Source: Ensifer adhaerens (GTDB lineage Bacteria; Pseudomonadota; Alphaproteobacteria; Rhizobiales; Rhizobiaceae). Taken from it: DNA of 64,000 bases. The position numbers were made by a program, and so were the translations under genes. Position 1 is the stretch's first letter. Every line of letters begins with the position of its first letter. Shown here piece by piece: positions 1 through 64,000 of this stretch. The stretch is taken from contig NZ_CP083349.1 in the NCBI RefSeq assembly GCF_020035535.1, forward strand, positions 3,056,501-3,120,500. The letters run 5' to 3'. Below the pieces are notes generated by a model. It was not told the origin of the DNA. It worked only from the letters and a program-made list of their open reading frames with translations, and did not search any database.

Positions 1-659
1 ATCAGTTCGCCCGCAGGATGCTGCAGGAACATGGCAACGGTCTGAGTGAGGACACTGCCGTTATGGACTTTGGCTGCGCCTGGGGCCGTATCCTTCGGTT
101 CTGGCCCCGCGATATCCAGGCGAAGAACCTCTTCGGCTTTGAAGTTCAAGAGCGCTTGCTGGACTACGCCCGCCAGCAAGTGCCGGCTGCAACGTACCGT
201 GTCAGCCAGACGCGGCCGCCGCTTCCGAACAACGGCCAGAAATTTGACCTGATCTATGCGTTCTCGGTCTTTTCCCATCTGCCGGAAGCGCTGACCAACG
301 AGTGGATCGAAGAGTTTTCCAAGGTGTTGAAGCCGGGCGGCATCGCATGCCTCACCACCCGACCGCGTGCTCACATCGAGATAGCCGGGACGGCTGCAAG
401 CAAGGGCGCCCATTCGAGTTTCTATGCTGGCCTGATCACTGACAAAGACGAAGCTCTCGCCAGCTACGACAAGGGAAACTTCATCTTCTATCCGGCAGAT
501 GGTGGCGGCTCCCTCAGTGCTGCCGATTATGGCGAAGCCATCATCCCGCTAGCCTATGCCGAAGCCAACTGGTCTCAGCACCTTGAGGTATTGGGGTTCT
601 TTGAGAGGTATTCGGAAACCTACCTCCAACCGTGCTTCGTGCTCAGAAAGCCGCGTTGA
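1..659 (+). CDS. Class I SAM-dependent methyltransferase (5' end cut by window)
   Basis: The reading frame is open to the window edge, and the first ATG at 18 is too close to motif I for a complete fold, so the gene probably begins upstream. Motif I reads VMDFGCAWGR, and a later segment, VLKPGGIACL, is the usual post-IV/V strand of Rossmann methyltransferases. The substrate is unknown. It is followed after 10 bases by a hexapeptide acetyltransferase on the same strand, and both face the phage late operon. This pairing suggests surface-glycan modification carried as lysogenic-conversion cargo, which is inference. It could instead be a tail or host gene near the left att site. Confidence 0.75.
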   Translation, partial: QFARRMLQEHGNGLSEDTAVMDFGCAWGRILRFWPRDIQAKNLFGFEVQERLLDYARQQVPAATYRVSQTRPPLPNNGQKFDLIYAFSVFSHLPEALTNEWIEEFSKVLKPGGIACLTTRPRAHIEIAGTAASKGAHSSFYAGLITDKDEALASYDKGNFIFYPADGGGSLSAADYGEAIIPLAYAEANWSQHLEVLGFFERYSETYLQPCFVLRKPR

Positions 660-669
660 GTTTGTGTAA

Positions 670-1299
670 ATGACCCCGAAAGCAGTATTCCCCGCCCACG
701 CGGCAACCAAACTCCAGCTCGCCAAGGTTATCCCGCCCTACATGAAATTCGTGTGCGGCGATTACACATATGGAGCCCCGCGGCTCCTGACCACGAAGGA
801 CGACGCGCCCCGCATTCTGTCCATAGGCAACTACTGCAGCATTGCTGAGGAAGTGACGATGTTCGTCGGCCGATTTGGCATCCACAAGATGGAAACCCTG
901 ACAACGTTCCCGTTGGGAATGTCCCTGCCAGGCCATGATCTGAAGGCGCTCGGCGGACTGAACACCCAGAAGCTTCCCGACAACCTGGACCTGATCATCG
1001 GCAACGATGTCTGGATAGGCTATCGAGCGATCATAAAGGCAGGTGTTACGATCGGAACCGGCGCTGTGATTGGCGCCGGCGCCATCGTGACGAAGGACGT
1101 TGCCCCTTACTCGGTCGTTGCCGGCTCGCCAGCCCGCCACATCAAATATCGGCATGAGGAGCATATCCGAGCAGGTTTACTGGAGAGCGGATGGTGGGAA
1201 TACACGCCTGACGAATTGGCCGGTATTTTGGGCGATGTAACCCTGAGCACCGACATGGAAAAGATAGTCAAGCGTTTGCGCGATCACAAAAACCCATAG
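670..1299 (+). CDS. CatB-related O-acetyltransferase (left-handed beta-helix, hexapeptide repeats)
   Basis: A 209-aa protein of the xenobiotic/CatB-like acetyltransferase type. The central part has hexapeptide repeats ([20 protein letters not shown], then a run of G-A-x-I/V units), and [12 protein letters not shown] contains the histidine region expected for catalysis. The C-terminal tail is helical. Members acetylate sugars of LPS or capsule, streptogramins or other hydroxyls. The acceptor cannot be read from sequence. It is probably co-transcribed with the preceding methyltransferase and converges with the phage late genes (7-base gap). A role in changing the host surface, for example against superinfection, is inferred from position only. 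Confidence 0.8.
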
Positions 1300-1305
1300 G
1301 TAGGT

Positions 1306-1596
1306 CTATGCGCTTGGCGAAAACTCGCGGGTGAAGGCGTCGGGCTTGATCATTACCGGCTCCGCATTATCGCCAACAACGATCCAATCGTTGGGGCAGA
1401 CGGTGGCAACGCCTTCCTTAGTGGAAATGTTGCCGTGATAGTGCATCGGCTTTCCGCACTGCGCGCAAGGCCACTCGCCGACAATCGCTGGGTTTCTGAA
1501 CGGCAAAACTTCAACGCCACCTGGCGTTTCGTCGCCGACTTTAAACCAAGGCAGCGCATCAAAGACGCTGCTAGCTTTGTTTTGAAATTTCGCCAT
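1306..1596 (-). CDS. Small phage protein with CxxC knuckle
   Basis: A 96-aa protein, last gene of the late operon, downstream of the tail spike. I chose the ATG at 1596 because AAGGACGG lies just upstream; the longer frame begins inside the spike gene. CAQCGKPMHYHGN looks like a half zinc site. The C-terminal segment (WIVVGDNAEPVMIKPDAF) vaguely resembles the small PGDYG-type phage proteins, at low certainty. Position suggests a tail-fibre chaperone or other tail-associated protein, but I do not recognise a function. Confidence 0.65.
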   Translation of the reverse strand: MAKFQNKASSVFDALPWFKVGDETPGGVEVLPFRNPAIVGEWPCAQCGKPMHYHGNISTKEGVATVCPNDWIVVGDNAEPVMIKPDAFTREFSPSA

Positions 1597-1609
1597 TGTC
1601 TTCCGTCCT

Positions 1610-3703
1610 TTAGAGGTTCTTAACGGCAACTTCGGCCGTAACTTGTAACGTGAGAGCGGCAGCTCCGGCGACCACGACGCGGAGTTCGCCGGAGATCTGC
1701 GAAGAAGACGTTGCAGTGACCATCAGACTATCCCACTGCAAGTTTGCGTCGAAAGCAATTCTGACGGCCTGAAACTGCACGTCCTTGACATCCGGCGTGA
1801 ACGGCAGGCCGTGATTGAACGTAAACGTCTTCCGCCCTGTCGAAGCCACGTCAACCGCAGTCCCCAACGCGATCTTATTGTATGTTACTAAACCGAGAAC
1901 ATCGCGAACGCCGGTTCCAGTGCCGCTATCGACAAGGGCAGTTGTGACGGATAGCGCTTCCCCGCCAAGGATCTTGGCGGCAGTTACCCCGCCATCAACT
2001 CGAAAGCATGTCGTTGAGTTTCTGCCGATGCACCCAATAAGTTGCGTTCCGTCCGCATCCCATCCAGCCGACACATCCGCAATCAAGCGGTAATCGATAT
2101 CGCAATCCCACATGAGATTACCCTGGTGGATCATGTTCGGCGCCGACGCCCTATGCCCTTCGGCCATACCTTTGCCTTGGGAATTAATAAGCCGGGCGCC
2201 CTTGCCGATTGTACGGAAGCAAACGGTTTCTGCATTGCGCCCATTACCAAGGACGCGGCAATTATCGACGATAGTCGGGTTGACGCTTTCGGCAAAATCA
2301 AGCGCGTATTGCGCCCGAATACCCACACGGGCGCCGGTAAACACATCAGTGTACTCGACATCGTTGTCGTTGACCCGCCAGCCGCCTCGCACGTCAATGC
2401 CCGATTGTGGCGAAAGGAAATCATTGCCGCCGTCGCCGCAATTGATAATTCGGACCCTTTCGATGACGTTGCCCTTCGAGAGAGTGGCAAAGTCTTTTGC
2501 GTCGAAACCATCCGCCTTGCAGCCGCTGATCGTCATGTCATGAACGTGGCAGTTCTTGAACCCGAGAGGCAAGCCATCGCCGCCTTCATAGGCAGCGCCG
2601 TAATAGGCTGAGTTGTAGATCCAACCTCCGCCCAATTCGACGTCTTCAGAACCAGTGAACGCGATAAAGCCCGCCGGGTGATCCTTATCGCCGGTGGCCG
2701 GTGTCTGGTTCGACCCGTTCATATCGATCTGCCATCCATTCCCAATCACCCGGGAATTGCGCACAGAGATAGCCGGGATAGGCACGCCAATACCGGACAT
2801 GCTCAAATTGAACTGGCCTACCTGGATGGCGTGACAGTTTTCGCCGTTGCCAACCTTGAGCACCACACCTTGCCCGAGACGGAGTGTGATGTTGTCGTAA
2901 GGGATCCAGATCGCACGGCGGTTCGCCCACCAATTCGCATCGCTTTCGCTAAGCCCCGGATAGCTTGCAGATGGATAAGGATTGGTGTTCCCGAGAAGAT
3001 AGGTGCCTGGTCGGTCAACCCGAACCTCGCCGCCGCCTCTCATGTGCTGCACTAAGATAGCGGCGTTGAATGCTGAAGAGTTGATGGCCGCCGCTGCACT
3101 TGTGGCCGCACCAAGCATCTCAGCAAAGATCACTGGCTCGTCGATCACCCAATAGCCGCCGTTCGTGCCATCCGTAGACTCATCAGGCATGAACCGATCA
3201 GTCGAGCGGAAATAGGACAGAGCCGGATAGGACCCGAGATTAGCAAGACTTTCGCGCCGGTAGTTGGCGCCACCGTTGCGGTTTGCCGTCGCATAGAACT
3301 GGGTACGCAGGCGCTTGTTCCTGGCCGCGATCGTCGCGCCTTGTGCGGTCGACACGTCAGCGAAGATGGCCCCAACCTGAATGTTGTCCTGAGCCGCGCC
3401 CTTGTCGTCGAGGTCCGCAAGGTTCTGAGGCTTCTGCATTGCGCCTTCGATCCGTGCGTCGTCGCCGGCTGCAACCGTACCCGTGCCCGTTCCGACGTCA
3501 CCGGGTTGAAGCGCCGTCTCGGCCAGACTTCCTTGCTCGAGCGAAGCCGCACCGATGTTGGACCTTATCACGGATTTATCTTCATCCGAGAAATCCTGCG
3601 ACGCATCAGAGCGCAGAAGGCCCAGCCCACCAAGCGCATCGACGAGCAAACTACGGTCGCCTCCGGGATATGCAAGATAATTGGTGAGAGGATTTTCTGA
3701 CAT
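1610..3703 (-). CDS. Tail spike with right-handed beta-helix (pectate-lyase-like) domain
   Basis: A 697-aa protein. The first about 150 residues are an adaptor that would join the tail. The middle (about 200-600) has the short beta-strand/turn periodicity and repeated N/G/D-rich turns of a parallel beta-helix, as in phage spikes that bind or cut polysaccharide. The last about 70 residues look like a beta-sandwich trimerisation cap. The start has AAGGCGGAAACTG before the ATG. It lies directly downstream of the glycine-rich fibre, so this phage carries two receptor-binding proteins. The target is probably rhizobial EPS, KPS or LPS, which is inference. Confidence 0.8.
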   Translation of the reverse strand: MSENPLTNYLAYPGGDRSLLVDALGGLGLLRSDASQDFSDEDKSVIRSNIGAASLEQGSLAETALQPGDVGTGTGTVAAGDDARIEGAMQKPQNLADLDDKGAAQDNIQVGAIFADVSTAQGATIAARNKRLRTQFYATANRNGGANYRRESLANLGSYPALSYFRSTDRFMPDESTDGTNGGYWVIDEPVIFAEMLGAATSAAAAINSSAFNAAILVQHMRGGGEVRVDRPGTYLLGNTNPYPSASYPGLSESDANWWANRRAIWIPYDNITLRLGQGVVLKVGNGENCHAIQVGQFNLSMSGIGVPIPAISVRNSRVIGNGWQIDMNGSNQTPATGDKDHPAGFIAFTGSEDVELGGGWIYNSAYYGAAYEGGDGLPLGFKNCHVHDMTISGCKADGFDAKDFATLSKGNVIERVRIINCGDGGNDFLSPQSGIDVRGGWRVNDNDVEYTDVFTGARVGIRAQYALDFAESVNPTIVDNCRVLGNGRNAETVCFRTIGKGARLINSQGKGMAEGHRASAPNMIHQGNLMWDCDIDYRLIADVSAGWDADGTQLIGCIGRNSTTCFRVDGGVTAAKILGGEALSVTTALVDSGTGTGVRDVLGLVTYNKIALGTAVDVASTGRKTFTFNHGLPFTPDVKDVQFQAVRIAFDANLQWDSLMVTATSSSQISGELRVVVAGAAALTLQVTAEVAVKNL

Positions 3704-3779
3704 CAGTTTCCGCCTTGGCGAGCTGTCGGAAGACGCTCGTCTATGTGTTCAACCAGAGAATTTTTGTTGGCGCAGAAGT

Positions 3780-5135
3780 TCAATATTCGATGACGACAAG
3801 CCCATTTGCGCCTGGTGCACCGGCATAAGACCCGGCCGACCCGCCATTGCCGCCGCCCCCAGGGAAGAGACCGGGGGCACCGACGCCTCCAATCGAGATC
3901 GTCGGCGACCCAGAGCCCATTCCCGCACTTCCACCTATGCCCGCCGCCGGCGTCGTCCCGACAAGGAATCCGATACCGGCGCTCGCTCCAGAGACAGAAA
4001 ATGGCCCGGAGCCAGTGCCGCCGACTCCGGCTTGGCTCGTCTGGAGAGCGTTGTTCCCGGCGTAGCCTCTTCCGCCGCCCGTCGCGCTGATAAGGCCACC
4101 GAATGACGACGACCCACCATTCTGCCCATCCGTCGGCGTGGAGGCTCCACCCGCCCCCCCACTGCCGACCGTGACGGCGATAACCTGACCTGGAGTAACC
4201 TCGACGATACCTTCGGCATAGCCAGCGCCGCCGCCACCGCTGCCAGCGCCATTGGCGCCGAATGATCCACCCGCTCCACCGCCGCCGCCCCATACGCGCG
4301 CCTTGACGCGGTACACGTCGGCAGGAACAGTGAAGCTTCCGGACGCCGTAAACTGCTGGGTATTGCGGGCGGGAATGTTGGCCGGCGAGAAATTTGCGAT
4401 CTGGAATTTTGCGCCATCGTAGACCAGCAGCGCGTCCTGTCCTGCAACCAGATCGTTAGCCCTGGTCGGGGCACCGTTGGCTCTCGCTATACTCTTTACG
4501 CCCGCTCCGAAGTTCGCCGTCGAAGCGCCGGTAACCGCATTGGCAACCTTGATGCTGTAAACGCTTCCCTGCTTGTACTCGCTTACAGCAGGAACAACGG
4601 ATGCAACGATCGCGTTGGCACTGCCAGTGTCTGTCCCGACATGAACGAGCGTCTGCTCAGCAGGCAATGCATCGAGCAGCTGGAAAAACTCGCCATCATA
4701 AGAGAAGGCGACCAGATCGCCGTCAGACCATTCTCCCCCGGCAAGCGCGCCGCCGCCTCGCCGGACAATACCAACAACTGACAGCCCCGCTACCCGCAGC
4801 GTTGCAGGTCCAGTTGGAGCCAGGGACGCCAGCACAATCAGCGGCATGCCGACGATGTCAGAGTAAGATGACGGCGCAGGATTGAGAGTGACGACAATCG
4901 CGTTCGCAGTACCCGTTGCTTCTGCGAAGTTCATTTTCTGGCTCTGAATAGCCTTCGCCAGCTGCAGCAGATCCGCCGGCGCGAACCCGGATTGGCTGAT
5001 GACATCGACGATTTCCCGCTGCGGATCTTCGATTGCCGCCGCTGGAGGCACGGACCCCCTGATCGCAGCCGCCGTATTTCGGTCGACGTAGGGCGCGTCC
5101 GCATCAGTGGAGCCAAAAGGCGCATGATATTTCAT
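3780..5135 (-). CDS. Tail fibre with C-terminal glycine-rich domain
   Basis: A 451-aa protein. The N-terminal about 280 residues are fibre-like, with repeated beta units beginning around TGTANAIVVTLNP and TDTGSANAIVASV. From about residue 290 the sequence is dominated by glycine (WGGGGGAGGSFGANG, PGGGGNGGSAGSYAG), the polyglycine fold found at the tips of several phage adhesins. It ends NGLVVIEY, typical of this domain. It lies between the gp48-like baseplate gene and the beta-helix spike. Likely role: host recognition at the tail tip. Confidence 0.8.
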   Translation of the reverse strand: MKYHAPFGSTDADAPYVDRNTAAAIRGSVPPAAAIEDPQREIVDVISQSGFAPADLLQLAKAIQSQKMNFAEATGTANAIVVTLNPAPSSYSDIVGMPLIVLASLAPTGPATLRVAGLSVVGIVRRGGGALAGGEWSDGDLVAFSYDGEFFQLLDALPAEQTLVHVGTDTGSANAIVASVVPAVSEYKQGSVYSIKVANAVTGASTANFGAGVKSIARANGAPTRANDLVAGQDALLVYDGAKFQIANFSPANIPARNTQQFTASGSFTVPADVYRVKARVWGGGGGAGGSFGANGAGSGGGGAGYAEGIVEVTPGQVIAVTVGSGGAGGASTPTDGQNGGSSSFGGLISATGGGRGYAGNNALQTSQAGVGGTGSGPFSVSGASAGIGFLVGTTPAAGIGGSAGMGSGSPTISIGGVGAPGLFPGGGGNGGSAGSYAGAPGANGLVVIEY

Positions 5136-5152
5136 TGGTGTTCCTCAAAGCT

Positions 5153-5935
5153 TTAGATTGCACCGGATATCAGGTAGCGACCGTCACCATCGGTGAGGCG
5201 GTTGCCTTGCCCATCGATCAGGTATGCGAAGAAGGACAGCACCGGCGTTGTCCATGCCGGCGAGATGCGATTCAGGATGCAGAGCAAACGCTCCCCATCG
5301 CCGATATCGAACAAGGGATCGACGCTAAGTTCGCTTTCCCCGACGCGGAAATAATCGATGGCCAGATCAAAAACGCGCGCGATCCAGAAGGATTCCTGAC
5401 GGATATCACCAAGGGTGTGTTCTCCGCCGCATTCCGAAAAGCCGCATTCAAACATAGCCGGCTCCTCGATCGAGATCGAAAAGCCATAGGAGCTCGCAAT
5501 CCGGATGATGTCGCCAGGCGTGACCGTCGCCTGACTGAGGACTTTGGCTTCCAGCGCGCGAAGCCGTTCGGATCGTGTCGACGGCCCCTCAATGCACGTA
5601 TCCGGAAGCCCGTACTCCGCCTCCCATTCCGGCAATAGATCAAATACACCACCACTCACGGTCGCTTCGCGCCAAAGCTGAAAGGCCCGGGCGTAGAGCC
5701 ATTCGAATGAGTCGATCAGCACGCGAGTAAAGCGGGCGAGATTGCTATTCAGGCTCACCGCCTGACCGTCTGGCGATCCCCACGCCGCCCCCTGTGGCCA
5801 GAGCGATATCGCCGCCGAGACGAGATCATCGTTACTTGGCATTGACAGGCTGTCTTGGGGAGCAGGAACGGAGACCGGCTGAAGCCCGATCGAAGCAAGC
5901 GTCGTCACCGTGTTAAGAGCCGGGTCACGCGCCAT
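5153..5935 (-). CDS. Baseplate protein, Mu gp48-like (YmfQ/DUF2313 family)
   Basis: A 260-aa protein following the gp47-like gene with a short overlap, as in Mu. The segment around LLPEWEAEYGLPDTC matches the conserved start of YmfQ-type proteins, and RVGESELSVDPLFDIGDGERLLCIL the later conserved region. In Mu-like tails, gp48 links baseplate wedge and fibres. The N-terminal extension of about 25 residues before MPSNDDLV may be non-conserved, so a downstream start is possible. Confidence 0.8.
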   Translation of the reverse strand: MARDPALNTVTTLASIGLQPVSVPAPQDSLSMPSNDDLVSAAISLWPQGAAWGSPDGQAVSLNSNLARFTRVLIDSFEWLYARAFQLWREATVSGGVFDLLPEWEAEYGLPDTCIEGPSTRSERLRALEAKVLSQATVTPGDIIRIASSYGFSISIEEPAMFECGFSECGGEHTLGDIRQESFWIARVFDLAIDYFRVGESELSVDPLFDIGDGERLLCILNRISPAWTTPVLSFFAYLIDGQGNRLTDGDGRYLISGAI

Positions 5936-7007
5936 AGGTCACGACCCCCAGAACCGGAAACTGCCCATCCGTGAGGACGATGTCGCCCGATGGAGCAAGC
6001 AGCGTATGCCGGTCTTCACCCGTGGTCTGGGAAATCGTCTCAGAAATCCACGACCGCGACAGGACGAACACGTTTGCCGGAATGCCAGGCCTGCACCGAT
6101 CACGAAACATTGCCGTCAGGTTTTCGGAAATACGCGCCCGCAGCTCCTCCGTATCCACGGAAAGCCCGGATATGGTGATATCGACCGGTCGTGCGATCGG
6201 GGCCTGGGCAACGCTGTCGTCAACCCTGATCAGCCTTTGTGCATCGATCGCCGCCTGCACTGCATCGACGTCAGCAGGCAACGGGATCAGATTGGGGCGA
6301 CCTTCGAAGAGAAAGAAGACGACAACGAAACCCGGTGACTGCGTATCCCGATAGGCCCAGGCTTTCGCGACTCCAGACACGGATAGTGCAATGCGTTCGT
6401 AATCAGTCAGCGTGCCACCACCTGGCGGGTTGCGCTTGCGCTGAAGTCCTCGCGTTCGCAGCGATTCATCGCTTTCGATGTCTGCACCACCGCCAATACC
6501 GCCAGCCGCCACAGCCCATTGCGTATCGAGATCGGGCCACAAACCAGGATCGGCAAGTGTCATTGCGCCGTCCGCATCACGATTGGCAGACGCTGCAAAC
6601 TCGAGCGACGTCACCGCCAGACTTAGCTGTCCCCCGGCCGCCGCTGTCGCCGGCGCCGTCGAAACATAGGTGTTTCGACCAGACACAAAACGGATACCGG
6701 CGGGGTAGACGGTGCCCGCAAGCCCCAGTCCTTCAATCACACCAGACGCCGATGCCGCCGGCCGGCGATAGATACCGACATCTGATGCATGCAGAGCAAG
6801 ATACGGACCGCTCGCGGTCGACAGAAACAACTGTCGCGCCAGCCAGCCCATCCGCAGTTCGAATTCGTGACTGATGCCCGCCAGCACCTTTCCGGTCACC
6901 GTCACGAAGTTGTTTGCCAGTGCCGAATCCGTGCCCGGCAGGTATTGTCGAAAGGCGCCACGAACGCGCGCAGAGGTCTCGCCGAGAGAGCGGATCGTCC
7001 AGGCCAT
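5925..7007 (-). CDS. Baseplate J-like protein, Mu gp47-like
   Basis: A 360-aa wedge protein. I start at the ATG at 7007 (MAWTIRSLGE); the frame upstream is open but has no clear start. The GSDSAL-type early segment, the GVIEGLGLAGTVYPAG beta domain and the ERIALSVSGVAKAWAYRD motif are characteristic of gpJ/gp47. It sits between gp46- and gp48-like genes, overlapping the latter by 11 bases, which suggests coupled translation. Confidence 0.88.
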   Translation of the reverse strand: MAWTIRSLGETSARVRGAFRQYLPGTDSALANNFVTVTGKVLAGISHEFELRMGWLARQLFLSTASGPYLALHASDVGIYRRPAASASGVIEGLGLAGTVYPAGIRFVSGRNTYVSTAPATAAAGGQLSLAVTSLEFAASANRDADGAMTLADPGLWPDLDTQWAVAAGGIGGGADIESDESLRTRGLQRKRNPPGGGTLTDYERIALSVSGVAKAWAYRDTQSPGFVVVFFLFEGRPNLIPLPADVDAVQAAIDAQRLIRVDDSVAQAPIARPVDITISGLSVDTEELRARISENLTAMFRDRCRPGIPANVFVLSRSWISETISQTTGEDRHTLLAPSGDIVLTDGQFPVLGVVTYGA

Positions 7008-7033
7008 GAAAATTCCTCGAATGAAGATGGGCG

Positions 7034-7570
7034 TCAGCGCGCCAAAGGACTGACGACGCCGTCGAGCTGCCGCCACATGATGTCGAACTTGCGCTCGTAG
7101 ACGCGCGCACCATCCCGCCCGTAGAGAGAGGCGGTGTAGTCGACGCGGCTCGCTGTTCTATCAACCGAAACCTCGACCCCGACCGAGGCGACCGCACCCT
7201 GGTCGATGAGCGGCTGCAGCGCCTCGCGAACATAGTCTTCGACCACAGTCTCGATACCGTCGAAGATGCCACGACGGCGCAGAAGCCACAGGCGGGAGCC
7301 AAGCGGCTGCTCGTCATTCATCAGGTCGAAACTGTCACCGATCCAGCCGCGGTTGTCCTCACCATCCCGAAGCTCGCTAGCCTCGACGCGTCGATCAGTC
7401 TGAAGGTGGATGAGTACCTGCGTCGCCAGCCCCTGTTCGGCCCGCAGATCTCCGGGCGCTTCCGCGTGATCGAGAGGGTTGACGGCCAGATCTCCGGCCA
7501 CGCCATCCCAGAGCAGGTCCGGCGAACGATACGGCTCTTGCTGTTCTTGGATGGGGACAATTCTGACCAT
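7034..7570 (-). CDS. Baseplate wedge protein, Mu gp46-like
   Basis: A 178-aa protein of the gp46/GP25-like group. It has an N-terminal DLLWDG, the central RGWIGDSFDLM, and SRLWLLRRRG preceding the helix that contacts gp47. Order gp45-gp46-gp47-gp48 is kept, with a 3-base gap to gp45. It is expected to assemble around the hub before sheath polymerisation. Confidence 0.85.
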   Translation of the reverse strand: MVRIVPIQEQQEPYRSPDLLWDGVAGDLAVNPLDHAEAPGDLRAEQGLATQVLIHLQTDRRVEASELRDGEDNRGWIGDSFDLMNDEQPLGSRLWLLRRRGIFDGIETVVEDYVREALQPLIDQGAVASVGVEVSVDRTASRVDYTASLYGRDGARVYERKFDIMWRQLDGVVSPLAR

Positions 7571-7573
7571 GGA

Positions 7574-8059
7574 TCACCCGCCCGCCGGTACAGAGGTCTG
7601 CGAGCCGCCCGGGGATACGCCGCCATGTCTATGCGTTTTATCCACCGGCACACCATCGTTCCAGATTCCGCCGCCGTACACCTTCAGGCCTTCGTCATCG
7701 ATAACCACCGATACTCCACCCTTCCTGATCGTGAAGGACGATCCCGCAAGATCAAACGTGACCCCGTCGCCCATGACAAACTTGATGATGTTGCCGCTAG
7801 AATCGTAAAGCGCCGTGCCGCCCTGCGGCAAATCTTCCGGACGGCTGCCGGGGTTTTCGCCACCGATCAGAAAAGCCAGGTCTGGATTTTCCGGCATTGG
7901 AAACAACAAGCCCTTCGCGCCCTTGACGGGCATCGAGGCAAAGCCATGTGGCTCAATGCGATGAATAGAGGTCCATGCGTCTCCGAAGGCGCCCCGGCCG
8001 GAAGCAAACTGCTGTCCGCCACGCTCTTCAAGACGGCCATCGAATTCGAACCGCCTCAT
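7574..8059 (-). CDS. Baseplate spike protein, Mu gp45-like, with apical HxH motif
   Basis: A 161-aa central spike. The N-terminal about 70 residues form the OB-like domain, and the C-terminal part is a beta-helix prism. Near the end, THRHGG supplies an HxH pair, the known iron-binding apex of gp45/gpV spikes. It overlaps the hub gene by 4 bases (ATGA-type coupling). It punctures the outer membrane at injection. Confidence 0.88.
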   Translation of the reverse strand: MRRFEFDGRLEERGGQQFASGRGAFGDAWTSIHRIEPHGFASMPVKGAKGLLFPMPENPDLAFLIGGENPGSRPEDLPQGGTALYDSSGNIIKFVMGDGVTFDLAGSSFTIRKGGVSVVIDDEGLKVYGGGIWNDGVPVDKTHRHGGVSPGGSQTSVPAGG

Positions 8060-9120
8060 TCGTCCTCATACTCCGCTTCGATAATGCCCGGGGCTGCATA
8101 ACCCGCCGAAGTCTTGCCGCGCGGGTTTTCACCGCCGAGCGCCCGAGGGTCTGCAAGCGACAGCGTCGCCCATGTCCGCTCACCCTGACTGAAGACCACA
8201 CTCTTGATGATCATCTGCCCCTCGATCCCAAGCCAGTCGTCTTCAACCTGAATAAGCCAGTTCGGCGACCAGAGCTTGCCGCCATCGTCGCGCCAGCCGG
8301 TGACAAGAAGTGAGGCGGTTACACTGTTGCCGGCCGCGCGACGCGCTTGCCAGATCGCACGCTGACGCATCGCGTCAACAATGGCTTCGCCCTCGTAAGG
8401 CAGGATGAGCACGCGCTTGCGTGTCACGCCACTGTCCGTCACCTTCGTTTGCGGACGCAGTTGCTGCTTTTCGACGCCGGCACTTTGCTGACCGCGAACT
8501 CGGATTTCCGAGTATCGCCCCGCTTCCGTCAAGGAAGCACTGGAGCCAGGAAGGATGTTGACGCCGCGCTTCAGCGTCCCCGCATGGACGCCCTCCGGTT
8601 TCGTGGCGATCTTTAGCCGCCCCTTCGCGGTATCATAGATCAGCGCCCCACGGCCACGCGCTCTCCGCTCGATCGACGAGAATGCACTCTCCCCAAGCTG
8701 CAGTTTATGCCGAGGCTCAGGAGAAAACGCCGCTCCATCCGTCTCAATGCCAACCCCGTAGCTATCCAGCTCCTTGGCAATAGCAACGAGGTCCTTGTTC
8801 AGGATCTCCCCGCCATCATGAACGGCAGAGGCTTCGATCAGATCTATGGTTTTGGACACAAACGAGCAGGACAGACTGCGGTCTACTTCCCCATAGGACG
8901 AATTGACGTCGCGAACGAAACCCGTCAGCAACAGATCGCCGCTGGCGCGAATGGTTGTCGGAAGCCCCGGAACGACAGGAAGACCGCGCCCGACCAGAAC
9001 GAAATCGCCGCTTGCCGTTCGGGATGCCTCTTCTGCCGAGACGTTGATCTCGATCGATTTCAGCGGTGGCAATCCATCGACGCTGACCTTCTCCAGTGGT
9101 CCTGAACTCGATGGGCGCAT
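8056..9120 (-). CDS. Baseplate hub protein, Mu gpP-like (GpD family)
   Basis: A 354-aa hub. It has early segments LKSIEINVSAEEASRTASGD and LTGFVRDVNSSYGEVDRSLS, the two hub barrels seen in Mu gp44/P, and a LysM-like middle absent from simple T4 hubs. It is located between the N-like and gp45-like genes exactly as in Mu. It forms the trimeric platform on which spike and wedges dock. Confidence 0.87.
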   Translation of the reverse strand: MRPSSSGPLEKVSVDGLPPLKSIEINVSAEEASRTASGDFVLVGRGLPVVPGLPTTIRASGDLLLTGFVRDVNSSYGEVDRSLSCSFVSKTIDLIEASAVHDGGEILNKDLVAIAKELDSYGVGIETDGAAFSPEPRHKLQLGESAFSSIERRARGRGALIYDTAKGRLKIATKPEGVHAGTLKRGVNILPGSSASLTEAGRYSEIRVRGQQSAGVEKQQLRPQTKVTDSGVTRKRVLILPYEGEAIVDAMRQRAIWQARRAAGNSVTASLLVTGWRDDGGKLWSPNWLIQVEDDWLGIEGQMIIKSVVFSQGERTWATLSLADPRALGGENPRGKTSAGYAAPGIIEAEYEDE

Positions 9121-9121
9121 G

Positions 9122-10204
9122 TCAACTCTCCAGCGCGTCGAAAGCGATCGGCATCAGCATAGGCGTTCCGGATCTCGCTATGTCGACGACATCACCCGCA
9201 CGATCCGCGCTGCCATAGAGGCGATAGGCCAGCACCGTCGAAGGCAGAGAGACACCAGTCTCCACCCTCACGACCGGCACGGCGTCGGCCGCCTGGTCAG
9301 ATACGATCCGAACGGCAACTTCGACGAGCTGGGCAACAAACTGGTAAAGGTCGACCGCAATGGCGCCTTTCTCCGAAACCACCGCAAGGGCTGCCTCGCC
9401 GACAGATCTGATGCGGTTACGCGCAGCGCGCGCCTGCGGCCTTGTCACCCACGCGACACGTGGTGCTGCAATGCATAGACCTTGAGCAAGCAGGATACTC
9501 GCGGCATCAACCGTCGTCTGGTCACCGCCTTCGGGCAAGCGCAAGGTATCGAAGCCGGAAGGGTCGACGACGCTCTCCCCAACGATCCGCATGACGTCCA
9601 TCGTTTCGCGGGCAAAACCAACGGTGCCAAGTTTGACGGCCGCCGCAATCTTCTGGCCGAGCGAAACGTTATCAAGATCATCAGTGACCAGCACCGAAAC
9701 GGCCGACGTAAGCCAATCGGCAACAAAAGGAATGTCGGCAGATGCCGGGAAGATCGAGGCAAACACATCCGCCGCCGACCCAAGACGAGAGGCGACAACT
9801 GCACTCAGGTCACCGACACCAAGCACGCCGCCAGGCTGATTGGACAAAGGTATGACAGTGAAGTCGAAGGCGATATAGCCGCGCCGGTCACGCACTCGGC
9901 TCCTTCGGAAACCCTCGATATAGGCTAGCTGTCCAGCATCAATCGGCAGCACAAGCCGGCCAGGACCGGCAGCCAGACAGGCAGACGTAAGGCTCCGCGA
10001 GGCGCTGTCGCTGTCGTCACCAATCAGATAGGCCGTGACATCATAGGATGCAGTCGCAAGCCCCATCTCTTCGAGATAGGTGTATCGACCGCCGGCATAC
10101 TCGTGCCGTGCGATCCGCTTTCCAGCGGAGAAGTCTTCCGCGTCGACCCAGAAGTCGACACCGCGGAAGCTCGCCTTGCGCAGCCGCACGGCCCAATCCT
10201 TCAT
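9122..10204 (-). CDS. DNA circularisation / tail protein, Mu gpN-like
   Basis: A 360-aa protein. The first about 95 residues (RKASFRGVDFWVDAEDFSAG, HEYAGGRYTYLEEMG) match the N-terminal family named after Mu N (DNA circulation protein). The remainder is variable and helical. In Mu tails, N is required for tail assembly and enters with the DNA. It follows the tape measure by 9 bases and precedes hub P. Confidence 0.87.
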   Translation of the reverse strand: MKDWAVRLRKASFRGVDFWVDAEDFSAGKRIARHEYAGGRYTYLEEMGLATASYDVTAYLIGDDSDSASRSLTSACLAAGPGRLVLPIDAGQLAYIEGFRRSRVRDRRGYIAFDFTVIPLSNQPGGVLGVGDLSAVVASRLGSAADVFASIFPASADIPFVADWLTSAVSVLVTDDLDNVSLGQKIAAAVKLGTVGFARETMDVMRIVGESVVDPSGFDTLRLPEGGDQTTVDAASILLAQGLCIAAPRVAWVTRPQARAARNRIRSVGEAALAVVSEKGAIAVDLYQFVAQLVEVAVRIVSDQAADAVPVVRVETGVSLPSTVLAYRLYGSADRAGDVVDIARSGTPMLMPIAFDALES

Positions 10205-10213
10205 GACAGTATC

Positions 10214-11989
10214 CTATTTGAAACTACCAGCCGGTCGCCCGGCGGAAGGCGGCATGCTGCGCCCCGTATCCGCATTCACTGCCGGCCGCTGACCGGGATT
10301 GGCGTAACTGCCCACCGCACTCATCTTCGAGGCCGCACTGGCGAGATCGCGCGCCGCATTGGCGATGGCAGCACCCACATCGTAGCCGGCAACCTTGAAG
10401 AAGGCCGCAGACTCCTCGATCGCCTTGCCGGCTTCCTTGCCGCCATCCGCGACGGCTGCCCCCGCCTCCTCCCCCTGACGCTTGAAGCCGAGGTCGATTT
10501 TCAAGGCAGCCTTGAAGTCTTCCTTACTCGGAACCGTGACCAGGTCGGAAAGCCCGAGGCCCGGCGCACTCGTCGGAGCGAACCCAGCTGGGATTGCATT
10601 CACCTTAGCGGCAACGGGGGTGCCCCGGCTGTGCCGGCCGACCGAAGGGTTATTAGCCTCGCGCTCGTACCGGCCCCTCTGATATTCTGCGATGGCGTCC
10701 TTGTTGCTGTAGCCGCCCTTGATCGCCATCTGCATTTTTTCGTCGTCGGAACTGGTCAGGCCCCACTTCGTCCGGTTCCAGAAACCGTTGACGCCGTTCT
10801 TCTCCAGCCCGGCATTCACCGCGGAATGATAGTCAAGTCTATCCGACATCCCGTTCAATGCTGCCGTGGCATCTGGCGCAATAGCGCTGCCGAACGAAGT
10901 CTTCAGACGCTCCCAGCTATTCGACATCTGGTCGATCGACGATTGCGTATCCGTCATCACGCGCTGCACGTCTCGCCACACAGCACCGTCGACTTCCGCT
11001 GAGTTCATCAGCTTCAAAAACCGCTCAAAGCTGTCCGTGCTGGTCATCAGCGACTGCATGCCAAGCCGGAATTCCTGGTCGGAGAACAACAACGGCAACT
11101 TGGAAAGGTCACCTTTGATTGCCTCCTTCGAGATCCGCACGAAGGCCGCCACGGCATCTTCACCGGCTTTTCGGGCCTCAGTCATCTCCTTGCGAAGGTT
11201 GATACCGAAGTCCTTGAACTTGTTTGCGGTCTCTTCGGAATACATCTTGCCGAAGATGTTCTGCGCCTGCGTCGCCGCCGAAGAAGCGTCGCCAGTATCC
11301 TCGCGGATGGTTTGCAGCATGGCGACCAGCTTTTTCAGGCCATCCTCACCCTCGTAACCCAGCGTCGCAAAGCTGTTTGCAAGGCCGGGAATGTATTGGG
11401 CCATATCCTTCAATTCGAACTGACCGGCCTTGCCGCCGACGACCATGACGTCGAAAGCCCGCTGCAGTTGCGCCGTCTCGATCTTCAGAGCGTCGGCAGC
11501 CTTCAGACCGGTATTGGCTATGTCCGCAGTCGCGGCACCCGACGCTTGCGCCGTCGCCAAAACGGACGGAAGAAAAGCCATTGCCTCTTCCAGAGATTTG
11601 CCGGACGAAACCAGCGTGTCGAGCGCCTCGATCGCGGGAGCAACGCTGTCGAACTTCAGATCCTTCGACACCTTTTGCGCCAAGGCGAAAGCGTCCGCCG
11701 TCTGCTTCGACGATGCGTCGGCCGTGATCCCGATCCGCGTCATTTGCCGCTCAAGTGCTGCGAAATCCGTCAGCGCAACCTTCGCCCCGTAGGCGATCGC
11801 TGCCGGCGCAGCATACCGAGCAATGGTCGCATACATCGCGGAGGTGGATCGCGCGAAGACGCCCTGCTGCCGGTTGAAGGCAGCAGCACGTTTGTTGATG
11901 CCATCCAGCTTGTCCGCGACGGACTTGTGCGCACTACCCGTCTTGTCGACGGCCGTGTACTTCAGTCGTGCTTCGATTTCGCGGTTCAT
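10214..11989 (-). CDS. Tail tape measure protein
   Basis: A 591-aa, largely helical protein with the conserved TMP block around residues 75-260 (GITADASSKQTADAFALAQK, SLEEAMAFLPSVLATAQASG). It is short for a tape measure, which predicts a short contractile tail. The ATG overlaps the stop of the frameshifted chaperone product (ATGA at 11986-11989), so translation is probably coupled to the extended chaperone. It acts inside the tube as length ruler. Confidence 0.92.
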   Translation of the reverse strand: MNREIEARLKYTAVDKTGSAHKSVADKLDGINKRAAAFNRQQGVFARSTSAMYATIARYAAPAAIAYGAKVALTDFAALERQMTRIGITADASSKQTADAFALAQKVSKDLKFDSVAPAIEALDTLVSSGKSLEEAMAFLPSVLATAQASGAATADIANTGLKAADALKIETAQLQRAFDVMVVGGKAGQFELKDMAQYIPGLANSFATLGYEGEDGLKKLVAMLQTIREDTGDASSAATQAQNIFGKMYSEETANKFKDFGINLRKEMTEARKAGEDAVAAFVRISKEAIKGDLSKLPLLFSDQEFRLGMQSLMTSTDSFERFLKLMNSAEVDGAVWRDVQRVMTDTQSSIDQMSNSWERLKTSFGSAIAPDATAALNGMSDRLDYHSAVNAGLEKNGVNGFWNRTKWGLTSSDDEKMQMAIKGGYSNKDAIAEYQRGRYEREANNPSVGRHSRGTPVAAKVNAIPAGFAPTSAPGLGLSDLVTVPSKEDFKAALKIDLGFKRQGEEAGAAVADGGKEAGKAIEESAAFFKVAGYDVGAAIANAARDLASAASKMSAVGSYANPGQRPAVNADTGRSMPPSAGRPAGSFK

Positions 11990-12422
11990 GATCTACTCTT
12001 GAAAGCCAGAGCGCGACGAGACCACCAGGCGATCTCGCCGATTGTCATTAGCTGGACGCGGGCGGCGTCCCATCCGAGCCGGAAGACAAGGGTGTCGGCG
12101 ACGCCGGCGAGGTTGTCGAGGCCACCCGCTTGGAGAAAAAACCGATGATCTCGTTTTGCAGATCGAGAGCGTCGCATGCTTCCAGCTGCGTGATGCAGCT
12201 GTAATCCGGGGAGCGCAAAAGCCGCTGCACATACTTGTCGACGACCGAGTGGTAGACGACAACCATGAAACCGCCAGCCCCGTTAGGCTGCCTTTCGGCA
12301 GGCTCTCCGAGGCCGTCGATGAAGATGTCCTGATAGACAGGGGCACGAAGCACAAGCTTGTCGAACGGCTCATGTCCGGGCACCTCGTACCTTTTCGAGA
12401 GAGGAACGGTCTTGTCTGCCAT
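11986..12422 (-). CDS. Extended tail assembly chaperone made by -1 frameshift (E+E' type)
   Basis: Predicted fusion of the first 96 codons of the 124-aa chaperone with 49 residues read in the -1 frame. The shift site is T TTT TTC at 12135-12141 (minus strand; the zero frame reads GGT TTT TTC TCC). After slippage the frame continues FFLQAGGLDNLAGV to GEIAWWSRRALAFKSRS and stops exactly at the tape-measure start. The -1 frame is tryptophan/leucine-rich and protein-like, resembling the E' part of P2. Total about 145 aa. This pair is a hallmark of caudoviral tails; the site is read directly, its use is inferred. Confidence 0.8.
12048..12422 (-). CDS. Tail assembly chaperone (TAC, short form)
   Basis: A 124-aa zero-frame product between tube and tape measure. 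KYEVPGHEPFDKLVLRAPVY-type N-terminus and the helical CITQLEACDALDLQNEIIGFF segment fit the Mu/P2-like TAC family. The last about 28 residues after the slippery site are low complexity (S/T/P), as usual for short TAC forms. It keeps the tape measure soluble during tail assembly. Confidence 0.87.
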   Translation of the reverse strand: MADKTVPLSKRYEVPGHEPFDKLVLRAPVYQDIFIDGLGEPAERQPNGAGGFMVVVYHSVVDKYVQRLLRSPDYSCITQLEACDALDLQNEIIGFFSKRVASTTSPASPTPLSSGSDGTPPASS

Positions 12423-12427
12423 GGAGA

Positions 12428-12802
12428 TCAGCCGCCCGTACGACGATAGGTGTCACCGACAATCGTCAGGCCGCTCACCTCGCCATTGATGCGGTTGTTT
12501 TCCGATTCCCCGGAAAAGAACGCGTCGATGAAGTGGTGCGTCACACCAGTCATCTCTTCCGTGATGACGATGTTCTGACGCGGCGCCTCCATCAGTGCGG
12601 CCAGATCAATGCCACTATCCTTGAAGGTCACGTTCGCACGCGGCGCGGTCGGGGTGCCGACACGATCGGTCGAACCATCCTGGTTGGTCACCGCCTCGAT
12701 CGACTGGCGACCCGCCAGAACCGAGAAGGTGCCCCGCAACGAAAGCGGCACGCCGCCCGAAAGGCGAACCTGCATACGGCCGCCGAAATCCTTGCCTGCC
12801 AT
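12428..12802 (-). CDS. Tail tube protein, Mu gpM-like
   Basis: A 124-aa beta-rich protein. The RGTFSVLAGRQSIEAVTNQDG start and DAFFSGESENNRINGEVSGL end match the Mu-type tube family (Phage_tube_2). It lies 5 bases upstream of the chaperone gene and just downstream of the sheath. It polymerises as hexamer rings forming the inner tube. Confidence 0.9.
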   Translation of the reverse strand: MAGKDFGGRMQVRLSGGVPLSLRGTFSVLAGRQSIEAVTNQDGSTDRVGTPTAPRANVTFKDSGIDLAALMEAPRQNIVITEEMTGVTHHFIDAFFSGESENNRINGEVSGLTIVGDTYRRTGG

Positions 12803-12829
12803 GGCTTATTTCTCCAGAGGTAAAAAGTG

Positions 12830-14308
12830 TCAGATTTCCGCGTAGACGCGAGCGAGGCCTGCGAAGATGTCGAGCGGGTTGGCCCGGTCCATCGGCAGGA
12901 CGATATCAACGCGGCTGGGATTGTCCGCGTTGCGCACGACCGTGATCTGGTCGAGAGCATCCTGCCCCGCCTCGAGAACGCCGCGCCGCGAAAGCTGGAT
13001 CGTTGAGTTCACCAGGTTGGCGCGGATGTCGTTCGGCCTGACCAGCGTCGGAAGGTTGGCCGGATTGTCGTCGACGATGGCCTTGTTCGAAAACTCATAG
13101 GCCAACTGCGCGCGATAGAACTTCAAGGCGTAGGTCGTCTGATAGATCGCCTGGATGTCGCGCAGCGCCGTATCCGGCACGCCGTTCGTCGTCTGCTGCT
13201 GCGTCACCGCCTTGTCGATCGTGACGTTGCCGGAAACATCGACCTTCCACGTTGAAACGCCGTTCGTCACCAGGCTGTTGCGCGTCGCGTAATCGGGCCA
13301 GTAGTCACGGTCGCGCGGCGCGATCATATCGACAAGCACCAGGCCAGACTGGTTTGCCGAGACCCGGCCATCCGAACCGCCATCGAGATACGATGCAATG
13401 GCGCCGACATAGGCCGACACGAACTCGTAGTCCGGCCGCGCCATGGTCACCAGCACCGGGATCAGCGAAACATGCCAGCTGTCCTTCGCGAGCGCCGAGG
13501 TGACGATCTCGCTCACCGTGCCGCTCTTCGGATAAAACACATGGCCATAGAGCTGCTGCAGGTACGACCAGCGGCCCTGTGCATTGTCGTGAAACGTGTC
13601 GAGCCGCGTCCGGTTCGTATCGTCACCAAAGGCCGAGACGACGATCTCAAAGGGATTGTCGCCCATGCCCGCCAGAACCGCCGAGACATCCGGCGTTCCG
13701 GCGCCGGCGGTCGAAGTGGCAAAGGTCAGAACGCCCTTGAAGGCGTTGATGCCCTCAAGCATCGGCAAGTAGATGTCGATGCCGGACGCATAGGCGCCCT
13801 TGTGTCGAGCCGTCAGGGTGACAACGTTTGTGGCAACCGTGGCCGTGAACGGCAGCGAGATTTTCGTGACCGGGTTGATGTAGGCGTTGATGGCTGCAGC
13901 GATTGCCGACGCAACGGCATTGGCCGTATCGCCTGCCGCGATGCTGATCGAGACATCCTCACCCGCAATCGTCACCACACCCTGACCGCCTGCAGCAGGA
14001 ACCACACCGACCGTGATCGTGCGCACTTCTGCGGTCGCACCTTCCTCGACACGACCAAGCCAGATTTCCTGCGCATTGGCATTGCGCCGCATGCGGATGA
14101 ACATCGCTTCCAGCATGGAACCACGCCCTGCGAGGTAACGCGCCTGCTCGACACTCGCGCAGAGCGCGACGCCACCGGCAGCCAGAGCACCGGCTGCCAG
14201 GCCGAAGCCAAGAAGGATCGCCCGGTTCTCGGAGGAAAACTGCCCGCCGCTTTCGACATCGAAGGCAAGCAGGGGCGCGACAACGCCGCTCGGAATTTTA
14301 GTCGTCAT
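12830..14308 (-). CDS. Tail sheath protein, Mu gpL-like
   Basis: A 492-aa contractile sheath subunit. The start at 14308 is favoured by AAGGA eight bases upstream; the upstream in-frame ATG at 14314 is alternative. The PSGVVAPLLAFDVESGG opening and the C-terminal DITVVRNADNPSRVDIVLPMD-like strand (donated between subunits) are characteristic. It overlaps the small DUF2635 gene by 11 bases. Its presence establishes myovirus morphology. Confidence 0.93.
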   Translation of the reverse strand: MTTKIPSGVVAPLLAFDVESGGQFSSENRAILLGFGLAAGALAAGGVALCASVEQARYLAGRGSMLEAMFIRMRRNANAQEIWLGRVEEGATAEVRTITVGVVPAAGGQGVVTIAGEDVSISIAAGDTANAVASAIAAAINAYINPVTKISLPFTATVATNVVTLTARHKGAYASGIDIYLPMLEGINAFKGVLTFATSTAGAGTPDVSAVLAGMGDNPFEIVVSAFGDDTNRTRLDTFHDNAQGRWSYLQQLYGHVFYPKSGTVSEIVTSALAKDSWHVSLIPVLVTMARPDYEFVSAYVGAIASYLDGGSDGRVSANQSGLVLVDMIAPRDRDYWPDYATRNSLVTNGVSTWKVDVSGNVTIDKAVTQQQTTNGVPDTALRDIQAIYQTTYALKFYRAQLAYEFSNKAIVDDNPANLPTLVRPNDIRANLVNSTIQLSRRGVLEAGQDALDQITVVRNADNPSRVDIVLPMDRANPLDIFAGLARVYAEI

Positions 14309-14465
14309 TGGCATCGTCCTTCTTCTTCGCTGGCTTGGCAGCTATGAGATCGCCGTCTTTGACCATCCGGCGGTGAAACTGGGAAAGTTCGTCGATCGGC
14401 CGACCATCTTCGGGCCAGCCGCCGGGGATCGCGCGGCCGGGCGCCGCTACGTATTTCGTCGACAT
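14298..14465 (-). CDS. Small phage tail-associated protein, DUF2635-like
   Basis: 55 aa, starting MSTKYVAAPGR and containing IPGGWPEDGRPI, then a charged C-terminal KKKDD tail. Proteins of this size and sequence immediately upstream of the sheath are common in Mu-like tails and belong to DUF2635. Function is unknown. The stop overlaps the sheath start. Confidence 0.78.
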   Translation of the reverse strand: MSTKYVAAPGRAIPGGWPEDGRPIDELSQFHRRMVKDGDLIAAKPAKKKDDANDD

Positions 14466-14498
14466 GAAATGCCTCCGCAAAAATGATGGGTGGAAAAA

Positions 14499-15224
14499 TC
14501 AGGAGGAAAGGCTTGAGACGCCGACCGTTAGGTCTACGCGCTCTGTCACATGCGCTGTCCCGGCAATCTCCTGCAGAGCCTCCGGGCTCTCCGCCAGGAA
14601 GTAGGCGCCGAGCTGCTGCAGCTTGAGCTTCGCGTAGCTGCCATCCGGCAAGGTTGCCGCGACGCTGCGAATGGGCTCCGGCAATCCGCCATCCTCGCAA
14701 TAGGTGTCTGGCGCGATCTCGATCGTATAGCGCAGCGTCATGCGCTGAAACCGCAGACCGAGATCCGGTACGGAAAAAGGCATCTCTTCAAGATTGACCA
14801 CCCGCCGCACCAACCGGCGCCAGGCGACGCCCTTCTCGCTGAATTCCAGAAGGTAGCGAATGCGCGAGCAAAGCGCGGCCAACACGAGGCGCGCGGTCGG
14901 GTCGGTCCCGGCCATGGCGTCGGCAAATTCACCCTGATTGTCTTCCGCGACCACAGCCAATTCGACGACGATGTCGATTACCGCCTGCTGTTCGACATCG
15001 GAAAAATCCGTCAACTCACCGCGCGAGGTAATCCGGGCATCGTTGCCATGAACCGCAATGACTGGTGTAAAGTCCCGATCCCGGTCGATATCCTGCACCG
15101 GGATCTCGCGGCTGTCATAGACGAGATTTCCGGCCACGGTCGGAAACGCTTCCGTTCCCGCGATCGCCGCAGTCGGGCAGAGAATTTCCACGATCAGCAG
15201 CCGAAGCGCCTCAGGTGCCAACAT
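14499..15224 (-). CDS. Probable tail terminator / completion protein
   Basis: A 241-aa protein in the place between head-tail joining protein and sheath where Mu gp37 / lambda U-type terminators are coded. It has an alternating beta/alpha pattern, with FTPVIAVHGNDARIT and LRYTIEIAPDTYCEDGG as strong strands. No motif fixes the family, so the function is by position. It begins 2 bases after the preceding gene, showing tight operon packing. Confidence 0.65.
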   Translation of the reverse strand: MLAPEALRLLIVEILCPTAAIAGTEAFPTVAGNLVYDSREIPVQDIDRDRDFTPVIAVHGNDARITSRGELTDFSDVEQQAVIDIVVELAVVAEDNQGEFADAMAGTDPTARLVLAALCSRIRYLLEFSEKGVAWRRLVRRVVNLEEMPFSVPDLGLRFQRMTLRYTIEIAPDTYCEDGGLPEPIRSVAATLPDGSYAKLKLQQLGAYFLAESPEALQEIAGTAHVTERVDLTVGVSSLSS

Positions 15225-15226
15225 GA

Positions 15227-15646
15227 TCAGGGTTCCTCGTCGACCACGATCTGCGGCTTGGCGAGAGCCACGACCGCAAGCACGGTTCCAAGCCCATCAG
15301 GGTCGAAACTCGAAATGGAGTACCACGCATCATCCTCGTGCCGACGCATGAGGAAACCAGCTTTCAGCGCTTTCCCGTCGATGAGACGGATGGAAGCCTG
15401 GGCCTGCAGCGCACGGTGCATGATCCGCCGACCATCCGCCGAAGGTTGCGCCCGCCGGTCGGATTCCATCATCGTGTTCTCGAAGAACACGGCCGACGTC
15501 TCCCATGCGGCCGGATCGGCAAGCGCCACGGCCGGTGCGGCATTCACGCTACCGCCCCCGACCGGATAGATCGTGACGGCCTTGCCGTGCACCCGCTCGA
15601 CGGTCTGGCGGCTCACCGCCGCCAGCCGATCAAACACATTACCCAT
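15227..15646 (-). CDS. Probable head-tail joining protein (lambda FII-like position)
   Basis: A 139-aa small beta protein that begins MGNVFDRLAAV. MHRALQAQASIRLIDGKALKAG and WYSISSFDPDGLGTV are consistent with stopper/FII-like proteins that close the portal vertex. The call rests on size, gene order after the DUF2190 protein and packing (2-base gaps on both sides). Confidence 0.6.
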   Translation of the reverse strand: MGNVFDRLAAVSRQTVERVHGKAVTIYPVGGGSVNAAPAVALADPAAWETSAVFFENTMMESDRRAQPSADGRRIMHRALQAQASIRLIDGKALKAGFLMRRHEDDAWYSISSFDPDGLGTVLAVVALAKPQIVVDEEP

Positions 15647-15648
15647 CG

Positions 15649-15984
15649 TCAGACCGTCGTCGCGCCGAGCTTGACCGCAACGGTATCGGACGGGTTGGCC
15701 GCAGCTTCGACGGCGGTACCGAGAAGCGTGTTGCCCGAAGCCGTCTTGTTCACCACCTTGGCCGCGTTATCCCAATAGACCTTGTCGCCGATTGCGATTG
15801 CCAAGGCAGAAGTCTTGGGCATGCGGAAAACGCCGTTGGTCTGAAGCGCGAAGGTCACGCCCTCGGCCGCCGTGGACGAGGCCACACCGACGAGAGATCC
15901 AACGACGACCGCGGCGCCCGAGACGACACCACCGGCCGGCGCGGGGATGTCGATCGCATCCCCTGGCTGAATGAAGTTTTTCAT
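15649..15984 (-). CDS. DUF2190 capsid-associated (cement-like) protein
   Basis: 111 aa. I start at 15984 (MKNFIQPGDAID), with AGAGGA upstream; the three-residue longer start lacks that spacing. GDAIDIPAPAGGVVSGAAVVVG and the V-Y-W-D-N-A core are typical of DUF2190, a family coded next to major capsid genes and thought to decorate or stabilise the shell. Confidence 0.85.
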   Translation of the reverse strand: MKNFIQPGDAIDIPAPAGGVVSGAAVVVGSLVGVASSTAAEGVTFALQTNGVFRMPKTSALAIAIGDKVYWDNAAKVVNKTASGNTLLGTAVEAAANPSDTVAVKLGATTV

Positions 15985-16046
15985 AGTCCACATCCTCTTG
16001 ATTTCAGGAGGGCCTCAAAGAGGCTCCGATGGAGAGTGACCGGGGC

Positions 16047-17549
16047 TTATGCCCCGGCGTTCTTGTAGCCGCCGCGGAAGTCGGTAGCGCCGCAACCGAA
16101 ATCGTGCTCGACAGACATGGCGAAGCCCTGCTGCCCAAACGGCTCGTCGAACCTCACGCGCGGCGCCTCGTAACCGTCGAGGTAACCCCAGCGATAATTC
16201 GAGATGCCGGCGGCCGGGTCAGCAAACATGTGCCAGGCGTTGCCTTCGATCTGCGCTGTCTCGACCGGCTCCAGGCGTCCGGAGAAGATGTTGACGTTGG
16301 AAGCCGTTGCCGGCGTGATCGATGCCACCAGCTTTTCCGCCTCGGTGATCTTGTCGGGACCGACGAGAAGGATGCGTGCACGGTTCTCCAGCAGCGGATT
16401 TTTGTCGAGCGACTTCTGCTTCGACATAGCCGCGCGACCCAGGGCAACCGAGTCGACAGAGATCGCGGCAGCCGCGCCGGCCAGATTGGCATGGTCGGCA
16501 TGGAACACGTCCTTGCCATCCGCGAGCTTTCCATTGAAAGCGCTGGCGTAGAAGGTCGTTTCCTCGAACAGAGCGACCGTCGAACCGTAGCTGCCGAGCA
16601 GTTCCGAGATCGCGCCGAGATCGTCGTTGATCAGCATCTGCCGCGTAATGCGCAGGGCGATCGCATAGCTGAATACCGAGATCTGTTCCTTGCCTTCCGA
16701 GAAGGTGCCGTACTTGATCTCGCCGTCTTCAGCGACCTTTTTCAGCATCGGGAAATCGCCGAGCTTGACCGAGGTATGCGGGCGGAAATCACGGAAATTC
16801 CGCTGGCGAGAGATCCGACGATAGGTCGGCTGCGCCAGAGCGTAACGCGCTTCGAGGGTTCGATTGACGGAACCTTCGAAGATCGCCGGAAAGTCCGACG
16901 TCGTGTGCGATGCACGCGTGTAGATCTCGTCGACCTGGCGGGCATTCAGCATCAAACCGCCACGGTAGCCGACGCATTCGGCAGCGATGTCGATCAGCCC
17001 GCGAGACATGTAGCCGCGAGCTGCTTCGCTCGGGCCGGCCTGCGGAACAGGAACGCCCATGCGATAGGCAAGGGCTTCGGTCATGGCCGAACGGCGCGTT
17101 TCCCGCTCGTCGAGAATAACGCGTGCCGGAGCCGTGGGGTTGGCGGAAGACCGTGCTGCGAGGTGTTCGAAAGCACGGACGCGAAAGTCCGCGACGCTGG
17201 ATCCGTTGCGCAGCGCCTCGGAGATCGCATCATCAGCCATGCCAGCCTGGCGACCCAGCGCCAGAATTTCGGCAGAGCGCTGCCCTTCACCTGCAGGCGG
17301 TGTCTGGGTTGCCTGCGGTGCGGGCGCGGTCGGGAGCGGGGTGCCGGCGCGCTGGTCGAGACCTTCGAGTTCGGATTCGCGCTTGGCGATCTTTTCCTCG
17401 GTGTCGCCGATTTCCTTGAGGATGCCCTTGTGTTCATCCTCGATGGAGCGCGCCGCATCGGCCTCCATGCCGTCCTTTACTTCCGCCAGCTTGGCAGCGG
17501 CGCGAGCCTTGAGCTTGGCAAGGTGCTCCCGCAATTCTTTGAGGGTCAT
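16047..17549 (-). CDS. Major capsid protein with N-terminal scaffolding (delta) domain
   Basis: A 500-aa protein. I choose the ATG at 17549 because AGGAT lies eight bases upstream; an ATG six codons earlier is possible. Residues 1-70 are a highly charged coiled coil, expected to be the internal scaffold removed by the prohead protease upstream. A P/A/T linker follows, then the HK97-type shell domain from about 150. KLADGKDVFHADHANL and RVRFDEPFGQQGFAM are conserved shell segments. Confidence 0.88.
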   Translation of the reverse strand: MTLKELREHLAKLKARAAAKLAEVKDGMEADAARSIEDEHKGILKEIGDTEEKIAKRESELEGLDQRAGTPLPTAPAPQATQTPPAGEGQRSAEILALGRQAGMADDAISEALRNGSSVADFRVRAFEHLAARSSANPTAPARVILDERETRRSAMTEALAYRMGVPVPQAGPSEAARGYMSRGLIDIAAECVGYRGGLMLNARQVDEIYTRASHTTSDFPAIFEGSVNRTLEARYALAQPTYRRISRQRNFRDFRPHTSVKLGDFPMLKKVAEDGEIKYGTFSEGKEQISVFSYAIALRITRQMLINDDLGAISELLGSYGSTVALFEETTFYASAFNGKLADGKDVFHADHANLAGAAAAISVDSVALGRAAMSKQKSLDKNPLLENRARILLVGPDKITEAEKLVASITPATASNVNIFSGRLEPVETAQIEGNAWHMFADPAAGISNYRWGYLDGYEAPRVRFDEPFGQQGFAMSVEHDFGCGATDFRGGYKNAGA

Positions 17550-17618
17550 GATAATATCCTTATTCATGAAGCCGCGCCCCTGACGGCCGAAGATGGGGCA
17601 GATGGCGGTGCGGGATCG

Positions 17619-18248
17619 CTAGCGCGCCAATTGGTTTTGAGCGGCAGCCATGCGCATACGGATGCGCACGATCTCGCTCACATCAGCCGCGCCACCGATG
17701 ACGCGGCAGGCAAATGTTTCTGAAGCATCGCCGCCAGAGCGAACCTGCGCGCCGGCGTCCGCAGGGATAGGGACAGCAGAGATTTCCCACGGCTCCCAAT
17801 CGATCACCCGATGGATCGGGATTTGGCCGGCCCGCTCTTTCTTTTCGACAGCGTGAATGCGGTAGCCGACCGAGATGTTCGACACGACGCCTTCGACGAT
17901 CTTGGCGACCCGATCCGCAGCGCCCGGCGCCTTGGAAAGCTGCACCTTCGCAACGCCGACGCCGTTCTCGATCTTTGCCGATCCACGGACAACCGAGCCA
18001 ATCACATCGTCGAGGCTGTACTTTGAGTGCGTGTCGAGAAACGGCGCACCGCTGTTAAGACGACCGAGCCGGACACTCTTCGCGTTGACGATCAGCTCCT
18101 CGTCGAACTCGCCCTCGATCCAGGACACACGACGGAAGGTCGCCCCCGTAGTCCATACAACCTCGACCGTGTTCGCCGCTTCGTCGAACGAAGCCGAACG
18201 CACTTCCGCATCCCGAATGAGCTTCGGGAGCTGAATAACATTGCTCAT
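17619..18248 (-). CDS. HK97-type prohead protease
   Basis: A 209-aa herpesvirus-assemblin-fold serine protease. SGAPFLDTHSKYSLDDVIGSV carries the catalytic His, and GVVSNISVGYRI the Ser. WEPWEISAVPIPADAGA is the conserved C-terminal segment. It cleaves scaffold and capsid delta domain. I start at 18248 (MSNVIQLPK). It lies between portal and capsid genes, and the C-terminal tail after about 190 looks disordered. Confidence 0.88.
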   Translation of the reverse strand: MSNVIQLPKLIRDAEVRSASFDEAANTVEVVWTTGATFRRVSWIEGEFDEELIVNAKSVRLGRLNSGAPFLDTHSKYSLDDVIGSVVRGSAKIENGVGVAKVQLSKAPGAADRVAKIVEGVVSNISVGYRIHAVEKKERAGQIPIHRVIDWEPWEISAVPIPADAGAQVRSGGDASETFACRVIGGAADVSEIVRIRMRMAAAQNQLAR

Positions 18249-18259
18249 GATGGGTGGCC

Positions 18260-19732
18260 TCACTCTTGCGGTGGCTGGTCGTTTCGGGGCGCCTGCCCGT
18301 TTTGTGGTCGACGCGGGTCGATATCGAGCACGATCTTGTTCTCGTCGGCGAAGGCGAAGAAAGACTTGAAGTCGGCAACCACCGTCCGCCAGTCATTGCC
18401 CCAGGCAGACACGAAGTCTTGCGGCGACAGTCGACCGGATCGAACCGCCAGAATATCGGCCTCAAGATCCTTCTTCGGATCGATGGGCTCGACCGCCGGC
18501 ATAACCAGCCGGAACTGATAACCATCTTTCCGGCGAGGAATTCGACCCGAGAGAACGGCTCTGTCAGCGAAGCGACGCGCGACCGGCATACACAAACGTG
18601 GCCCGACAATATGCCACTGGATCTGCTCGACGAGCCGACGGAACTCGATCTTGCCAGCCCGAAGGCTCGAATAATTTGCCTGACGTAAATCTCCGGTCAG
18701 CTGGTCATAGGTGAGGCCGGCACCTGCGGCCATGGCCTGCATCCCAGCGATATAGGTCTCGGCAAAGGCAGACTGCGATGATGGGTTCGCAAATGCGATA
18801 TCGGCCTCACCGATATCGGCGATCATGCCGGGCTCAATCTTCGTGATCTTCTGCCCTTTGTCGTCCTTGCTCGATGCAAGGACATTCATCCCGCCCGGCT
18901 GGCGCTTGATGAAGCCGGCAAAACTTGCCTGCGTGCGAGCCTGCACTATCGCCGCCTCCATGAGATCCTGTATCTCGTTGGCCGTTAGCAGGATCGGCGC
19001 AAACCAGCTGATACCGCGAACCTGCCCGAAACGCAGATGACGATAGAGATGGCAGACGTCACCCCAGTCGACGAGCGACGACCCCTCAACGGCAGAGGCG
19101 TAAGAATCGCCGGGATGTTCCCTGAAAAGCCAAAGGCCTTTGCGCCGCCCCCACTCCCCCAGCTCGACACCGAGGCGAACATTGCTCCCCGCAAAACGAT
19201 CACGGGAGGTGTCGATGCTGTCGCCCTCAAGGCCCTGCAGTCGGAACGGCACAGTGCCGTCCGCCTCATTCATGGTGAGGTCGATCATGCGTGTGACGCA
19301 ATCGCCACCCTCGACCATCGAACGAACCGTGAGCGCCTGGTGCGCGCCGAAATTCATCACCCCTTCAACGTCGCAGATTTCCTGCCATTCCCCGAAGGCG
19401 GAATTGAACGCCTTGTCGGCCCGGTCGCTGCCCGTATCGGCAACAACAAGGATGCCGGTCCCGACCACGTGCGAAGCCAAAACATCGAGAATGCGTGTGC
19501 CCATCCACTTGTCGCGGACAAAGGCGCGAGCCCTATTGCGAAGTGTGGAGAGCGCCCCGCCGACCTCGACATTCGCCGAGGTCGCACGCGCCCGCCAGGA
19601 GCGGTTACGGCGGCCAGCTTGCGCCGCGGCGTAATCTCGCTCCCGGTACTGATCAAGAACCGTCCGTGCAGCAGCACGCCGCACGCCAGATTCCGGGCTA
19701 AAGACCGAAACAAATTTATCCAGCAGGTTCAT
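18260..19732 (-). CDS. Portal protein, lambda gpB family
   Basis: A 490-aa portal. RVLDVLASHVVGTG-like early helix (RILDVLASHVVGTGILV), VDWGDVCHLYRHLRFGQVRG and the GLTYDQLTGDLRQANYSSLR segment are diagnostic for lambda B portals. It forms the dodecameric DNA gate at the vertex. The start overlaps the gpW stop by one base, showing translational coupling. Confidence 0.92.
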   Translation of the reverse strand: MNLLDKFVSVFSPESGVRRAAARTVLDQYRERDYAAAQAGRRNRSWRARATSANVEVGGALSTLRNRARAFVRDKWMGTRILDVLASHVVGTGILVVADTGSDRADKAFNSAFGEWQEICDVEGVMNFGAHQALTVRSMVEGGDCVTRMIDLTMNEADGTVPFRLQGLEGDSIDTSRDRFAGSNVRLGVELGEWGRRKGLWLFREHPGDSYASAVEGSSLVDWGDVCHLYRHLRFGQVRGISWFAPILLTANEIQDLMEAAIVQARTQASFAGFIKRQPGGMNVLASSKDDKGQKITKIEPGMIADIGEADIAFANPSSQSAFAETYIAGMQAMAAGAGLTYDQLTGDLRQANYSSLRAGKIEFRRLVEQIQWHIVGPRLCMPVARRFADRAVLSGRIPRRKDGYQFRLVMPAVEPIDPKKDLEADILAVRSGRLSPQDFVSAWGNDWRTVVADFKSFFAFADENKIVLDIDPRRPQNGQAPRNDQPPQE

Positions 19733-19941
19733 CAGTAGCCACTATCGTACTGGGCAAACATCACGTTGCTGCCGGTTTCGGGTGTGGTAAGTGCGTCACG
19801 GATTGCATCGCGTGCGGTCAGAAGTTCCTTGATCGAGTGGTACTCGACTTCGTGGGTCTGGAAGCGCACCCGCTTCGCACCCGTTGCAATCGCCGCCTCG
19901 ATGGCGACGAGATCTGCTGCAGTCCAACTGGTCGTGGTCAC
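19732..19941 (-). CDS. Head-tail adaptor, gpW-like
   Basis: 69 aa. WTAADLVAIEAAIATGAKRV followed by VEYHSIKELLTARDAI is the gpW pattern (short helix, beta hairpin, helix). In lambda gpW binds the portal and prepares the head for tail joining. Placement between terminase and portal agrees. Confidence 0.85.
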   Translation of the reverse strand: MTTTSWTAADLVAIEAAIATGAKRVRFQTHEVEYHSIKELLTARDAIRDALTTPETGSNVMFAQYDSGY

Positions 19942-19950
19942 GGGTTAACC

Positions 19951-21984
19951 TCAAAAATCGTAATCGCGATCCCCAAACTCATCAGGGTCACGGGTGCGGG
20001 TCATTGAGACGGCGGCACTATCGCCCTCCGAGACCTCATCGAGATCGTCGTTCTCAGCGACAGGTGTCGGCGCAACGGATGCTGCTGAAGCGGCCTGCGC
20101 GACGAGCGGAGCCGGCGCAAACAGATCCTGCGTAAACACCTGTTCGGGCACGCCGCGCATGGCGATGAGCCGCTGCCATTCGTCTGGCGTCATGCGCGCG
20201 ATACCGAGATAATCACCCAGCGCCTCGCCATAGACTTCGCAGTCGAGCAGGTGGTTTTCATAACCGACGCGCGGTATCCACTTCTGGCGCGACCGGCCCT
20301 TGAACTTTTCGGTACCGAGATATTCGGACGTGATCTGCTTGAAGTAGATCTCATCCATCCAGTCGCCGAAATGACAGTATCCCGGCGGGTCGGCATCCTT
20401 GCCGGCGGCTCGACCCTCTTTCCGAAGGTTGGCGTAGAATGCACCCTTGATCGACCAGGTGCCCACACCCCAAAGCATCACGCCGTTGCGGATGCGCTTG
20501 CCGTTGAAGTTGATGTCCATCGCCTTCGGCTGCCCGATTGGCGGGCGGGACCATCCGTCGAGACCGTCGAGTGCGAACACACCGGCCTTGCCCCGACACC
20601 AGGTATAGACGACGTGGCTGCGGTAACCCGTGTCCACGCCGAAGGCATCGACCTTGCGGGTGCGGCCGAACGCGTCCGGCCATTCCTTGCTGCGCAGCTC
20701 TTCAAGTTTGAGGAAGGCGCCACCATGTGGATCGTCGGTCGCGCCCTCGATGTAGCCGGCATCGACACGCCAACTCTGGCGATCCGGCCCCCAGGCCTTG
20801 AACAGGTACCAGATCCCGTTCATCTGCACGTCGGCGGTACCGACAAACACGATGCCCTGCGCCGGAATATGCCCGCGCTTAAGCCCGGTTTCCCGCCGTT
20901 CCATCAGCCTGACATGATCGGGCGCGTCGCCCTTCATGTCGAAGGGCAGGCCGAGCGTCAGGTTGAAGAACGTCTTCAGCTTCTGCGGATCGCCGTTGCA
21001 GGCGACGAAACGTTCCGCGATCTTTTCCCACGGAACGAACGGCGATGTCAGCGCATCGAAATGGTAGGACGGATAAGCGCCTGGCCGGCTGGCCTCGGCG
21101 ATCCACTTGCCTTTCCGATAGAGCGAAACCTTCTCATGGCTCTGCACGATCGAGCCGCAGCACGGTGTGGCGTAGTACGGGTCGTGCGGAAAGGCATCGT
21201 TGAACTTGAAGTAGCGGCGATCGAACTCAAACTTGAAATGCGCGCCACAGCCAGGGCACGGCATGTTCCAATACCGCTGGTCGCCGGCCATGAACTTGTC
21301 GTCGATCTTCGACGAGCCCTTGACCGTGGGCGTGGACACATAGGCCCGGAACCAATCGCCGGACGCCAGGAAGGATTCCTGACGCGCTTCGATCATGCCG
21401 AATGGGTCGCCCTGCCCGTCGAGATCGTCCGGATATTCGTCGATCTCGTCGCAGAAGGCTTTCTTGATCGTCGAAGATCGAAGGTCAGCCGCAGAATTGG
21501 CGATCGCCAGTTTCAGCGAGCCGCCGGGAAACCGCTTCGCCAGCGCGGTCGAGCCTTCGCCCGAACGGCTGGTTTGATCGCGCACCAGCTTCTTCAGCGC
21601 CTTTGACTGCTGCAGCATGACAGTCAGCTTCTCGCGGTTGAATTCCGCAAGCGCGTTCGTCGTCGGCTGCACGATCATCATGCGGCAGGGATCCTGCGCG
21701 ATCGTGTAGGCTGCAGAACAGAGCAGCAGGGTTGTGAAGCCGGTCTGCGCCGACTTCCTCACCGCAATCTCGTTGTGCCCGCTCTCGACCATGGTCATGA
21801 GCAGCGGCTCGCGGATATGCGGGGTCAGGCTGTCATCCCAGGTGTCACCGCTGCGCGGTCCATCCGGCACGACCACATTGTTGCGGGCATATTGGACCGC
21901 GTCGACCTTTTCCGGCGGCATGATGGCAGCCGCCAGCGTGGCAGCGATTACTGCAACTGCCGAGCGCTTCAGCGCGATATGCAT
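19951..21984 (-). CDS. Terminase large subunit, GpA family
   Basis: A 677-aa packaging motor. AVRKSAQTGFTTLLL is the Walker A-like region, AFCDEIDEYPDD the Walker B with catalytic acid. The C-terminal nuclease shows FVGTADVQMN and FGVDTGYRS acidic positions. MKYHFDAL-like zinc segment CPGCGAHF...CCGSI lies between them. GpA-type enzymes cut at cos sites, so packaging is probably cos-type. The start overlaps the small-subunit stop by one base. Confidence 0.93.
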   Translation of the reverse strand: MHIALKRSAVAVIAATLAAAIMPPEKVDAVQYARNNVVVPDGPRSGDTWDDSLTPHIREPLLMTMVESGHNEIAVRKSAQTGFTTLLLCSAAYTIAQDPCRMMIVQPTTNALAEFNREKLTVMLQQSKALKKLVRDQTSRSGEGSTALAKRFPGGSLKLAIANSAADLRSSTIKKAFCDEIDEYPDDLDGQGDPFGMIEARQESFLASGDWFRAYVSTPTVKGSSKIDDKFMAGDQRYWNMPCPGCGAHFKFEFDRRYFKFNDAFPHDPYYATPCCGSIVQSHEKVSLYRKGKWIAEASRPGAYPSYHFDALTSPFVPWEKIAERFVACNGDPQKLKTFFNLTLGLPFDMKGDAPDHVRLMERRETGLKRGHIPAQGIVFVGTADVQMNGIWYLFKAWGPDRQSWRVDAGYIEGATDDPHGGAFLKLEELRSKEWPDAFGRTRKVDAFGVDTGYRSHVVYTWCRGKAGVFALDGLDGWSRPPIGQPKAMDINFNGKRIRNGVMLWGVGTWSIKGAFYANLRKEGRAAGKDADPPGYCHFGDWMDEIYFKQITSEYLGTEKFKGRSRQKWIPRVGYENHLLDCEVYGEALGDYLGIARMTPDEWQRLIAMRGVPEQVFTQDLFAPAPLVAQAASAASVAPTPVAENDDLDEVSEGDSAAVSMTRTRDPDEFGDRDYDF

Positions 21985-22613
21985 CAGTCGTCACCATCGA
22001 AATGAACGTTGATGTCGATGCCCTGCGCTTCGGCCCTCGACGCCTCGCCGGAAAGCTCAAGCAGATGCTCGGCAACAACCTTCCGCTGTTCTGCGATCTT
22101 GGTGCGCATCAGCCGGCGAAGGTGCGGCTCGCCTTTCCGCGAAGCCTCCATGATCTCGTCGATCCATTGCATCGGCATGCCGAGATCGCGCACGACATGG
22201 TCGCAAACCTTGATCAGCGCAGCCTCGATACCGTGCTCACCCTTGATCGGTACGACCTGCCCAGTCCGCTCGGCAAAATCCAGCGCCTTAAGGCGGGTCT
22301 CGTACTTGGCCTTCTCCGCCTGGGCGTCGCGCAGAGCACCGCCGTTACCTGAGGCTTCGTCGACAGACTTTTTCGTAGCGGCGCCGATCTCGCGCGCGGC
22401 GTCGCCGATCTGTCCGACGAGACGGTCGTATGTGGCAAGCTCGACCATCCGCAGACGGCCATTCTTACGGGTCGACAGCCGGCCTTCACTTTCGAGTTTT
22501 GCAACCTTCTCGCTTGCGGTCTGCCGGCTGATGCCCTTCAGCTTCGCCAGCTCGGAGACGCTGATCCAATGGCCTTCCGGCATCGCTTCCATCTGCTGGA
22601 CGAGATCGCTCAT
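21984..22613 (-). CDS. Terminase small subunit with N-terminal winged helix
   Basis: A 209-aa protein. Residues 15-50 (ISVSELAKLKGISRQTASEKV) form a helix-turn-helix like lambda Nu1. The C-terminal part (about 130-195) is helical and would contact the large subunit. It presumably recognises the packaging site. Five GTCAG/CTGAC copies lie immediately upstream, a candidate binding region. Confidence 0.8.
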   Translation of the reverse strand: MSDLVQQMEAMPEGHWISVSELAKLKGISRQTASEKVAKLESEGRLSTRKNGRLRMVELATYDRLVGQIGDAAREIGAATKKSVDEASGNGGALRDAQAEKAKYETRLKALDFAERTGQVVPIKGEHGIEAALIKVCDHVVRDLGMPMQWIDEIMEASRKGEPHLRRLMRTKIAEQRKVVAEHLLELSGEASRAEAQGIDINVHFDGDD

Positions 22614-22749
22614 GTCAGGTTGTCAGCCCCTTTGTCAGGGTTGTCAGGTCAGCTTTTTTGCCGCCGTCACTAGCGAAACTTCGGGGTCGCCCCGGCCCGC
22701 TTGGCGGGGGGTGGCGGGGAAGGACCCAAAGGGGGGTGGGGTGGCATGG
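22614..22749 (-). other. Candidate packaging (cos) region upstream of terminase
   Basis: A non-coding 136-base stretch before the small terminase gene. Near the start codon GTCAG (CTGAC on the coding strand) occurs five times, beginning at 22614, 22622, 22634, 22643 and 22648. Further out is a very GC-rich segment (about 22680-22745) with an inverted GGGG-CGA-CCCC. Position matches lambda cos, which precedes nu1, and the repeats could be terminase binding sites. This is inference. Confidence 0.4.
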
Positions 22750-23286
22750 TCACCGAGGGAGGAGGCGACCGACCTCATGAAGGAAGCGAGGTGCGAGGTG
22801 CTCGGCTATCAGCTCAGCCATGACTTCGAGGTAGACGTCCGGATTGTTGGTCACCGCATGCGCAGGGTTGGCACCGAACAACTCACGGATCGGCAACCTC
22901 TTGTCACCGACCCTTCGCATGACGCCTCGATGACCGCTCTTGAACCCAGCCAGAAAAGCTTGCTCGTAAGATCCGCGACCACGCACCGAAACGCCCTTGC
23001 GCGTTTGCCTTGCACCCAGCCGAAAGAGCGGTATCCACCCAGATTTCAGAACAACCTCGATCGAGTTGCCACCAGCGTTGTAGTAGGCCCGCGTCAGCTT
23101 GCTGACCATGTTGCGCGGCAAAGCCGTATGCTCGGCACTGCGATTAACAATCCTGGTTCTCGCCATCGACCGCATGCGCGTCATTGCGCGCGCCATGGCC
23201 TTGACCTTGATCTGCTCGGGCAGTCGATGAATGGCGCGGGAGAGCGCCAATACTTCCGATGTGTCCAGTCTCAGCTCAGCGGTCAT
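22750..23286 (-). CDS. Phage minor tail / HK97 gp10-like protein
   Basis: 178 aa. I start at 23286 (MTAELRLDTSEV). The opening helix LSRAIHRLPEQIKVKAMARAMTRM and the basic MARTRIVNRSAEHTALPRNMVSKL segment resemble gp10/minor tail protein Z, which close tail tubes. Its location before terminase, away from the tail genes, is unusual. It is the first gene after a terminator on the late transcript. Confidence 0.55.
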   Translation of the reverse strand: MTAELRLDTSEVLALSRAIHRLPEQIKVKAMARAMTRMRSMARTRIVNRSAEHTALPRNMVSKLTRAYYNAGGNSIEVVLKSGWIPLFRLGARQTRKGVSVRGRGSYEQAFLAGFKSGHRGVMRRVGDKRLPIRELFGANPAHAVTNNPDVYLEVMAELIAEHLAPRFLHEVGRLLPR

Positions 23287-23301
23287 ACTCTTAGAACGCA
23301 A

Positions 23302-23326
23302 AAGGCGACCTTTCGGCCGCCTTCAT
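23302..23326 (-). terminator. Rho-independent terminator between antiterminator gene and late operon
   Basis: On the minus strand a nine-pair stem (AAGGCGGCC / GGTCGCCTT with one G-T pair) closes a GAAA tetraloop and is followed by TTTT. It lies after the NusG-like gene and directly before the first late gene, the position a phage antitermination system would act on. Confidence 0.7.
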
Positions 23327-23488
23327 CTGGTCATAGCTTTCGCACTGGCCTTGAGTCTATGTCCGCTTCGGGACCGTCAAGGCGTGGGGCTGACCGGTGT
23401 ACCGACCTCAGGCTTTACGCCCCGCACTCTCATGCGTTCTCAGAGGCTCACTTCAGGATCATCAGCTTGTCCAATGGCGAAATGACTC

Positions 23489-24148
23489 TCACAACTTCCT
23501 CAGCAATGCAAGAGGCACCGTCACGGGCACCTCACGCCCCATGAACATGATGGCAATCACCACATCTCCACGCCCGTTGCGGTTCGGTGTCACCACGATT
23601 CCCTTCTGATCGCGGAAGTGCCCTTCGGTCACCCAGACCGGTTCTCCAGCCTTCAGAACGAGATCAACGGGACGCTCCCAATCATACACGCCACCACAAG
23701 CCAGAACGTTGAATCTGTTCACCTCCGCGTCGGTCAAACGCATAGGCTGCTCGCATCCACCGAGCACGTCGATGGCGTGTTCAACACCCTTCAAGCCAGC
23801 CAAATACTCAGGCACCGCCATCATCTGGACAAGCACGTAGCCGTGGATGACAGGCATCATCGAGCCCTCAATGACACGTCCACGACGCCGCAAATACGGC
23901 CCTTTGCGCATCGGCACCAGGGAGCGCACGCCCATCGCTTCAAGCGTTTTTTCCACCGACTTCTCTCGACCAGTCCAGACCCGGAGCGCAAACCACGGCG
24001 CGTAACCGCCATTGATTCGGTAATTCACGGTCAGAAGCGCGCCCTCGTCGAGCATGCTGTCTGTGATTCGGCGCATCCGTTCCTTGAAGCCTTCGGCCGA
24101 GCCAACCGCGATAGGAGCACCTTCGAACACGTTACGCTGCATGATCAT
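23489..24148 (-). CDS. NusG/RfaH-like transcription elongation factor (phage-encoded)
   Basis: 219 aa. Residues about 48-140 match an NGN domain (WFALRVWTGREKSVEKTL, VIHGYVLVQM), and about 170-200 a KOW motif (GEPVWVTEGHFRDQKGIVV). The first 45 residues are an extension. Such paralogues bind RNA polymerase and reduce pausing or termination. The gene ends the early operon, and the next element on the same strand is a terminator followed by late genes, so a late-gene antiterminator role like lambda Q is inferred. It overlaps the replication gene by 17 bases. Confidence 0.78.
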   Translation of the reverse strand: MIMQRNVFEGAPIAVGSAEGFKERMRRITDSMLDEGALLTVNYRINGGYAPWFALRVWTGREKSVEKTLEAMGVRSLVPMRKGPYLRRRGRVIEGSMMPVIHGYVLVQMMAVPEYLAGLKGVEHAIDVLGGCEQPMRLTDAEVNRFNVLACGGVYDWERPVDLVLKAGEPVWVTEGHFRDQKGIVVTPNRNGRGDVVIAIMFMGREVPVTVPLALLRKL

Positions 24149-25379
24149 CGCCCTTGCTCCTTACGGTGAGAAAATCGGAAATCTGGTCTCGGTAGCGGTC
24201 GACGGCCGAGGCAACGGCGCGGTCGAGATCCTCGTCGGCATCGAGCGCCGGGAAGTAGATCCAGTCAGGCAACCGACCATCGAAGAACGGCCAGCCGCGG
24301 CGTTTGTGTTCGCGTCGCCATGCTTCCATGCGGTCGGAATCGCGGTGCACCTGCTCGAAGCCCTTGGCCGGCTCCTCGATCGAGAGCGGGCACACCCAGC
24401 CCTGCCGGTCTCTGGCGCGCTCATGCATCGTGTTCACCGTCGGCCACCCGCTGCGCATGCGCTTCTCAGCCATGACGTCAGCGAGCGTCGTCTTGCCGTT
24501 GTCGATCTGGAGCTTGTCGAAAGCTGTCGGGCCCGCGATGGGACCGGTCGACGGGCACAGCAATTCGGCAATGCGGGTCGCATTCCAGAGCTTGCCGTAA
24601 GGGCCAGCCATGACGCTGGTCGGCTTATCCGCCTCAGCCGCCGATGGCACGTCCTGCCAAAGCTTTTCGCCGAAATAGGTCGAGGGCGCCGGCACGTGGG
24701 ACTTCTTCTGCGCCTTGAGAAGCGCCAGCCAACGTGGAAAGCGTTCTGCAGCCTCGTGACGCTCATCTGCGGTCAGGAGATACCAGGCGCGGCGAGCCGG
24801 CTCTTTCGGCATTCCGGCGAAGCCCGGCCAATCCTTCACCAGCGCCCAGAAGGCCTTATCGATGACCGCCGAGCTTTCGGTCGGGCATTCCTGACCTTCC
24901 GCCTCGCGCTCGCCCTCTCTCAGATTCTTATAATCAGTTTTTGCTGAATCTAAGTTATTACTATGTGCCGATTTTGCCGGCGACGGCTCAGCCGTCGACG
25001 GTTTTGCCGTCGCCGGCAAATCAGTCTGCGGCAAAGATGCAACACTCTCTGAAACGCCGGCTGGCGGCATCACCTTCGGCTCATCGAAAATGACCAGCGA
25101 CGAGGCGTCAAACTTGCCATTTTTCCGGTTCTGTTCTTCGCGTTCGGCATAGCCAAACTCGACCAGCTCGGCGATCATCTTGCGTGCCTTGTCGCGCCCG
25201 CAGCCGCCCTTCTTGATGATGTCGCCGATGACCACGGTCCAATTGTCCGGCTTCGAAAGCAGGTAGCCGAGCAGCCACCGCGCCTCCATGGAAAGCCTGG
25301 CATCTTCAAAGACATGGTTCGGTATCGCCGCATACCGCGCATTTCGCACGCCACGGCGAATGGTCGCCTCCTGGCTCAT
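24132..25379 (-). CDS. Replication initiation protein with N-terminal winged helix
   Basis: A 415-aa protein. I start at 25379 (MSQEATIRR), which has AGGAGG upstream and overlaps the previous stop as ATGA. Residues about 20-85 are a winged helix (LSMEARWLLGYLLSKPDNWTV, RDKARKMIAELVEFGYAERE), as in phage replisome organisers. Residues about 110-155 are a P/S/A linker, and the rest is helical with tryptophans. The linker DNA contains an inverted repeat and an AT-rich block, reminiscent of the lambda O gene with its internal origin. Confidence 0.7.
   Translation of the reverse strand: MSQEATIRRGVRNARYAAIPNHVFEDARLSMEARWLLGYLLSKPDNWTVVIGDIIKKGGCGRDKARKMIAELVEFGYAEREEQNRKNGKFDASSLVIFDEPKVMPPAGVSESVASLPQTDLPATAKPSTAEPSPAKSAHSNNLDSAKTDYKNLREGEREAEGQECPTESSAVIDKAFWALVKDWPGFAGMPKEPARRAWYLLTADERHEAAERFPRWLALLKAQKKSHVPAPSTYFGEKLWQDVPSAAEADKPTSVMAGPYGKLWNATRIAELLCPSTGPIAGPTAFDKLQIDNGKTTLADVMAEKRMRSGWPTVNTMHERARDRQGWVCPLSIEEPAKGFEQVHRDSDRMEAWRREHKRRGWPFFDGRLPDWIYFPALDADEDLDRAVASAVDRYRDQISDFLTVRSKGDDHAA
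24914..25020. repeat. Candidate replication origin inside the replication gene
   Basis: Perfect 15-base inverted arms at 24973-24987 and 25006-25020 flank an inner palindrome CCGTCGACGG (24992-25001). The motif CGACGG is thus present four times. Immediately beside them, about 24921-24970 is only about a quarter G+C in a roughly 60 percent genome. Iteron-like repeats next to an AT-rich block within an initiator gene is the arrangement of lambda ori. Confidence 0.5.
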
Positions 25380-26083
25380 TCCGCCGCCTCCTGCATTGCA
25401 TGCCCGCCCCATTGCTCCGCCATCGCCGCCGCGATGCCCGGATAGGTGACGGATCTCAGTTTCCAACGGTCAGGCCCCGGTGTTGCCCGGTGTACCTTTG
25501 ACCACTGTTTGTGCTCTTCCGTGCCGGACGCTGGCGGCGTCAGGCGGGTCGCCGCCGCGAGCTTCGGAAGCCCGCGCAGATAGAAGGAAGTCGCCTTGAA
25601 CGCCGGATCACCGAACCACCATGGCTGCACCGTCTGCGCCGGCTGCTGGTAGTTGCGGATGCGCTCTTTCGCGTATCGATGCATGACCGGGTTTTCGACT
25701 GCCACCCGCGCGATCGGCGCGTTCCAGCAATCCGAGAAGAGCGCGGCGCCTTCGTCGAGCAGCCGGTGCATGATGACGCGGCGCTCATCGATCGACAGGC
25801 CAGCCCATGCCAGCTTCTCGGCAGGGCTGGCCTCGTCCGGCGGGTTCTTCTGGACCGGATCGTTGAGCCAGCGAACACCGGAATTGCACAATCGGGTGCA
25901 GGGTGGATGCATGACGGCCAGCAGATCCCAGTCGTCGCCGAGCAAGTCGCGAACGTCACCGACAATGTGCCTGTTGCTGCCATCGTCGGCCGGCAACAGG
26001 TCACAAGACCACGCATCGTGCCCGAGAGCATCAAACGCACGCCGTACGACGCCGGACGTCTCGCAGCCGACAAGGACCCTCAT
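25376..26083 (-). CDS. Putative DNA cytosine C5-methyltransferase-like protein
   Basis: 235 aa. I start at 26083 (MRVLVGCETSG), overlapping the upstream stop as ATGA. Motif I-like VLVGCETSGVVRRAF, an acidic CDLLP, the catalytic-type HPPC at residues 59-62 and ENP at 130-132 fit a C5-methyltransferase core. It is shorter than true enzymes and has no clear target-recognition domain. Small relatives are common in phages. It may methylate phage DNA or be a degenerate modifier. Confidence 0.65.
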   Translation of the reverse strand: MRVLVGCETSGVVRRAFDALGHDAWSCDLLPADDGSNRHIVGDVRDLLGDDWDLLAVMHPPCTRLCNSGVRWLNDPVQKNPPDEASPAEKLAWAGLSIDERRVIMHRLLDEGAALFSDCWNAPIARVAVENPVMHRYAKERIRNYQQPAQTVQPWWFGDPAFKATSFYLRGLPKLAAATRLTPPASGTEEHKQWSKVHRATPGPDRWKLRSVTYPGIAAAMAEQWGGHAMQEAAE

Positions 26084-26373
26084 ACCGGCCTCCCGCGCGC
26101 CGCAACGCCGAGAACGATGCGCGCAGTTTCCCGCATCGAGCGCGTGGTTGCAGGCGCGAGGCCGTCGCTGCCGCGAACAGCGCATAGCGACGCAATCTCA
26201 GCTTCGAGATAGGCCAGACCCTCCGGGAAATTGGCTTTCACCAGCGCCTGGCGGATATGCACGCGCTCACGCGCCAGCACGTCGAGCGGCACAGCCAGCA
26301 GCCAGTGAGCACGTTCCGAATGATCGGTTGCGTCGAACAATTCCTCGACGATCGGGAGGAGAGCCGCCGTCAT
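26080..26373 (-). CDS. Hypothetical phage protein
   Basis: 97 aa, fully helical (LPIVEELFDATDHSERAHWLL, REMVHIRQALVKAN-like). It overlaps both neighbours by four bases, so translation is coupled within the early operon. No family recognised. Confidence 0.6.
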   Translation of the reverse strand: MTAALLPIVEELFDATDHSERAHWLLAVPLDVLARERVHIRQALVKANFPEGLAYLEAEIASLCAVRGSDGLAPATTRSMRETARIVLGVAARGRPV

Positions 26374-27041
26374 CGGCCGATCTCCTTTTCAACCCGCTTG
26401 GCAAGCACAGCGAGGTCGCGCGCCTTGGCGTCGAGATCGTCGAGCCGGCGTCGCAATGCCGCCCCTTCTTCGAAGTGCCGTTTCCGCAACTCCACCAACA
26501 CCTGGCATTCGCGATCGAACTCCGCCTTTGCTTTCAGAAAGTCGTCGAGCAATGGGTTGGAGCCTTCCGCGCCGAAGAACTGGTCGCGGACCTCGCGCAC
26601 CCACGCGAGCGGCACGTTGAGATCATCGGCCACGCGCTTATCGGTCCAGCCCGCGCTGTAGGCCTCGCCGGTATAGTGGTCCGAGATCTTGGCAAACACG
26701 ATCTGCCGGTCGGCACGGCTCATCTCCGGCGGCGGTTCGGCCTTGAGCGGCACGACCGTTGCCACCGGCCCTTTCTGGGTCGTCGTCATCGTTGCGGTCT
26801 CCTCTGTGGTGGTGGCTCGTTTCCGGCATTCCGGGCAACGGTCCTTCCGGTCCGTCGTGCCCACCAGCCAGCCGTAGCTGCGGAAATGTGTCGGGATGGA
26901 TTCAGGCGTGCGCCGCTTCACGCCGCGCTTCAGCGGATAGAAGCCGACGGCGCCGCAGGTGCAGCGGATGCGGTAGCCAAGCGCCGCATTGCCGGTATCG
27001 GTGGTGCCGATTCTGTCGACAGGGAACGTGCGCGCGCTCAT
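26370..27041 (-). CDS. Hypothetical phage protein with zinc-binding and HTH segments
   Basis: 223 aa. RCTCGAVGFY near residue 28 and CPECRKR near 75 could form one zinc site. Residues about 130-155 (GWTDKRVADDLNVPLAWVREV) look like a helix-turn-helix, followed by a coiled coil of about 50 residues. It overlaps neighbours by four bases on both sides. Probably a DNA-binding early protein; exact role unknown. Confidence 0.65.
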   Translation of the reverse strand: MSARTFPVDRIGTTDTGNAALGYRIRCTCGAVGFYPLKRGVKRRTPESIPTHFRSYGWLVGTTDRKDRCPECRKRATTTEETATMTTTQKGPVATVVPLKAEPPPEMSRADRQIVFAKISDHYTGEAYSAGWTDKRVADDLNVPLAWVREVRDQFFGAEGSNPLLDDFLKAKAEFDRECQVLVELRKRHFEEGAALRRRLDDLDAKARDLAVLAKRVEKEIGR

Positions 27042-27580
27042 GCCGGCCTCGCACGCATGTAGAGATCATAATCGCCTCGCAGCTTGCGGAACCGCGCCGC
27101 GCAGGACGCGTCATCGTCGAGCTGCTTTTTCGACTGGATATTGAGCAGGAACTTGAGGCGGGTATCGGCCTCATCGGCCGAGCGGACCGCTCCGCCTGCC
27201 CCTCGCCCTTCCAGGAAACGATGAAACGTCGGTTTGCCGCAGAGGATCGCGGCGACCTGGCTTGCAGGACGATTCGCCCGCGCGCGGCCCTCCAACTGCC
27301 CGCGAAGATCGAGCACCGTCGCCGCCGCGCGATCCTGCAACGACAAGAACAGCCGCAACAGTACAAGGCCGCTCGACAGCAACTCGAGTTCCGACGCCAA
27401 GGCGTCGGCATGAATGGTGCAGAGCGCGACGGCCTCTCCGGTCGAGCGCTTCGCGATAATGCGCGTCGCCGAGCCATCGACGTCGATCTCCCAATCGTCG
27501 CCCATCAGCCGGTCGGCGATATCGCGGAACCGGGCCAGTTGCGTCTTTTCGCGGGCGCGATCGGGAGAAACGGCCATCAC
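27038..27580 (-). CDS. Hypothetical phage protein
   Basis: 180 aa, helical with a hydrophobic leucine-rich middle (LASELELLSSGLVLLRLFLSL) that is probably a packed helix rather than a membrane span. Two start codons in tandem at 27580/27577 overlap the methyltransferase stop. No family recognised. It belongs to the leftward early operon. Confidence 0.6.
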   Translation of the reverse strand: MMAVSPDRAREKTQLARFRDIADRLMGDDWEIDVDGSATRIIAKRSTGEAVALCTIHADALASELELLSSGLVLLRLFLSLQDRAAATVLDLRGQLEGRARANRPASQVAAILCGKPTFHRFLEGRGAGGAVRSADEADTRLKFLLNIQSKKQLDDDASCAARFRKLRGDYDLYMRARPA

Positions 27581-28935
27581 TGGCTATCCTCCTCCTCGTC
27601 TTCCGGCACGGTGTCCGGGTTCCAGGTGTAGGCCCAATCGACCCGCTTGATGATGGTCGTGTCGCCATAGGTGCCGTCTTCCTGCAACTCCCAGACGCAC
27701 CACATCGTGTTCATCTGGCTGGACGCCTTGTTTCCGTCCCAGCCGTCGCGGTGCATCATCGGCACCCGGCGCTTCATCACGTAGATCCGCGCCGGCGGGC
27801 ACGTCTCCATGATGTAGTTGCGGTCAGGATCGTCGAACCCGGCGAGCACATTGAGATTGAGCAGGAGCGCCATCTTGCGCGGCTTGCGAACCCGCAGCGC
27901 ATGCGCGATGCAGGAGTTCATGTCGTCGCCATAGGGCGGGTTCGAGACGATATCGTGCGACGGGCCTTCCGTTTCGCGATAATCGCCGATGTCCTGCACC
28001 ACGCCGTCTTTCGTCGTCGTGCCATAGTCGACGAGATCGCCGAGAACGACGTCATAGCCTGCAGTTTCGAGCACGCGAACGATGGCGCCGCGACCGCAGA
28101 AAGGCTCATCAACGGTTGCGGAAAATTGCTCAAGCGCAAGTATTGCGCTAGTCGCTTCCTCTGCCGTCTCGTAAAGATTGTTCCCGCGCTCTTCCTTGGT
28201 CGCCGTCCTGGTGCCGATCGCGTGCTTCAGGTTCGCCCGCGTCGGCGCGAGACCGGCCGCAACACGCGCAGCGATGGCGCGTTCGGCGATGCCCGGCGTC
28301 TTTTCTTCCGCCGCCGCCAGCTTGCGGGCGTCGTGAATTTCCTGCCGGGTAAGTCCCGCTTCCGCCTGCTTGAAAATGTCGTCAGTTGCGACATTTTTCG
28401 GACGTCCCTTTTTGGACGCCTGCCCCGCCTGCTGCGCGGCGTCATAGGCCTTGGCAAGCTCGATCTTGCAGCGCGTTTCCATCAGCAACGCGTCGCCCTG
28501 GAGCTGCCGGAACTTCGGCACAAGCTCACGCGTGGCCGCATACTTGGCCGCGAAACGGGCTTCGGCTTGTGTCAGGTCATAGGCGCCATCGGCAATCACC
28601 AACGCGCGCTGGATATCACCTTCATCGAAGAGCCGGGCGGCAGTTTCCAGCATGGAAACGATCTGCGGGACCTGCGCCCGCTGCGGCATCTCGACGATAG
28701 CGGTGCTCGGCGCCGGTGCAGCGTCGAGCAACCCGAGCGAGCGAGCCGCGGCAAGACCGGTTTCCGTGGGGAAGCAAAGCGCAACGTCGGTGTCGTGCCG
28801 GCGCACGAAACCATGCTGGTGCAGCCGCTGAATGCGACGCTTGGCGCCGCCGTCCGGTGCCCGGTACTCACCGGTGGCGACCGCACGAAGGATGTCTTTC
28901 TGTTCGGGAGAGAGCGAGGCGACGATATCCAGCAT
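27577..28935 (-). CDS. DNA adenine-type methyltransferase with N-terminal winged helix
   Basis: 452 aa. Residues 1-70 look like a winged helix. About 110-245 is helical and resembles methyltransferase-linked DNA-binding parts. EPFCGRG (277-283) is motif I, the acidic loop GDLVD follows near 300, and NPPY at 332-335 is motif IV, typical of N6-adenine or N4-cytosine enzymes. No restriction gene is adjacent, so it is a solitary phage modifier, perhaps protecting against host restriction. Confidence 0.78.
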   Translation of the reverse strand: MLDIVASLSPEQKDILRAVATGEYRAPDGGAKRRIQRLHQHGFVRRHDTDVALCFPTETGLAAARSLGLLDAAPAPSTAIVEMPQRAQVPQIVSMLETAARLFDEGDIQRALVIADGAYDLTQAEARFAAKYAATRELVPKFRQLQGDALLMETRCKIELAKAYDAAQQAGQASKKGRPKNVATDDIFKQAEAGLTRQEIHDARKLAAAEEKTPGIAERAIAARVAAGLAPTRANLKHAIGTRTATKEERGNNLYETAEEATSAILALEQFSATVDEPFCGRGAIVRVLETAGYDVVLGDLVDYGTTTKDGVVQDIGDYRETEGPSHDIVSNPPYGDDMNSCIAHALRVRKPRKMALLLNLNVLAGFDDPDRNYIMETCPPARIYVMKRRVPMMHRDGWDGNKASSQMNTMWCVWELQEDGTYGDTTIIKRVDWAYTWNPDTVPEDEEEDSQ

Positions 28936-29165
28936 CAGTCTGCCCTCATTATCCGGTCGAGGTAGTACTCGCCCGGCGCCGCAATGGCGAAGTGATGCGG
29001 AAGCACCGCATGGCGGCGCGCATAGCCGATCTGCACGAGCGCGCAGGCAGCCAGCTTGTCGCGCAGGCCGGTCGCCATCAGGTACTCGCCGTCAACCTGG
29101 TTGAGCCGGCGCAGGAACGAGCGCTGATCGGGCTTGAGCGGTGAAATGGTCGGAGCGCGGCGCAT
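28935..29165 (-). CDS. Small hypothetical phage protein
   Basis: 76 aa, basic. LKPDQRSFLRRLNQVDGEYLM then GYARRHAVLPHHFAIAAPGEYYLDRI suggests a small winged helix. It overlaps the methyltransferase start by one base and follows the next gene by two. Function unknown. Confidence 0.55.
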   Translation of the reverse strand: MRRAPTISPLKPDQRSFLRRLNQVDGEYLMATGLRDKLAACALVQIGYARRHAVLPHHFAIAAPGEYYLDRIMRAD

Positions 29166-29167
29166 GG

Positions 29168-29650
29168 TCAGGCCTCCGCCGTCGCGGCTGCGACCCGTTC
29201 GAGCGCCCGGATCGCCTCAAGCGCCTCGCGGTGAATCGTCCGCTTTTCGAGCGCGTCATACTTGCCGTCAGCGCCGGCATCGATGATCGCCTTCGAGACA
29301 TCCATGGTCTGCGAGAGGACGCGGTGCGCATCGAGTTCGGTAAGAGGCTTGACCCCTTCCCGCCCAGCCGAAGGCACGAGATCGAAACCCAGCATCTTCG
29401 CCGCTTCGGATAGGATGATCGGTGAGCCGGCCCGCAAGTCCGCCTCGACGGCAATGTCGATCGGGATCATCGACTGGCCGTGCTCATAGGAGCCATCCTG
29501 CCGGCGCTCGCCGAGAGTGGCATATTTGACGAGGCTGGAGACGGCGACACGCGTCAACAGCGCGAACGAAGTGACGCCACCACCCAGGCGGTAGCAGGCA
29601 TCCGTTACGCCCTTCAGGGCAAGGATCTGTTGTTCGGAAATCAGGCGCAC
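29168..29650 (-). CDS. Putative phage regulator in the CII position
   Basis: A 160-aa protein, second gene after the cro-like gene. LGGGVTSFALLTRVAVSSLVKYATLGE resembles a helix-turn-helix. GUG start at 29650. In lambda-like phages this slot is taken by CII, so a regulatory role is plausible but rests on position. The C-terminal half is helical. Confidence 0.55.
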   Translation of the reverse strand: MRLISEQQILALKGVTDACYRLGGGVTSFALLTRVAVSSLVKYATLGERRQDGSYEHGQSMIPIDIAVEADLRAGSPIILSEAAKMLGFDLVPSAGREGVKPLTELDAHRVLSQTMDVSKAIIDAGADGKYDALEKRTIHREALEAIRALERVAAATAEA

Positions 29651-29884
29651 GAAAACACCCCACTGAAAGCAAGGAAAGAAAACCGGAGAAGGATTCGGTG
29701 AGTGACAGCGATCGCGCTGCTACCAATGGGCCATCAGATCAGGGAGGCCCGCATGGATAGGCAGATGCAAAGACAGAGACAGGGACGCGGCGTGCACGGG
29801 CAAAGCCACCGCGCCCCCGCCAGGTGGCAAGGCTCGCGGGAGGGAGGGCCACCGCGCTTCTCATGCCTTGCTTCAAAAACCGTT

Positions 29885-30142
29885 TCATTCCGCCGCCTCG
29901 ATGAGGTTGAGAATCAACTCAGTGGGAACGGATCGAGCCGCACAGTTGGCCTCGTACAATTCAGCCGGGCCGTGCTCGGTGAGCGCGATAATGACAGGCC
30001 AGTGGCGGTCCGGGATGCCGGTCTTCGTCCACTTGTAAACGGCGTCCTTAGAGATATCGCCGCCCAAACGGACGATGGTCGAGGCGATCACCTCGGCGCC
30101 GCCCGCATCCTTAATAATCTGCCTTATCGAAATTGTGCTCAT
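29885..30142 (-). CDS. Cro/YdaS-like helix-turn-helix regulator
   Basis: 85 aa from the ATG at 30142 (MSTISIRQIIKDAGGAEV). The first about 50 residues form a helix-turn-helix with the YdaS/Cro pattern (GGDISKDAVYKWTKTGIPDRHW). It is divergent from the CI-like repressor, and the 85-base gap holds two 13-base operators. It is the first gene of the leftward lytic operon. Between its stop and the next gene (29651-29884) I see no convincing gene. Confidence 0.8.
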   Translation of the reverse strand: MSTISIRQIIKDAGGAEVIASTIVRLGGDISKDAVYKWTKTGIPDRHWPVIIALTEHGPAELYEANCAARSVPTELILNLIEAAE

Positions 30143-30157
30143 GCATGCACCAATAGT

Positions 30158-30170
30158 GGATTTTAAATCC
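30158..30170. promoter_or_regulatory. Repressor operator O1 (GGA-N7-TCC)
   Basis: A perfect 13-base palindrome, GGATTT-T-AAATCC. It lies in the spacer of a leftward promoter candidate (TTGAAG, 17 bases, TATTGG) driving the cro-like gene, so binding would block that promoter. Confidence 0.7.
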
Positions 30171-30197
30171 AACTTCAAGGCACGCGAAATCCAGACC

Positions 30198-30210
30198 GGA
30201 AATTATTTCC
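30198..30210. promoter_or_regulatory. Repressor operator O2 (GGA-N7-TCC)
   Basis: A perfect 13-base palindrome, GGAAAT-T-ATTTCC, 40 bases from O1 (start to start, about four helical turns) and 18 bases before the repressor ATG. Confidence 0.7.
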
Positions 30211-30227
30211 GAACTTATGATGGCGGA

Positions 30228-30938
30228 ATGACGATGACCTGGTGGAAACGACTTGATGAACGGCGAAAAGAACTCGGCTGGAATAAAGCCGAGCTATCCC
30301 GGCGTTCCGGCATCCCATACGACAACATCAACAAGTATCTGCGCGGCGACATCGACCAGCCACGCGGCGATGTTCTTGAAACGCTCGCAGAGACGGTCAA
30401 GCGACCCCTGTTGTGGTTGCGCGACGGCATCGACGCAGCGCAAAGCGAGCTTACCCTCGTGCCCGGCCGCATGGTGGCCGCGCCGGTTGTGGGCCGCGTC
30501 GAGGCCGGAGCATTTCGAGAAGTTGATCCTTTCGACCAGTCGGAACGGGAACTGATCTCCGTACCGCCGGATGAGCGGTTTCCCCATGCCCGCCAACTCG
30601 TCTTCGACGTAACTGGCGACTCCATGAACAACTTGCGGCCACGCCCGATCTTTGACGGCGACCGCGTGATTGCTGTCGCGTATGAAGACGTCGCCAGCGA
30701 GGCGGTGCTGCGAGATGGAATGGTTGTCGTGGTCGAACGAACTCGCGATGGCGGCCACACCCGCGAATGGTCTGTGAAGCAAGTGGAGATCTACGAAGGG
30801 CGAACAGAGTTTCACCCGCGATCCAACAACCCAAAGCATCGGCCAATCGTTGTAGAACGTGACGCCGAGGCCGACGACGGCACGCGGGTTGAAGTGATCG
30901 GCCTGGTTCGTCGAGTTCAGAATGACCTTGCGTTCTAA
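30228..30938 (+). CDS. CI-like prophage repressor (XRE HTH + S24 peptidase)
   Basis: 236 aa from the ATG at 30228. Residues about 3-60 are an XRE helix-turn-helix (KAELSRRSGIPYDNINKYLRG). The C-terminal half is a LexA/CI autoprotease: cleavage-type Ala-Gly in RVEAGAF, nucleophile Ser in VTGDSMNN, and Lys in REWSVKQVE. Self-cleavage on SOS would induce the prophage. Flanked by operator pairs at 30158/30198 and 31529/31570, like lambda CI between OR and OL. It ends overlapping a convergent gene by four bases. Confidence 0.92.
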   Translation: MTMTWWKRLDERRKELGWNKAELSRRSGIPYDNINKYLRGDIDQPRGDVLETLAETVKRPLLWLRDGIDAAQSELTLVPGRMVAAPVVGRVEAGAFREVDPFDQSERELISVPPDERFPHARQLVFDVTGDSMNNLRPRPIFDGDRVIAVAYEDVASEAVLRDGMVVVVERTRDGGHTREWSVKQVEIYEGRTEFHPRSNNPKHRPIVVERDAEADDGTRVEVIGLVRRVQNDLAF

Positions 30939-31237
30939 GCCGCAAAGCACATGCGCACGTCGAAAGAACTGCAGACCTTCCGCACTTCGGTAAGCAACCA
31001 GGTCGGCGGCTCGACGCACATGTAGCTGCGATTGTCGGCACCAATGAAGTTCATAACCGGATAGACGCCAAACCGCCCCTCACCATCCGCCGGCCCAATC
31101 ATCGTGACCTTGAAGGAGTAGCCGGGAAAGTGCCGCTGCAGGTAGTCGATGAAGCGCTCCTTCGCCGGCATAATCTCATCGCCCCGCTCTCTTGGCGGCA
31201 CGATGATGAACTCTGTGACTTCTCTTGGATTACGCAT
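30935..31237 (-). CDS. Hypothetical protein in immunity region
   Basis: 100 aa with AGGAG before the ATG. Alpha/beta small protein (HFPGYSFKVTMIGPADGEGRF) with no family I know. Convergent with the repressor gene and overlapping the next minus-strand gene by eight bases. Position between repressor and the second operator pair equals that of lambda rexAB, but the sequence is unrelated. Confidence 0.65.
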   Translation of the reverse strand: MRNPREVTEFIIVPPRERGDEIMPAKERFIDYLQRHFPGYSFKVTMIGPADGEGRFGVYPVMNFIGADNRSYMCVEPPTWLLTEVRKVCSSFDVRMCFAA

Positions 31238-31463
31238 AGTTTTTCTCCTGGCTAACGCCGATCACTCGGCCGACTTGGCAATCGCAATGACGACAGCGGT
31301 AGAGGAGCGTGTCGAGAAACCCGCTCTCAGCCAACTCATCGGCATCGCACGGCGCATCGTCTACAGGCGGGATCTCGATCACCCGTGAAGTCTCTCTGAG
31401 GCAGTTGTCGCAACGGATGAAAAGACCGAAGACGCGCGGCTTATGCCGAAGTGCTACCGTCAT
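31230..31463 (-). CDS. Small zinc-ribbon protein in immunity region
   Basis: 77 aa with AAGGAG before the ATG. FIRCDNCLRE and YRCRHCDCQV give two CxxC knuckles, a zinc ribbon. First gene leftward of the O3/O4 operators, so likely repressor-controlled. Function unknown. Confidence 0.65.
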   Translation of the reverse strand: MTVALRHKPRVFGLFIRCDNCLRETSRVIEIPPVDDAPCDADELAESGFLDTLLYRCRHCDCQVGRVIGVSQEKNYA

Positions 31464-31528
31464 GTTTGTTCTCCTTTGGTTCTCATAATCCAGAGAAACA
31501 GCCCTGAGTCGAGTCGAATTGCGAATAT

Positions 31529-31541
31529 GGAAAATAAATCC
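31529..31541. promoter_or_regulatory. Repressor operator O3 (GGA-N7-TCC)
   Basis: GGAAAATAAATCC has the same ends, length and AT-rich centre as O1/O2. It lies where a leftward promoter for the zinc-ribbon gene would be (candidate TTGGTG, 18 bases, TATTCG). Confidence 0.62.
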
Positions 31542-31551
31542 AATTCACCAA

Positions 31552-31580
31552 TTGACGGCTCTCCAAGTTGGATTTAATTT
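31552..31580 (+). promoter_or_regulatory. Promoter of the rightward early operon
   Basis: TTGACG at 31552, a 17-base spacer and TAATTT at 31575. The leader would be about 28 bases to the ATG at 31615, with CCGGAG as ribosome site. The O4 operator covers the -10 box. Confidence 0.65.
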
Positions 31581-31582
31581 CC
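31570..31582. promoter_or_regulatory. Repressor operator O4 (GGA-N7-TCC)
   Basis: GGATTTAATTTCC lies 41 bases from O3 start to start, repeating the spacing of the O1/O2 pair (40). It overlaps the -10 of the rightward promoter, as expected for repression. Confidence 0.65.
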
Positions 31583-31614
31583 AGTTCGCAATGCAATTCC
31601 AACCGGAGACTGAC

Positions 31615-31836
31615 ATGCTCAAGAATCGCTTCGACAACGCCACCCCTGACCAGCTCACCGAGGCCATGGCGGACGCCATGCGGCGTCACGGCGACGGCTG
31701 CACCCGCAACCAACTGAAGTCTGACGGCTTCTCCAACGAGCAGATCGACCACTACGGCGACCGTGCCCGCGAACACGCCACGGCGCTCGCATCGAGCACG
31801 ATCCGCGCCCGCGTTCCTGCCGCCAAGGCGGCCTAA
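31615..31836 (+). CDS. Small hypothetical phage protein
   Basis: 73 aa from the ATG at 31615, chosen for the GGAG site and the promoter just upstream. Helical; LTEAMADAMRRHGDGCTRNQLKSDGF could be a small DNA-binding bundle. First gene of the rightward operon. Function unknown. Confidence 0.65.
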   Translation: MLKNRFDNATPDQLTEAMADAMRRHGDGCTRNQLKSDGFSNEQIDHYGDRAREHATALASSTIRARVPAAKAA

Positions 31837-31839
31837 GCC

Positions 31840-32028
31840 ATGGCGCCGAAATCACGCCTCGCGGGAAATCGCTCGCGCTTCCCCTTCCCCAGCGCCGAAC
31901 TCGAAGCAGCCGCAGCGAGGATCGAGCGCGCCGATCGCCAGAGCGAGTTCCTTGGCGGCGTGATCTTAGGCGTTCTCCTCACCTTCGCTCCCGTTGCCCT
32001 TGCCGCCGTCTGGCGCCTCGCGGCCTGA
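31840..32028 (+). CDS. Small membrane protein
   Basis: 62 aa. A charged N-terminal helix is followed by one membrane span (LGGVILGVLLTFAPVALAAVW). Starts three bases after the preceding stop. A holin-like shape is possible but the early position argues against it. Function unknown. Confidence 0.55.
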   Translation: MAPKSRLAGNRSRFPFPSAELEAAAARIERADRQSEFLGGVILGVLLTFAPVALAAVWRLAA

Positions 32029-32046
32029 CCCGAAAGGAAACCCCTC

Positions 32047-32397
32047 ATGAAGAAGATCCGCGATTTCAGCCAGATCATCGGTCTGCTCGAAAACGGCCAA
32101 CTCAACCCGGCGCTTTCGGCTGAAGTCGCCGACACCCTTGAGAAGCTCCACGACCTGTCAGAGGCCAGCAATGGCGCCGCAGTCAAAGGCTCTACCACGC
32201 TGAAAATCGACTTCAGCGTCAAGGACGGCATGGTGACCATCGCCACCGACTTCACCTCTAAGACACCAAAGCGCCCGCGCAAGAACTCCGTCTTCTGGGT
32301 GATCGAGGACGGCGCCCTTTCGACCGAGCATCCGCGCCAGCACGACATGTTCCCGCGGCCGGTCTCCTCCGAAGAACCGAGCCGCCAGAGCCAGTAA
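32047..32397 (+). CDS. Hypothetical phage protein
   Basis: 116 aa with GAAAGGAAA before the ATG. Helical N-terminus, then a beta-rich part (TTLKIDFSVKDGMVTIATDF) and a polar tail. This combination is frequent upstream of DUF2303 genes in proteobacterial phages. Function unknown. Confidence 0.65.
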   Translation: MKKIRDFSQIIGLLENGQLNPALSAEVADTLEKLHDLSEASNGAAVKGSTTLKIDFSVKDGMVTIATDFTSKTPKRPRKNSVFWVIEDGALSTEHPRQHDMFPRPVSSEEPSRQSQ

Positions 32398-32433
32398 GCC
32401 CCTCACCCCTCCAACGCCACGAAAGGAAACACC

Positions 32434-33345
32434 GTGGAACAATTGGACAAAGGCGCGGTCGATGCCGTCGCCAAACTCGCCAAACTATCCGAGACCAAGG
32501 TCGTCTCGATCAGCCTGCCGGAAAAGATCAACGGCCTGCCGTCGTCGATCCCGGCCATTCTGCATGCCGACACAGGCAAGGCCACCGGCCTCTACGATCT
32601 TCTGGCACCCTGGCGCACCAAGCCCGAGCGCAAGGTCGGCACGGCCCGCGTCGAAACGCTCGAATCCTTCATCGAGCTGATCGACCGGCACAAGCAGGAA
32701 AACAGCGTCATCTTCGCCAAGACCGATTGGAAGGAACCGGCGCTGACCGCCGTCATCGACTATCACAGCGCCGATAGTCCGGATAACGGCAAGCACCGCA
32801 TTCACTACCAGTTCCCGCTCTCCGAAGAATGGAAGGCGTGGCTCAAGGTCGACAGCAAGGGAATGGAGCAGGCGGTGTTCGCCGAGTTCATCGAAGACCA
32901 CATCGCCGATCTTTCCTCGCCGGATCTCAACGAATCCGAGGATTTCGAGCGCATGTTCGGCGCAAATGTCGGCTTCCCGAATGATATAGTCATGCTGTCG
33001 CGCGGGCTGCAGATCAACGCCGAGACCCGCGTGAAGCAGGCAGTGAAGCTCCAGACCGGCGAAAGCCAGATCATGTTCGAGGAGGATCACAAGAACGCCA
33101 ACGGTGAGCCGTTAACCGTTCCCGGCGTCTTCATCCTGCAGATCGCGCCGTTCTTCATGGGCGAAGCAAAGCGCATTCCGGTGCGCCTGCGCTACCGCCT
33201 GCGCGATGGCGCCCTCACCTGGATCTGCCAGCTTTACCGGCCCGACCGCTACATCACCGAACAGGTTCGCTCTGACCTGGACAAGGCCGCCGAGGAAACC
33301 GGCCTGCCGAAGTTCGAGGGCGCGCCGGAAATGTCCGCCGGCTAA
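32434..33345 (+). CDS. DUF2303 (YfdQ-like) phage protein
   Basis: 303 aa with GTG start preceded by AAAGGAAA. The ADTGKATGLYDLLAPWRTKPERK segment, VIDYHSADSPDNGKHRIHY and QINAETRVKQAVKLQTGE are family-type blocks of DUF2303/YfdQ. Biochemical role unknown; members are found in early, often accessory, phage operons. Here the gene is expected to be repressed by the CI-like protein. Confidence 0.8.
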   Translation: MEQLDKGAVDAVAKLAKLSETKVVSISLPEKINGLPSSIPAILHADTGKATGLYDLLAPWRTKPERKVGTARVETLESFIELIDRHKQENSVIFAKTDWKEPALTAVIDYHSADSPDNGKHRIHYQFPLSEEWKAWLKVDSKGMEQAVFAEFIEDHIADLSSPDLNESEDFERMFGANVGFPNDIVMLSRGLQINAETRVKQAVKLQTGESQIMFEEDHKNANGEPLTVPGVFILQIAPFFMGEAKRIPVRLRYRLRDGALTWICQLYRPDRYITEQVRSDLDKAAEETGLPKFEGAPEMSAG

Positions 33346-33417
33346 CGGCGCAGCAGGGCGGCTCCGGCCGCCCTCACCTCTTCTCACAATTGAACCTGAC
33401 CGATTGAGGATAGAACC

Positions 33418-33756
33418 ATGTCCGCAAGCAGCCTCCCCGTGCCCGCACGCACGAGGTCCTTTCCGCACAACCTCACCCCCGCCGATGTCGACAAGATTCG
33501 CCGCATGGTGCTTGCCGGCAACTCCACCGCCGAGATCGCAGCAACCTTCGGTACCACCGAACGCCGCGCCGAAGTGTTCCTCGGTATCCGCCGGCCCCGC
33601 TGGCTGCGCTACCGCGATGAAGGCCGCATCGAATTCATGCCCGGCAAGACCGTCTTCTATCGCTGGCGCTCGCGTGACGACGGCGGCCGCGACCTCCGCC
33701 CCTTCTCCGTCGCCGCCATCTCGATGCACCGCGACGCGCTGGAGAAGCGAACATGA
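33418..33756 (+). CDS. Hypothetical phage protein with HTH-like segment
   Basis: 112 aa. DVDKIRRMVLAGNSTAEIAATFGTTERRAEVF resembles a resolvase-type helix-turn-helix. The rest is basic. Overlaps the MazG-like gene by four bases. Preceded by a GC-rich hairpin at about 33353-33370 without U-tract. Confidence 0.6.
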   Translation: MSASSLPVPARTRSFPHNLTPADVDKIRRMVLAGNSTAEIAATFGTTERRAEVFLGIRRPRWLRYRDEGRIEFMPGKTVFYRWRSRDDGGRDLRPFSVAAISMHRDALEKRT

Positions 33757-34097
33757 GCGCCAAAAACGTCATCACGCTCTGGAAGCCAGAACCCGACGTC
33801 ATCCTGCACCAGGCGCTCGGCAAGTGCGCCGAGGAGTGCGCCGAGCTTTCCCAGGCTCTGGCCCGCTGCTTGATCCAGGGCTTCCACGAAGCCGAACCGG
33901 TCACTCACAAACTCAACCGGACCCAGCTCTTTGAGGAAGTGGCCGACATCAAGGCGGCTCTCCGGTGGCTTTTTGAGGTCATCGACGAGCCTTTCAAAGG
34001 CGAATCCGAACGCGAACGGCGAAAATTCGACGGCTTCAAGCGCTGGCAAGCGATGCTTGAGGCTGAGATGAGCCCCGAGGAGCAAGCCCATGGCTGA
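33753..34097 (+). CDS. MazG-like NTP pyrophosphohydrolase domain protein
   Basis: 114 aa. CAEECAELSQALARC and LFEEVADIKAALRWL provide the E-E-x-x-E and E-x-x-D metal ligands of the MazG/dUTPase-like helical bundle. Possible substrates are (d)NTPs or alarmones; phage MazG-like proteins can affect host metabolism or nucleotide pools. Overlaps the DUF5131 gene by eight bases. Confidence 0.7.
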   Translation: MSAKNVITLWKPEPDVILHQALGKCAEECAELSQALARCLIQGFHEAEPVTHKLNRTQLFEEVADIKAALRWLFEVIDEPFKGESERERRKFDGFKRWQAMLEAEMSPEEQAHG

Positions 34098-35286
34098 CGG
34101 CACCAAGATCGAATGGACGGATGCGACGTGGAACCCGGTCACCGGCTGTTCCGTCGTGTCCCCCGGCTGCACCAACTGCTATGCCATGAAGCTCGCCGGC
34201 ACGCGGTTGAATAGCCACCCGAGCCGGGAAGGCTTGACCCGCGATACGAAGGGCGGCCCGGTCTGGACCGGCGAAGTGCGCTTCAACCCGCAATGGCTCG
34301 ACGAGCCGCTACGTTGGAGGAAGCCGCGCATGATCTTCGTCTGCGCCCATGGCGACCTTTTCGCCGAGGGCGTGCCTGACGAGTGGATCGACCAGGTATT
34401 CGCCATCATGTCGCAGGCGCCGCAGCACACGTTTCAGGTGCTCACAAAGCGCCCAGAGCGTATGCGGAGCTATCTCACACGCCCCCGGCTTGAGCATCAC
34501 CTTGTCAACGCGCTCTTGCCGCTCACGTTTCCCATGCCAGAGCCCGGCCGCTGGCCGCACCGGCCGCTTCCGAATGTCTGGCTCGGCGTCTCGGTCGAAG
34601 ATCAGAAGCGCGCCGCCGAGCGCATTCCAATCTTGCTCGACACCCCCGCCGCTATCCGCTGGATCAGCGCCGAACCATTGCTCGGCCCCGTAGACCTCAC
34701 GAGGATTGACCAACCGAACGGCGGGTTCGGCCCCTATTGGATCAACGCCCTCAAAGCCGGCGAGAGTGGGTGGTTTGCAGATGAGGCCGCAACGGTCAGA
34801 ACCGAACCCGACCCGCTGGCTTTTTCTGGCCTTGCGTCTCTCGATTGGATTGTCGCGGGTGGCGAGAGTGGCTCCGACGCTCGGCCGATGCATCCCGTTT
34901 GGGCGCGTTCGCTGCGAGATCAGTGCGCAGCAGCCGGCGTGCCGTTCCTGTTCAAGCAATGGGGTAGTTGGAAACCCATTTGCGAAATGCCGGCTCACGA
35001 AGTCAACGGCTGCTACCGCAGCAACCGAAAGGCCTGCGCCGACGAGGATCAGGCCATCATTGACGAGATGCACGGCACAACCTGCCTCGTCGAACAAACC
35101 GTGCTGCATCATGATGCCAGTCGACACGACTACCTGTCGCCCGGAGCCTTCGCGGATCGACACTCGATGACGATGTACAACATCGGCAAGAAGGCCGCCG
35201 GGCGCCTCCTCGACGGTGACGAGCACAACGGCTTTCCGAACCGGAAAACGCGGCCTCAAGCCGGAGGAGAACTCTCCGATGTCTGA
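34090..35286 (+). CDS. Phage Gp37/Gp68 family protein (DUF5131)
   Basis: 398 aa. IEWTDATWNPVTGC, PGCTNCYAMK and MIFVCAHGDLFAEGVPDEWID, LTKRPERM are the family signature. Cysteines in GCSVVSPGCTNC suggest a radical-SAM-like cluster; the conserved IVAGGESGSDARPMHPVWARSLRDQC region is near the C-terminus. Function unproven; frequent in phages and sometimes linked to DNA or tRNA modification. An insertion of about 100 residues after the core is phage-specific. Confidence 0.82.
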   Translation: MADGTKIEWTDATWNPVTGCSVVSPGCTNCYAMKLAGTRLNSHPSREGLTRDTKGGPVWTGEVRFNPQWLDEPLRWRKPRMIFVCAHGDLFAEGVPDEWIDQVFAIMSQAPQHTFQVLTKRPERMRSYLTRPRLEHHLVNALLPLTFPMPEPGRWPHRPLPNVWLGVSVEDQKRAAERIPILLDTPAAIRWISAEPLLGPVDLTRIDQPNGGFGPYWINALKAGESGWFADEAATVRTEPDPLAFSGLASLDWIVAGGESGSDARPMHPVWARSLRDQCAAAGVPFLFKQWGSWKPICEMPAHEVNGCYRSNRKACADEDQAIIDEMHGTTCLVEQTVLHHDASRHDYLSPGAFADRHSMTMYNIGKKAAGRLLDGDEHNGFPNRKTRPQAGGELSDV

Positions 35287-35446
35287 GCCGGCCACGCCCC
35301 TCCCCACCTTCCGCGTCTTCTTCCACGACGGAAAGACGTTCGACTTCGAGGCCGGCCACCCGCTGATTGCTGAGAAGAAAGCCCGCGCCGCCCATCCCGG
35401 CGGCTTCGTGAAGAAGGTCAAGATCCTAAAGGGAACCGCGAAATGA
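35279..35446 (+). CDS. Small hypothetical phage protein
   Basis: 55 aa starting inside the end of the DUF5131 gene (eight-base overlap, GGAGGAG upstream). FRVFFHDGKTFDFEAGHPLIAEKKARAAHPG looks like a small alpha/beta protein. Overlaps the next gene by four bases. Function unknown. Confidence 0.6.
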   Translation: MSEPATPLPTFRVFFHDGKTFDFEAGHPLIAEKKARAAHPGGFVKKVKILKGTAK

Positions 35447-35778
35447 CAGCAGCTCTGCTCGAAACAGCCGCCGCCTCTCATCTTTGGGAAGCCCTGATCA
35501 CCGACGAGGGCGAGCCCTTCGCCGCCTTCATGCGGGGCCACGTCAACCCGTTCACGCTCGCGGGAGACGCCGAGGAGGCGATCATCAAAGCCTTCAACGA
35601 TCTCTCGCCCGATTTCGCCGCCGACGTGAGCGAGATCCTCGAAAACGCGGGCGGCGCAGTCATTTCACAATTTTGGCTGCGCCCCCACGGAGAACCGTCC
35701 GATGAGCTGGCGTACTACGAGCTGGCCACCGCCGACCAGCGCCGCGCCTTCCCCGTGACCGGCGTGAGGTTTCAGTGA
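35443..35778 (+). CDS. Hypothetical phage protein
   Basis: 111 aa, acidic and helical (LAGDAEEAIIKAFNDLSPDF), followed by a beta end (ELAYYELATADQRRAF). Translationally coupled on both sides by ATGA overlaps. No family recognised. Confidence 0.6.
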   Translation: MTAALLETAAASHLWEALITDEGEPFAAFMRGHVNPFTLAGDAEEAIIKAFNDLSPDFAADVSEILENAGGAVISQFWLRPHGEPSDELAYYELATADQRRAFPVTGVRFQ

Positions 35779-36197
35779 TGGATAGCATCCCGCAGTTCGC
35801 CCTTTCCGTCCGCCAGCCGTGGGCATGGTGCATCCTGCACGCCGGCAAGGACATCGAGAACCGCTCCTGGGGAACCCGCGTGCGTGGCCCGATCGCCTTG
35901 CACGCCGCGAAGGGCCTGACGCAAGCCGAATTCGCTGATTGCCTGGAGACGATCCAGACCCTCAGCGAAGATGCACCATTTCCAGCGGGCATCACCATGC
36001 CCACGCTCGAGGAGCTACAGCGCGGCGGCATCGTCGGCGTCGTCGAGATCGTCGATTCGGTGCAGCAATCCTCCAGCCCGTGGTTTTTCGGAAAATACGG
36101 CTTCCGTCTCGCTAATCCCCGCCCCGTCGAGTTCGTGCCCGTGAAGGGCGCGCTCGGCTTCTTTGACTGGCGCAAGAACCTGGCGAAGGCGCGATGA
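35775..36197 (+). CDS. ASCH-domain-like protein
   Basis: 140 aa. LSVRQPWAWCILHAGKDIEN is the classic ASCH opening, with GIVGVVEIVD as a following strand. ASCH proteins share the PUA fold and bind RNA or modified nucleotides; some are nucleases. Neighbourhood with MazG-like and DUF5131 genes hints at nucleotide or RNA metabolism. Confidence 0.78.
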   Translation: MMDSIPQFALSVRQPWAWCILHAGKDIENRSWGTRVRGPIALHAAKGLTQAEFADCLETIQTLSEDAPFPAGITMPTLEELQRGGIVGVVEIVDSVQQSSSPWFFGKYGFRLANPRPVEFVPVKGALGFFDWRKNLAKAR

Positions 36198-36532
36198 AGT
36201 CGACCGTTGATCCGCAGCTGCTTGCATTCGTGCGCGCTTTGGCGAAAGCTGACGCCCGCCGAGACCGCCTGCGCGGATCGAATGTCCGCGAGGAAACAGA
36301 ATGCAAAGAAGACGCGCCGCAATCTATGCCCGGTTCTCAACCGATCTGCAAAGCGAAAGGTCTGTCGACGACCAAATCGAACTGTGCCGCGAATTCGCGA
36401 CACGGCAAGGCTACATCGTCGCCCGCTCCTACTTCGACAAAGCGCGTAGCGGCGCGTCGATCTTCGGACGAGACGGCCTACTCAGTCTCATGGACGATGC
36501 CCGCGAAGGTAAATTCGACGTTGTCGTCGTAG
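36194..36532 (+). CDS. Small ORF overlapping the recombinase start
   Basis: Starts by ATGA overlap with the ASCH gene. The first about 35 residues (PQLLAFVRALAKADARRDRL) look genuinely coding, but the remaining about 77 residues overlap the recombinase in another frame and look random. It may be a short phage protein whose stop was lost by a frameshift or by recombination. Confidence 0.35.
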   Translation: MKSTVDPQLLAFVRALAKADARRDRLRGSNVREETECKEDAPQSMPGSQPICKAKGLSTTKSNCAANSRHGKATSSPAPTSTKRVAARRSSDETAYSVSWTMPAKVNSTLSS

Positions 36533-37914
36533 AAGCGCTCGACCGCCTCTCTCGCGACCAGGAGGATCTGGCCGGGCTGCATAAGCGCCTCACTTTTGCC
36601 GGCGTCGAGATCGTCGCGGTGCATGACGGCACGGCCGACGCGATCCAGGTTGGCATTCGTGGCCTAGTCTCAACCCTCTTTCTAGCCGATCTCAAAAACA
36701 AAATCCGCCGCGGCATGACCGGCGTCATTCGTGACGGCCGGCACGCCGGCGGCCGCGCCTACGGCTATCGCCCGACGCCCGGCCAGCCGGGAATGTTGCA
36801 AATCTTCGAACCGGAAGCCGAAATCGTGCGCCGGATCTTCGCGGAAACGCTCGGAGGTTCCTTGCCGAGGGAAATTGCAGCCGACCTCAACCGAGATGGC
36901 ATCTCCCCACCTCGCGGCCTCAACTGGAATGCAAGCACGATTAGCGGCTCAGCGCAGCGCGGCAACGGCATCATTCGCAACCCGCTCTATTGCGGCCGGA
37001 TCGTCTGGAACCGCATCCGAATGGTTCGTGACCCCGAGACCGGAAAGCGCGTGAGCCGGCCGAATGATAGCTCGGAGCATAGGGCGGCCGACGCGCCGCA
37101 CCTGGCGATCGTCGACGTGATAACTTATGAGGAAGCACTGGCGACGCTGGAAGGCCGAGCAAAAAAGGCTCAAGGCGGCCAAGACACCAGACGCCCCAAG
37201 CGTCTGCTGTCTGGCTTGCTTCGCTGCGCGCACTGTGGCGGCGGCATGTCGATGCACGATCGCAGTGGCGATATCATCCGCATCCGTTGCAGCCGCTCGA
37301 AGGAGAGCGGCACTTGCGCCAATCAGCGCCGCTATAACCTCAACAAAATCGAAGCGGCAGTCATCTCAGGTCTTACCGATCAACTGCTGCATCCCGAACT
37401 GCTCGCCGAGTATGTTCGCGTCTATCACGAAGAGCGCCGCGACGAGGTCGCCAAGGCGGCCCGCGAGAGAACCAGCAACGAACGCCGGCTAGCTGATCTC
37501 CACGGGCAGCTTGAACGCCTTATGCAAGCGCTCGCCCGCGGCATCCTGCCGATCGAGGCCGTCGAGGGCCAGTACAAGCCGCTGCAGAATGAGAGAGATC
37601 GTGTCGCCGCCGAACTGGCGCTTATCCCCAGTGCGCCGGTGTTGGAGTTGCACCCGCACGCGGCGAATCAATATCGGAAAGCCGTCGAGAACCTCGCGGC
37701 CCGCCTGAACGAACTGGACCCCAAGGCAGACGCCGGCGCGCTCGCCGAGTTCCGCAGCCTAGTTGACAGCGTGATCGTGCATGATCGCAAAGACGGCGGC
37801 GTTGAAGTCGAGGTGATCGGCCATCTGTCGGCGCTCGTTGGCGCCAAGGCCGAGCTGCTGGGGGGACGGATGGTAGCGGAGGAGGGATTCGAACCCCCGA
37901 CACAAGGATTATGA
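36301..37914 (+). CDS. Large serine recombinase (prophage integrase)
   Basis: 537 aa with GAGGAAACAG before the ATG. Residues 1-140 are the resolvase catalytic domain with nucleophile Ser in YARFSTDLQSERS and the arginines in ALDRLSRD and the later K-N-K-I-R-R helix. About 155-260 is the recombinase domain, CAHCGGGM...CSRSKESGTCANQ a zinc ribbon, then a coiled coil (about 390-440). The last about 14 codons (VAEEGFEPPTQGL) are antisense tRNA sequence, so the natural C-terminus was changed at integration. It integrates and, with a partner, excises the phage. Confidence 0.92.
   Translation: MQRRRAAIYARFSTDLQSERSVDDQIELCREFATRQGYIVARSYFDKARSGASIFGRDGLLSLMDDAREGKFDVVVVEALDRLSRDQEDLAGLHKRLTFAGVEIVAVHDGTADAIQVGIRGLVSTLFLADLKNKIRRGMTGVIRDGRHAGGRAYGYRPTPGQPGMLQIFEPEAEIVRRIFAETLGGSLPREIAADLNRDGISPPRGLNWNASTISGSAQRGNGIIRNPLYCGRIVWNRIRMVRDPETGKRVSRPNDSSEHRAADAPHLAIVDVITYEEALATLEGRAKKAQGGQDTRRPKRLLSGLLRCAHCGGGMSMHDRSGDIIRIRCSRSKESGTCANQRRYNLNKIEAAVISGLTDQLLHPELLAEYVRVYHEERRDEVAKAARERTSNERRLADLHGQLERLMQALARGILPIEAVEGQYKPLQNERDRVAAELALIPSAPVLELHPHAANQYRKAVENLAARLNELDPKADAGALAEFRSLVDSVIVHDRKDGGVEVEVIGHLSALVGAKAELLGGRMVAEEGFEPPTQGL
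37864..37914. other. Prophage attachment junction in tRNA 3' end
   Basis: The recombinase frame runs from phage DNA into the tRNA gene and stops at TGA 37912-37914 inside its anticodon loop. The crossover therefore lies within or beside the tRNA 3' half; its exact bases need the left junction, which is outside the window. The tRNA stays complete, including CCA. Confidence 0.6.
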
Positions 37915-37947
37915 TTCCTCTGCTCTAACCTACTGAGCTACTCCGCC
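37871..37947 (-). tRNA. tRNA-Met (CAT anticodon)
   Basis: 77 bases including encoded CCA. Acceptor GGCGGAG / CTCCGCT, D-arm GCTC-GAGC, anticodon stem GAGGA / TCCTT with loop ATCATAA, and T-arm around GGTTCGAATCC all fold. Anticodon CAT allows elongator tRNA-Met or tRNA-Ile2 (lysidine); the nine-base D-loop resembles the Met form. The acceptor begins with a G-T pair. It is the phage integration target. Confidence 0.88.
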
Positions 37948-37998
37948 GGGTACCGCGTCAAGGCTTCGAAGTGGAAGCCGTCTTGACTGGACGGGCGG

Positions 37999-38028
37999 CT
38001 TATACGGCCCGCTTCCGGCCAGTGTCAA
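37999..38028 (-). promoter_or_regulatory. Promoter of the tRNA gene
   Basis: On the minus strand TTGACA (38023-38028), 18 bases, TATAAG (37999-38004), about 50 bases before the tRNA 5' end. Near-perfect sigma-70 elements, unusual among genes of this window. Confidence 0.7.
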
Positions 38029-38082
38029 GCCAAGTCTCCGGGAAAATGTGAAGTTTTCACAACGGCCCGGAAATCCACCGCT

Positions 38083-39279
38083 TCAGGCGGCGGCCTGGGC
38101 CGAAAGTAGTGCCCTCAAAGCGGCTTCCGCGCTTGCTTCACGCTCCGATTTGCGAATGAATCCGCCGCCATAGACGCGCGCGTCCTCGCCGACGCCGGAA
38201 TAAAGCGCACAGGCCTGGCCAGGCGCGATGCCGGCTTCGCCTTCGGCGAGCTCGACATAGATGCCCTCGTCATCCTTCGCCAGCACGGCAGGCGCCGGCT
38301 GGCGGGTGGAGCGCACCTTGGCGAAACAGTCGAAGCCTGCGGCCGCCACGTCTTCGAGATCCTCGTCGCCCAGCCAGTTGACGTCGCGCAGGTAAACGCG
38401 GCGCGTTTCCAGCGCTTCCTTGGGGCCGACGATGACCCGACGCGAGCGGGCGTCGAGATAGACGACATAGAGCGGCTCGCCGGTCGCCACACCGATGCCG
38501 CGGCGCTGGCCGATCGTGTAGTGCAGGATGCCCTCATGCGTGCCGAGCACGCGGCCGTCGAGATGCACGATCTCGCCGGAGAGTGCTGCGTTCGGCTTCA
38601 GCTTCGAGACGATGTCGCTGTACTTGCCCTGGGGCACGAAACAGATGTCCTGGCTGTCGGCCTTCTGGGCGACGACGAGGCCCATCTCCTCTGCGAGCTT
38701 GCGGGTTTCTGCCTTGGATAGATGCCCCAAGGGGAAGCGCAGATAGTCGATCTGCTCCTGCGTCGTCGCAAAGAGGAAGTAGCTCTGGTCGCGGTCGGCA
38801 TCCGTCGGGCGGTAGAGTGCCCGCTGGCCGGCGTAGCGCGGGTTCGGGCTCGGGCGCGAACGGATATAGTGGCCGGTCGCCAGCGCGTCGGCGCCGAGCT
38901 CCTTGGCTGTCGCCAAGAGATCGGCAAACTTGACCGTCTGGTTGCAGGCGACGCAAGGGATCGGCGTCTCGCCAGCAATATAGCTTTCGGCGAAGGGATT
39001 GATCACCGTTTCGCGGAAGCGCGCTTCGTAGTCGAGCACATAGTGCGGAATGCCGAGCGTTTCGCAGACGCGGCGTGCATCGTCGATGTCCTGGCCGGCG
39101 CAGCAGGAGCCGGCACGATGGACGGCGGCGCCATGATCATAGAGCTGCAGCGTGATACCGAGAACGTCGTAGCCCTCGCGTTTGAGCAGGCCAGCGACGA
39201 CAGAACTGTCGACGCCGCCGGACATGGCAACAACGACACGCGTATCTTCGGGCTTGCGGTCAAAATCGAGACTGTTCAC
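38083..39279 (-). CDS. mnmA: tRNA-specific 2-thiouridylase MnmA
   Basis: 398 aa from the GTG at 39279; an in-frame ATG at 39336 would add 19 residues that look non-conserved. [10 protein letters not shown] is the PP-loop, CVACNQ supplies the first catalytic Cys and SQDICFV the second. C-terminal barrels follow. It thiolates U34 of tRNA for Lys, Glu and Gln, using sulfur relayed from IscS/Tus proteins. Monocistronic, next to the tRNA gene. Confidence 0.95.
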
Positions 39280-39441
39280 GGGATCCAATCCGGCCTTCGG
39301 GCGGCAACCTTGCGCCTGCCCTGTTTCACGCTTCATGCGATGCTTGGCCGAAAAACCCTCGGCTCACGGCATGCTCGGCTCTACGGCACCGCGCATCCTA
39401 TGAGACGCACAAAGGCAGCCGTAGCACTTCCATTCCCGCGA

Positions 39442-39470
39442 CATATAGAAACTTGTCCGTCCGGCGGCAA
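39442..39470 (-). promoter_or_regulatory. Promoter of mnmA
   Basis: TTGCCG (39465-39470), 17 bases, TATATG (39442-39447) on the minus strand. It predicts a leader of about 155 bases to the GTG start. Confidence 0.55.
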
Positions 39471-39489
39471 GGCCGGCCGCCAGACCGGC

Positions 39490-39514
39490 GAAAACGCGCG
39501 TCCTTAAGACGCGC
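39490..39514 (-). terminator. Terminator of LuxR-type regulator gene
   Basis: Minus-strand stem GCGCGTC / GACGCGC with loop TTAAG, followed by GTTTTC; 12 bases after the stop codon. Confidence 0.65.
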
Positions 39515-39526
39515 CATGCTTCGGCG

Positions 39527-40276
39527 TCAGATCAGCTTCAGCCGCATGGCGCGGGCGATCGCCTGCATGCGGTTGACCGCATCGAGCTTGCGGGTCGCGC
39601 TCTTGAAATAGCTGCTGACCGTATAGGTCGAAATGCCCAGGATGATGGCGATCTCGTCGCTGCTCTTGCCGGCCGCTGCCCAGCGCAAGCATTCGACCTC
39701 GCGGCTCGACAGTTTCTCCCGTGCCGAACTGCCGGTGTCGAAGGTACGTTCGAGGCATTCGAAAAGCTGGACCAGTGTCAGATAGAGCGTCGCGCGTTCA
39801 ACACCCACCGGGGCCTCGCGCCGGCCGGAGAGCATGGCGACGAAGGGATCGCCATTGCTGGTGTGCAGGAGCACGGCGAAGTGACGTGCCATCTCCGGAT
39901 GGGCGTGCAGCCGGTGCACCATCGCCTCGTCCACCGGCTTTGCGACGACGTCCAGCAGTTCGGGCCCGCCGGTCACCGGCAGCTTCGTAAACCGCAGCCG
40001 CTCGACCAGCGTGCTCGACTGGAAGGTTTCGCAGGCATCGTATTGGCGCACCAGCTCCGACGGCCAGTTGCTGAGCACCAGCCGCTCGGAAAAGCGCTGC
40101 TGTTCGGCAAGCGGCATGCGCGCGATCATGAAATGACCAAAGCCATAGCGGGCGATCAGCCGCCGCATGAGATGCAGAAGTTCGTATTCGGTGCGGACGG
40201 CAGCCGTATCGACGTCCGAGAAAATGTCCGCCGTTTCAGCCTCGCGCAGCAAGGCCGGTTCGTTCGATTCCTTCAT
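39527..40276 (-). CDS. LuxR-family transcriptional regulator
   Basis: 249 aa. The C-terminal LuxR helix-turn-helix is clear (LSSREVECLRWAAAGKSSDEI then GISTYTVSSYFKSATRKL). The N-terminal about 170 residues fit the autoinducer-binding fold, with NWPSELVRQYDACETFQSSTL at the usual place, but not all acyl-homoserine-lactone contact residues can be confirmed. No luxI is nearby, so it is a solo regulator, ligand unknown. Confidence 0.85.
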   Translation of the reverse strand: MKESNEPALLREAETADIFSDVDTAAVRTEYELLHLMRRLIARYGFGHFMIARMPLAEQQRFSERLVLSNWPSELVRQYDACETFQSSTLVERLRFTKLPVTGGPELLDVVAKPVDEAMVHRLHAHPEMARHFAVLLHTSNGDPFVAMLSGRREAPVGVERATLYLTLVQLFECLERTFDTGSSAREKLSSREVECLRWAAAGKSSDEIAIILGISTYTVSSYFKSATRKLDAVNRMQAIARAMRLKLI

Positions 40277-40756
40277 CTGCGATCACCACATCCCCAGGCG
40301 CCACCGCGCCCGGTCGAGAGAATACAAAAACGCCTCAGATCACCTGAAGCATGAACTTCACCCCGGCAAACGAAATACAGCCGCCGCTACCGGCCTGTCC
40401 GCGCAAGAAACGCGTCCGGTTGTGAAAACTATGACGATGCACCAAGAATGATTGCGGGAGCGCACATACGACGCTCATCCTTATTTCAGCGCCTCGTTAC
40501 CAAAAATTTTAGTTAAAGTGAAATGTGGTAATTGCATGGCTCCCATGACAATTCCGGGATAATCCAGGCTCTTCTCAAAGCAATTCACAAGGATAGGCGC
40601 ACAGCCCCATGAATTGACCCGGGGCGGATCATCGATATGGCGCCTCGCCGAAGTGTCTCAAATTATGAGCAAATTGTTACTTGCTGCTTAGGCAAATGTT
40701 AAATGTGGCAGGCTAAGGTCACGGTCATATGGTCTTGAGTTTGTGTAGAGAGTCCC
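40277..40756. other. 480-base intergenic region upstream of sciP
   Basis: No gene seen. The sciP-proximal half is AT-rich with several TTAA/TTAC half-sites (for example around 40500, 40515 and 40698), as expected for CtrA control, though no full TTAA-N7-TTAA. A GAGTC (CcrM-type GANTC) lies at 40751-40755, touching the sciP ribosome site. Confidence 0.5.
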
Positions 40757-41032
40757 ATGACCGAAATGATGCGACCACGCGTAAAATATGTCATCGGCCC
40801 CGATGGCAGCCCTCTGACGATTGCGGATCTGCCGCCGGCCAATACCCGGCGCTGGGTGATCCGCCGCAAGGCAGAGGTTGTTGCCGCCGTGCGCGGTGGC
40901 CTTTTGAGCCTTGAGGAGGCGTGCGAACGCTATACCCTCACGGTGGAAGAATTCCTGTCCTGGCAGTCCTCGATCAACGATCATGGTCTTGCCGGCCTGC
41001 GCACCACTCGCATCCAGCAGTATCGCCACTAG
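40757..41032 (+). CDS. sciP: SciP, CtrA-inhibitory protein (DUF1153)
   Basis: 91 aa, full length. YVIGPDGSPLTIADLPP and RWVIRRKAEVVAAVRGGLLS-x-EEACERYTL are hallmark blocks with a helix-turn-helix. In Caulobacter it binds CtrA and stops it from activating promoters, completing the oscillator. It sits 1.6 kb from ctrA here. Confidence 0.93.
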   Translation: MTEMMRPRVKYVIGPDGSPLTIADLPPANTRRWVIRRKAEVVAAVRGGLLSLEEACERYTLTVEEFLSWQSSINDHGLAGLRTTRIQQYRH

Positions 41033-41235
41033 TTCGCCCATTACAGGGCCATAGGTCGAGCGGCGGCTTCGGATTCCCCGGAGCCGCCGCCGTCGTTTTG
41101 CGTTCTGCGGCTGCTCGGATTGGTGCTTTTTCGGGAACAGTCTGTGTTTCCGGGATACCAGGTAGACGGATTCCGATTTCCGGAAATCTGCGCTAGCTTC
41201 CAGACAAAGAAACTGGTTCGCCAAGGAAGGCTGTC

Positions 41236-41517
41236 ATGGAAATCGTACTCGAGGAAACTGGATCGCACGGCCGCTACTCGACCGTGGTCGAGGGGCACAC
41301 CGGGGAAATGACCTATTCGCGGACGTCTCCCCAATTGATCATTGTCGATCACACCCTCGTTCCGGACGCCCTGCGCGGCAAGGGTGTCGGCCAGGCGCTT
41401 GCCAAACATGCAATCGAAGAAGCCCGCAAAGGCGGCTGGAAGATCATCCCGCTCTGCCCGTTCATGAAGGCGCAGGCGATGCGGCACCCCGAATGGCAGG
41501 ACGTCATCCAGGGATGA
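41236..41517 (+). CDS. GNAT-like N-acetyltransferase (YjdJ type)
   Basis: 93-aa minimal GNAT with AAGGAAGG upstream. HTLVPDALRGKGVGQALAKHA is the acetyl-CoA loop, and IIPLCPFMKAQAMRHPEWQ the end of the family core. Acceptor unknown. Followed by a strong terminator. Confidence 0.87.
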   Translation: MEIVLEETGSHGRYSTVVEGHTGEMTYSRTSPQLIIVDHTLVPDALRGKGVGQALAKHAIEEARKGGWKIIPLCPFMKAQAMRHPEWQDVIQG

Positions 41518-41580
41518 GGCACGGCTGAGATCCGGCCTATCCTGATCTTCAACAAATTCAAACTGATCTCAAAATGAGAT

Positions 41581-41620
41581 GACCCGCCCGAACGCCAAGG
41601 CGTCGGGCGGGTCTCTTCGT
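41581..41620 (+). terminator. Terminator of GNAT gene
   Basis: Ten-pair stem GACCCGCCCG / CGGGCGGGTC extended by ACGCC/GGCGT, followed by TCTTCGTCTTG. Strong hairpin with a mixed U-tract. Confidence 0.65.
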
Positions 41621-41640
41621 CTTGTCACGATCGTGCCGGA

Positions 41641-41667
41641 TCGGGTCATGCCAAACGCATGACCCGA
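41641..41667. repeat. Perfect 11-base inverted repeat
   Basis: TCGGGTCATGC, loop CAAAC, GCATGACCCGA. No U-tract on either side. It lies between the GNAT terminator and the 3' end of the FliJ-like gene and may be its mRNA end or a protein site. 41668-41814 shows nothing else. Confidence 0.45.
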
Positions 41668-41814
41668 CAAGGCTGGAAATATCTGCCCCGAAACGGGCGA
41701 CCTGCCTGACCAGCGCACAAATTCCCCAGACCGGAACCGACCTGGGGTCAAACCGTCCGTTGGATCAAGGCGTTGCGGCTCCGCTGCGCCCGATCGAGGC
41801 GCAAGAGCCGCAGC

Positions 41815-42165
41815 TTATGCCCGCAGGCGGGTCGATGTGTCCCGCTCTTCGAGGGCCGCCGCCTTCGCGTATTCAGCCTGCACTTCTTCGAGCGCGAGTT
41901 CGGCAGCATCCTGCTGCGTCTTCAGTTCGCGAATGGAAACCTGAAGATTGTCGGCTCTCTGACGTGCGGCCTTGGCGAAGGTGGGATAGGCGAAGTGCTG
42001 GGGATCGGAGATACCCGACTTCTTTTCCTCGAAAATAATCTGATTTTCCAGATCCTTAGTCATCCGTTCGAACTCAGCCATCATCATCTGAAGCTGGTTC
42101 AGCTGACGCTGCTTCTCGCGGACCTGAAACTCCTTCAGGCGGACAAGGCTCTCACGTGCTTTCAT
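41815..42165 (-). CDS. FliJ-like coiled-coil protein
   Basis: 116 aa from the ATG at 42165 (MKARESLVRLKEFQV), chosen for GGGAG upstream. Almost all coiled coil with the FliJ pattern (REKQRQLNQLQMMMAEFERM). FliJ proteins support flagellar type III export. A fliI neighbour is absent, so identity is by shape and by divergent position to ctrA. Confidence 0.75.
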   Translation of the reverse strand: MKARESLVRLKEFQVREKQRQLNQLQMMMAEFERMTKDLENQIIFEEKKSGISDPQHFAYPTFAKAARQRADNLQVSIRELKTQQDAAELALEEVQAEYAKAAALEERDTSTRLRA

Positions 42166-42606
42166 ACGCAATACTCCCGTGGATAACGAGACCCCGGTTA
42201 CTGATTTGCCCGCAAGCCGGCCCGAACAGGACCGGAAACGAAAAATCTTCAGCGATATTAACAAAAGCCTACCGCTGGTAACCTTTCGTTTACGGGCATC
42301 GTTAATCATAGGCGTGATGATTTAAGGCTCCGTAAATGCTGAGGCACGAAATGTGACCGCCCTGGCATTAACGAGTCGGAAGAGTCAGATAGCGGGATTT
42401 CCTCATGTTTCACATGAGATTAGCCGTTCGGGATTCACGTTTGAAATCAGGAGACTGCTAAAAATATTTAACAATCTCGATACACCTTGCCAGAGGGAAT
42501 CAGAATTTGTTAACCATTTGGTGGCAGCCTCCAAATCAGGCAACGACTGGATCCGTATCGCGTAAGGGTGCCACGACGACCTTGGGCGGCGGAAAAGGGG
42601 AAGAAT
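42166..42606. promoter_or_regulatory. ctrA upstream region with GANTC cluster and CtrA half-sites
   Basis: 441 non-coding bases between the divergent FliJ-like and ctrA genes. Four GANTC sites fall within 130 bases (42373, 42382, 42432, 42497), targets of CcrM methylation. TTAACCAT at 42510-42517 matches the rhizobial CtrA half-site; further TTAA steps at 42257, 42303 and 42468. This fits multiple cell-cycle promoters with feedback. Confidence 0.65.
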
Positions 42607-43308
42607 ATGCGGGTTCTATTAATTGAAGACGACAGTGCAACGGCTCAGAGCATTGAGCTGATGCTCAAGTCCGAGAGTTTTAACGTCTACACCACCGATC
42701 TCGGTGAAGAAGGCGTCGATCTCGGCAAACTTTATGACTATGACATCATCCTTCTCGACCTCAACCTGCCGGATATGTCCGGCTATGAAGTCTTGAGAAC
42801 GCTGCGTCTTTCCAAGGTGAAGACCCCGATCCTGATTCTTTCCGGCATGGCTGGCATCGAAGACAAGGTCCGCGGCCTGGGCTTTGGCGCCGATGACTAC
42901 ATGACCAAGCCCTTCCACAAGGATGAGCTGGTTGCCCGTATTCACGCCATCGTCCGTCGTTCCAAGGGTCACGCCCAGTCGGTCATCTCCACCGGTGAGC
43001 TGATCGTCAACCTGGATGCCAAGACGGTCGAAGTCGGCGGACAACGCGTCCACCTGACCGGCAAGGAATACCAGATGCTCGAGCTGCTTTCACTGCGCAA
43101 GGGCACGACGCTGACCAAGGAAATGTTCCTGAACCACCTCTACGGCGGCATGGACGAGCCGGAACTGAAGATCATCGACGTCTTCATCTGCAAGCTGCGC
43201 AAGAAGCTTGCAAACGCTGCCGGCGGCGCCAACTACATCGAGACCGTCTGGGGCCGCGGCTACGTGCTGCGTGAGCCGGATGGCGCCGAGTACGCCGAAA
43301 CTGCCTGA
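42607..43308 (+). CDS. ctrA: CtrA cell-cycle response regulator
   Basis: 233 aa from the ATG at 42607 (RBS AAGGGGAAG). Receiver with phospho-Asp51 ([15 protein letters not shown]) and Lys in MTKPFHK; OmpR-type winged helix ([24 protein letters not shown]). Master regulator of division and motility genes, phosphorylated through ChpT. C-terminus ends Thr-Ala rather than the Ala-Ala of Caulobacter CtrA. Confidence 0.97.
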
Positions 43309-43372
43309 TTTCCCGCCAGGGCTTGCACCGACCCCCGCATGATGCGGGCCCGACATTTGAGATTTTCACAGG

Positions 43373-43401
43373 ACCCGCCAATTGAGGCGGGTTTTGTTTT
43401 T
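43373..43401 (+). terminator. Terminator of ctrA
   Basis: ACCCGCC, loop AATTGA, GGCGGGT followed by TTTGTTTTT. Textbook intrinsic terminator 65 bases after the stop. Confidence 0.85.
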
Positions 43402-43536
43402 GGACGACCCGATCGCGCTGCGCAGCAGCGCTCTTCGAGCCTACGAGGCGTCCGGTCGCCGGCAATATTTACCCTCTCCTCTCCCGTCGCACCCAACGCC
43501 GCTCAACGCTTGGCCTGCGTTGGCGGCACCAGGCAA

Positions 43537-43565
43537 CAAAAAAGCCGCGGCAAAGGCCACGGCTT
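43537..43565 (-). terminator. Terminator of CpdR-like gene
   Basis: Minus strand AAGCCGTGG / CCGCGGCTT stem with following TTTTTTG; 33 bases after the stop. The space 43402-43536 holds no gene. Confidence 0.75.
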
Positions 43566-43597
43566 CGTTTCATTTCGAAAGATCGGGGTAAGGCGGC

Positions 43598-43960
43598 TCA
43601 GGCCGCCATCGACTGGCTCGCGAAAACGCTGGTCAGGATCTTGCGGTCGAAAGGCTTCAGCAGGAAGTCGTCGGCGCCGGCACGCTTTCCGGCCATCATC
43701 TTCTTGAGATCCGCCTCGACGACACAGTAGTAGATCCGAACTGCCGGACCGTTCGGAAGCCGCCGGATGTTGCCGATGAGTTCGAGTGCGCCATCCAATC
43801 CGGCGTCAATGATCAGGATATTCGGGAGCTCTGCTTCGCAGCGGACAAGCGCCTCGAGGCTGTTCGATGCCTCGTAAACCATGAAGCCCATGCCGGACAG
43901 GATACGTTTCCCAACTTTCCGGACCACATCCGAGCCGTCGGCAATCATCAAGCGCCGCAT
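43598..43960 (-). CDS. Single-domain response regulator, CpdR-like
   Basis: 120 aa, receiver only. Phospho-acceptor Asp52 (NILIIDAGLDG) and Lys102 (DDFLLKPFD) are present; the acidic pair at the N-terminus is reduced to one Asp (IADGSD). C-terminus ends Ala-Ala, a possible protease signal. Lying between ctrA and chpT it is likely phosphorylated by ChpT and controls proteolysis as CpdR does. Which CpdR paralogue cannot be told. Confidence 0.75.
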   Translation of the reverse strand: MRRLMIADGSDVVRKVGKRILSGMGFMVYEASNSLEALVRCEAELPNILIIDAGLDGALELIGNIRRLPNGPAVRIYYCVVEADLKKMMAGKRAGADDFLLKPFDRKILTSVFASQSMAA

Positions 43961-44219
43961 GTCCTACTCCCTTCGCAACTTACCTATACGCGTACTCGCA
44001 GGCTGGAAACAACTCTATACAAATTTGGGAAAGAATTCGTTACGGAGCTTGCTTAACGGCGCCTTTCTTTGCCGACTCAACCATCTGAAAACATTAATTT
44101 TTCCAGAACTGGACGCAAGTGACGAGAAACGCGGCGCACGCGTACGGCCCCACGCCAAGACGCGGAGCCGCACGTTTTCAGGACTTGGATCGAAGTGCCT
44201 GTAGCCGAAAAATGAAACC

Positions 44220-44864
44220 TCAGGCTGCAACGCGGGTGGTGAAGATGATCTCTTCACCGGTCGATGCAACCTCGATCGTCATGCCGGCTTCCTCGCCGAG
44301 CAGCACGGTGTAATACGGCTGGATCGAATGCGCATCGACTGCTTCTTCCGGCGTGCCGCACAGGAGTTCCGTCAGTCTCGGCGGCACGCGCATCATGCGC
44401 CCCTTCGCGACCAGGGTGAAGACAGCGTCGAGTTCCGGGTTCTCGAGCGTCACGTCGATCGAACCGCCACGCGGGATCGCGCCGTAGGCGATGAGGAAGA
44501 GGTTCAGCAGCAGCTTGACCCGGTTCTTGGCGATGATCGCGCGCGGACCGTGCCAGTTGACCTCGGTCTTCTTCTCGGCAGCCGCAAAATCCTTGGCGGC
44601 CTTTTCCGCTTCGCCGGTGTCGATCGACGCACCAACCGAGCCGGAGGCGCCGAAAGCGAGACGGGCGAACTTCAGGCGAACCGATGCGTTCAGCGCGCTG
44701 GTCCGGATCAGGTCCATCGCATCCGCGTCGGCACCGCCTTCATCAAGCAGTTCCAGGCCGTTGTTGATGGCACCAACCGGCGAGATGATGTCGTGGCAAA
44801 CGCGGCTGCACAGAAGCGCGGCCAGATCGGGTCCCGTCAATGTCAGGTTCGGATTCGTTGCCAT
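44220..44864 (-). CDS. chpT: ChpT histidine phosphotransferase
   Basis: 214 aa. The dimerisation helix carries His24 in SRVCHDIISPVGAINNGLE. The C-terminal HATPase-like fold lacks ATP-binding boxes, as is normal. It passes phosphate from CckA to CtrA and CpdR. Spacing 259 bases from the CpdR-like gene, same strand but probably separate transcripts. Confidence 0.93.
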   Translation of the reverse strand: MATNPNLTLTGPDLAALLCSRVCHDIISPVGAINNGLELLDEGGADADAMDLIRTSALNASVRLKFARLAFGASGSVGASIDTGEAEKAAKDFAAAEKKTEVNWHGPRAIIAKNRVKLLLNLFLIAYGAIPRGGSIDVTLENPELDAVFTLVAKGRMMRVPPRLTELLCGTPEEAVDAHSIQPYYTVLLGEEAGMTIEVASTGEEIIFTTRVAA

Positions 44865-45007
44865 CGTGTATCCTTATTGGTTCCGCCGGCCCACCGCTTG
44901 GGGGCACGCGCCATCGTGACGCCGGTAAAGCCTCACGCGAAAAGACGCAAGTCATGGGCTGCCCGGCGCAGCCGTTCATCAGTGGATCATAATGACACCA
45001 CATTTGG

Positions 45008-45022
45008 TAAACCGATTGTTAA
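45008..45022 (+). promoter_or_regulatory. CtrA box upstream of eipA
   Basis: TAAA-N7-TTAA, one change from the TTAA-N7-TTAA consensus, 118 bases before the eipA ATG. eipA is a CtrA target in Brucella. Confidence 0.6.
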
Positions 45023-45139
45023 GACCATCGGTTCAAATTGCATGGAATTGGTCCAGACCCTTCACTGGCCGCACAGTGATCTGACTGGCGGCCGCTGCAA
45101 ACCCGCAAGCGAGCAATTTCGCGCCTGACGGAGGAAACG

Positions 45140-45730
45140 ATGCATCAGATCATGAAGGCAGCCACGCAGGCTTGCCGTGTTGTCCTGGCCACGATGTTCC
45201 TGGTCGCTGCTGCCCAATCGACGGCGCATGCCCAGTCCGCGAACAACAGCCAATATACGATGCAGGAAATCGTCGACGCCGGTCACGGCTTCTTCGGCGA
45301 AACCTCCGGCGGTCTGGCGAAGGTCGTCGAACGCGCCTTCGAGCGTTACGGCCTGCCCAACGGCTACATTCTCGGGCAGGAAGGCTCAGGCGCATTCATC
45401 GCCGGCCTCACCTACGGCGAAGGCGAACTCAACACCAAGAACGCCGGCCAGCATAGCGTCTTCTGGCAGGGCCCGTCGCTCGGTATCGACTGGGGCGGCC
45501 AGGGCAGCCGCGCCATGATGCTGGTCTACAATCTGCCGAGCGTGCCGGCCCTCTACAAGCGTTTCGGCGGTGTCTCCGGTTCGGCCTACGTCGTCGCCGG
45601 CGTCGGCATGACGGTTCTGACCGACGAGCAGATCGTCGTCGTTCCGATCCGCACCGGTATCGGCGCACGGCTCGGCGTCAACGTCGGTTACCTGAAGATG
45701 ACCCAGACGCCCACCTGGAACCCCTTCTGA
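45140..45730 (+). CDS. eipA: EipA (DUF1134) periplasmic envelope-integrity protein
   Basis: 196 aa with signal peptide (cleavage after about AHA at 31). YTMQEIVDAGHGFFGETSGGLA, GLTYGEGEL and SLGIDWGGQGSRAMMLVYNLP are DUF1134 blocks. In Brucella EipA is needed for envelope integrity and virulence. Its GGAGGAAACG ribosome site and a CtrA box upstream suggest cell-cycle control. Confidence 0.92.
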   Translation: MHQIMKAATQACRVVLATMFLVAAAQSTAHAQSANNSQYTMQEIVDAGHGFFGETSGGLAKVVERAFERYGLPNGYILGQEGSGAFIAGLTYGEGELNTKNAGQHSVFWQGPSLGIDWGGQGSRAMMLVYNLPSVPALYKRFGGVSGSAYVVAGVGMTVLTDEQIVVVPIRTGIGARLGVNVGYLKMTQTPTWNPF

Positions 45731-45818
45731 GGCACTGGTCGCGCTGGCGTGGGCAAAATCCCGCGCCAGACACTTGCAGCGCACGAAACGTCATGTTTAG
45801 TGCAAGGAAGCGGAAATG

Positions 45819-45858
45819 CGCAGCGCCTGCCGGACCGCGAGGTCCGGCAGGCGCTGCG
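45819..45858. repeat. Perfect 18-base inverted repeat with GCGA loop
   Basis: Arms 45819-45836 and 45841-45858, loop GCGA. Very stable hairpin 89 bases after eipA and 30 before the next start. No clear U-tract; may end the eipA mRNA or stabilise it. Confidence 0.7.
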
Positions 45859-45888
45859 GTTCCGATACAGTTTTGAAACGGCCAGCTC

Positions 45889-47055
45889 GTGATACAATTC
45901 GCGCTTCTCTTTGCCCTGGGCTTTCTGACGGCGATCATCATCGGTCTGCTGGTGGCCCCGGCGATCCACCGCCGCATCGTGCGGTTCGCCGAGGACCGCT
46001 TGAAGGCGACCATGCCGCTCAGCCCGCAGGAGGTGCGTGCGCAGAAGGATGCAGCCCGCGCGGCCTACGCCGCCGAAAATGCGCGCACGCAGCAGGCCCT
46101 CAAGCGCGAGCGCGACAAGGGCGTGGCGCTGATGCTGACCAACGAGAAGAGCTTGCAGGAGGCGCGGCGCCTGACCGGCGAGAATTCCGACCTGAACGCC
46201 CAGCTTGCCGACATGAACGTCGAAGCGGCAGATATGCGCTCCGCCATCCGGCAATTCGAACAGCGCCTGGAACGGATGAAGACAACGCTCGACGGCGTCG
46301 AGCGCGACAATGCCGCTAAAGCCGACGAAATACAGAAGCTCGGCGTGCACCTCGCCCATCATGGCGCCGAAATCGACAATCTCAAGATCACCCTGGCGGC
46401 GCGCGAGACCGAGGTCGAGCATCTGAAGAGCCGTATCGCCACCTTGCGCGACGAGCGAGAAGCCCTGCGCGGCGATCTCAAGGCCGAGACGACCCATTCC
46501 AAGGAAATGGAGCTTCGTCTTTCACATGACGAAACTCGGCTACACCGGTTGGAAGACAAGCTCGCGCGTGAGATGGCCACCAGTGCCGACCGCGAGAGTG
46601 CGCTGGAGCGACGCGCCGGCGAAATCGAACGACTGAAGACCAAAGTGAAGGATACCAACCAGGAAATGCGCGACGCAGCCAAGGCCCTGCGCGCCGCCGG
46701 CATCGCCTTCCCGCTGAGGAAGGAACGCCGTCCGGCCACCGAGCAATCGGGCAACCGTTCCGCGGCCGCCGTTGCGCCGGCAACCGAAATTCCAGGTTCT
46801 GCCACCGCCGACGATCTGCGCAACCGCGCTACCGCTCTTTCGGAGCGCCTGACCAATTCCAAAACTGCCGCCCATGACGACGCCCTGCGCGACGAGGTCG
46901 CGTCAATCGCTGCCGGCATGGTTGCGCTGACGGCAACGAACGAAGGCCCCTCCTCCCCCATTCTCAACCTGTTGGCCGGCGACGGGAACGAGGAAGCCAC
47001 GACCAAGCGAGAGAGTTTGGCGAAACGGGCAAAGGACATCCTGCCGCGCGAATAG
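45889..47055 (+). CDS. Membrane-anchored coiled-coil protein
   Basis: 388 aa from a GTG at 45889. One N-terminal span (residues 3-25) then long coiled coil (about 50-290) with heptads such as LNAQLADMNVEAADMRSAIRQFEQRL, and a low-complexity tail. A scaffold or envelope organiser is possible. No enzymatic motif. Weak ribosome site; conserved in Rhizobiales as far as I recall. Confidence 0.75.
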   Translation: MIQFALLFALGFLTAIIIGLLVAPAIHRRIVRFAEDRLKATMPLSPQEVRAQKDAARAAYAAENARTQQALKRERDKGVALMLTNEKSLQEARRLTGENSDLNAQLADMNVEAADMRSAIRQFEQRLERMKTTLDGVERDNAAKADEIQKLGVHLAHHGAEIDNLKITLAARETEVEHLKSRIATLRDEREALRGDLKAETTHSKEMELRLSHDETRLHRLEDKLAREMATSADRESALERRAGEIERLKTKVKDTNQEMRDAAKALRAAGIAFPLRKERRPATEQSGNRSAAAVAPATEIPGSATADDLRNRATALSERLTNSKTAAHDDALRDEVASIAAGMVALTATNEGPSSPILNLLAGDGNEEATTKRESLAKRAKDILPRE

Positions 47056-47153
47056 ACGGCTAGACCGCCTTACGGTGGACGCTTGACGCGCGTCGGCCAC
47101 CACTGGCGGGCAGGCGAGCCTCTTCCTGTCGCTCGAAGCTTGAGAACGCGGCG

Positions 47154-47990
47154 TCAGATCCGGCCGTTGATCAGCGCCACCTGGTGAAGGGCGATACCGG
47201 CTGCGGTCGAGACATTGAGACTGTCGAGGCCCGGGCGCTGGCGGATGCGCGCCGTGCGGATCGAGGTCAGCACCGATTGCGGCAGCCCCTCGCCTTCGGT
47301 TCCCATGAGAAGCGCGGTGCGCGCCGCCGGCGGGATCGCGCCAAGATCGGTTTGGCCGGCGGGCGAGAGCCCCCAGATCGCAAAGCCTGCCCCCTGCAGC
47401 CGTTCCAACATGGCAGCCACGGAGCCTTCGCGCGCGAAGGGAACGGTCAGCACCGAGCCGACGGAGACCCGGATCGCCTTGCGGTACATCGGATCGCAAC
47501 TCGTCTCATCCATCAGCACGGCATCGACCCCAAAGGCCGCGGCGTTGCGGAAGAGAGCCCCCATGTTGTCGTGGTTGGAAATGCCGCAAGCCGCCAAAAC
47601 GAGGCTCGACGTCGGCAAGGACGCGATCAATGCATCGCGGCCTGGCTCACCTTCGCGGCGACCGAGCGCCAGCACGCCCCGGTGCATGTTGAACCCGGCG
47701 ATCGCGTCGAACACCCCCGCCCCCGCCACATAGACGGGCACCGTCGGCGGGAAGCGCTCAAGAATATCCTGAACGCCGGCCAGACGATTTTCGAGCAGCA
47801 GGATCGCCTCGGCGGCAAAACCGCGCCCGGCTTCGTGCGCCGCTGCCAGCATGCGCAACACCACCGTGCCTTCGGCGATGAAGCGGCCATGCCGCCCGGT
47901 CAGATCGCGCTCCTTGATCGAAACGAAGCCAGCAATCCGGGGATCGGCGGGGTCATCGATGCGCTGAACGGGCGGGAGGGCGCTCGACAT
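47154..47990 (-). CDS. TrmH/SpoU-family RNA 2'-O-methyltransferase
   Basis: 278 aa from the ATG at 47990. Trefoil-knot signatures: ISNHDNMGALFRNAAAFG (motif 1), LLMGTEGEGLPQ (motif 2) and LNVSTAAGIALHQ (motif 3). N-terminal substrate-binding part about 20-100. Target RNA unknown (tRNA or rRNA). Four bases downstream of the small membrane protein gene, so probably an operon. Confidence 0.9.
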   Translation of the reverse strand: MSSALPPVQRIDDPADPRIAGFVSIKERDLTGRHGRFIAEGTVVLRMLAAAHEAGRGFAAEAILLLENRLAGVQDILERFPPTVPVYVAGAGVFDAIAGFNMHRGVLALGRREGEPGRDALIASLPTSSLVLAACGISNHDNMGALFRNAAAFGVDAVLMDETSCDPMYRKAIRVSVGSVLTVPFAREGSVAAMLERLQGAGFAIWGLSPAGQTDLGAIPPAARTALLMGTEGEGLPQSVLTSIRTARIRQRPGLDSLNVSTAAGIALHQVALINGRI

Positions 47991-47994
47991 ACGG

Positions 47995-48378
47995 TCAGTT
48001 GGTCCTGACGGTAATGTCGGCGACGATGCGACCGGTGCCGATATCGAACACGATGGCACGCGGCTCCGATCCCGGAAGGTTGCCATAGAACAGCACCTGG
48101 GAGCCGGAGAGCGCCACGTTCGTCACCGTGAAGCCGGCGGGAAGTGCCGCGACCGCATTGACCGGTGCTTCGCTCGGAACGACGGCAGCGGCAGCCTGGA
48201 CGGGTGCCTTGGCGTCCGTGCGCGTCAGCTTGTAGACAATCGTCCCAAGGACGGCCATAAGCATGACCAACATGACGCCGGCCGAGACGAGCTGAAGCTT
48301 CACCATCTTGCGGCGGACATTTTCCATGGCCGGATCTAGCGGCTTGTCTTCCTGGTCATCGGGCTCGATTGCGGTCAT
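47995..48378 (-). CDS. Small membrane-anchored protein
   Basis: 127 aa with one span (about residues 30-50, VSAGVMLVMLMAVLGTIVY) and a periplasmic beta domain (TVTNVALSGSQVLFYGNLPG). Divergent from rluD with only 29 bases between starts, and upstream of the methyltransferase gene. Function unknown. Confidence 0.75.
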   Translation of the reverse strand: MTAIEPDDQEDKPLDPAMENVRRKMVKLQLVSAGVMLVMLMAVLGTIVYKLTRTDAKAPVQAAAAVVPSEAPVNAVAALPAGFTVTNVALSGSQVLFYGNLPGSEPRAIVFDIGTGRIVADITVRTN

Positions 48379-48407
48379 GGTTGGCCTTTTTTCGGATTTG
48401 GAACGGA

Positions 48408-49436
48408 ATGAACGACCCCTTTAAACAAGCGACGGCCAATAGGAAAGTCCTGACGGCGGGCGAGGATGCCGCAGGACGCCTCGATTCGTTCCTGACCGAC
48501 GCACTTTCGGGTGAATTCTCCCGCAACCGGATCAAGAGCCTGATCGAACAGGGCGCGGTGTCGATCAACGGCAAGCCGGTAACCGAACCGAAAAAGAAGG
48601 TGCATCCCGGCGACATCTTCGAGATGGACCTGCCCGAGCCGGAAGATCCGGAACCGAAGGGCGAAGACATCCCGCTCGACGTGCTCTACGAGGACGATCA
48701 CCTGATCGTGCTTTGCAAGCCCGCCGGTCTCGTCGTGCATCCCGGCGCCGGCAACTGGACCGGCACACTGGTCAACGCGCTCATCCATCACTGCGGCAGC
48801 AGCCTGTCGGGCATCGGCGGCGTCAAGCGCCCGGGCATCGTCCATCGCCTCGACAAGGAGACGAGCGGCGTCATGGTGGTCGCCAAGAATGATGCCGCCC
48901 ATCGCCATCTCTCCGAACAGTTTGCAGACCACGGTCGCACCGGCCCGCTCGAACGCGCCTACCGGGCCGTCGTCTGGGGGCGACCGCGGCAGCTGAAGGG
49001 AACGATCGACGCGCCGCTCGGACGGGCCGGCGACCGAACGAAACGCGCGGTCAAGCGCGAGGACAGCGACGACGCCCGCGAAGCCATTACCCACTATGAA
49101 GTCGTCGAGCGTTATCTCGAAAAACCCGACGGCACCTGCCTGGCATCAACGGTGGAATGCCACCTGGAAACGGGGCGCACGCACCAGATCCGCGTCCACA
49201 TGGCGCATATCGGCCATCCGCTGATCGGCGATCCGGAGTATGGCGCTGCCTTCCGCACCAAGGCGAATTTGTTGCCGGATGCAGCCAAGGCCGTCGTCAA
49301 TCAATTCCACCGCCAGGCCCTGCATGCCTTCATGCTGCAGTTCGAGCATCCGGCGACCGGCGAGACCATGCACTTCGAAGCACCCATGCCGGTCGACATG
49401 GAGCAACTGATCGAGGCCCTGCGCACCGAGGCGTGA
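48408..49436 (+). CDS. rluD: 23S rRNA pseudouridine synthase RluD
   Basis: 342 aa from the ATG at 48408 (upstream in-frame codons overlap the divergent gene). S4 domain 13-80 (RLDSFLTDALSGEFSRNRIK); catalytic HRLDKETSGVMVVAK with Asp. Makes pseudouridines in helix 69 of 23S rRNA. Upstream of rpoH, as in other rhizobia. Confidence 0.9.
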   Translation: MNDPFKQATANRKVLTAGEDAAGRLDSFLTDALSGEFSRNRIKSLIEQGAVSINGKPVTEPKKKVHPGDIFEMDLPEPEDPEPKGEDIPLDVLYEDDHLIVLCKPAGLVVHPGAGNWTGTLVNALIHHCGSSLSGIGGVKRPGIVHRLDKETSGVMVVAKNDAAHRHLSEQFADHGRTGPLERAYRAVVWGRPRQLKGTIDAPLGRAGDRTKRAVKREDSDDAREAITHYEVVERYLEKPDGTCLASTVECHLETGRTHQIRVHMAHIGHPLIGDPEYGAAFRTKANLLPDAAKAVVNQFHRQALHAFMLQFEHPATGETMHFEAPMPVDMEQLIEALRTEA

Positions 49437-49537
49437 GCCGGGCCCTTGAATTCCGGCAGTGGGATTCCAATCTAAGGTTCAGTCTCTGTTCGTGACATTC
49501 CCGTCGCCCGGCCTCACACATTGGTGAAACCGGACTC

Positions 49538-49565
49538 CTTGAATCATGCTTTCGCCGTACTTATT
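49538..49565 (+). promoter_or_regulatory. Promoter and leader of rpoH
   Basis: CTTGAA (49538), 16 bases, CTTATT (49560). The about 80-base leader holds hairpin GGTCTT-GACG-AAGACC (about 49579-49594) before AAGGGGGG at the ATG. Confidence 0.55.
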
Positions 49566-49649
49566 TTCTAGGCTCGTGGGGTCTTGACGAAGACCCACAT
49601 GCCCGGCTTGCCGACCGGAGGCCGGAGACTATTAAGGGGGGTGCTTCAT

Positions 49650-50555
49650 ATGGCCCGAAACAATTTGCCAACCATTGCCGCTGGAGAAGGCGGCCTCAAT
49701 CGTTATCTCGACGAAATCCGCAAGTTCCCGATGCTGGAGCCGCAGGAAGAGTACATGCTCGCCAAGCGGTACCAGGAACATGACGACCGCAAGGCGGCGC
49801 ACAAGCTGGTGACCAGCCACCTTCGTCTCGTCGCCAAGATCGCGATGGGTTATCGCGGCTACGGCCTGCCGATCGGCGAAGTCGTATCCGAAGGCAATGT
49901 CGGCTTGATGCAAGCCGTCAAGAAATTCGAACCCGATCGCGGTTTCCGCCTCGCCACCTACGCCATGTGGTGGATCAAGGCGGCGATCCAGGAATATATC
50001 CTGCGCTCGTGGTCGCTGGTGAAAATGGGCACGACCGCCAACCAGAAGCGGCTGTTCTTCAACCTGCGTCGCCTCAAGGGCAAGATCCAGGCGCTCGATG
50101 AGGGCGACCTGAAGCCGGAACACGTCAAGGAAATCGCCACCACGCTCAAGGTGAGCGAGGATGAAGTGATCTCGATGAACCGCCGCCTTTCCGGCGACGC
50201 TTCGCTCAATGCCCCGATCAAGGCGAGCGAGGGTGACTCCGGCCAGTGGCAGGACTGGCTCGTCGACGACCACGACAACCAGGAAGAAATCCTGATCGAG
50301 CAGGACGAGCTTGAAAGCCGCAGGGCATTGCTCGCCAATGCGATGAAGGTGCTGAATGACCGCGAACGCCGCATCTTCGAGGCGCGCCGCCTGACGGAAG
50401 AGCCGCTGACGCTCGAAGATCTTTCGGCCGAATTCGATATCAGCCGCGAGCGCGTACGACAGATCGAGGTTCGTGCTTTCGAGAAGGTCCAGGACGCTGT
50501 GCGCAAGGCCGCCCTTGAGCGCGCCAATGCATTGCGGGTCGTCGAGGGCGCATAA
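49650..50555 (+). CDS. rpoH: RNA polymerase sigma factor RpoH (sigma-32)
   Basis: 301 aa from the ATG at 49650. RpoH box QKRLFFNLR present; region 2 with AMWWIKAAIQEYILRSW; region 4 SRERVRQIEVRAFEKV. Heat-shock sigma; gene order suggests the rpoH1 paralogue. Its natural terminator is now split by the IS. Confidence 0.95.
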   Translation: MARNNLPTIAAGEGGLNRYLDEIRKFPMLEPQEEYMLAKRYQEHDDRKAAHKLVTSHLRLVAKIAMGYRGYGLPIGEVVSEGNVGLMQAVKKFEPDRGFRLATYAMWWIKAAIQEYILRSWSLVKMGTTANQKRLFFNLRRLKGKIQALDEGDLKPEHVKEIATTLKVSEDEVISMNRRLSGDASLNAPIKASEGDSGQWQDWLVDDHDNQEEILIEQDELESRRALLANAMKVLNDRERRIFEARRLTEEPLTLEDLSAEFDISRERVRQIEVRAFEKVQDAVRKAALERANALRVVEGA

Positions 50556-50600
50556 CGCTCTTCACGCCATGCGGGCGCTAATGCGCCCGTGTACAGAGCC

Positions 50601-50617
50601 AAACAAAAAACCCGGCG
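50601..50617. terminator. Left half of rpoH terminator, interrupted by IS
   Basis: AAACAAAAAACCCGGC is the left arm. The partner GCCGGGTTTTT is at 52518-52528 beyond the IS. Without the insertion they form an about 11-pair stem with an 11-base loop, a bidirectional terminator for rpoH and the convergent 772-aa gene. A smaller hairpin, CGGGCGC-TAAT-GCGCCCG (about 50574-50591), remains after rpoH. Confidence 0.75.
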
Positions 50618-50625
50618 GATCGCTC
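50618..50625. repeat. Target-site duplication, left copy
   Basis: GATCGCTC, repeated at 52509-52516. Because IS ends and target share bases, the duplication could be 6, 8 or 10 long. Confidence 0.75.
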
Positions 50626-52508
50626 CCCAGCCACTTACTTAAATGTGGAATCGACTTTCGGGTCGATTCCACATGATTTAGCTCTCTCTAAAATTCAGTC
50701 GAAATAGAGGATATCCTCGAAGCGAACTGGCCCCTTGGCGAGGCCCAAGCGCATGGCTGGTGTTTGGCCGTCCTTGCCCTTGGCGATGAAGTTGAAGTAG
50801 GTGCGGAAGATCACCAGGCACTTCTCGACCATGTCGGGGGAGTAGAACCCGTACAGGTACCATTTTCGCGCCGCACGCCTCGGATACGACGGCGCTCGTT
50901 CCAGCCCGGCGATGCTGCGGCGGACCTGCATGAAGAACCTGTCGACCTGGTGGAGCGAGACATCGTGGAGCACCCTTGCGATCTGCAGGCCAGTCCGTCT
51001 GCCGTCGTCCGTTAGCAGGCGGACGCGCTTTCCGGGTTCTGACTTGTTGATGTACGGGTAATCGACCTCGGTGGTCCTGAGGTGCTCGCTTCGCTCCGAG
51101 GTGCTCATCCGATCCAGCCCGCTAATCTGCAGGAAGAATGTCAGCCAAGCCACGAATGGATGAAGGAAGGGATAGGCCTCCTCGGCGAGCGCCTTGATCT
51201 TGTTGGCCGCCATCACCCGCTCGTTCTTCTCGTCGATGGTGGAATTCTTGTCGAACGACATAACCGCGACGTCGAGCTTGCGGGCCATGGCCTTGTCGAC
51301 CCAGCCCGCCAGGACGGCGGTCGGGAGGCCGGGGTCAGCGTCGAGCGAAAAGTACACATGGTCGGCGCGGCCGAGCAGATGGCGGAGATATCGGAAGTGC
51401 CCTATTGCCAGATAATCGATGTGAACCATCGCCCCCTGCCTGGGTAGCTGGCGGTCTTCGGTCATGTGCTCTGGCGACTCCTGGTCCTCGCGGACTGGTC
51501 GAAACACGTTCGATGGAAGCGACAGGGCGCTGGCGTAATCCTCGAAGTTCCAAAGGCGGGCGTACTCCCGGAAGGCGGGCCGCTTCAGGAGATCGTCGCA
51601 TTCCTCGACGAGCTGCTGGACCTCCAGCGTATTGAAACGTAGATCGAGCTGCGGGTGGCAGGCGAGGACGTATCCGGTGTTGAGGCAGCTCGTCACGATT
51701 GCCCGGAACTGGATCGTCTTGCGCATCGCCTTGGTCGGCCAGTTGACCATGTAGTCCTGCATGTCCGTGCAGAGACGCATGTCGCCCAGGTCCATCGTGG
51801 GAAGGCGACGCTCGCGGTCCGCGACGAACTTGGCGCACTGGCCGTGGATAAAATCGATCTTGTCGTAAACCGTCTTGATATTCAGGCCCGTGACCTGCGC
51901 GATCTTGGCAAGGGCGACCTTTGCGACGAGAAGCTGGAAGACGGTCTTGTTCTCGTGCGACTTCCGATGCCTTGCATGCCGCCTTGCCGCCGAAAAGGTC
52001 GTCCGGCATTCACGGCATCGGTATCGTGGGTCGCCGCTCGCGTTGGTGCCGTGGCGGTAGTATTCTCCGGGATGCGAATCAAGCGGCTTCGAGTGGTTCG
52101 AGCAGGTCTTCTTCGTGCACCTGTGGCCAAGAGGTGCGGCGAGCGACTGTAGGTGTCGGTCGAACTCCTCCCAAACGGCCTTGTTGCTTTTGACGATGGA
52201 GGACGTGCCGCATGTCGTGCACCTGAGGACAGCGTTATCGTCCCTCGCTGAAACCTTATACGGTGTCCGATTGTTGTCTGATCGGGATCGCCCTCGACCG
52301 TCCTCCAGCTCCGCTGCAACGCCGAAGTTTGGGCAGTGCGGATTTTTACAGAAGTTGACGTTCACTCCCTGGAAGGGGAGAGGCAGTCGCAAGCGTTTTT
52401 GGGTCTCCGAAAAAATCTCCGGCATACGCAATACCCCCGATAACCGGGGTTATAAGGGGTATTGCTGAAGACGGTCCTAACGATTCCACATTTAAGTAAG
52501 TGGCTGGG
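50626..52508. mobile_element. Complete 1,883-bp insertion sequence with 28-bp perfect inverted repeats
   Basis: Ends at 50626-50653 and 52481-52508 are perfect 28-base inverted repeats starting CCCAGCCACTTACTTAAATG, flanked by 8-base duplication GATCGCTC. One gene fills the interior. Inside the left end a 13-pair hairpin (50643-50655 / 50662-50674) overlaps the repeat. Intact ends and duplication indicate recent insertion. Confidence 0.92.
50695..52431 (-). CDS. Transposase with tandem zinc ribbons (IS1-like InsA layout)
   Basis: 578 aa. Two C-x4-C...C-x2-C sets: C28/C33 with C71/C74, and C105/C110 with C139/C142. After YRCRECRTTFS follows an InsA-like helix-turn-helix (about 165-195, ALAKIAQVTGLNIKTVYDKI). 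Asp223 (CTDMQDY) and Asp364/366 (YFSLDADPGL) are candidates for the DDE site. Fits IS1/IS1595-type designs with 8-base duplications, but is much longer and in one frame. Family uncertain. Confidence 0.8.
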   Translation of the reverse strand: MRMPEIFSETQKRLRLPLPFQGVNVNFCKNPHCPNFGVAAELEDGRGRSRSDNNRTPYKVSARDDNAVLRCTTCGTSSIVKSNKAVWEEFDRHLQSLAAPLGHRCTKKTCSNHSKPLDSHPGEYYRHGTNASGDPRYRCRECRTTFSAARRHARHRKSHENKTVFQLLVAKVALAKIAQVTGLNIKTVYDKIDFIHGQCAKFVADRERRLPTMDLGDMRLCTDMQDYMVNWPTKAMRKTIQFRAIVTSCLNTGYVLACHPQLDLRFNTLEVQQLVEECDDLLKRPAFREYARLWNFEDYASALSLPSNVFRPVREDQESPEHMTEDRQLPRQGAMVHIDYLAIGHFRYLRHLLGRADHVYFSLDADPGLPTAVLAGWVDKAMARKLDVAVMSFDKNSTIDEKNERVMAANKIKALAEEAYPFLHPFVAWLTFFLQISGLDRMSTSERSEHLRTTEVDYPYINKSEPGKRVRLLTDDGRRTGLQIARVLHDVSLHQVDRFFMQVRRSIAGLERAPSYPRRAARKWYLYGFYSPDMVEKCLVIFRTYFNFIAKGKDGQTPAMRLGLAKGPVRFEDILYFD

Positions 52509-52516
52509 GATCGCTC
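52509..52516. repeat. Target-site duplication, right copy
   Basis: GATCGCTC, directly followed by the right half of the interrupted terminator. Confidence 0.75.
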
Positions 52517-52555
52517 CAGCCGGGTTTTTCTTTGCTCTTCGGATCTCTCTCCGGA

Positions 52556-54874
52556 TTACTGGCTGTTGGTCGCCGCGTCCGTTGCCGGTGCGGCCGCCCA
52601 GGCGCGCAGCACCTGGTTGAAGGCGTCGGTTCCGCTCGGGCCCTTCTCCAGCGTCAGCAATGCGCGGCGCCCGTTCCTGTAGGTCAGCGGAATATCAATC
52701 CAACTGCGGCTGCGCAGCAACTCCGTGTTGTTGCCCATCGCGTCCTTCGAATCGTTCAGCGCGATCATATGGAAATCGTCGGTGATCTTGGCCGGAACGG
52801 CGATCAACGCATCGCCGCGGTCCTGCTCCGTACGCTTCATCGAAACGCGCTGTACGCTGTCGATCGCGCCGCCTTCGAAATTCGGAGGCAGCGAGAAGAC
52901 GAATTCGATGACATGGCTTGCCGGCAACGACTCGTCAGCGTTGCGCTTGATCGTCATCAACGCAGTCAGGCCCCGGTCCGGAATGGTGATCTGCGCCTGG
53001 ACGGCCGGTTCAGGCTTGGCGTCGCCGCCAGGCGATTCTTCCTTTACCGACCACGCAACGGTTCCCGGAATGGCCGTCGGCGAAGACTGGCCGAGACGCT
53101 CTTCGTAGAGGAACATCTTCTCGCCGTTGGCGATGGCAATCTCCGGCGTTGTCGGCTGGCCACCGGGCTGCGTGCCTGCTGCCTGCCCCGCCGTTCCACC
53201 CTGGGCAGTGGCTGCTTCCACAGGCTTGCTCGCCTCGGTCTGCTGCGCTACCGACTTGCCTTCCTGCGCGGCACCTTCGGCGCTCGCGACGGCAGGGCCA
53301 TTGTCGACTTCGGATCCGTCACCCAGAAGCCGCTGCGTAAACTTCGTCGAATTGTTGTCCGGGACCGCCGTGTCGTCGTGCTGTACCGGTTGCTGCTGCG
53401 TCGTCTCGCCCTGGTTTGCTGGCGGAGGAGCGCTCTTTTCTGCCGGCGATCCTCCGATGTTTGAAACGGCCGAAGTAATCGATGCGACGATGCCCGAAAG
53501 CCAGGCGTTGCCGGCTTCCCGGTTCTTCCAATAGGCAAAACCGCCGCCGCCGAGCGCCAGCAGAACGAACGCAGCGATGGCGAGACGCTTGATGCTGAAG
53601 CGCGATGGTTTCGGCGTGGCCCGGTAAGATGCCGGTCGCGATGCCGCGGGCGCCGCTCCGTCGGCGCCACGATCCGGCTCGCGCGCAACGGTGGATGCCG
53701 CTGCACCCGCCGTCGCCGCAGCCGCGGCGCCCTCCAAGCCGAGCAGGTCGTCGATGTGGTCCCAGGCCGTGCCGGCACGGTCTTGCTGGCTCTGGGGAGC
53801 ATCCGCAGCGGCAGCCTGTCCGGTCCTTTCGACGGGCCAGGACCAATCGGCAATCTCCGGCTCAACGCTCTTTTCGGTTCGCCGTTCCTCGAACGGCGCA
53901 AACGGGTCGTTGTCATCGAACGACCAATTACCTGCAGAAGCGGCCTTGGGGGCCTCGACCGGCGCCTCCTGCTGCGGTTCTTCGACCGGATGCATGCCCA
54001 GAAGCTCGGGCGTACCGGCCGGCTCATGCACGTCGCGCGCAGGCTCATGCGCCGGGACAGGTGCCGCTACCGGCGTTGCAGTGTCCCATTCCGGCAGATC
54101 CCATTCGGATACGGCCGGCTTATGTTCATCGACCGCCGGGGCCTCGTGCCACGTCGGCTCTTCGACCGGACGAGGCTCGTCGTCTACGGACGGCGGCGCG
54201 ACGGTCTCTTCATATGTTTCAGCATAGGTTTCGACCGGAGCGGGCTCAGAATATTCCTCAGCCTCGTAGGCTGGGGCAACGGCGTGTGCCTCTTCGACGA
54301 CGGGAGCGTTCGTCTCCTCGACCGGCACCTCGGTCGTTTCGATGTATTTAGCAACCGGTTCTTCTGCAGACGGTTCGGCTGGAGCTACCTCTCCGGCTTC
54401 GGCCTCGTGTTCGGCGTGCTGCGTCGGCTCCTGGTAGACCTCGGCACGGTGGTCGAGTTCCGTGCTGCTTACCGCTTCCGGTGCCGCTTCCTCAGCGGCT
54501 GCAACCGGCTCGCTTGCAGCAACCGGCTCGGGCTGCGCTTCGGGTTCGGGTTCGGGTTCGGGTTCGGGTTCGGGTTCGGAAACGGCTTCCTCGACTGGCG
54601 GCTCAACGGCTACGGCTTCGGACGTGTCCTCCACCGCCTCCGTTTCTTCGAGAGCCGGCAAGGCTTCGGCATATTCGCTGTCGACCTCGACGATGGCGTT
54701 TTCGAGTTTCGCCAACTGGCGATTGATCATGTCGTCCGACGGACGCGGGTTCATGTTTTCGAGTTGGCGGCGCACGGCCGCGCGCGCCTTCTCGTATACC
54801 CTGTCCCGCATTTCGGGTGTGTTTTCCGACAGGCCGTCAACGGTCCTGCGAATAACTGCAACAAAATCCGCCAT
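52556..54874 (-). CDS. Large acidic membrane protein with Pro/Glu-rich region
   Basis: 772 aa. Residues 1-60 helical domain; 70-390 acidic P/E/A-rich, probably disordered, with an EP repeat; one span near 445-465 (RLAIAAFVLLALGGGGFAYW); then linker and a C-terminal about 170-residue beta domain (ITIPDRGLTALMTIKRNADES). Probably cytoplasmic acidic part and periplasmic C-terminus. Conserved near rpoH/purA in related rhizobia, function unknown. Has lost its terminator to the IS. Confidence 0.82.
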   Translation of the reverse strand: MADFVAVIRRTVDGLSENTPEMRDRVYEKARAAVRRQLENMNPRPSDDMINRQLAKLENAIVEVDSEYAEALPALEETEAVEDTSEAVAVEPPVEEAVSEPEPEPEPEPEPEAQPEPVAASEPVAAAEEAAPEAVSSTELDHRAEVYQEPTQHAEHEAEAGEVAPAEPSAEEPVAKYIETTEVPVEETNAPVVEEAHAVAPAYEAEEYSEPAPVETYAETYEETVAPPSVDDEPRPVEEPTWHEAPAVDEHKPAVSEWDLPEWDTATPVAAPVPAHEPARDVHEPAGTPELLGMHPVEEPQQEAPVEAPKAASAGNWSFDDNDPFAPFEERRTEKSVEPEIADWSWPVERTGQAAAADAPQSQQDRAGTAWDHIDDLLGLEGAAAAATAGAAASTVAREPDRGADGAAPAASRPASYRATPKPSRFSIKRLAIAAFVLLALGGGGFAYWKNREAGNAWLSGIVASITSAVSNIGGSPAEKSAPPPANQGETTQQQPVQHDDTAVPDNNSTKFTQRLLGDGSEVDNGPAVASAEGAAQEGKSVAQQTEASKPVEAATAQGGTAGQAAGTQPGGQPTTPEIAIANGEKMFLYEERLGQSSPTAIPGTVAWSVKEESPGGDAKPEPAVQAQITIPDRGLTALMTIKRNADESLPASHVIEFVFSLPPNFEGGAIDSVQRVSMKRTEQDRGDALIAVPAKITDDFHMIALNDSKDAMGNNTELLRSRSWIDIPLTYRNGRRALLTLEKGPSGTDAFNQVLRAWAAAPATDAATNSQ
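54542..54577. repeat. Hexanucleotide repeat GGGTTC x6
   Basis: Six exact copies coding Glu-Pro pairs (minus strand) in the acidic protein. Such an array may change length by slippage, in steps of two residues, so no frameshift. Confidence 0.8.
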
Positions 54875-54937
54875 TAGTACTTTCTCATACGCCCAGGTAT
54901 GTCTTTGCGATCGCGACGCAATGTCATTTCGCCGACA

Positions 54938-56236
<1,299 letters not shown>

Positions 56237-56442
56237 AATTCTCTTCCTGTTCAGGCGCGCAAACGAGGCTGCGCTGTTCTCAAACCCGCGCATCTATACT
56301 GTGTTGTCATCTGGAAAGCGACCCCGTTGTGTCCGGCGTTCCGCCCTTTTTGCATGACAAGGCCGGGATTTAGCACCTATATCTTCGCCTTTCCCCGCCA
56401 TCGCGGCAACAGGTCGCCCATCTCCACACAGGTCAGAGCATC

Positions 56443-57324
56443 GTGAATTCCAGGGCCTATTTCTATCTCTGCATCACCGCGCTCTTCTGGGGCGGCAATT
56501 CTGTCGCCGGCAAGATGGCGGTCGGACACGTGAGCCCGATGATGCTGACGACCTTGCGCTGGGTATTCGCTCTGATCGTCATCCTGGTGCTGATGACGCC
56601 GCAGATCCGCCGCGACTGGGACAAGATCCGCCAACATTGGCTGCAACTGCTCGCCTATGGTGCGATCGGCTTCACCACCTTCAATGCCCTACTCTACTCG
56701 GCGCTGAAATATACGAGCGCCATCAACGCCGTCATTCTCCAGGCCGGCATCCCGATGCTGATCTTCCTGTTCAACTTCGTCCTCTTCCGCACGAGGGCGT
56801 CGATCGCCCAGGTGATCGGCTTCACCGTTACCCTGATCGGCGTGCTGGTGACTGCCGCCCATGGCGACATTTCGAGCCTGCTGACGCTGGAGTTCAATTT
56901 CGGCGACGCCCTGATGATCGTCGCCTGCGTCGTCTATGCCGGCTACACGGTAGCGCTCCGCTACAAGCCGACGATGCATTGGCAGAGCTTCATTGCGGCA
57001 CCGGCCTTCGGCGCGCTCCTCAGCGCCCTGCCGCTGCTCTTCTGGGAAATCGGCAGCGGCACGGCGGTCGTGCCAGACACCACCGGGTGGGTCATCGTTC
57101 TCTATGCGGCGATCTTCCCTTCGCTGATGTCACAGGTACTTTATGTCCGTGGCGTCGAGATGATCGGCGCGAACCGGGCGGGCCTGTTCATCAATGCTAT
57201 CCCCGTTTTCGGAACGCTGCTTTCCGTTATGCTGATCGGCGAGACCTTCCATCTTTTCCATCTCGTCGCCCTCCTGCTGGTGCTTGGTGGTATCGCCGTT
57301 GCCGAGAGGGGTCGCCCGCGCTGA
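56443..57324 (+). CDS. DMT-superfamily (EamA) transporter
   Basis: 293 aa from a GTG at 56443. Ten spans in two EamA repeats; opening FYLCITALFWGGNSVAGKMA and TLRWVFALIVIL are typical. A promoter candidate is ATGACA, 18 bases, TATATC (56354-56383). Substrate unknown, perhaps amino acid or metabolite export. Confidence 0.9.
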   Translation: MNSRAYFYLCITALFWGGNSVAGKMAVGHVSPMMLTTLRWVFALIVILVLMTPQIRRDWDKIRQHWLQLLAYGAIGFTTFNALLYSALKYTSAINAVILQAGIPMLIFLFNFVLFRTRASIAQVIGFTVTLIGVLVTAAHGDISSLLTLEFNFGDALMIVACVVYAGYTVALRYKPTMHWQSFIAAPAFGALLSALPLLFWEIGSGTAVVPDTTGWVIVLYAAIFPSLMSQVLYVRGVEMIGANRAGLFINAIPVFGTLLSVMLIGETFHLFHLVALLLVLGGIAVAERGRPR

Positions 57325-57450
57325 AGGGCTTCACGCCTGCCGGGCAAGCGTCGCGCGATGCAATCGCTAGAACTCGGGAGTTGGCTTAAGCCTTGGTTAG
57401 CAGATGAGTGTTTCTGTCCCCGCCAGGATATTCTCCCTGGGGCTAAGGCA

Positions 57451-59262
57451 GTGAAAAATATTAGAATTTCGACACGTATCTATTTATTGACGGCGATGGC
57501 GCTGGTCTTCATGGCAGCAGCCATGGCCTACAAGACGCAGGTTGCCAACTCCGAAGTCAGCGACGAGCGCCGGCAGATGCTGCGCAACGTCACGGAGGCA
57601 GCGATCTCCACGATCGCAAGCTTCGAGGAACAGGAACGCAGCGGCGCGCTGACCCGGGAAGAAGCCCAAAGCCGCGCCATTTCGGCGGTCATGGCCATGC
57701 GCTTCGGCCAGGACGGTTATTTCTTCATCAATAGCTTCGACGGCATGATGGTCGCCCATCCCCTTGCCAAGCAGCTCGTCGGCACCGACATCCGCGGCCT
57801 GAAGGACACCAACGGCAAGGCCTTCAACGTCGAACTCATCGCACTCTCCCAGAACCCGGGCAGTGGCATCGTAAACTATTATTGGGACAAGCCCGGCCAC
57901 GAGGAACCGGTCGAGAAGTACTCCTACATCCAGGGCTTCAAGCCCTGGGGTTGGGGGGTGGGTACCGGCGTCTATGCCGACGATCTCGCTGCCAAATACA
58001 ATGCGTCGCTGCTGATGACGATCATCACCACGGCGATCGCTGCGATCGCAACGCTTGCCGCCGCCATGGCGATCGGTCGCTCGATCAGCCGGCCGATCAA
58101 CCGGCTGAAGGACGTCATGCTCGAAGTGTCGAACAACGACACCCGTTCGGAAGTTCCAGATACCGACCGCCGCGACGAAATCGGCCACATGGCGGATGCG
58201 CTTGTCGTGCTGCGCGCCTCGGTGATCGAACGCAACGCGCTCGAAGTTCGCCAGCGTGAGCAGCAAGTGGCACTCGACGGCGAGCGCAGCGCGAACGAGG
58301 AAATGCAGCAGGCAACCGCCCGCGTGCAGGCCCATGTCGTCAGCACCATTGGCGGCGCGCTGGAAAGGCTCGCGAGCGGCGACCTCACCACCAACGTGCC
58401 GGATCTTGGTTCCGACTACGAGAAGCTGCGCCAGGACTTCAACACCGCCGTTGCCGCGTTGCGCTCGACCGTGAGCGCAATCGCCGATTCCACCTCTGTC
58501 GTCACCGGCAATGCCAACGAGATAAGCCGGGCAGCCAACGACCTGTCGCAGCGCACGGAGCAGCAGGCGGCATCGCTCGAAGAAACGGCAGCCGCCCTCG
58601 ACGAGATCACCTCTGCGGTCCAGAACTCCACCAACCGCGCCGAGGAAGCGACCCGCATGGTCGCCGAAGCCCGCCAGGGTGCGGCCGCCTCGAGCGAGGT
58701 CGTCCGTGACGCCATCCATGCGATGGGTCGCATCGAACATTCGTCCTCCAAGATCGGCGAAATCATCGGCGTGATCGACGACATCGCCTTCCAGACGAAC
58801 CTGCTCGCACTGAATGCTGGCGTCGAGGCCGCGCGGGCGGGTGACGCTGGCAAGGGCTTTGCCGTGGTCGCGCAGGAGGTGCGTGAACTGGCACAGCGTT
58901 CGGCGACGGCTGCCAAGGAGATCAAGGGGCTCATCACCGCTTCCGGCGTCGAGGTTTCGGCCGGCGTACGTCTCGTCGAGGCGACCGGTTCGGCGCTCGG
59001 CGATATCGAACGCCGGGTCAACGAGATCAACGAGCGCATCGTCGCCATTGCGACCGCGGCGCGGGAACAGTCTGTCGGGTTGCGTGAAATCAACACCGCC
59101 GTCAACCAGATGGACCAGATGACTCAGCAGAACGCGGCCATGGTCGAGCAGACCTCGGCGGCGAGCCAAGCTCTGGCCGGCGAAAGCAACGTGCTGTCCG
59201 GTCGGCTTGCCCAGTTCACCGTCGATGAGAGAGAGTGGCGCCCGACTCGGCGGGCCGCCTGA
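57451..59262 (+). CDS. Methyl-accepting chemotaxis protein with periplasmic Cache domain
   Basis: 603 aa from the GTG at 57451 ([11 protein letters not shown]); upstream in-frame residues look non-coding. Span 1 about 7-27, single Cache domain about 35-185 ([21 protein letters not shown]), span 2, HAMP, and signalling tip [20 protein letters not shown]-terminus lacks a WEEF-type CheR-binding pentapeptide. Ligands of this Cache type are often small carboxylates. Confidence 0.92.
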
Positions 59263-59286
59263 ACTCCCATCAATCAAGACAAAGAG

Positions 59287-59314
59287 AAATGGCGCCGGTT
59301 TCCGGCGCCATTTT
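59287..59314. terminator. Bidirectional terminator, chemoreceptor / GNAT
   Basis: AAATGGCGCCGG, loop TTT, CCGGCGCCATTT; runs of A and T on both sides serve both convergent genes. Confidence 0.85.
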
Positions 59315-59320
59315 CATTTC

Positions 59321-59827
59321 TCAGGCAAGCAGCCGCTCCATGTAGAGCGCTTCCTCGCCGTAGCTTGAGAGCTTCAGCGCCAGCCGTTCGTCCATGCGCA
59401 CTTCAAACCCTTGCCTCTCCCAGAAGCCGCGGGATCCGTTGACCGAGACGAGCGACATCGACCGCAAGCCTTCCGTTCTGGCAGCATCTTCCAGAAAGGG
59501 AAGAATTCCGCCACCCGCTCCGGAGCCACGCATCTCCGGCAAGAGCGCGAGATCATGGATGTACCAGGTATCGGCGGCATCAGGAATCTCGCCGAGCATG
59601 GTGTTCAGCGACGGCGGCGCGCCGCGGAGCCAAGGATGGCTCAGCACGTAGCCGCGGGACTGCCCCTCTGCGTCGAGCATGAAGCAACCGGCAGGGCTAA
59701 GCGCGATGCGGTCAGCGAGCACGGCGTCGTCCTCGGGAAAGGCCTGGTGAACAACGAGCTGGATCTCCGACACGGAGGCAAGGTCAGGCAGGCTTGCCTC
59801 GCGCCAGTGGAATGTCATTTCGGTCAT
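59321..59827 (-). CDS. GNAT-family N-acetyltransferase
   Basis: 168 aa. IHDLALLPEMRGSGAGGGIL is the acetyl-CoA loop, and LVSVNGSRGFWERQGFEV the family end. Start ATG at 59827, or three codons later. Substrate unknown. Downstream of serA but separated by its terminator. Confidence 0.88.
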   Translation of the reverse strand: MTEMTFHWREASLPDLASVSEIQLVVHQAFPEDDAVLADRIALSPAGCFMLDAEGQSRGYVLSHPWLRGAPPSLNTMLGEIPDAADTWYIHDLALLPEMRGSGAGGGILPFLEDAARTEGLRSMSLVSVNGSRGFWERQGFEVRMDERLALKLSSYGEEALYMERLLA

Positions 59828-59852
59828 TTCTCGTCACATGCGTTCAAACAGG

Positions 59853-59879
59853 AAAACGCACCGGCGGTCAGCCGGTGCG
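59853..59879 (-). terminator. Terminator of serA
   Basis: Minus strand CGCACCGGC, loop TGACC, GCCGGTGCG, then TTTTCC. Confidence 0.8.
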
Positions 59880-59945
59880 TCCTCGCTATGTCCCGTGATT
59901 GGGTCGGCAAAGCGGCAGCCCGTGCTGCCGCTTGCTGGGCTGGCG

Positions 59946-61541
59946 TCAATCGATGTTGAAGACCAGCGGCTTTGCCTGGCGAATTGCCTGATTGGCGCGC
60001 AGCTTGTCAAGCACGGCCTCCGAAACCGCACCGTCGACATAGAGCAGCGCGATCGCGTCGCCGGCTTCCTTCTCGCGGCCGAGCTGGAAGTTCGCGATGT
60101 TGACGCCGGCATCGCCGAGCGTCGTGCCGATGAAGCCGATCATGCCGGGGACGTCGGTGTTGGTGATGTAGACCATGTGGCTACCGACATCCGCATCGAG
60201 GTTGATGCCCTTGATCTGGATGAAGCGCGGCTTGCCGTCCGAGAACACCGTACCGGCGACCGAACGCGTCTGGTTCGCCGTCTTCACCGTCAGCTTGATG
60301 TAGCCGTCGAAGACGCCGGTCTTGTCGCGCTTCACTTCGGACAGGATGATGCCCTTTTCCTTGATCATGACCGGCGCCGAAACCATGTTGACGTCGGCAA
60401 CCTGCGGCCGGATGAGGCCGGCAAGCACGGCGCTCGTCAGCGCCTTGGTGTTCATACCTGCGGTCGAGCCGTCATAGAGGATCTCGATTTCCTTGATCGC
60501 GCTTTCGGTGACCTGGCCGACGAAGGCGCCGAGGACGTCGGCAAGCCGGATGAACGGCTTCAGGATTGGCGCTTCCTCAGCGGTGATCGACGGCATGTTG
60601 ATGGCGTTGGAGACGGCACCCTTGACCAGGTAGTCCGACATCTGCTCGGCAACCTGCAGCGCCACGTTCTCCTGGGCTTCCGTGGTCGACGCGCCGAGAT
60701 GCGGGGTGCAGACGACGTTCGGCAGGCCGAAGAGTGGGCTCTCGGTCGCGGGCTCGACTTCGAACACGTCGAAGCCAGCACCGGCGACGTGGCCCGACTT
60801 GATCGCTTCGGCAAGCGCCTTTTCATCGACGAGACCGCCGCGAGCGCAGTTGACGATGCGTACACCCGGCTTGGTCTTGGCGAGTGCCTCGGCGCTCAGG
60901 ATGTTGCGGGTCTTGTCGGTCAGCGGCACGTGCAGGGTGATGAAATCAGCCTGGGCGAGCAGCTCGTCGAGCTCGACCTTGGTGACGCCCATTTCCTCGG
61001 CACGCTCCTTGGAAAGGAACGGGTCATAGGCGAGAACGTGCATCTTCAGGCCGATGGCGCGCGAGCAGACGATCGAGCCGATGTTGCCTGCGCCGATGAC
61101 GCCGAGCGTCTTGCCGGTGATTTCGACACCCATGAAGCGGGACTTTTCCCACTTGCCGGCCTGCGTCGAGGTGTCGGCAGCCGGAAGCTGGCGGGCAACG
61201 GCAAAGAGCAGCGCGATCGCATGTTCGGCGGTCGTGATCGAATTGCCGAAGGGCGTGTTCATCACGATGATACCGCGACGCGAAGCGGCCGGGATATCGA
61301 CATTGTCGACGCCGATGCCGGCGCGGCCGATGACCTTGAGGTTGGTCGCAGCCGCGATCAGCTTTTCGGTCGCCTTGGTGGCCGAGCGAATGGCGAGACC
61401 GTCGTAGTTGCCGATGATTTCGGCGAGCTTGTCCTTGTCCTTGCCGAGCTTCGGCTGGAAATCGACTTCGACGCCGCGATCGCGGAAGATCTGGACGGCG
61501 GTTTCCGACAGTTCGTCGGATACGAGAACGCGAGGTGCCAT
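59946..61541 (-). CDS. serA: D-3-phosphoglycerate dehydrogenase SerA
   Basis: 531 aa, long form: catalytic and NAD domain (GVIGAGNIGSIV), intervening ASB domain, C-terminal ACT (about 455-531, ITNTDVPGMIGFIGTTLGDAG) for serine feedback. First step of serine synthesis. Follows serC by 133 bases on the same strand, likely one operon. Confidence 0.96.
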   Translation of the reverse strand: MAPRVLVSDELSETAVQIFRDRGVEVDFQPKLGKDKDKLAEIIGNYDGLAIRSATKATEKLIAAATNLKVIGRAGIGVDNVDIPAASRRGIIVMNTPFGNSITTAEHAIALLFAVARQLPAADTSTQAGKWEKSRFMGVEITGKTLGVIGAGNIGSIVCSRAIGLKMHVLAYDPFLSKERAEEMGVTKVELDELLAQADFITLHVPLTDKTRNILSAEALAKTKPGVRIVNCARGGLVDEKALAEAIKSGHVAGAGFDVFEVEPATESPLFGLPNVVCTPHLGASTTEAQENVALQVAEQMSDYLVKGAVSNAINMPSITAEEAPILKPFIRLADVLGAFVGQVTESAIKEIEILYDGSTAGMNTKALTSAVLAGLIRPQVADVNMVSAPVMIKEKGIILSEVKRDKTGVFDGYIKLTVKTANQTRSVAGTVFSDGKPRFIQIKGINLDADVGSHMVYITNTDVPGMIGFIGTTLGDAGVNIANFQLGREKEAGDAIALLYVDGAVSEAVLDKLRANQAIRQAKPLVFNID

Positions 61542-61674
61542 GGGAGGCCTCCTTAAAGATCAGGTCTGAATGGGAATGCGATTAGCCAGGCCTCGCCCCC
61601 CATCGGGAGCGAAGCGGATCACTCAAATCAGTGTGAGATGCGGGCGAAGTTCATTGTCCTCACCCCTTGTCCGA

Positions 61675-62853
61675 TCAGGCCGCAGCCTGCGCCAGCGTTG
61701 CCTTCTGGGTCTCGAAGGCCCAGGTCAGCCAGGGCATCAGCGCCTTCATGTCGGCGGTCTCGATGGTGGCACCGGCCCAGATGCGAAGACCGGACGGTGC
61801 ATCGCGGTAGTGGCCGATGTCGAAGGCAACGCCTTCCTTTTCGAGAAGGGCAACCACGCCCTTGGCAAAGGCTGCCTGTCCGTCGGCGTCGAGCGCGAGC
61901 ACGTCCTTGTCGACGATCTTCAAGCAGACCGAGGTGTTGGAGCGGGTCTCGTCCTTGACCGCCAGGTTGGCGATCCAGTCATTGGCGGCAACAAACTCGA
62001 AGATCGCCTGCGCATTGGCATCAGCCCGAGCCATCAGGCCCTTGAGCCCACCGACCTGCTGCGCCCAGACGAGCGCATCGATATAGTCCTCGACGCAGAG
62101 CATCGACGGCGTGTTGATGGTTTCGCCAGTGAAGATGCCTTCGATCAGCTTGCCGCCCGAGGTCATGCGGAAGATCTTCGGCAGCGGCCAGGCCGGCACG
62201 TAGGTGAGCAGGCGTTCAACGGCGCGCGGCGACAGGATGATGACGCCATGGGCGCCTTCGCCGCCAAGAACCTTCTGCCAAGAGAAGGTGACGACATCGA
62301 GCTTGGCAAAGTCGAGGTTCTGCGCGAAGGCGGCAGAGGTGGCGTCGCAGATCGTCAGGCCCTTGCGGTCGGCCGGGATGAAATCGCCGTTCGGCACGCG
62401 CACGCCCGAGGTCGTGCCGTTCCAGGTGAAGACCACGTCGCGGTCGAAATCCACCTTGGAAAGATCGGGAAGCTCGCCGTAGCCGGCTTCGAACTTGCGA
62501 ACGTCGGCGAGCTTCAGCTGCTTGACCACGTCGGTCACCCAGCCGGCGCCAAAGCTTTCCCAGGCGACCATGTCGACGCCGCGTTGACCGAGCAGGGACC
62601 AGAGCGCCATTTCGACGGCGCCGGTGTCGGAAGCGGGCACGATACCGATACGGTAGTCGGCCGGCACTTCAAGAATGTCACGGGTAAGATCGATGGCCTG
62701 CTTCAGCTTCGTCTTGCCGATCTTGGCGCGGTGCGAACGACCGAGCGGAGCATCGGAGAGAGCGTCGAGCGTCCAACCGGGGCGCTTCGAGCAAGGGCCA
62801 GAAGAGAAATGGGTATTGTTCGGACGGAGGTCCGGCTGTGCAGGCTTTGCCAT
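61675..62853 (-). CDS. serC: Phosphoserine aminotransferase SerC
   Basis: 392 aa of the alphaproteobacterial type. PLP Lys in [30 protein letters not shown] opening. Second step of serine synthesis, with serA downstream. Preceded by a structured leader. Confidence 0.95.
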
Positions 62854-62902
62854 GTGCTATCCTTCCAGATAGATAGCCCTTCGTTGGGGAAGGGTGTCCC
62901 GC
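62854..62902 (-). ncRNA. serC-type RNA leader (two hairpins)
   Basis: Near 50-base leader. Hairpin 1 CCCTTC...GAAGGG (62877-62894); hairpin 2 CTATC...GATAG (62857-62876) holds the GGAAGG ribosome site in its loop and 3' side. This agrees with the alphaproteobacterial serC motif upstream of serC-serA, known as a candidate cis-regulator. Confidence 0.7.
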
Positions 62903-62907
62903 CGTCG

Positions 62908-62936
62908 TCGATATTGTGAGCGGGACCGGAAGTCAA
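62908..62936 (-). promoter_or_regulatory. Promoter of serC-serA
   Basis: TTGACT (62931-62936), 17 bases, TATCGA (62908-62913); start expected near 62901, where the structured leader begins. Confidence 0.65.
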
Positions 62937-63108
62937 GCGCTTTGTCGCAATCGAGAAAATTTATGGCGTCGCGGGCAACATCTGCAAAAGTGGAACAATG
63001 CCCGCCGACCGATTGTTGCCGGGCGTCACTTTCTTCCGAGCAAGAGGCTGAGACATCAGGCGGATCAGCATGATCCGACTTCCGCCGAAACCGTGGCGCT
63101 TCAAAGCG

Positions 63109-63948
63109 TTAGAAGGAGAAGCGCAGGCCCGCGCGAATCTCGTGACGGGAAAGCCCGTCGTCGAAGCCCTTGTCACCGGTAGCGCCCACCAGAGCCTCGG
63201 CCCCGAAACCGAACATCTCACCATCGGCGATATGGGAGTAACGATAGCCGACATCGAGCTTCAGCTGGTCGCTGAGATCATAGGAGACGCCCGCCATCAG
63301 CGCATAGGTGAAACGCCAGCTGTCGCGTCCCTCGTAGGAGGCAGCGGTGGGCGAACCGGCGCAGGCGCCTCCACCGGCCACACAAGTGGCGCTTTCGACT
63401 GCCGTGTCCCAGTTGAGGCGCGTCGCGCCGATGCCGCCGCCGACATAGGGCGTGAAGCCGGCGAGCGTGCCGAAATCCATGTAGGCGTTCACCATCAACC
63501 CGAGGGCGGAATAATCGGCAGCGGTCGAGAAGGCGCAGGATGTCCCTGCCCCCTGCCCGGCGCACGGACTAGCAGACGCAGACGATCCGCTGAACCGGCC
63601 CTCGAAATAGTCGGCCGTCAGGTCGGCGCGGAACGTATCGGTAAACTGGTAACCGACGCCGAGCGAACCGGAGAACGGCTTGTCAAAACGCGCATTGTCG
63701 AAGGGAACGCTGTCGTAGCTCAGCGTGCCCGCATCGAAGGTGCGATAATAGGGATCGCCTTCGCCGCGCCAGGGCGCATAGCCGATATCGCCACGCAGGT
63801 AGATCCCGCCTGAACTGGCCGCTTCTTTTTCGATGGTGATCTCCGGGGCATTCAGCAGATCCTCGTCGGCCGCCAGCGCGGCGCCCGAAAGAAGCAGGCC
63901 GGCACCAAAAGCGGCTCCGCAGAACCCGTTTCGCCAATCCATGCCCAT
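63109..63948 (-). CDS. Omp25/RopB-like outer-membrane beta-barrel protein
   Basis: 279 aa with signal peptide (cleavage near ALAADE, about 27). Alternating strands (YLRGDIGYAPW, FKADLTADYFEGRF-like, YGGGIGATRLNWD) form an eight-strand barrel, ending in Phe (RAGLRFSF), the sorting signal. Four Cys in two extracellular loops (SPCAGQGAGTSC, TCVAGGGACAG) are unusual. ATG at 63942 is an alternative start. Confidence 0.87.
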   Translation of the reverse strand: MGMDWRNGFCGAAFGAGLLLSGAALAADEDLLNAPEITIEKEAASSGGIYLRGDIGYAPWRGEGDPYYRTFDAGTLSYDSVPFDNARFDKPFSGSLGVGYQFTDTFRADLTADYFEGRFSGSSASASPCAGQGAGTSCAFSTAADYSALGLMVNAYMDFGTLAGFTPYVGGGIGATRLNWDTAVESATCVAGGGACAGSPTAASYEGRDSWRFTYALMAGVSYDLSDQLKLDVGYRYSHIADGEMFGFGAEALVGATGDKGFDDGLSRHEIRAGLRFSF

Positions 63949-64000
63949 GCCCTTTCACCGCTGCTATTCGTGCGGGATGGAGCCATGCCGTCACCGCTTC

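Follow-up and report, generated by a model that had tools for sequence, protein, structure and literature searches.

The window, the stretch of 64,000 nucleotides that was analysed, contains a lambda-like immunity region of an integrated temperate phage with two operator pairs, in a Sinorhizobium/Ensifer-like host; this assignment, made from the sequence, is well supported. The genes, as annotated, are arranged as a mirror image of lambda. It had been overlooked that the two genes lying between cI and the second operator pair run against cI from one conserved promoter. This promoter carries a LexA-type box and two abutting GANTC sites, and it looks as if it were controlled by the DNA-damage and cell-cycle systems of the host. 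To judge from the open-licence literature, neither the operator set in this group of prophages nor the gene that faces cI, with its LexA box and GANTC tags, has been described before. The coordinates of all features are collected in Table 1.

Direct inspection confirmed the four 13-mers that had been reported as operators, both in their coordinates and in their spacings of 40 (O1/O2) and 41 (O3/O4); the distance from O1 to O3 is 1371. They had been described as perfect or near-perfect palindromes. By eye, O1 and O2 are both perfect about a central base; O3 and O4 are palindromic chiefly in their outer arms (3 and 2 arm mismatches, respectively). The motif had been written as GGA-N7-TCC. This definition was dropped, as it is not above chance (18 matches in the window, 20.5 expected), whereas the form with an AT-only centre, GGA-W7-TCC, is strongly enriched, with 4 matches in the window and 0.04 expected under a first-order model. 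In the complete genome of 8,125,528 bp it occurs four times, and these four are O1 to O4; the reversed pattern, used as a control, has 1 match per strand. Equal frequency of the motif elsewhere in the prophage had been named as a result that would speak against operators, and the AT-only-centre form was found to have no copy outside the two clusters anywhere in the genome. The master repressor of the prophage very probably binds at these four repeated sites.

Table 1. Features of the immunity region and its surroundings (positions in the window).
Feature	Position	Strand	Remarks
DNA methyltransferase	27577..28935	-	96% identical to GANTC-specific Phi3LM21_p21
CII-like activator	29168..29650	-	phrog_101
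cro-like gene	29885..30142	-	first in leftward operon; homologue annotated Cro-like in phi3LM21
cro-like promoter	30150..30178	-	-35 TTGAAG 30173-30178, spacer 17, -10 TATTGG 30150-30155; from sequence and alignment
operator O1	30158..30170		GGATTTTAAATCC; inside 17-bp spacer of cro-like promoter
half-site GA[AT][AT]TCCA	30186..30193	+	between O1 and O2; outer positions invariant (26 unique close relatives)
operator O2	30198..30210		GGAAATTATTTCC; immediately upstream of cI -10
cI promoter, -10 TATGAT	30216..30221	+	6/6 columns invariant; -35 not recognisable
CI-like repressor	30228..30938	+	HTH_3 (PF01381) and Peptidase_S24 (PF00717), both above cut-off
second leftward gene	30935..31237	-	100 aa, unknown; ends on cI stop
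zinc-ribbon-like gene	31230..31463	-	77 aa, CxNC...CxxC (Cys4)
LexA-type box GTTC-N7-GTTC	31468..31482	+	predicted start of leftward transcript; 13/15 columns invariant (27 unique relatives)
two abutting GANTC sites	31506..31515 (starts 31506, 31511)	+	GAGTCGAGTC; overlap presumed -35 of leftward promoter
operator O3	31529..31541		GGAAAATAAATCC; upstream of rightward promoter
rightward early promoter, -35 TTGACG	31552..31557	+	TTGAC invariant; between O3 and O4
operator O4	31570..31582		GGATTTAATTTCC; AT centre at expected rightward -10
first gene of rightward early operon	31615..31836	+	phrog_22869, unknown function
serine integrase	36301..37914	+	right of rightward genes; 3' end overlaps tRNA-Met gene

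The repressor is 99.6% identical to a phi3LM21 product annotated as CI repressor. Its autoprotease positions are kept among its relatives (A93 in 75/78, G94 in 75/78, S132 in 74/78 and K184 in 75/78) and correspond to the Ala-Gly cleavage site and the Ser/Lys dyad of self-cleaving repressors. A search of the PDB with the CI sequence gave no match. The original proposal of a lambda-like immunity region is thus upheld by a genome-unique motif, the same sites in relatives, and a CI with HTH and S24 domains in which the autoprotease positions are kept. Further to the right, the tRNA-Met (CAT) gene at 37871-37947, overlapped by the 3' end of the integrase gene, is a likely attachment site; no convincing pair of attachment repeats was found inside the window.

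Relatives of CI were found in 4 of 16 genomes of the genus (the present one counted), at 36 loci in viral contigs, at 10 loci in genome contigs and in 8 records of named phages, three of them rhizobial; several of these loci are one prophage present in two collections. A close set of 34 loci, in which the repressor shares at least 64% identity with CI, spans 370,816 bases; it counts the locus of the window itself as well as duplicates, and it leaves out L054 because the match there is limited to the C-terminal part. A scan of related prophages had been suggested as a check, and it revealed that these sites recur next to the homologues of cI and of the cro-like gene: 23 of the 34 loci keep all four exactly, as two pairs, 10 have three of the four, and one is truncated before the second cluster. 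Every GGA-W7-TCC in the close set falls in one of the two clusters, and the spacing within a cluster is 39-41 wherever both sites are exact. The O2 position lacks the exact motif in 8 of the 34 loci. Among 26 unique relatives, 11, 7, 7 and 11 of the 13 columns are invariant in O1, O2, O3 and O4, respectively, while none of the 41 four-fold degenerate columns of cI is. The distance between the clusters ranges from 1066 to 4574 bp. The largest value belongs to L021 (repressor match at 6001-6705, region to about 10549), in which about 3.2 kb of additional genes, possibly in a cargo slot, lie between cI and the zinc-ribbon promoter.

These comparisons also bear on the protein that uses the sites. 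The operators might chiefly serve the cro-like protein or CII instead of CI, and the cro-like gene does adjoin O1 and is present in all 34 close loci (its PHROG match is weak). However, the motif tracks the CI sequence, as it is found in none of the 18 loci with a repressor less than 64% identical, and lineages with another CI have other palindromes in both places. We consider this alternative highly improbable, with the reservation that such tracking does not fully separate CI from Cro, because the cro-like gene changes along with CI. The other lineages show a recurring plan: their operators differ, and two palindromes are arranged around TTGAC beside a GANTC pair and a LexA-type box. An automated operator search detected clear palindromes common to both clusters in L059, L090, L107, L111, L118 and L138, with three sites spaced 34 and 34 in L090. 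For the remaining lineages this search returned noise, in part since the cI start had been set too far upstream.

Each site had also been said to fall in a promoter candidate. A scan of positions 29900-31700 with a strict sigma-70 consensus yields zero promoters, but conservation does mark promoter-like elements at the sites. In the alignment of relatives, the cro-like promoter is conserved chiefly at CTTG and TATTG. The gap between the TATGAT element and the cI ATG is 6 nt in 15 and 7 nt in 19 of the 34 close loci. As transcription usually starts some 7 nt past the -10, the cI mRNA is predicted to be leaderless. The cro-like ATG likewise lies about 6-7 nt past its -10 in the sequences read.

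Three operators per cluster were not found: there are two full sites in each, and the alignment of relatives shows a conserved half-site in the first cluster, between O1 and O2, but none in the second. A complete third site at this place was considered and dropped, as the half-site alone is conserved there; given the three sites of L090, a lambda-style middle operator is possible. The centre of the half-site is near -42 relative to the predicted cI start. Since lambda CI activates its own promoter from near -42, the half-site may be a degenerate third operator, or else an activator site.

When 11 members of the zinc-ribbon family were compared with curated models, the Pfam matches were all weak (best E 0.0064), and the PHROG matches were weak, unnamed and confined to one member each. 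The protein appears to belong to no named family. For the second leftward gene, no Pfam or PHROG match was obtained. Relatives of the zinc-ribbon gene were sought independently of CI, resulting in 79 viral-contig loci and a further 7 places, which are spread over 6 of the 397 genomes from the order (the present one counted). Single linkage at 70% placed these 86 loci in 28 clusters, which we use as lineages.

The sequence GTTC-N7-GTTC is described as the LexA target of alphaproteobacteria (PMC12700426, PMC7987155), and in the host the same box precedes the lexA match by 50 bp and recA by 170 bp. The box alone is weak evidence, because the genome contains 148 and 130 matches on its two strands compared with 104 and 106 for the controls, and conservation was therefore used as the test. 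With 160 bases examined per locus, GAAC/GTTC-N7-GAAC/GTTC was present in 82 of the 86 zinc-ribbon loci and in 26 of the 28 clusters, and absent in L114, L119, L121 and L130. Alternative spacings of 2-6 and 8-14 were seen in at most 3 of the 86 loci.

The GANTC sites were counted in the 65 bases before the box in the 26 lineages having it. At least one site is present in 25 of these lineages and at least two in 23, compared with maxima of 12 (mean 5.65) and 4 (mean 0.60), respectively, in 500 base shuffles of the same stretches. Six control palindromes of GANTC form reach at most 6 lineages and a further control, CTNAG, reaches 4; six of the seven other palindromes occur at least twice in no more than 2 lineages. 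Typically the two sites lie 29 and 34 bases ahead of the box, but some lineages keep two GANTC sites elsewhere with a different middle base, which points to the methylation site itself. The longer form YGAKTCK was found in 21 of the 26 lineages and in at most 6 in the shuffles. This form was proposed for GcrA in Caulobacter, while another species is described as having no such preference (PMC7987155); a GcrA homologue is present in the host. The methylase Phi3LM21_p21 has been shown to methylate GANTC (PMC5537653). The idea that the GANTC pair requires a methylase encoded by the phage was considered and found unsupported, as the methylase went undetected in many relatives. Across the window (1-64000), GANTC is scarce, with 77 sites compared with about 225 from a rough base-composition estimate.

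It could be argued that the box merely reflects conservation of a ribosome-binding stretch, and the GANTC pair that of the -35, with neither LexA nor CcrM in control. In many members the box does overlap AAGGAG, the likely ribosome-binding site, and part of the box can be conserved for this reason; the alignment places AAGGAG inside the box in the window's own family; the GANTC pair also overlaps the presumed -35. Yet L110, L137, L061 and L063 keep GAAC-N7-GAAC despite other centres and a start codon farther off, spacings other than N7 are as rare as given above, and the GANTC count is kept though spacing, position and middle base vary. We thus regard a by-product as very unlikely.

We propose a switch in which CI and its four operators are opposed by a LexA-held, GANTC-bearing leftward promoter, and we consider this model, taken as a whole, likely. 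Its starting points are observed, namely the sites and their conservation, the box, the GANTC pair and the gene order. CI bound at O1/O2 would turn off the leftward promoter of the cro-like gene and tune its own gene, and at O3/O4 it would shut the rightward early promoter. A third promoter, between the clusters, would fire leftward, head-on into cI. Host LexA would hold this promoter off via the GTTC-N7-GTTC at its start, and both host CcrM and the GANTC methylase of the phage would methylate the GANTC pair, which may make the promoter dependent on GcrA. DNA damage would then act twice, by RecA-stimulated self-cleavage of CI and by releasing the zinc-ribbon operon, so that its protein product or its transcript, convergent to cI, would reduce CI activity still more. 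The model thus supposes protein binding, promoter strengths, methylation control and a zinc-ribbon protein or transcript that opposes CI.

The last of these suppositions is drawn from the zinc-ribbon loci. A CI relative is convergent to the zinc-ribbon gene in 80 of the 86 loci and in 25 of the 28 clusters; in L060, L063, L081, L108, L130 and L143 it is absent from the fetched stretch, some flanks being short. Because CI is convergent this often, the operators differ and conservation is higher in the C-terminal domain of CI than in its HTH (0.68 vs 0.44), as would be expected from a partner shared via the C-terminal domain, we infer that the zinc-ribbon protein or its transcript acts on CI. 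The gene would encode a partner of CI that is released in the SOS response, possibly under a methylation gate, and that may be an antirepressor. Alternatively, the region could be a plain lambda-like immunity region in which the leftward pair is SOS-expressed cargo that leaves CI unaffected, e.g. a factor for cell division or host takeover. The stretch from cI to the second cluster indeed varies in length (1.07, 1.36-1.37, 1.74 and 4.57 kb), as a cargo slot would, and the second leftward gene has a relative in only 62 of the 86 loci. We nevertheless judge cargo rather unlikely, given that the zinc-ribbon gene remains convergent to a CI relative though the operators differ.

With CI acting from both clusters, the intervening 1.37 kb might also be looped, as in lambda. 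The conservation of two clusters of two sites each in relatives agrees with this, but the distance between the clusters varies fourfold, which looping would tolerate and does not require; we view looping as possible, if somewhat doubtful. A still bolder reading would make the zinc-ribbon family a new class of SOS-induced antirepressors within the immunity region, which bind the C-terminal domain of CI and release heteroimmune prophages together, from a promoter that works as a two-key lock (loss of LexA, and GANTC methylation by host CcrM and phage methylase). In this complete form the idea is speculative and, in our estimate, unlikely. If true, the two-key promoter would tie induction to DNA damage and the cell cycle. 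Against the proposed switch in general stands phage phi3LM21, almost identical in this region, which mitomycin C failed to induce in LM21. Its authors allow that it is possibly inactive; the result counts against SOS induction, and a defective prophage may explain it.

A 2025 study of phiLM21-like prophages reports that operators were not found, and considers both difference and decay (PMC12429752). For the phi3LM21 type, which is related to these prophages, an exact and testable operator set is now available, and at least several further operator types are indicated in the same layout. No prior description of the LexA-boxed gene or of these operators was found in the open-licence literature. 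LexA control of phage switches as such is already known in other phages (e.g. PMC3121763). Since the LexA-boxed, GANTC-tagged gene facing cI occurs in 26 of the 28 lineages sampled and has no named family, it offers a cheap, well-defined way to test how prophages of rhizobia are tied to the SOS response and perhaps also to the cell cycle.

The resemblance to lambda includes a CI with HTH and S24 domains, a divergent cro-like gene, a CII-like gene, operator clusters flanking cI, an early operon that points outwards from the second cluster and is followed at a distance by the integrase, and a leaderless cI, which is predicted here. The differences are that lambda has three sites per cluster, compared with two full sites here, that the operator sequence is another, that genes between cI and the oL-like cluster oppose cI from a LexA-boxed promoter, and that the integrase is a serine integrase. 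The operator of Rhizobium phage 16-3 has the form ACAA-N6-TTGT and by this is set apart from the one described here. Phage 16-3 is described as having a repressor C and the operators oL1, oL2, oR1 and oR2, and thus shares the arrangement of two operators on each side (PMC12429752).

Among the closest known systems is Sinorhizobium phage phi3LM21 (MF614628), whose CI, methylase and zinc-ribbon protein are 99.6%, 96% and 94.8% identical, respectively, and which has the four operator sites, the box and the GANTC pair. In the phi3LM21 paper (PMC5537653), the word "operator" has 0 occurrences. The phage differs in its integrase, a tyrosine integrase at tRNA-Pro compared with the serine integrase here.

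Among LexA-controlled antirepressors, Tum of coliphage 186 belongs to an unrelated gene order and lacks CcrM-type sites. GfoA and GfhA of Gifsy-1/-3 are described as LexA-controlled antirepressors that act across repressors with different operators (PMC3121763). They share with the present case a small protein gene under direct LexA control in a lambdoid prophage, here predicted from the box. According to the same source, their gene lies outside the immunity region and the repressor is uncleaved, whereas here the gene faces cI and CI keeps its autoprotease residues; antirepressor activity is known there and is suggested here by position and regulation. With the GcrA/CcrM promoters described for Caulobacterales (PMC7987155), the leftward promoter has in common the GANTC in the promoter, in the YGAKTCK form in 21 of the 26 lineages; it differs from them in being a phage promoter that also bears a LexA box.
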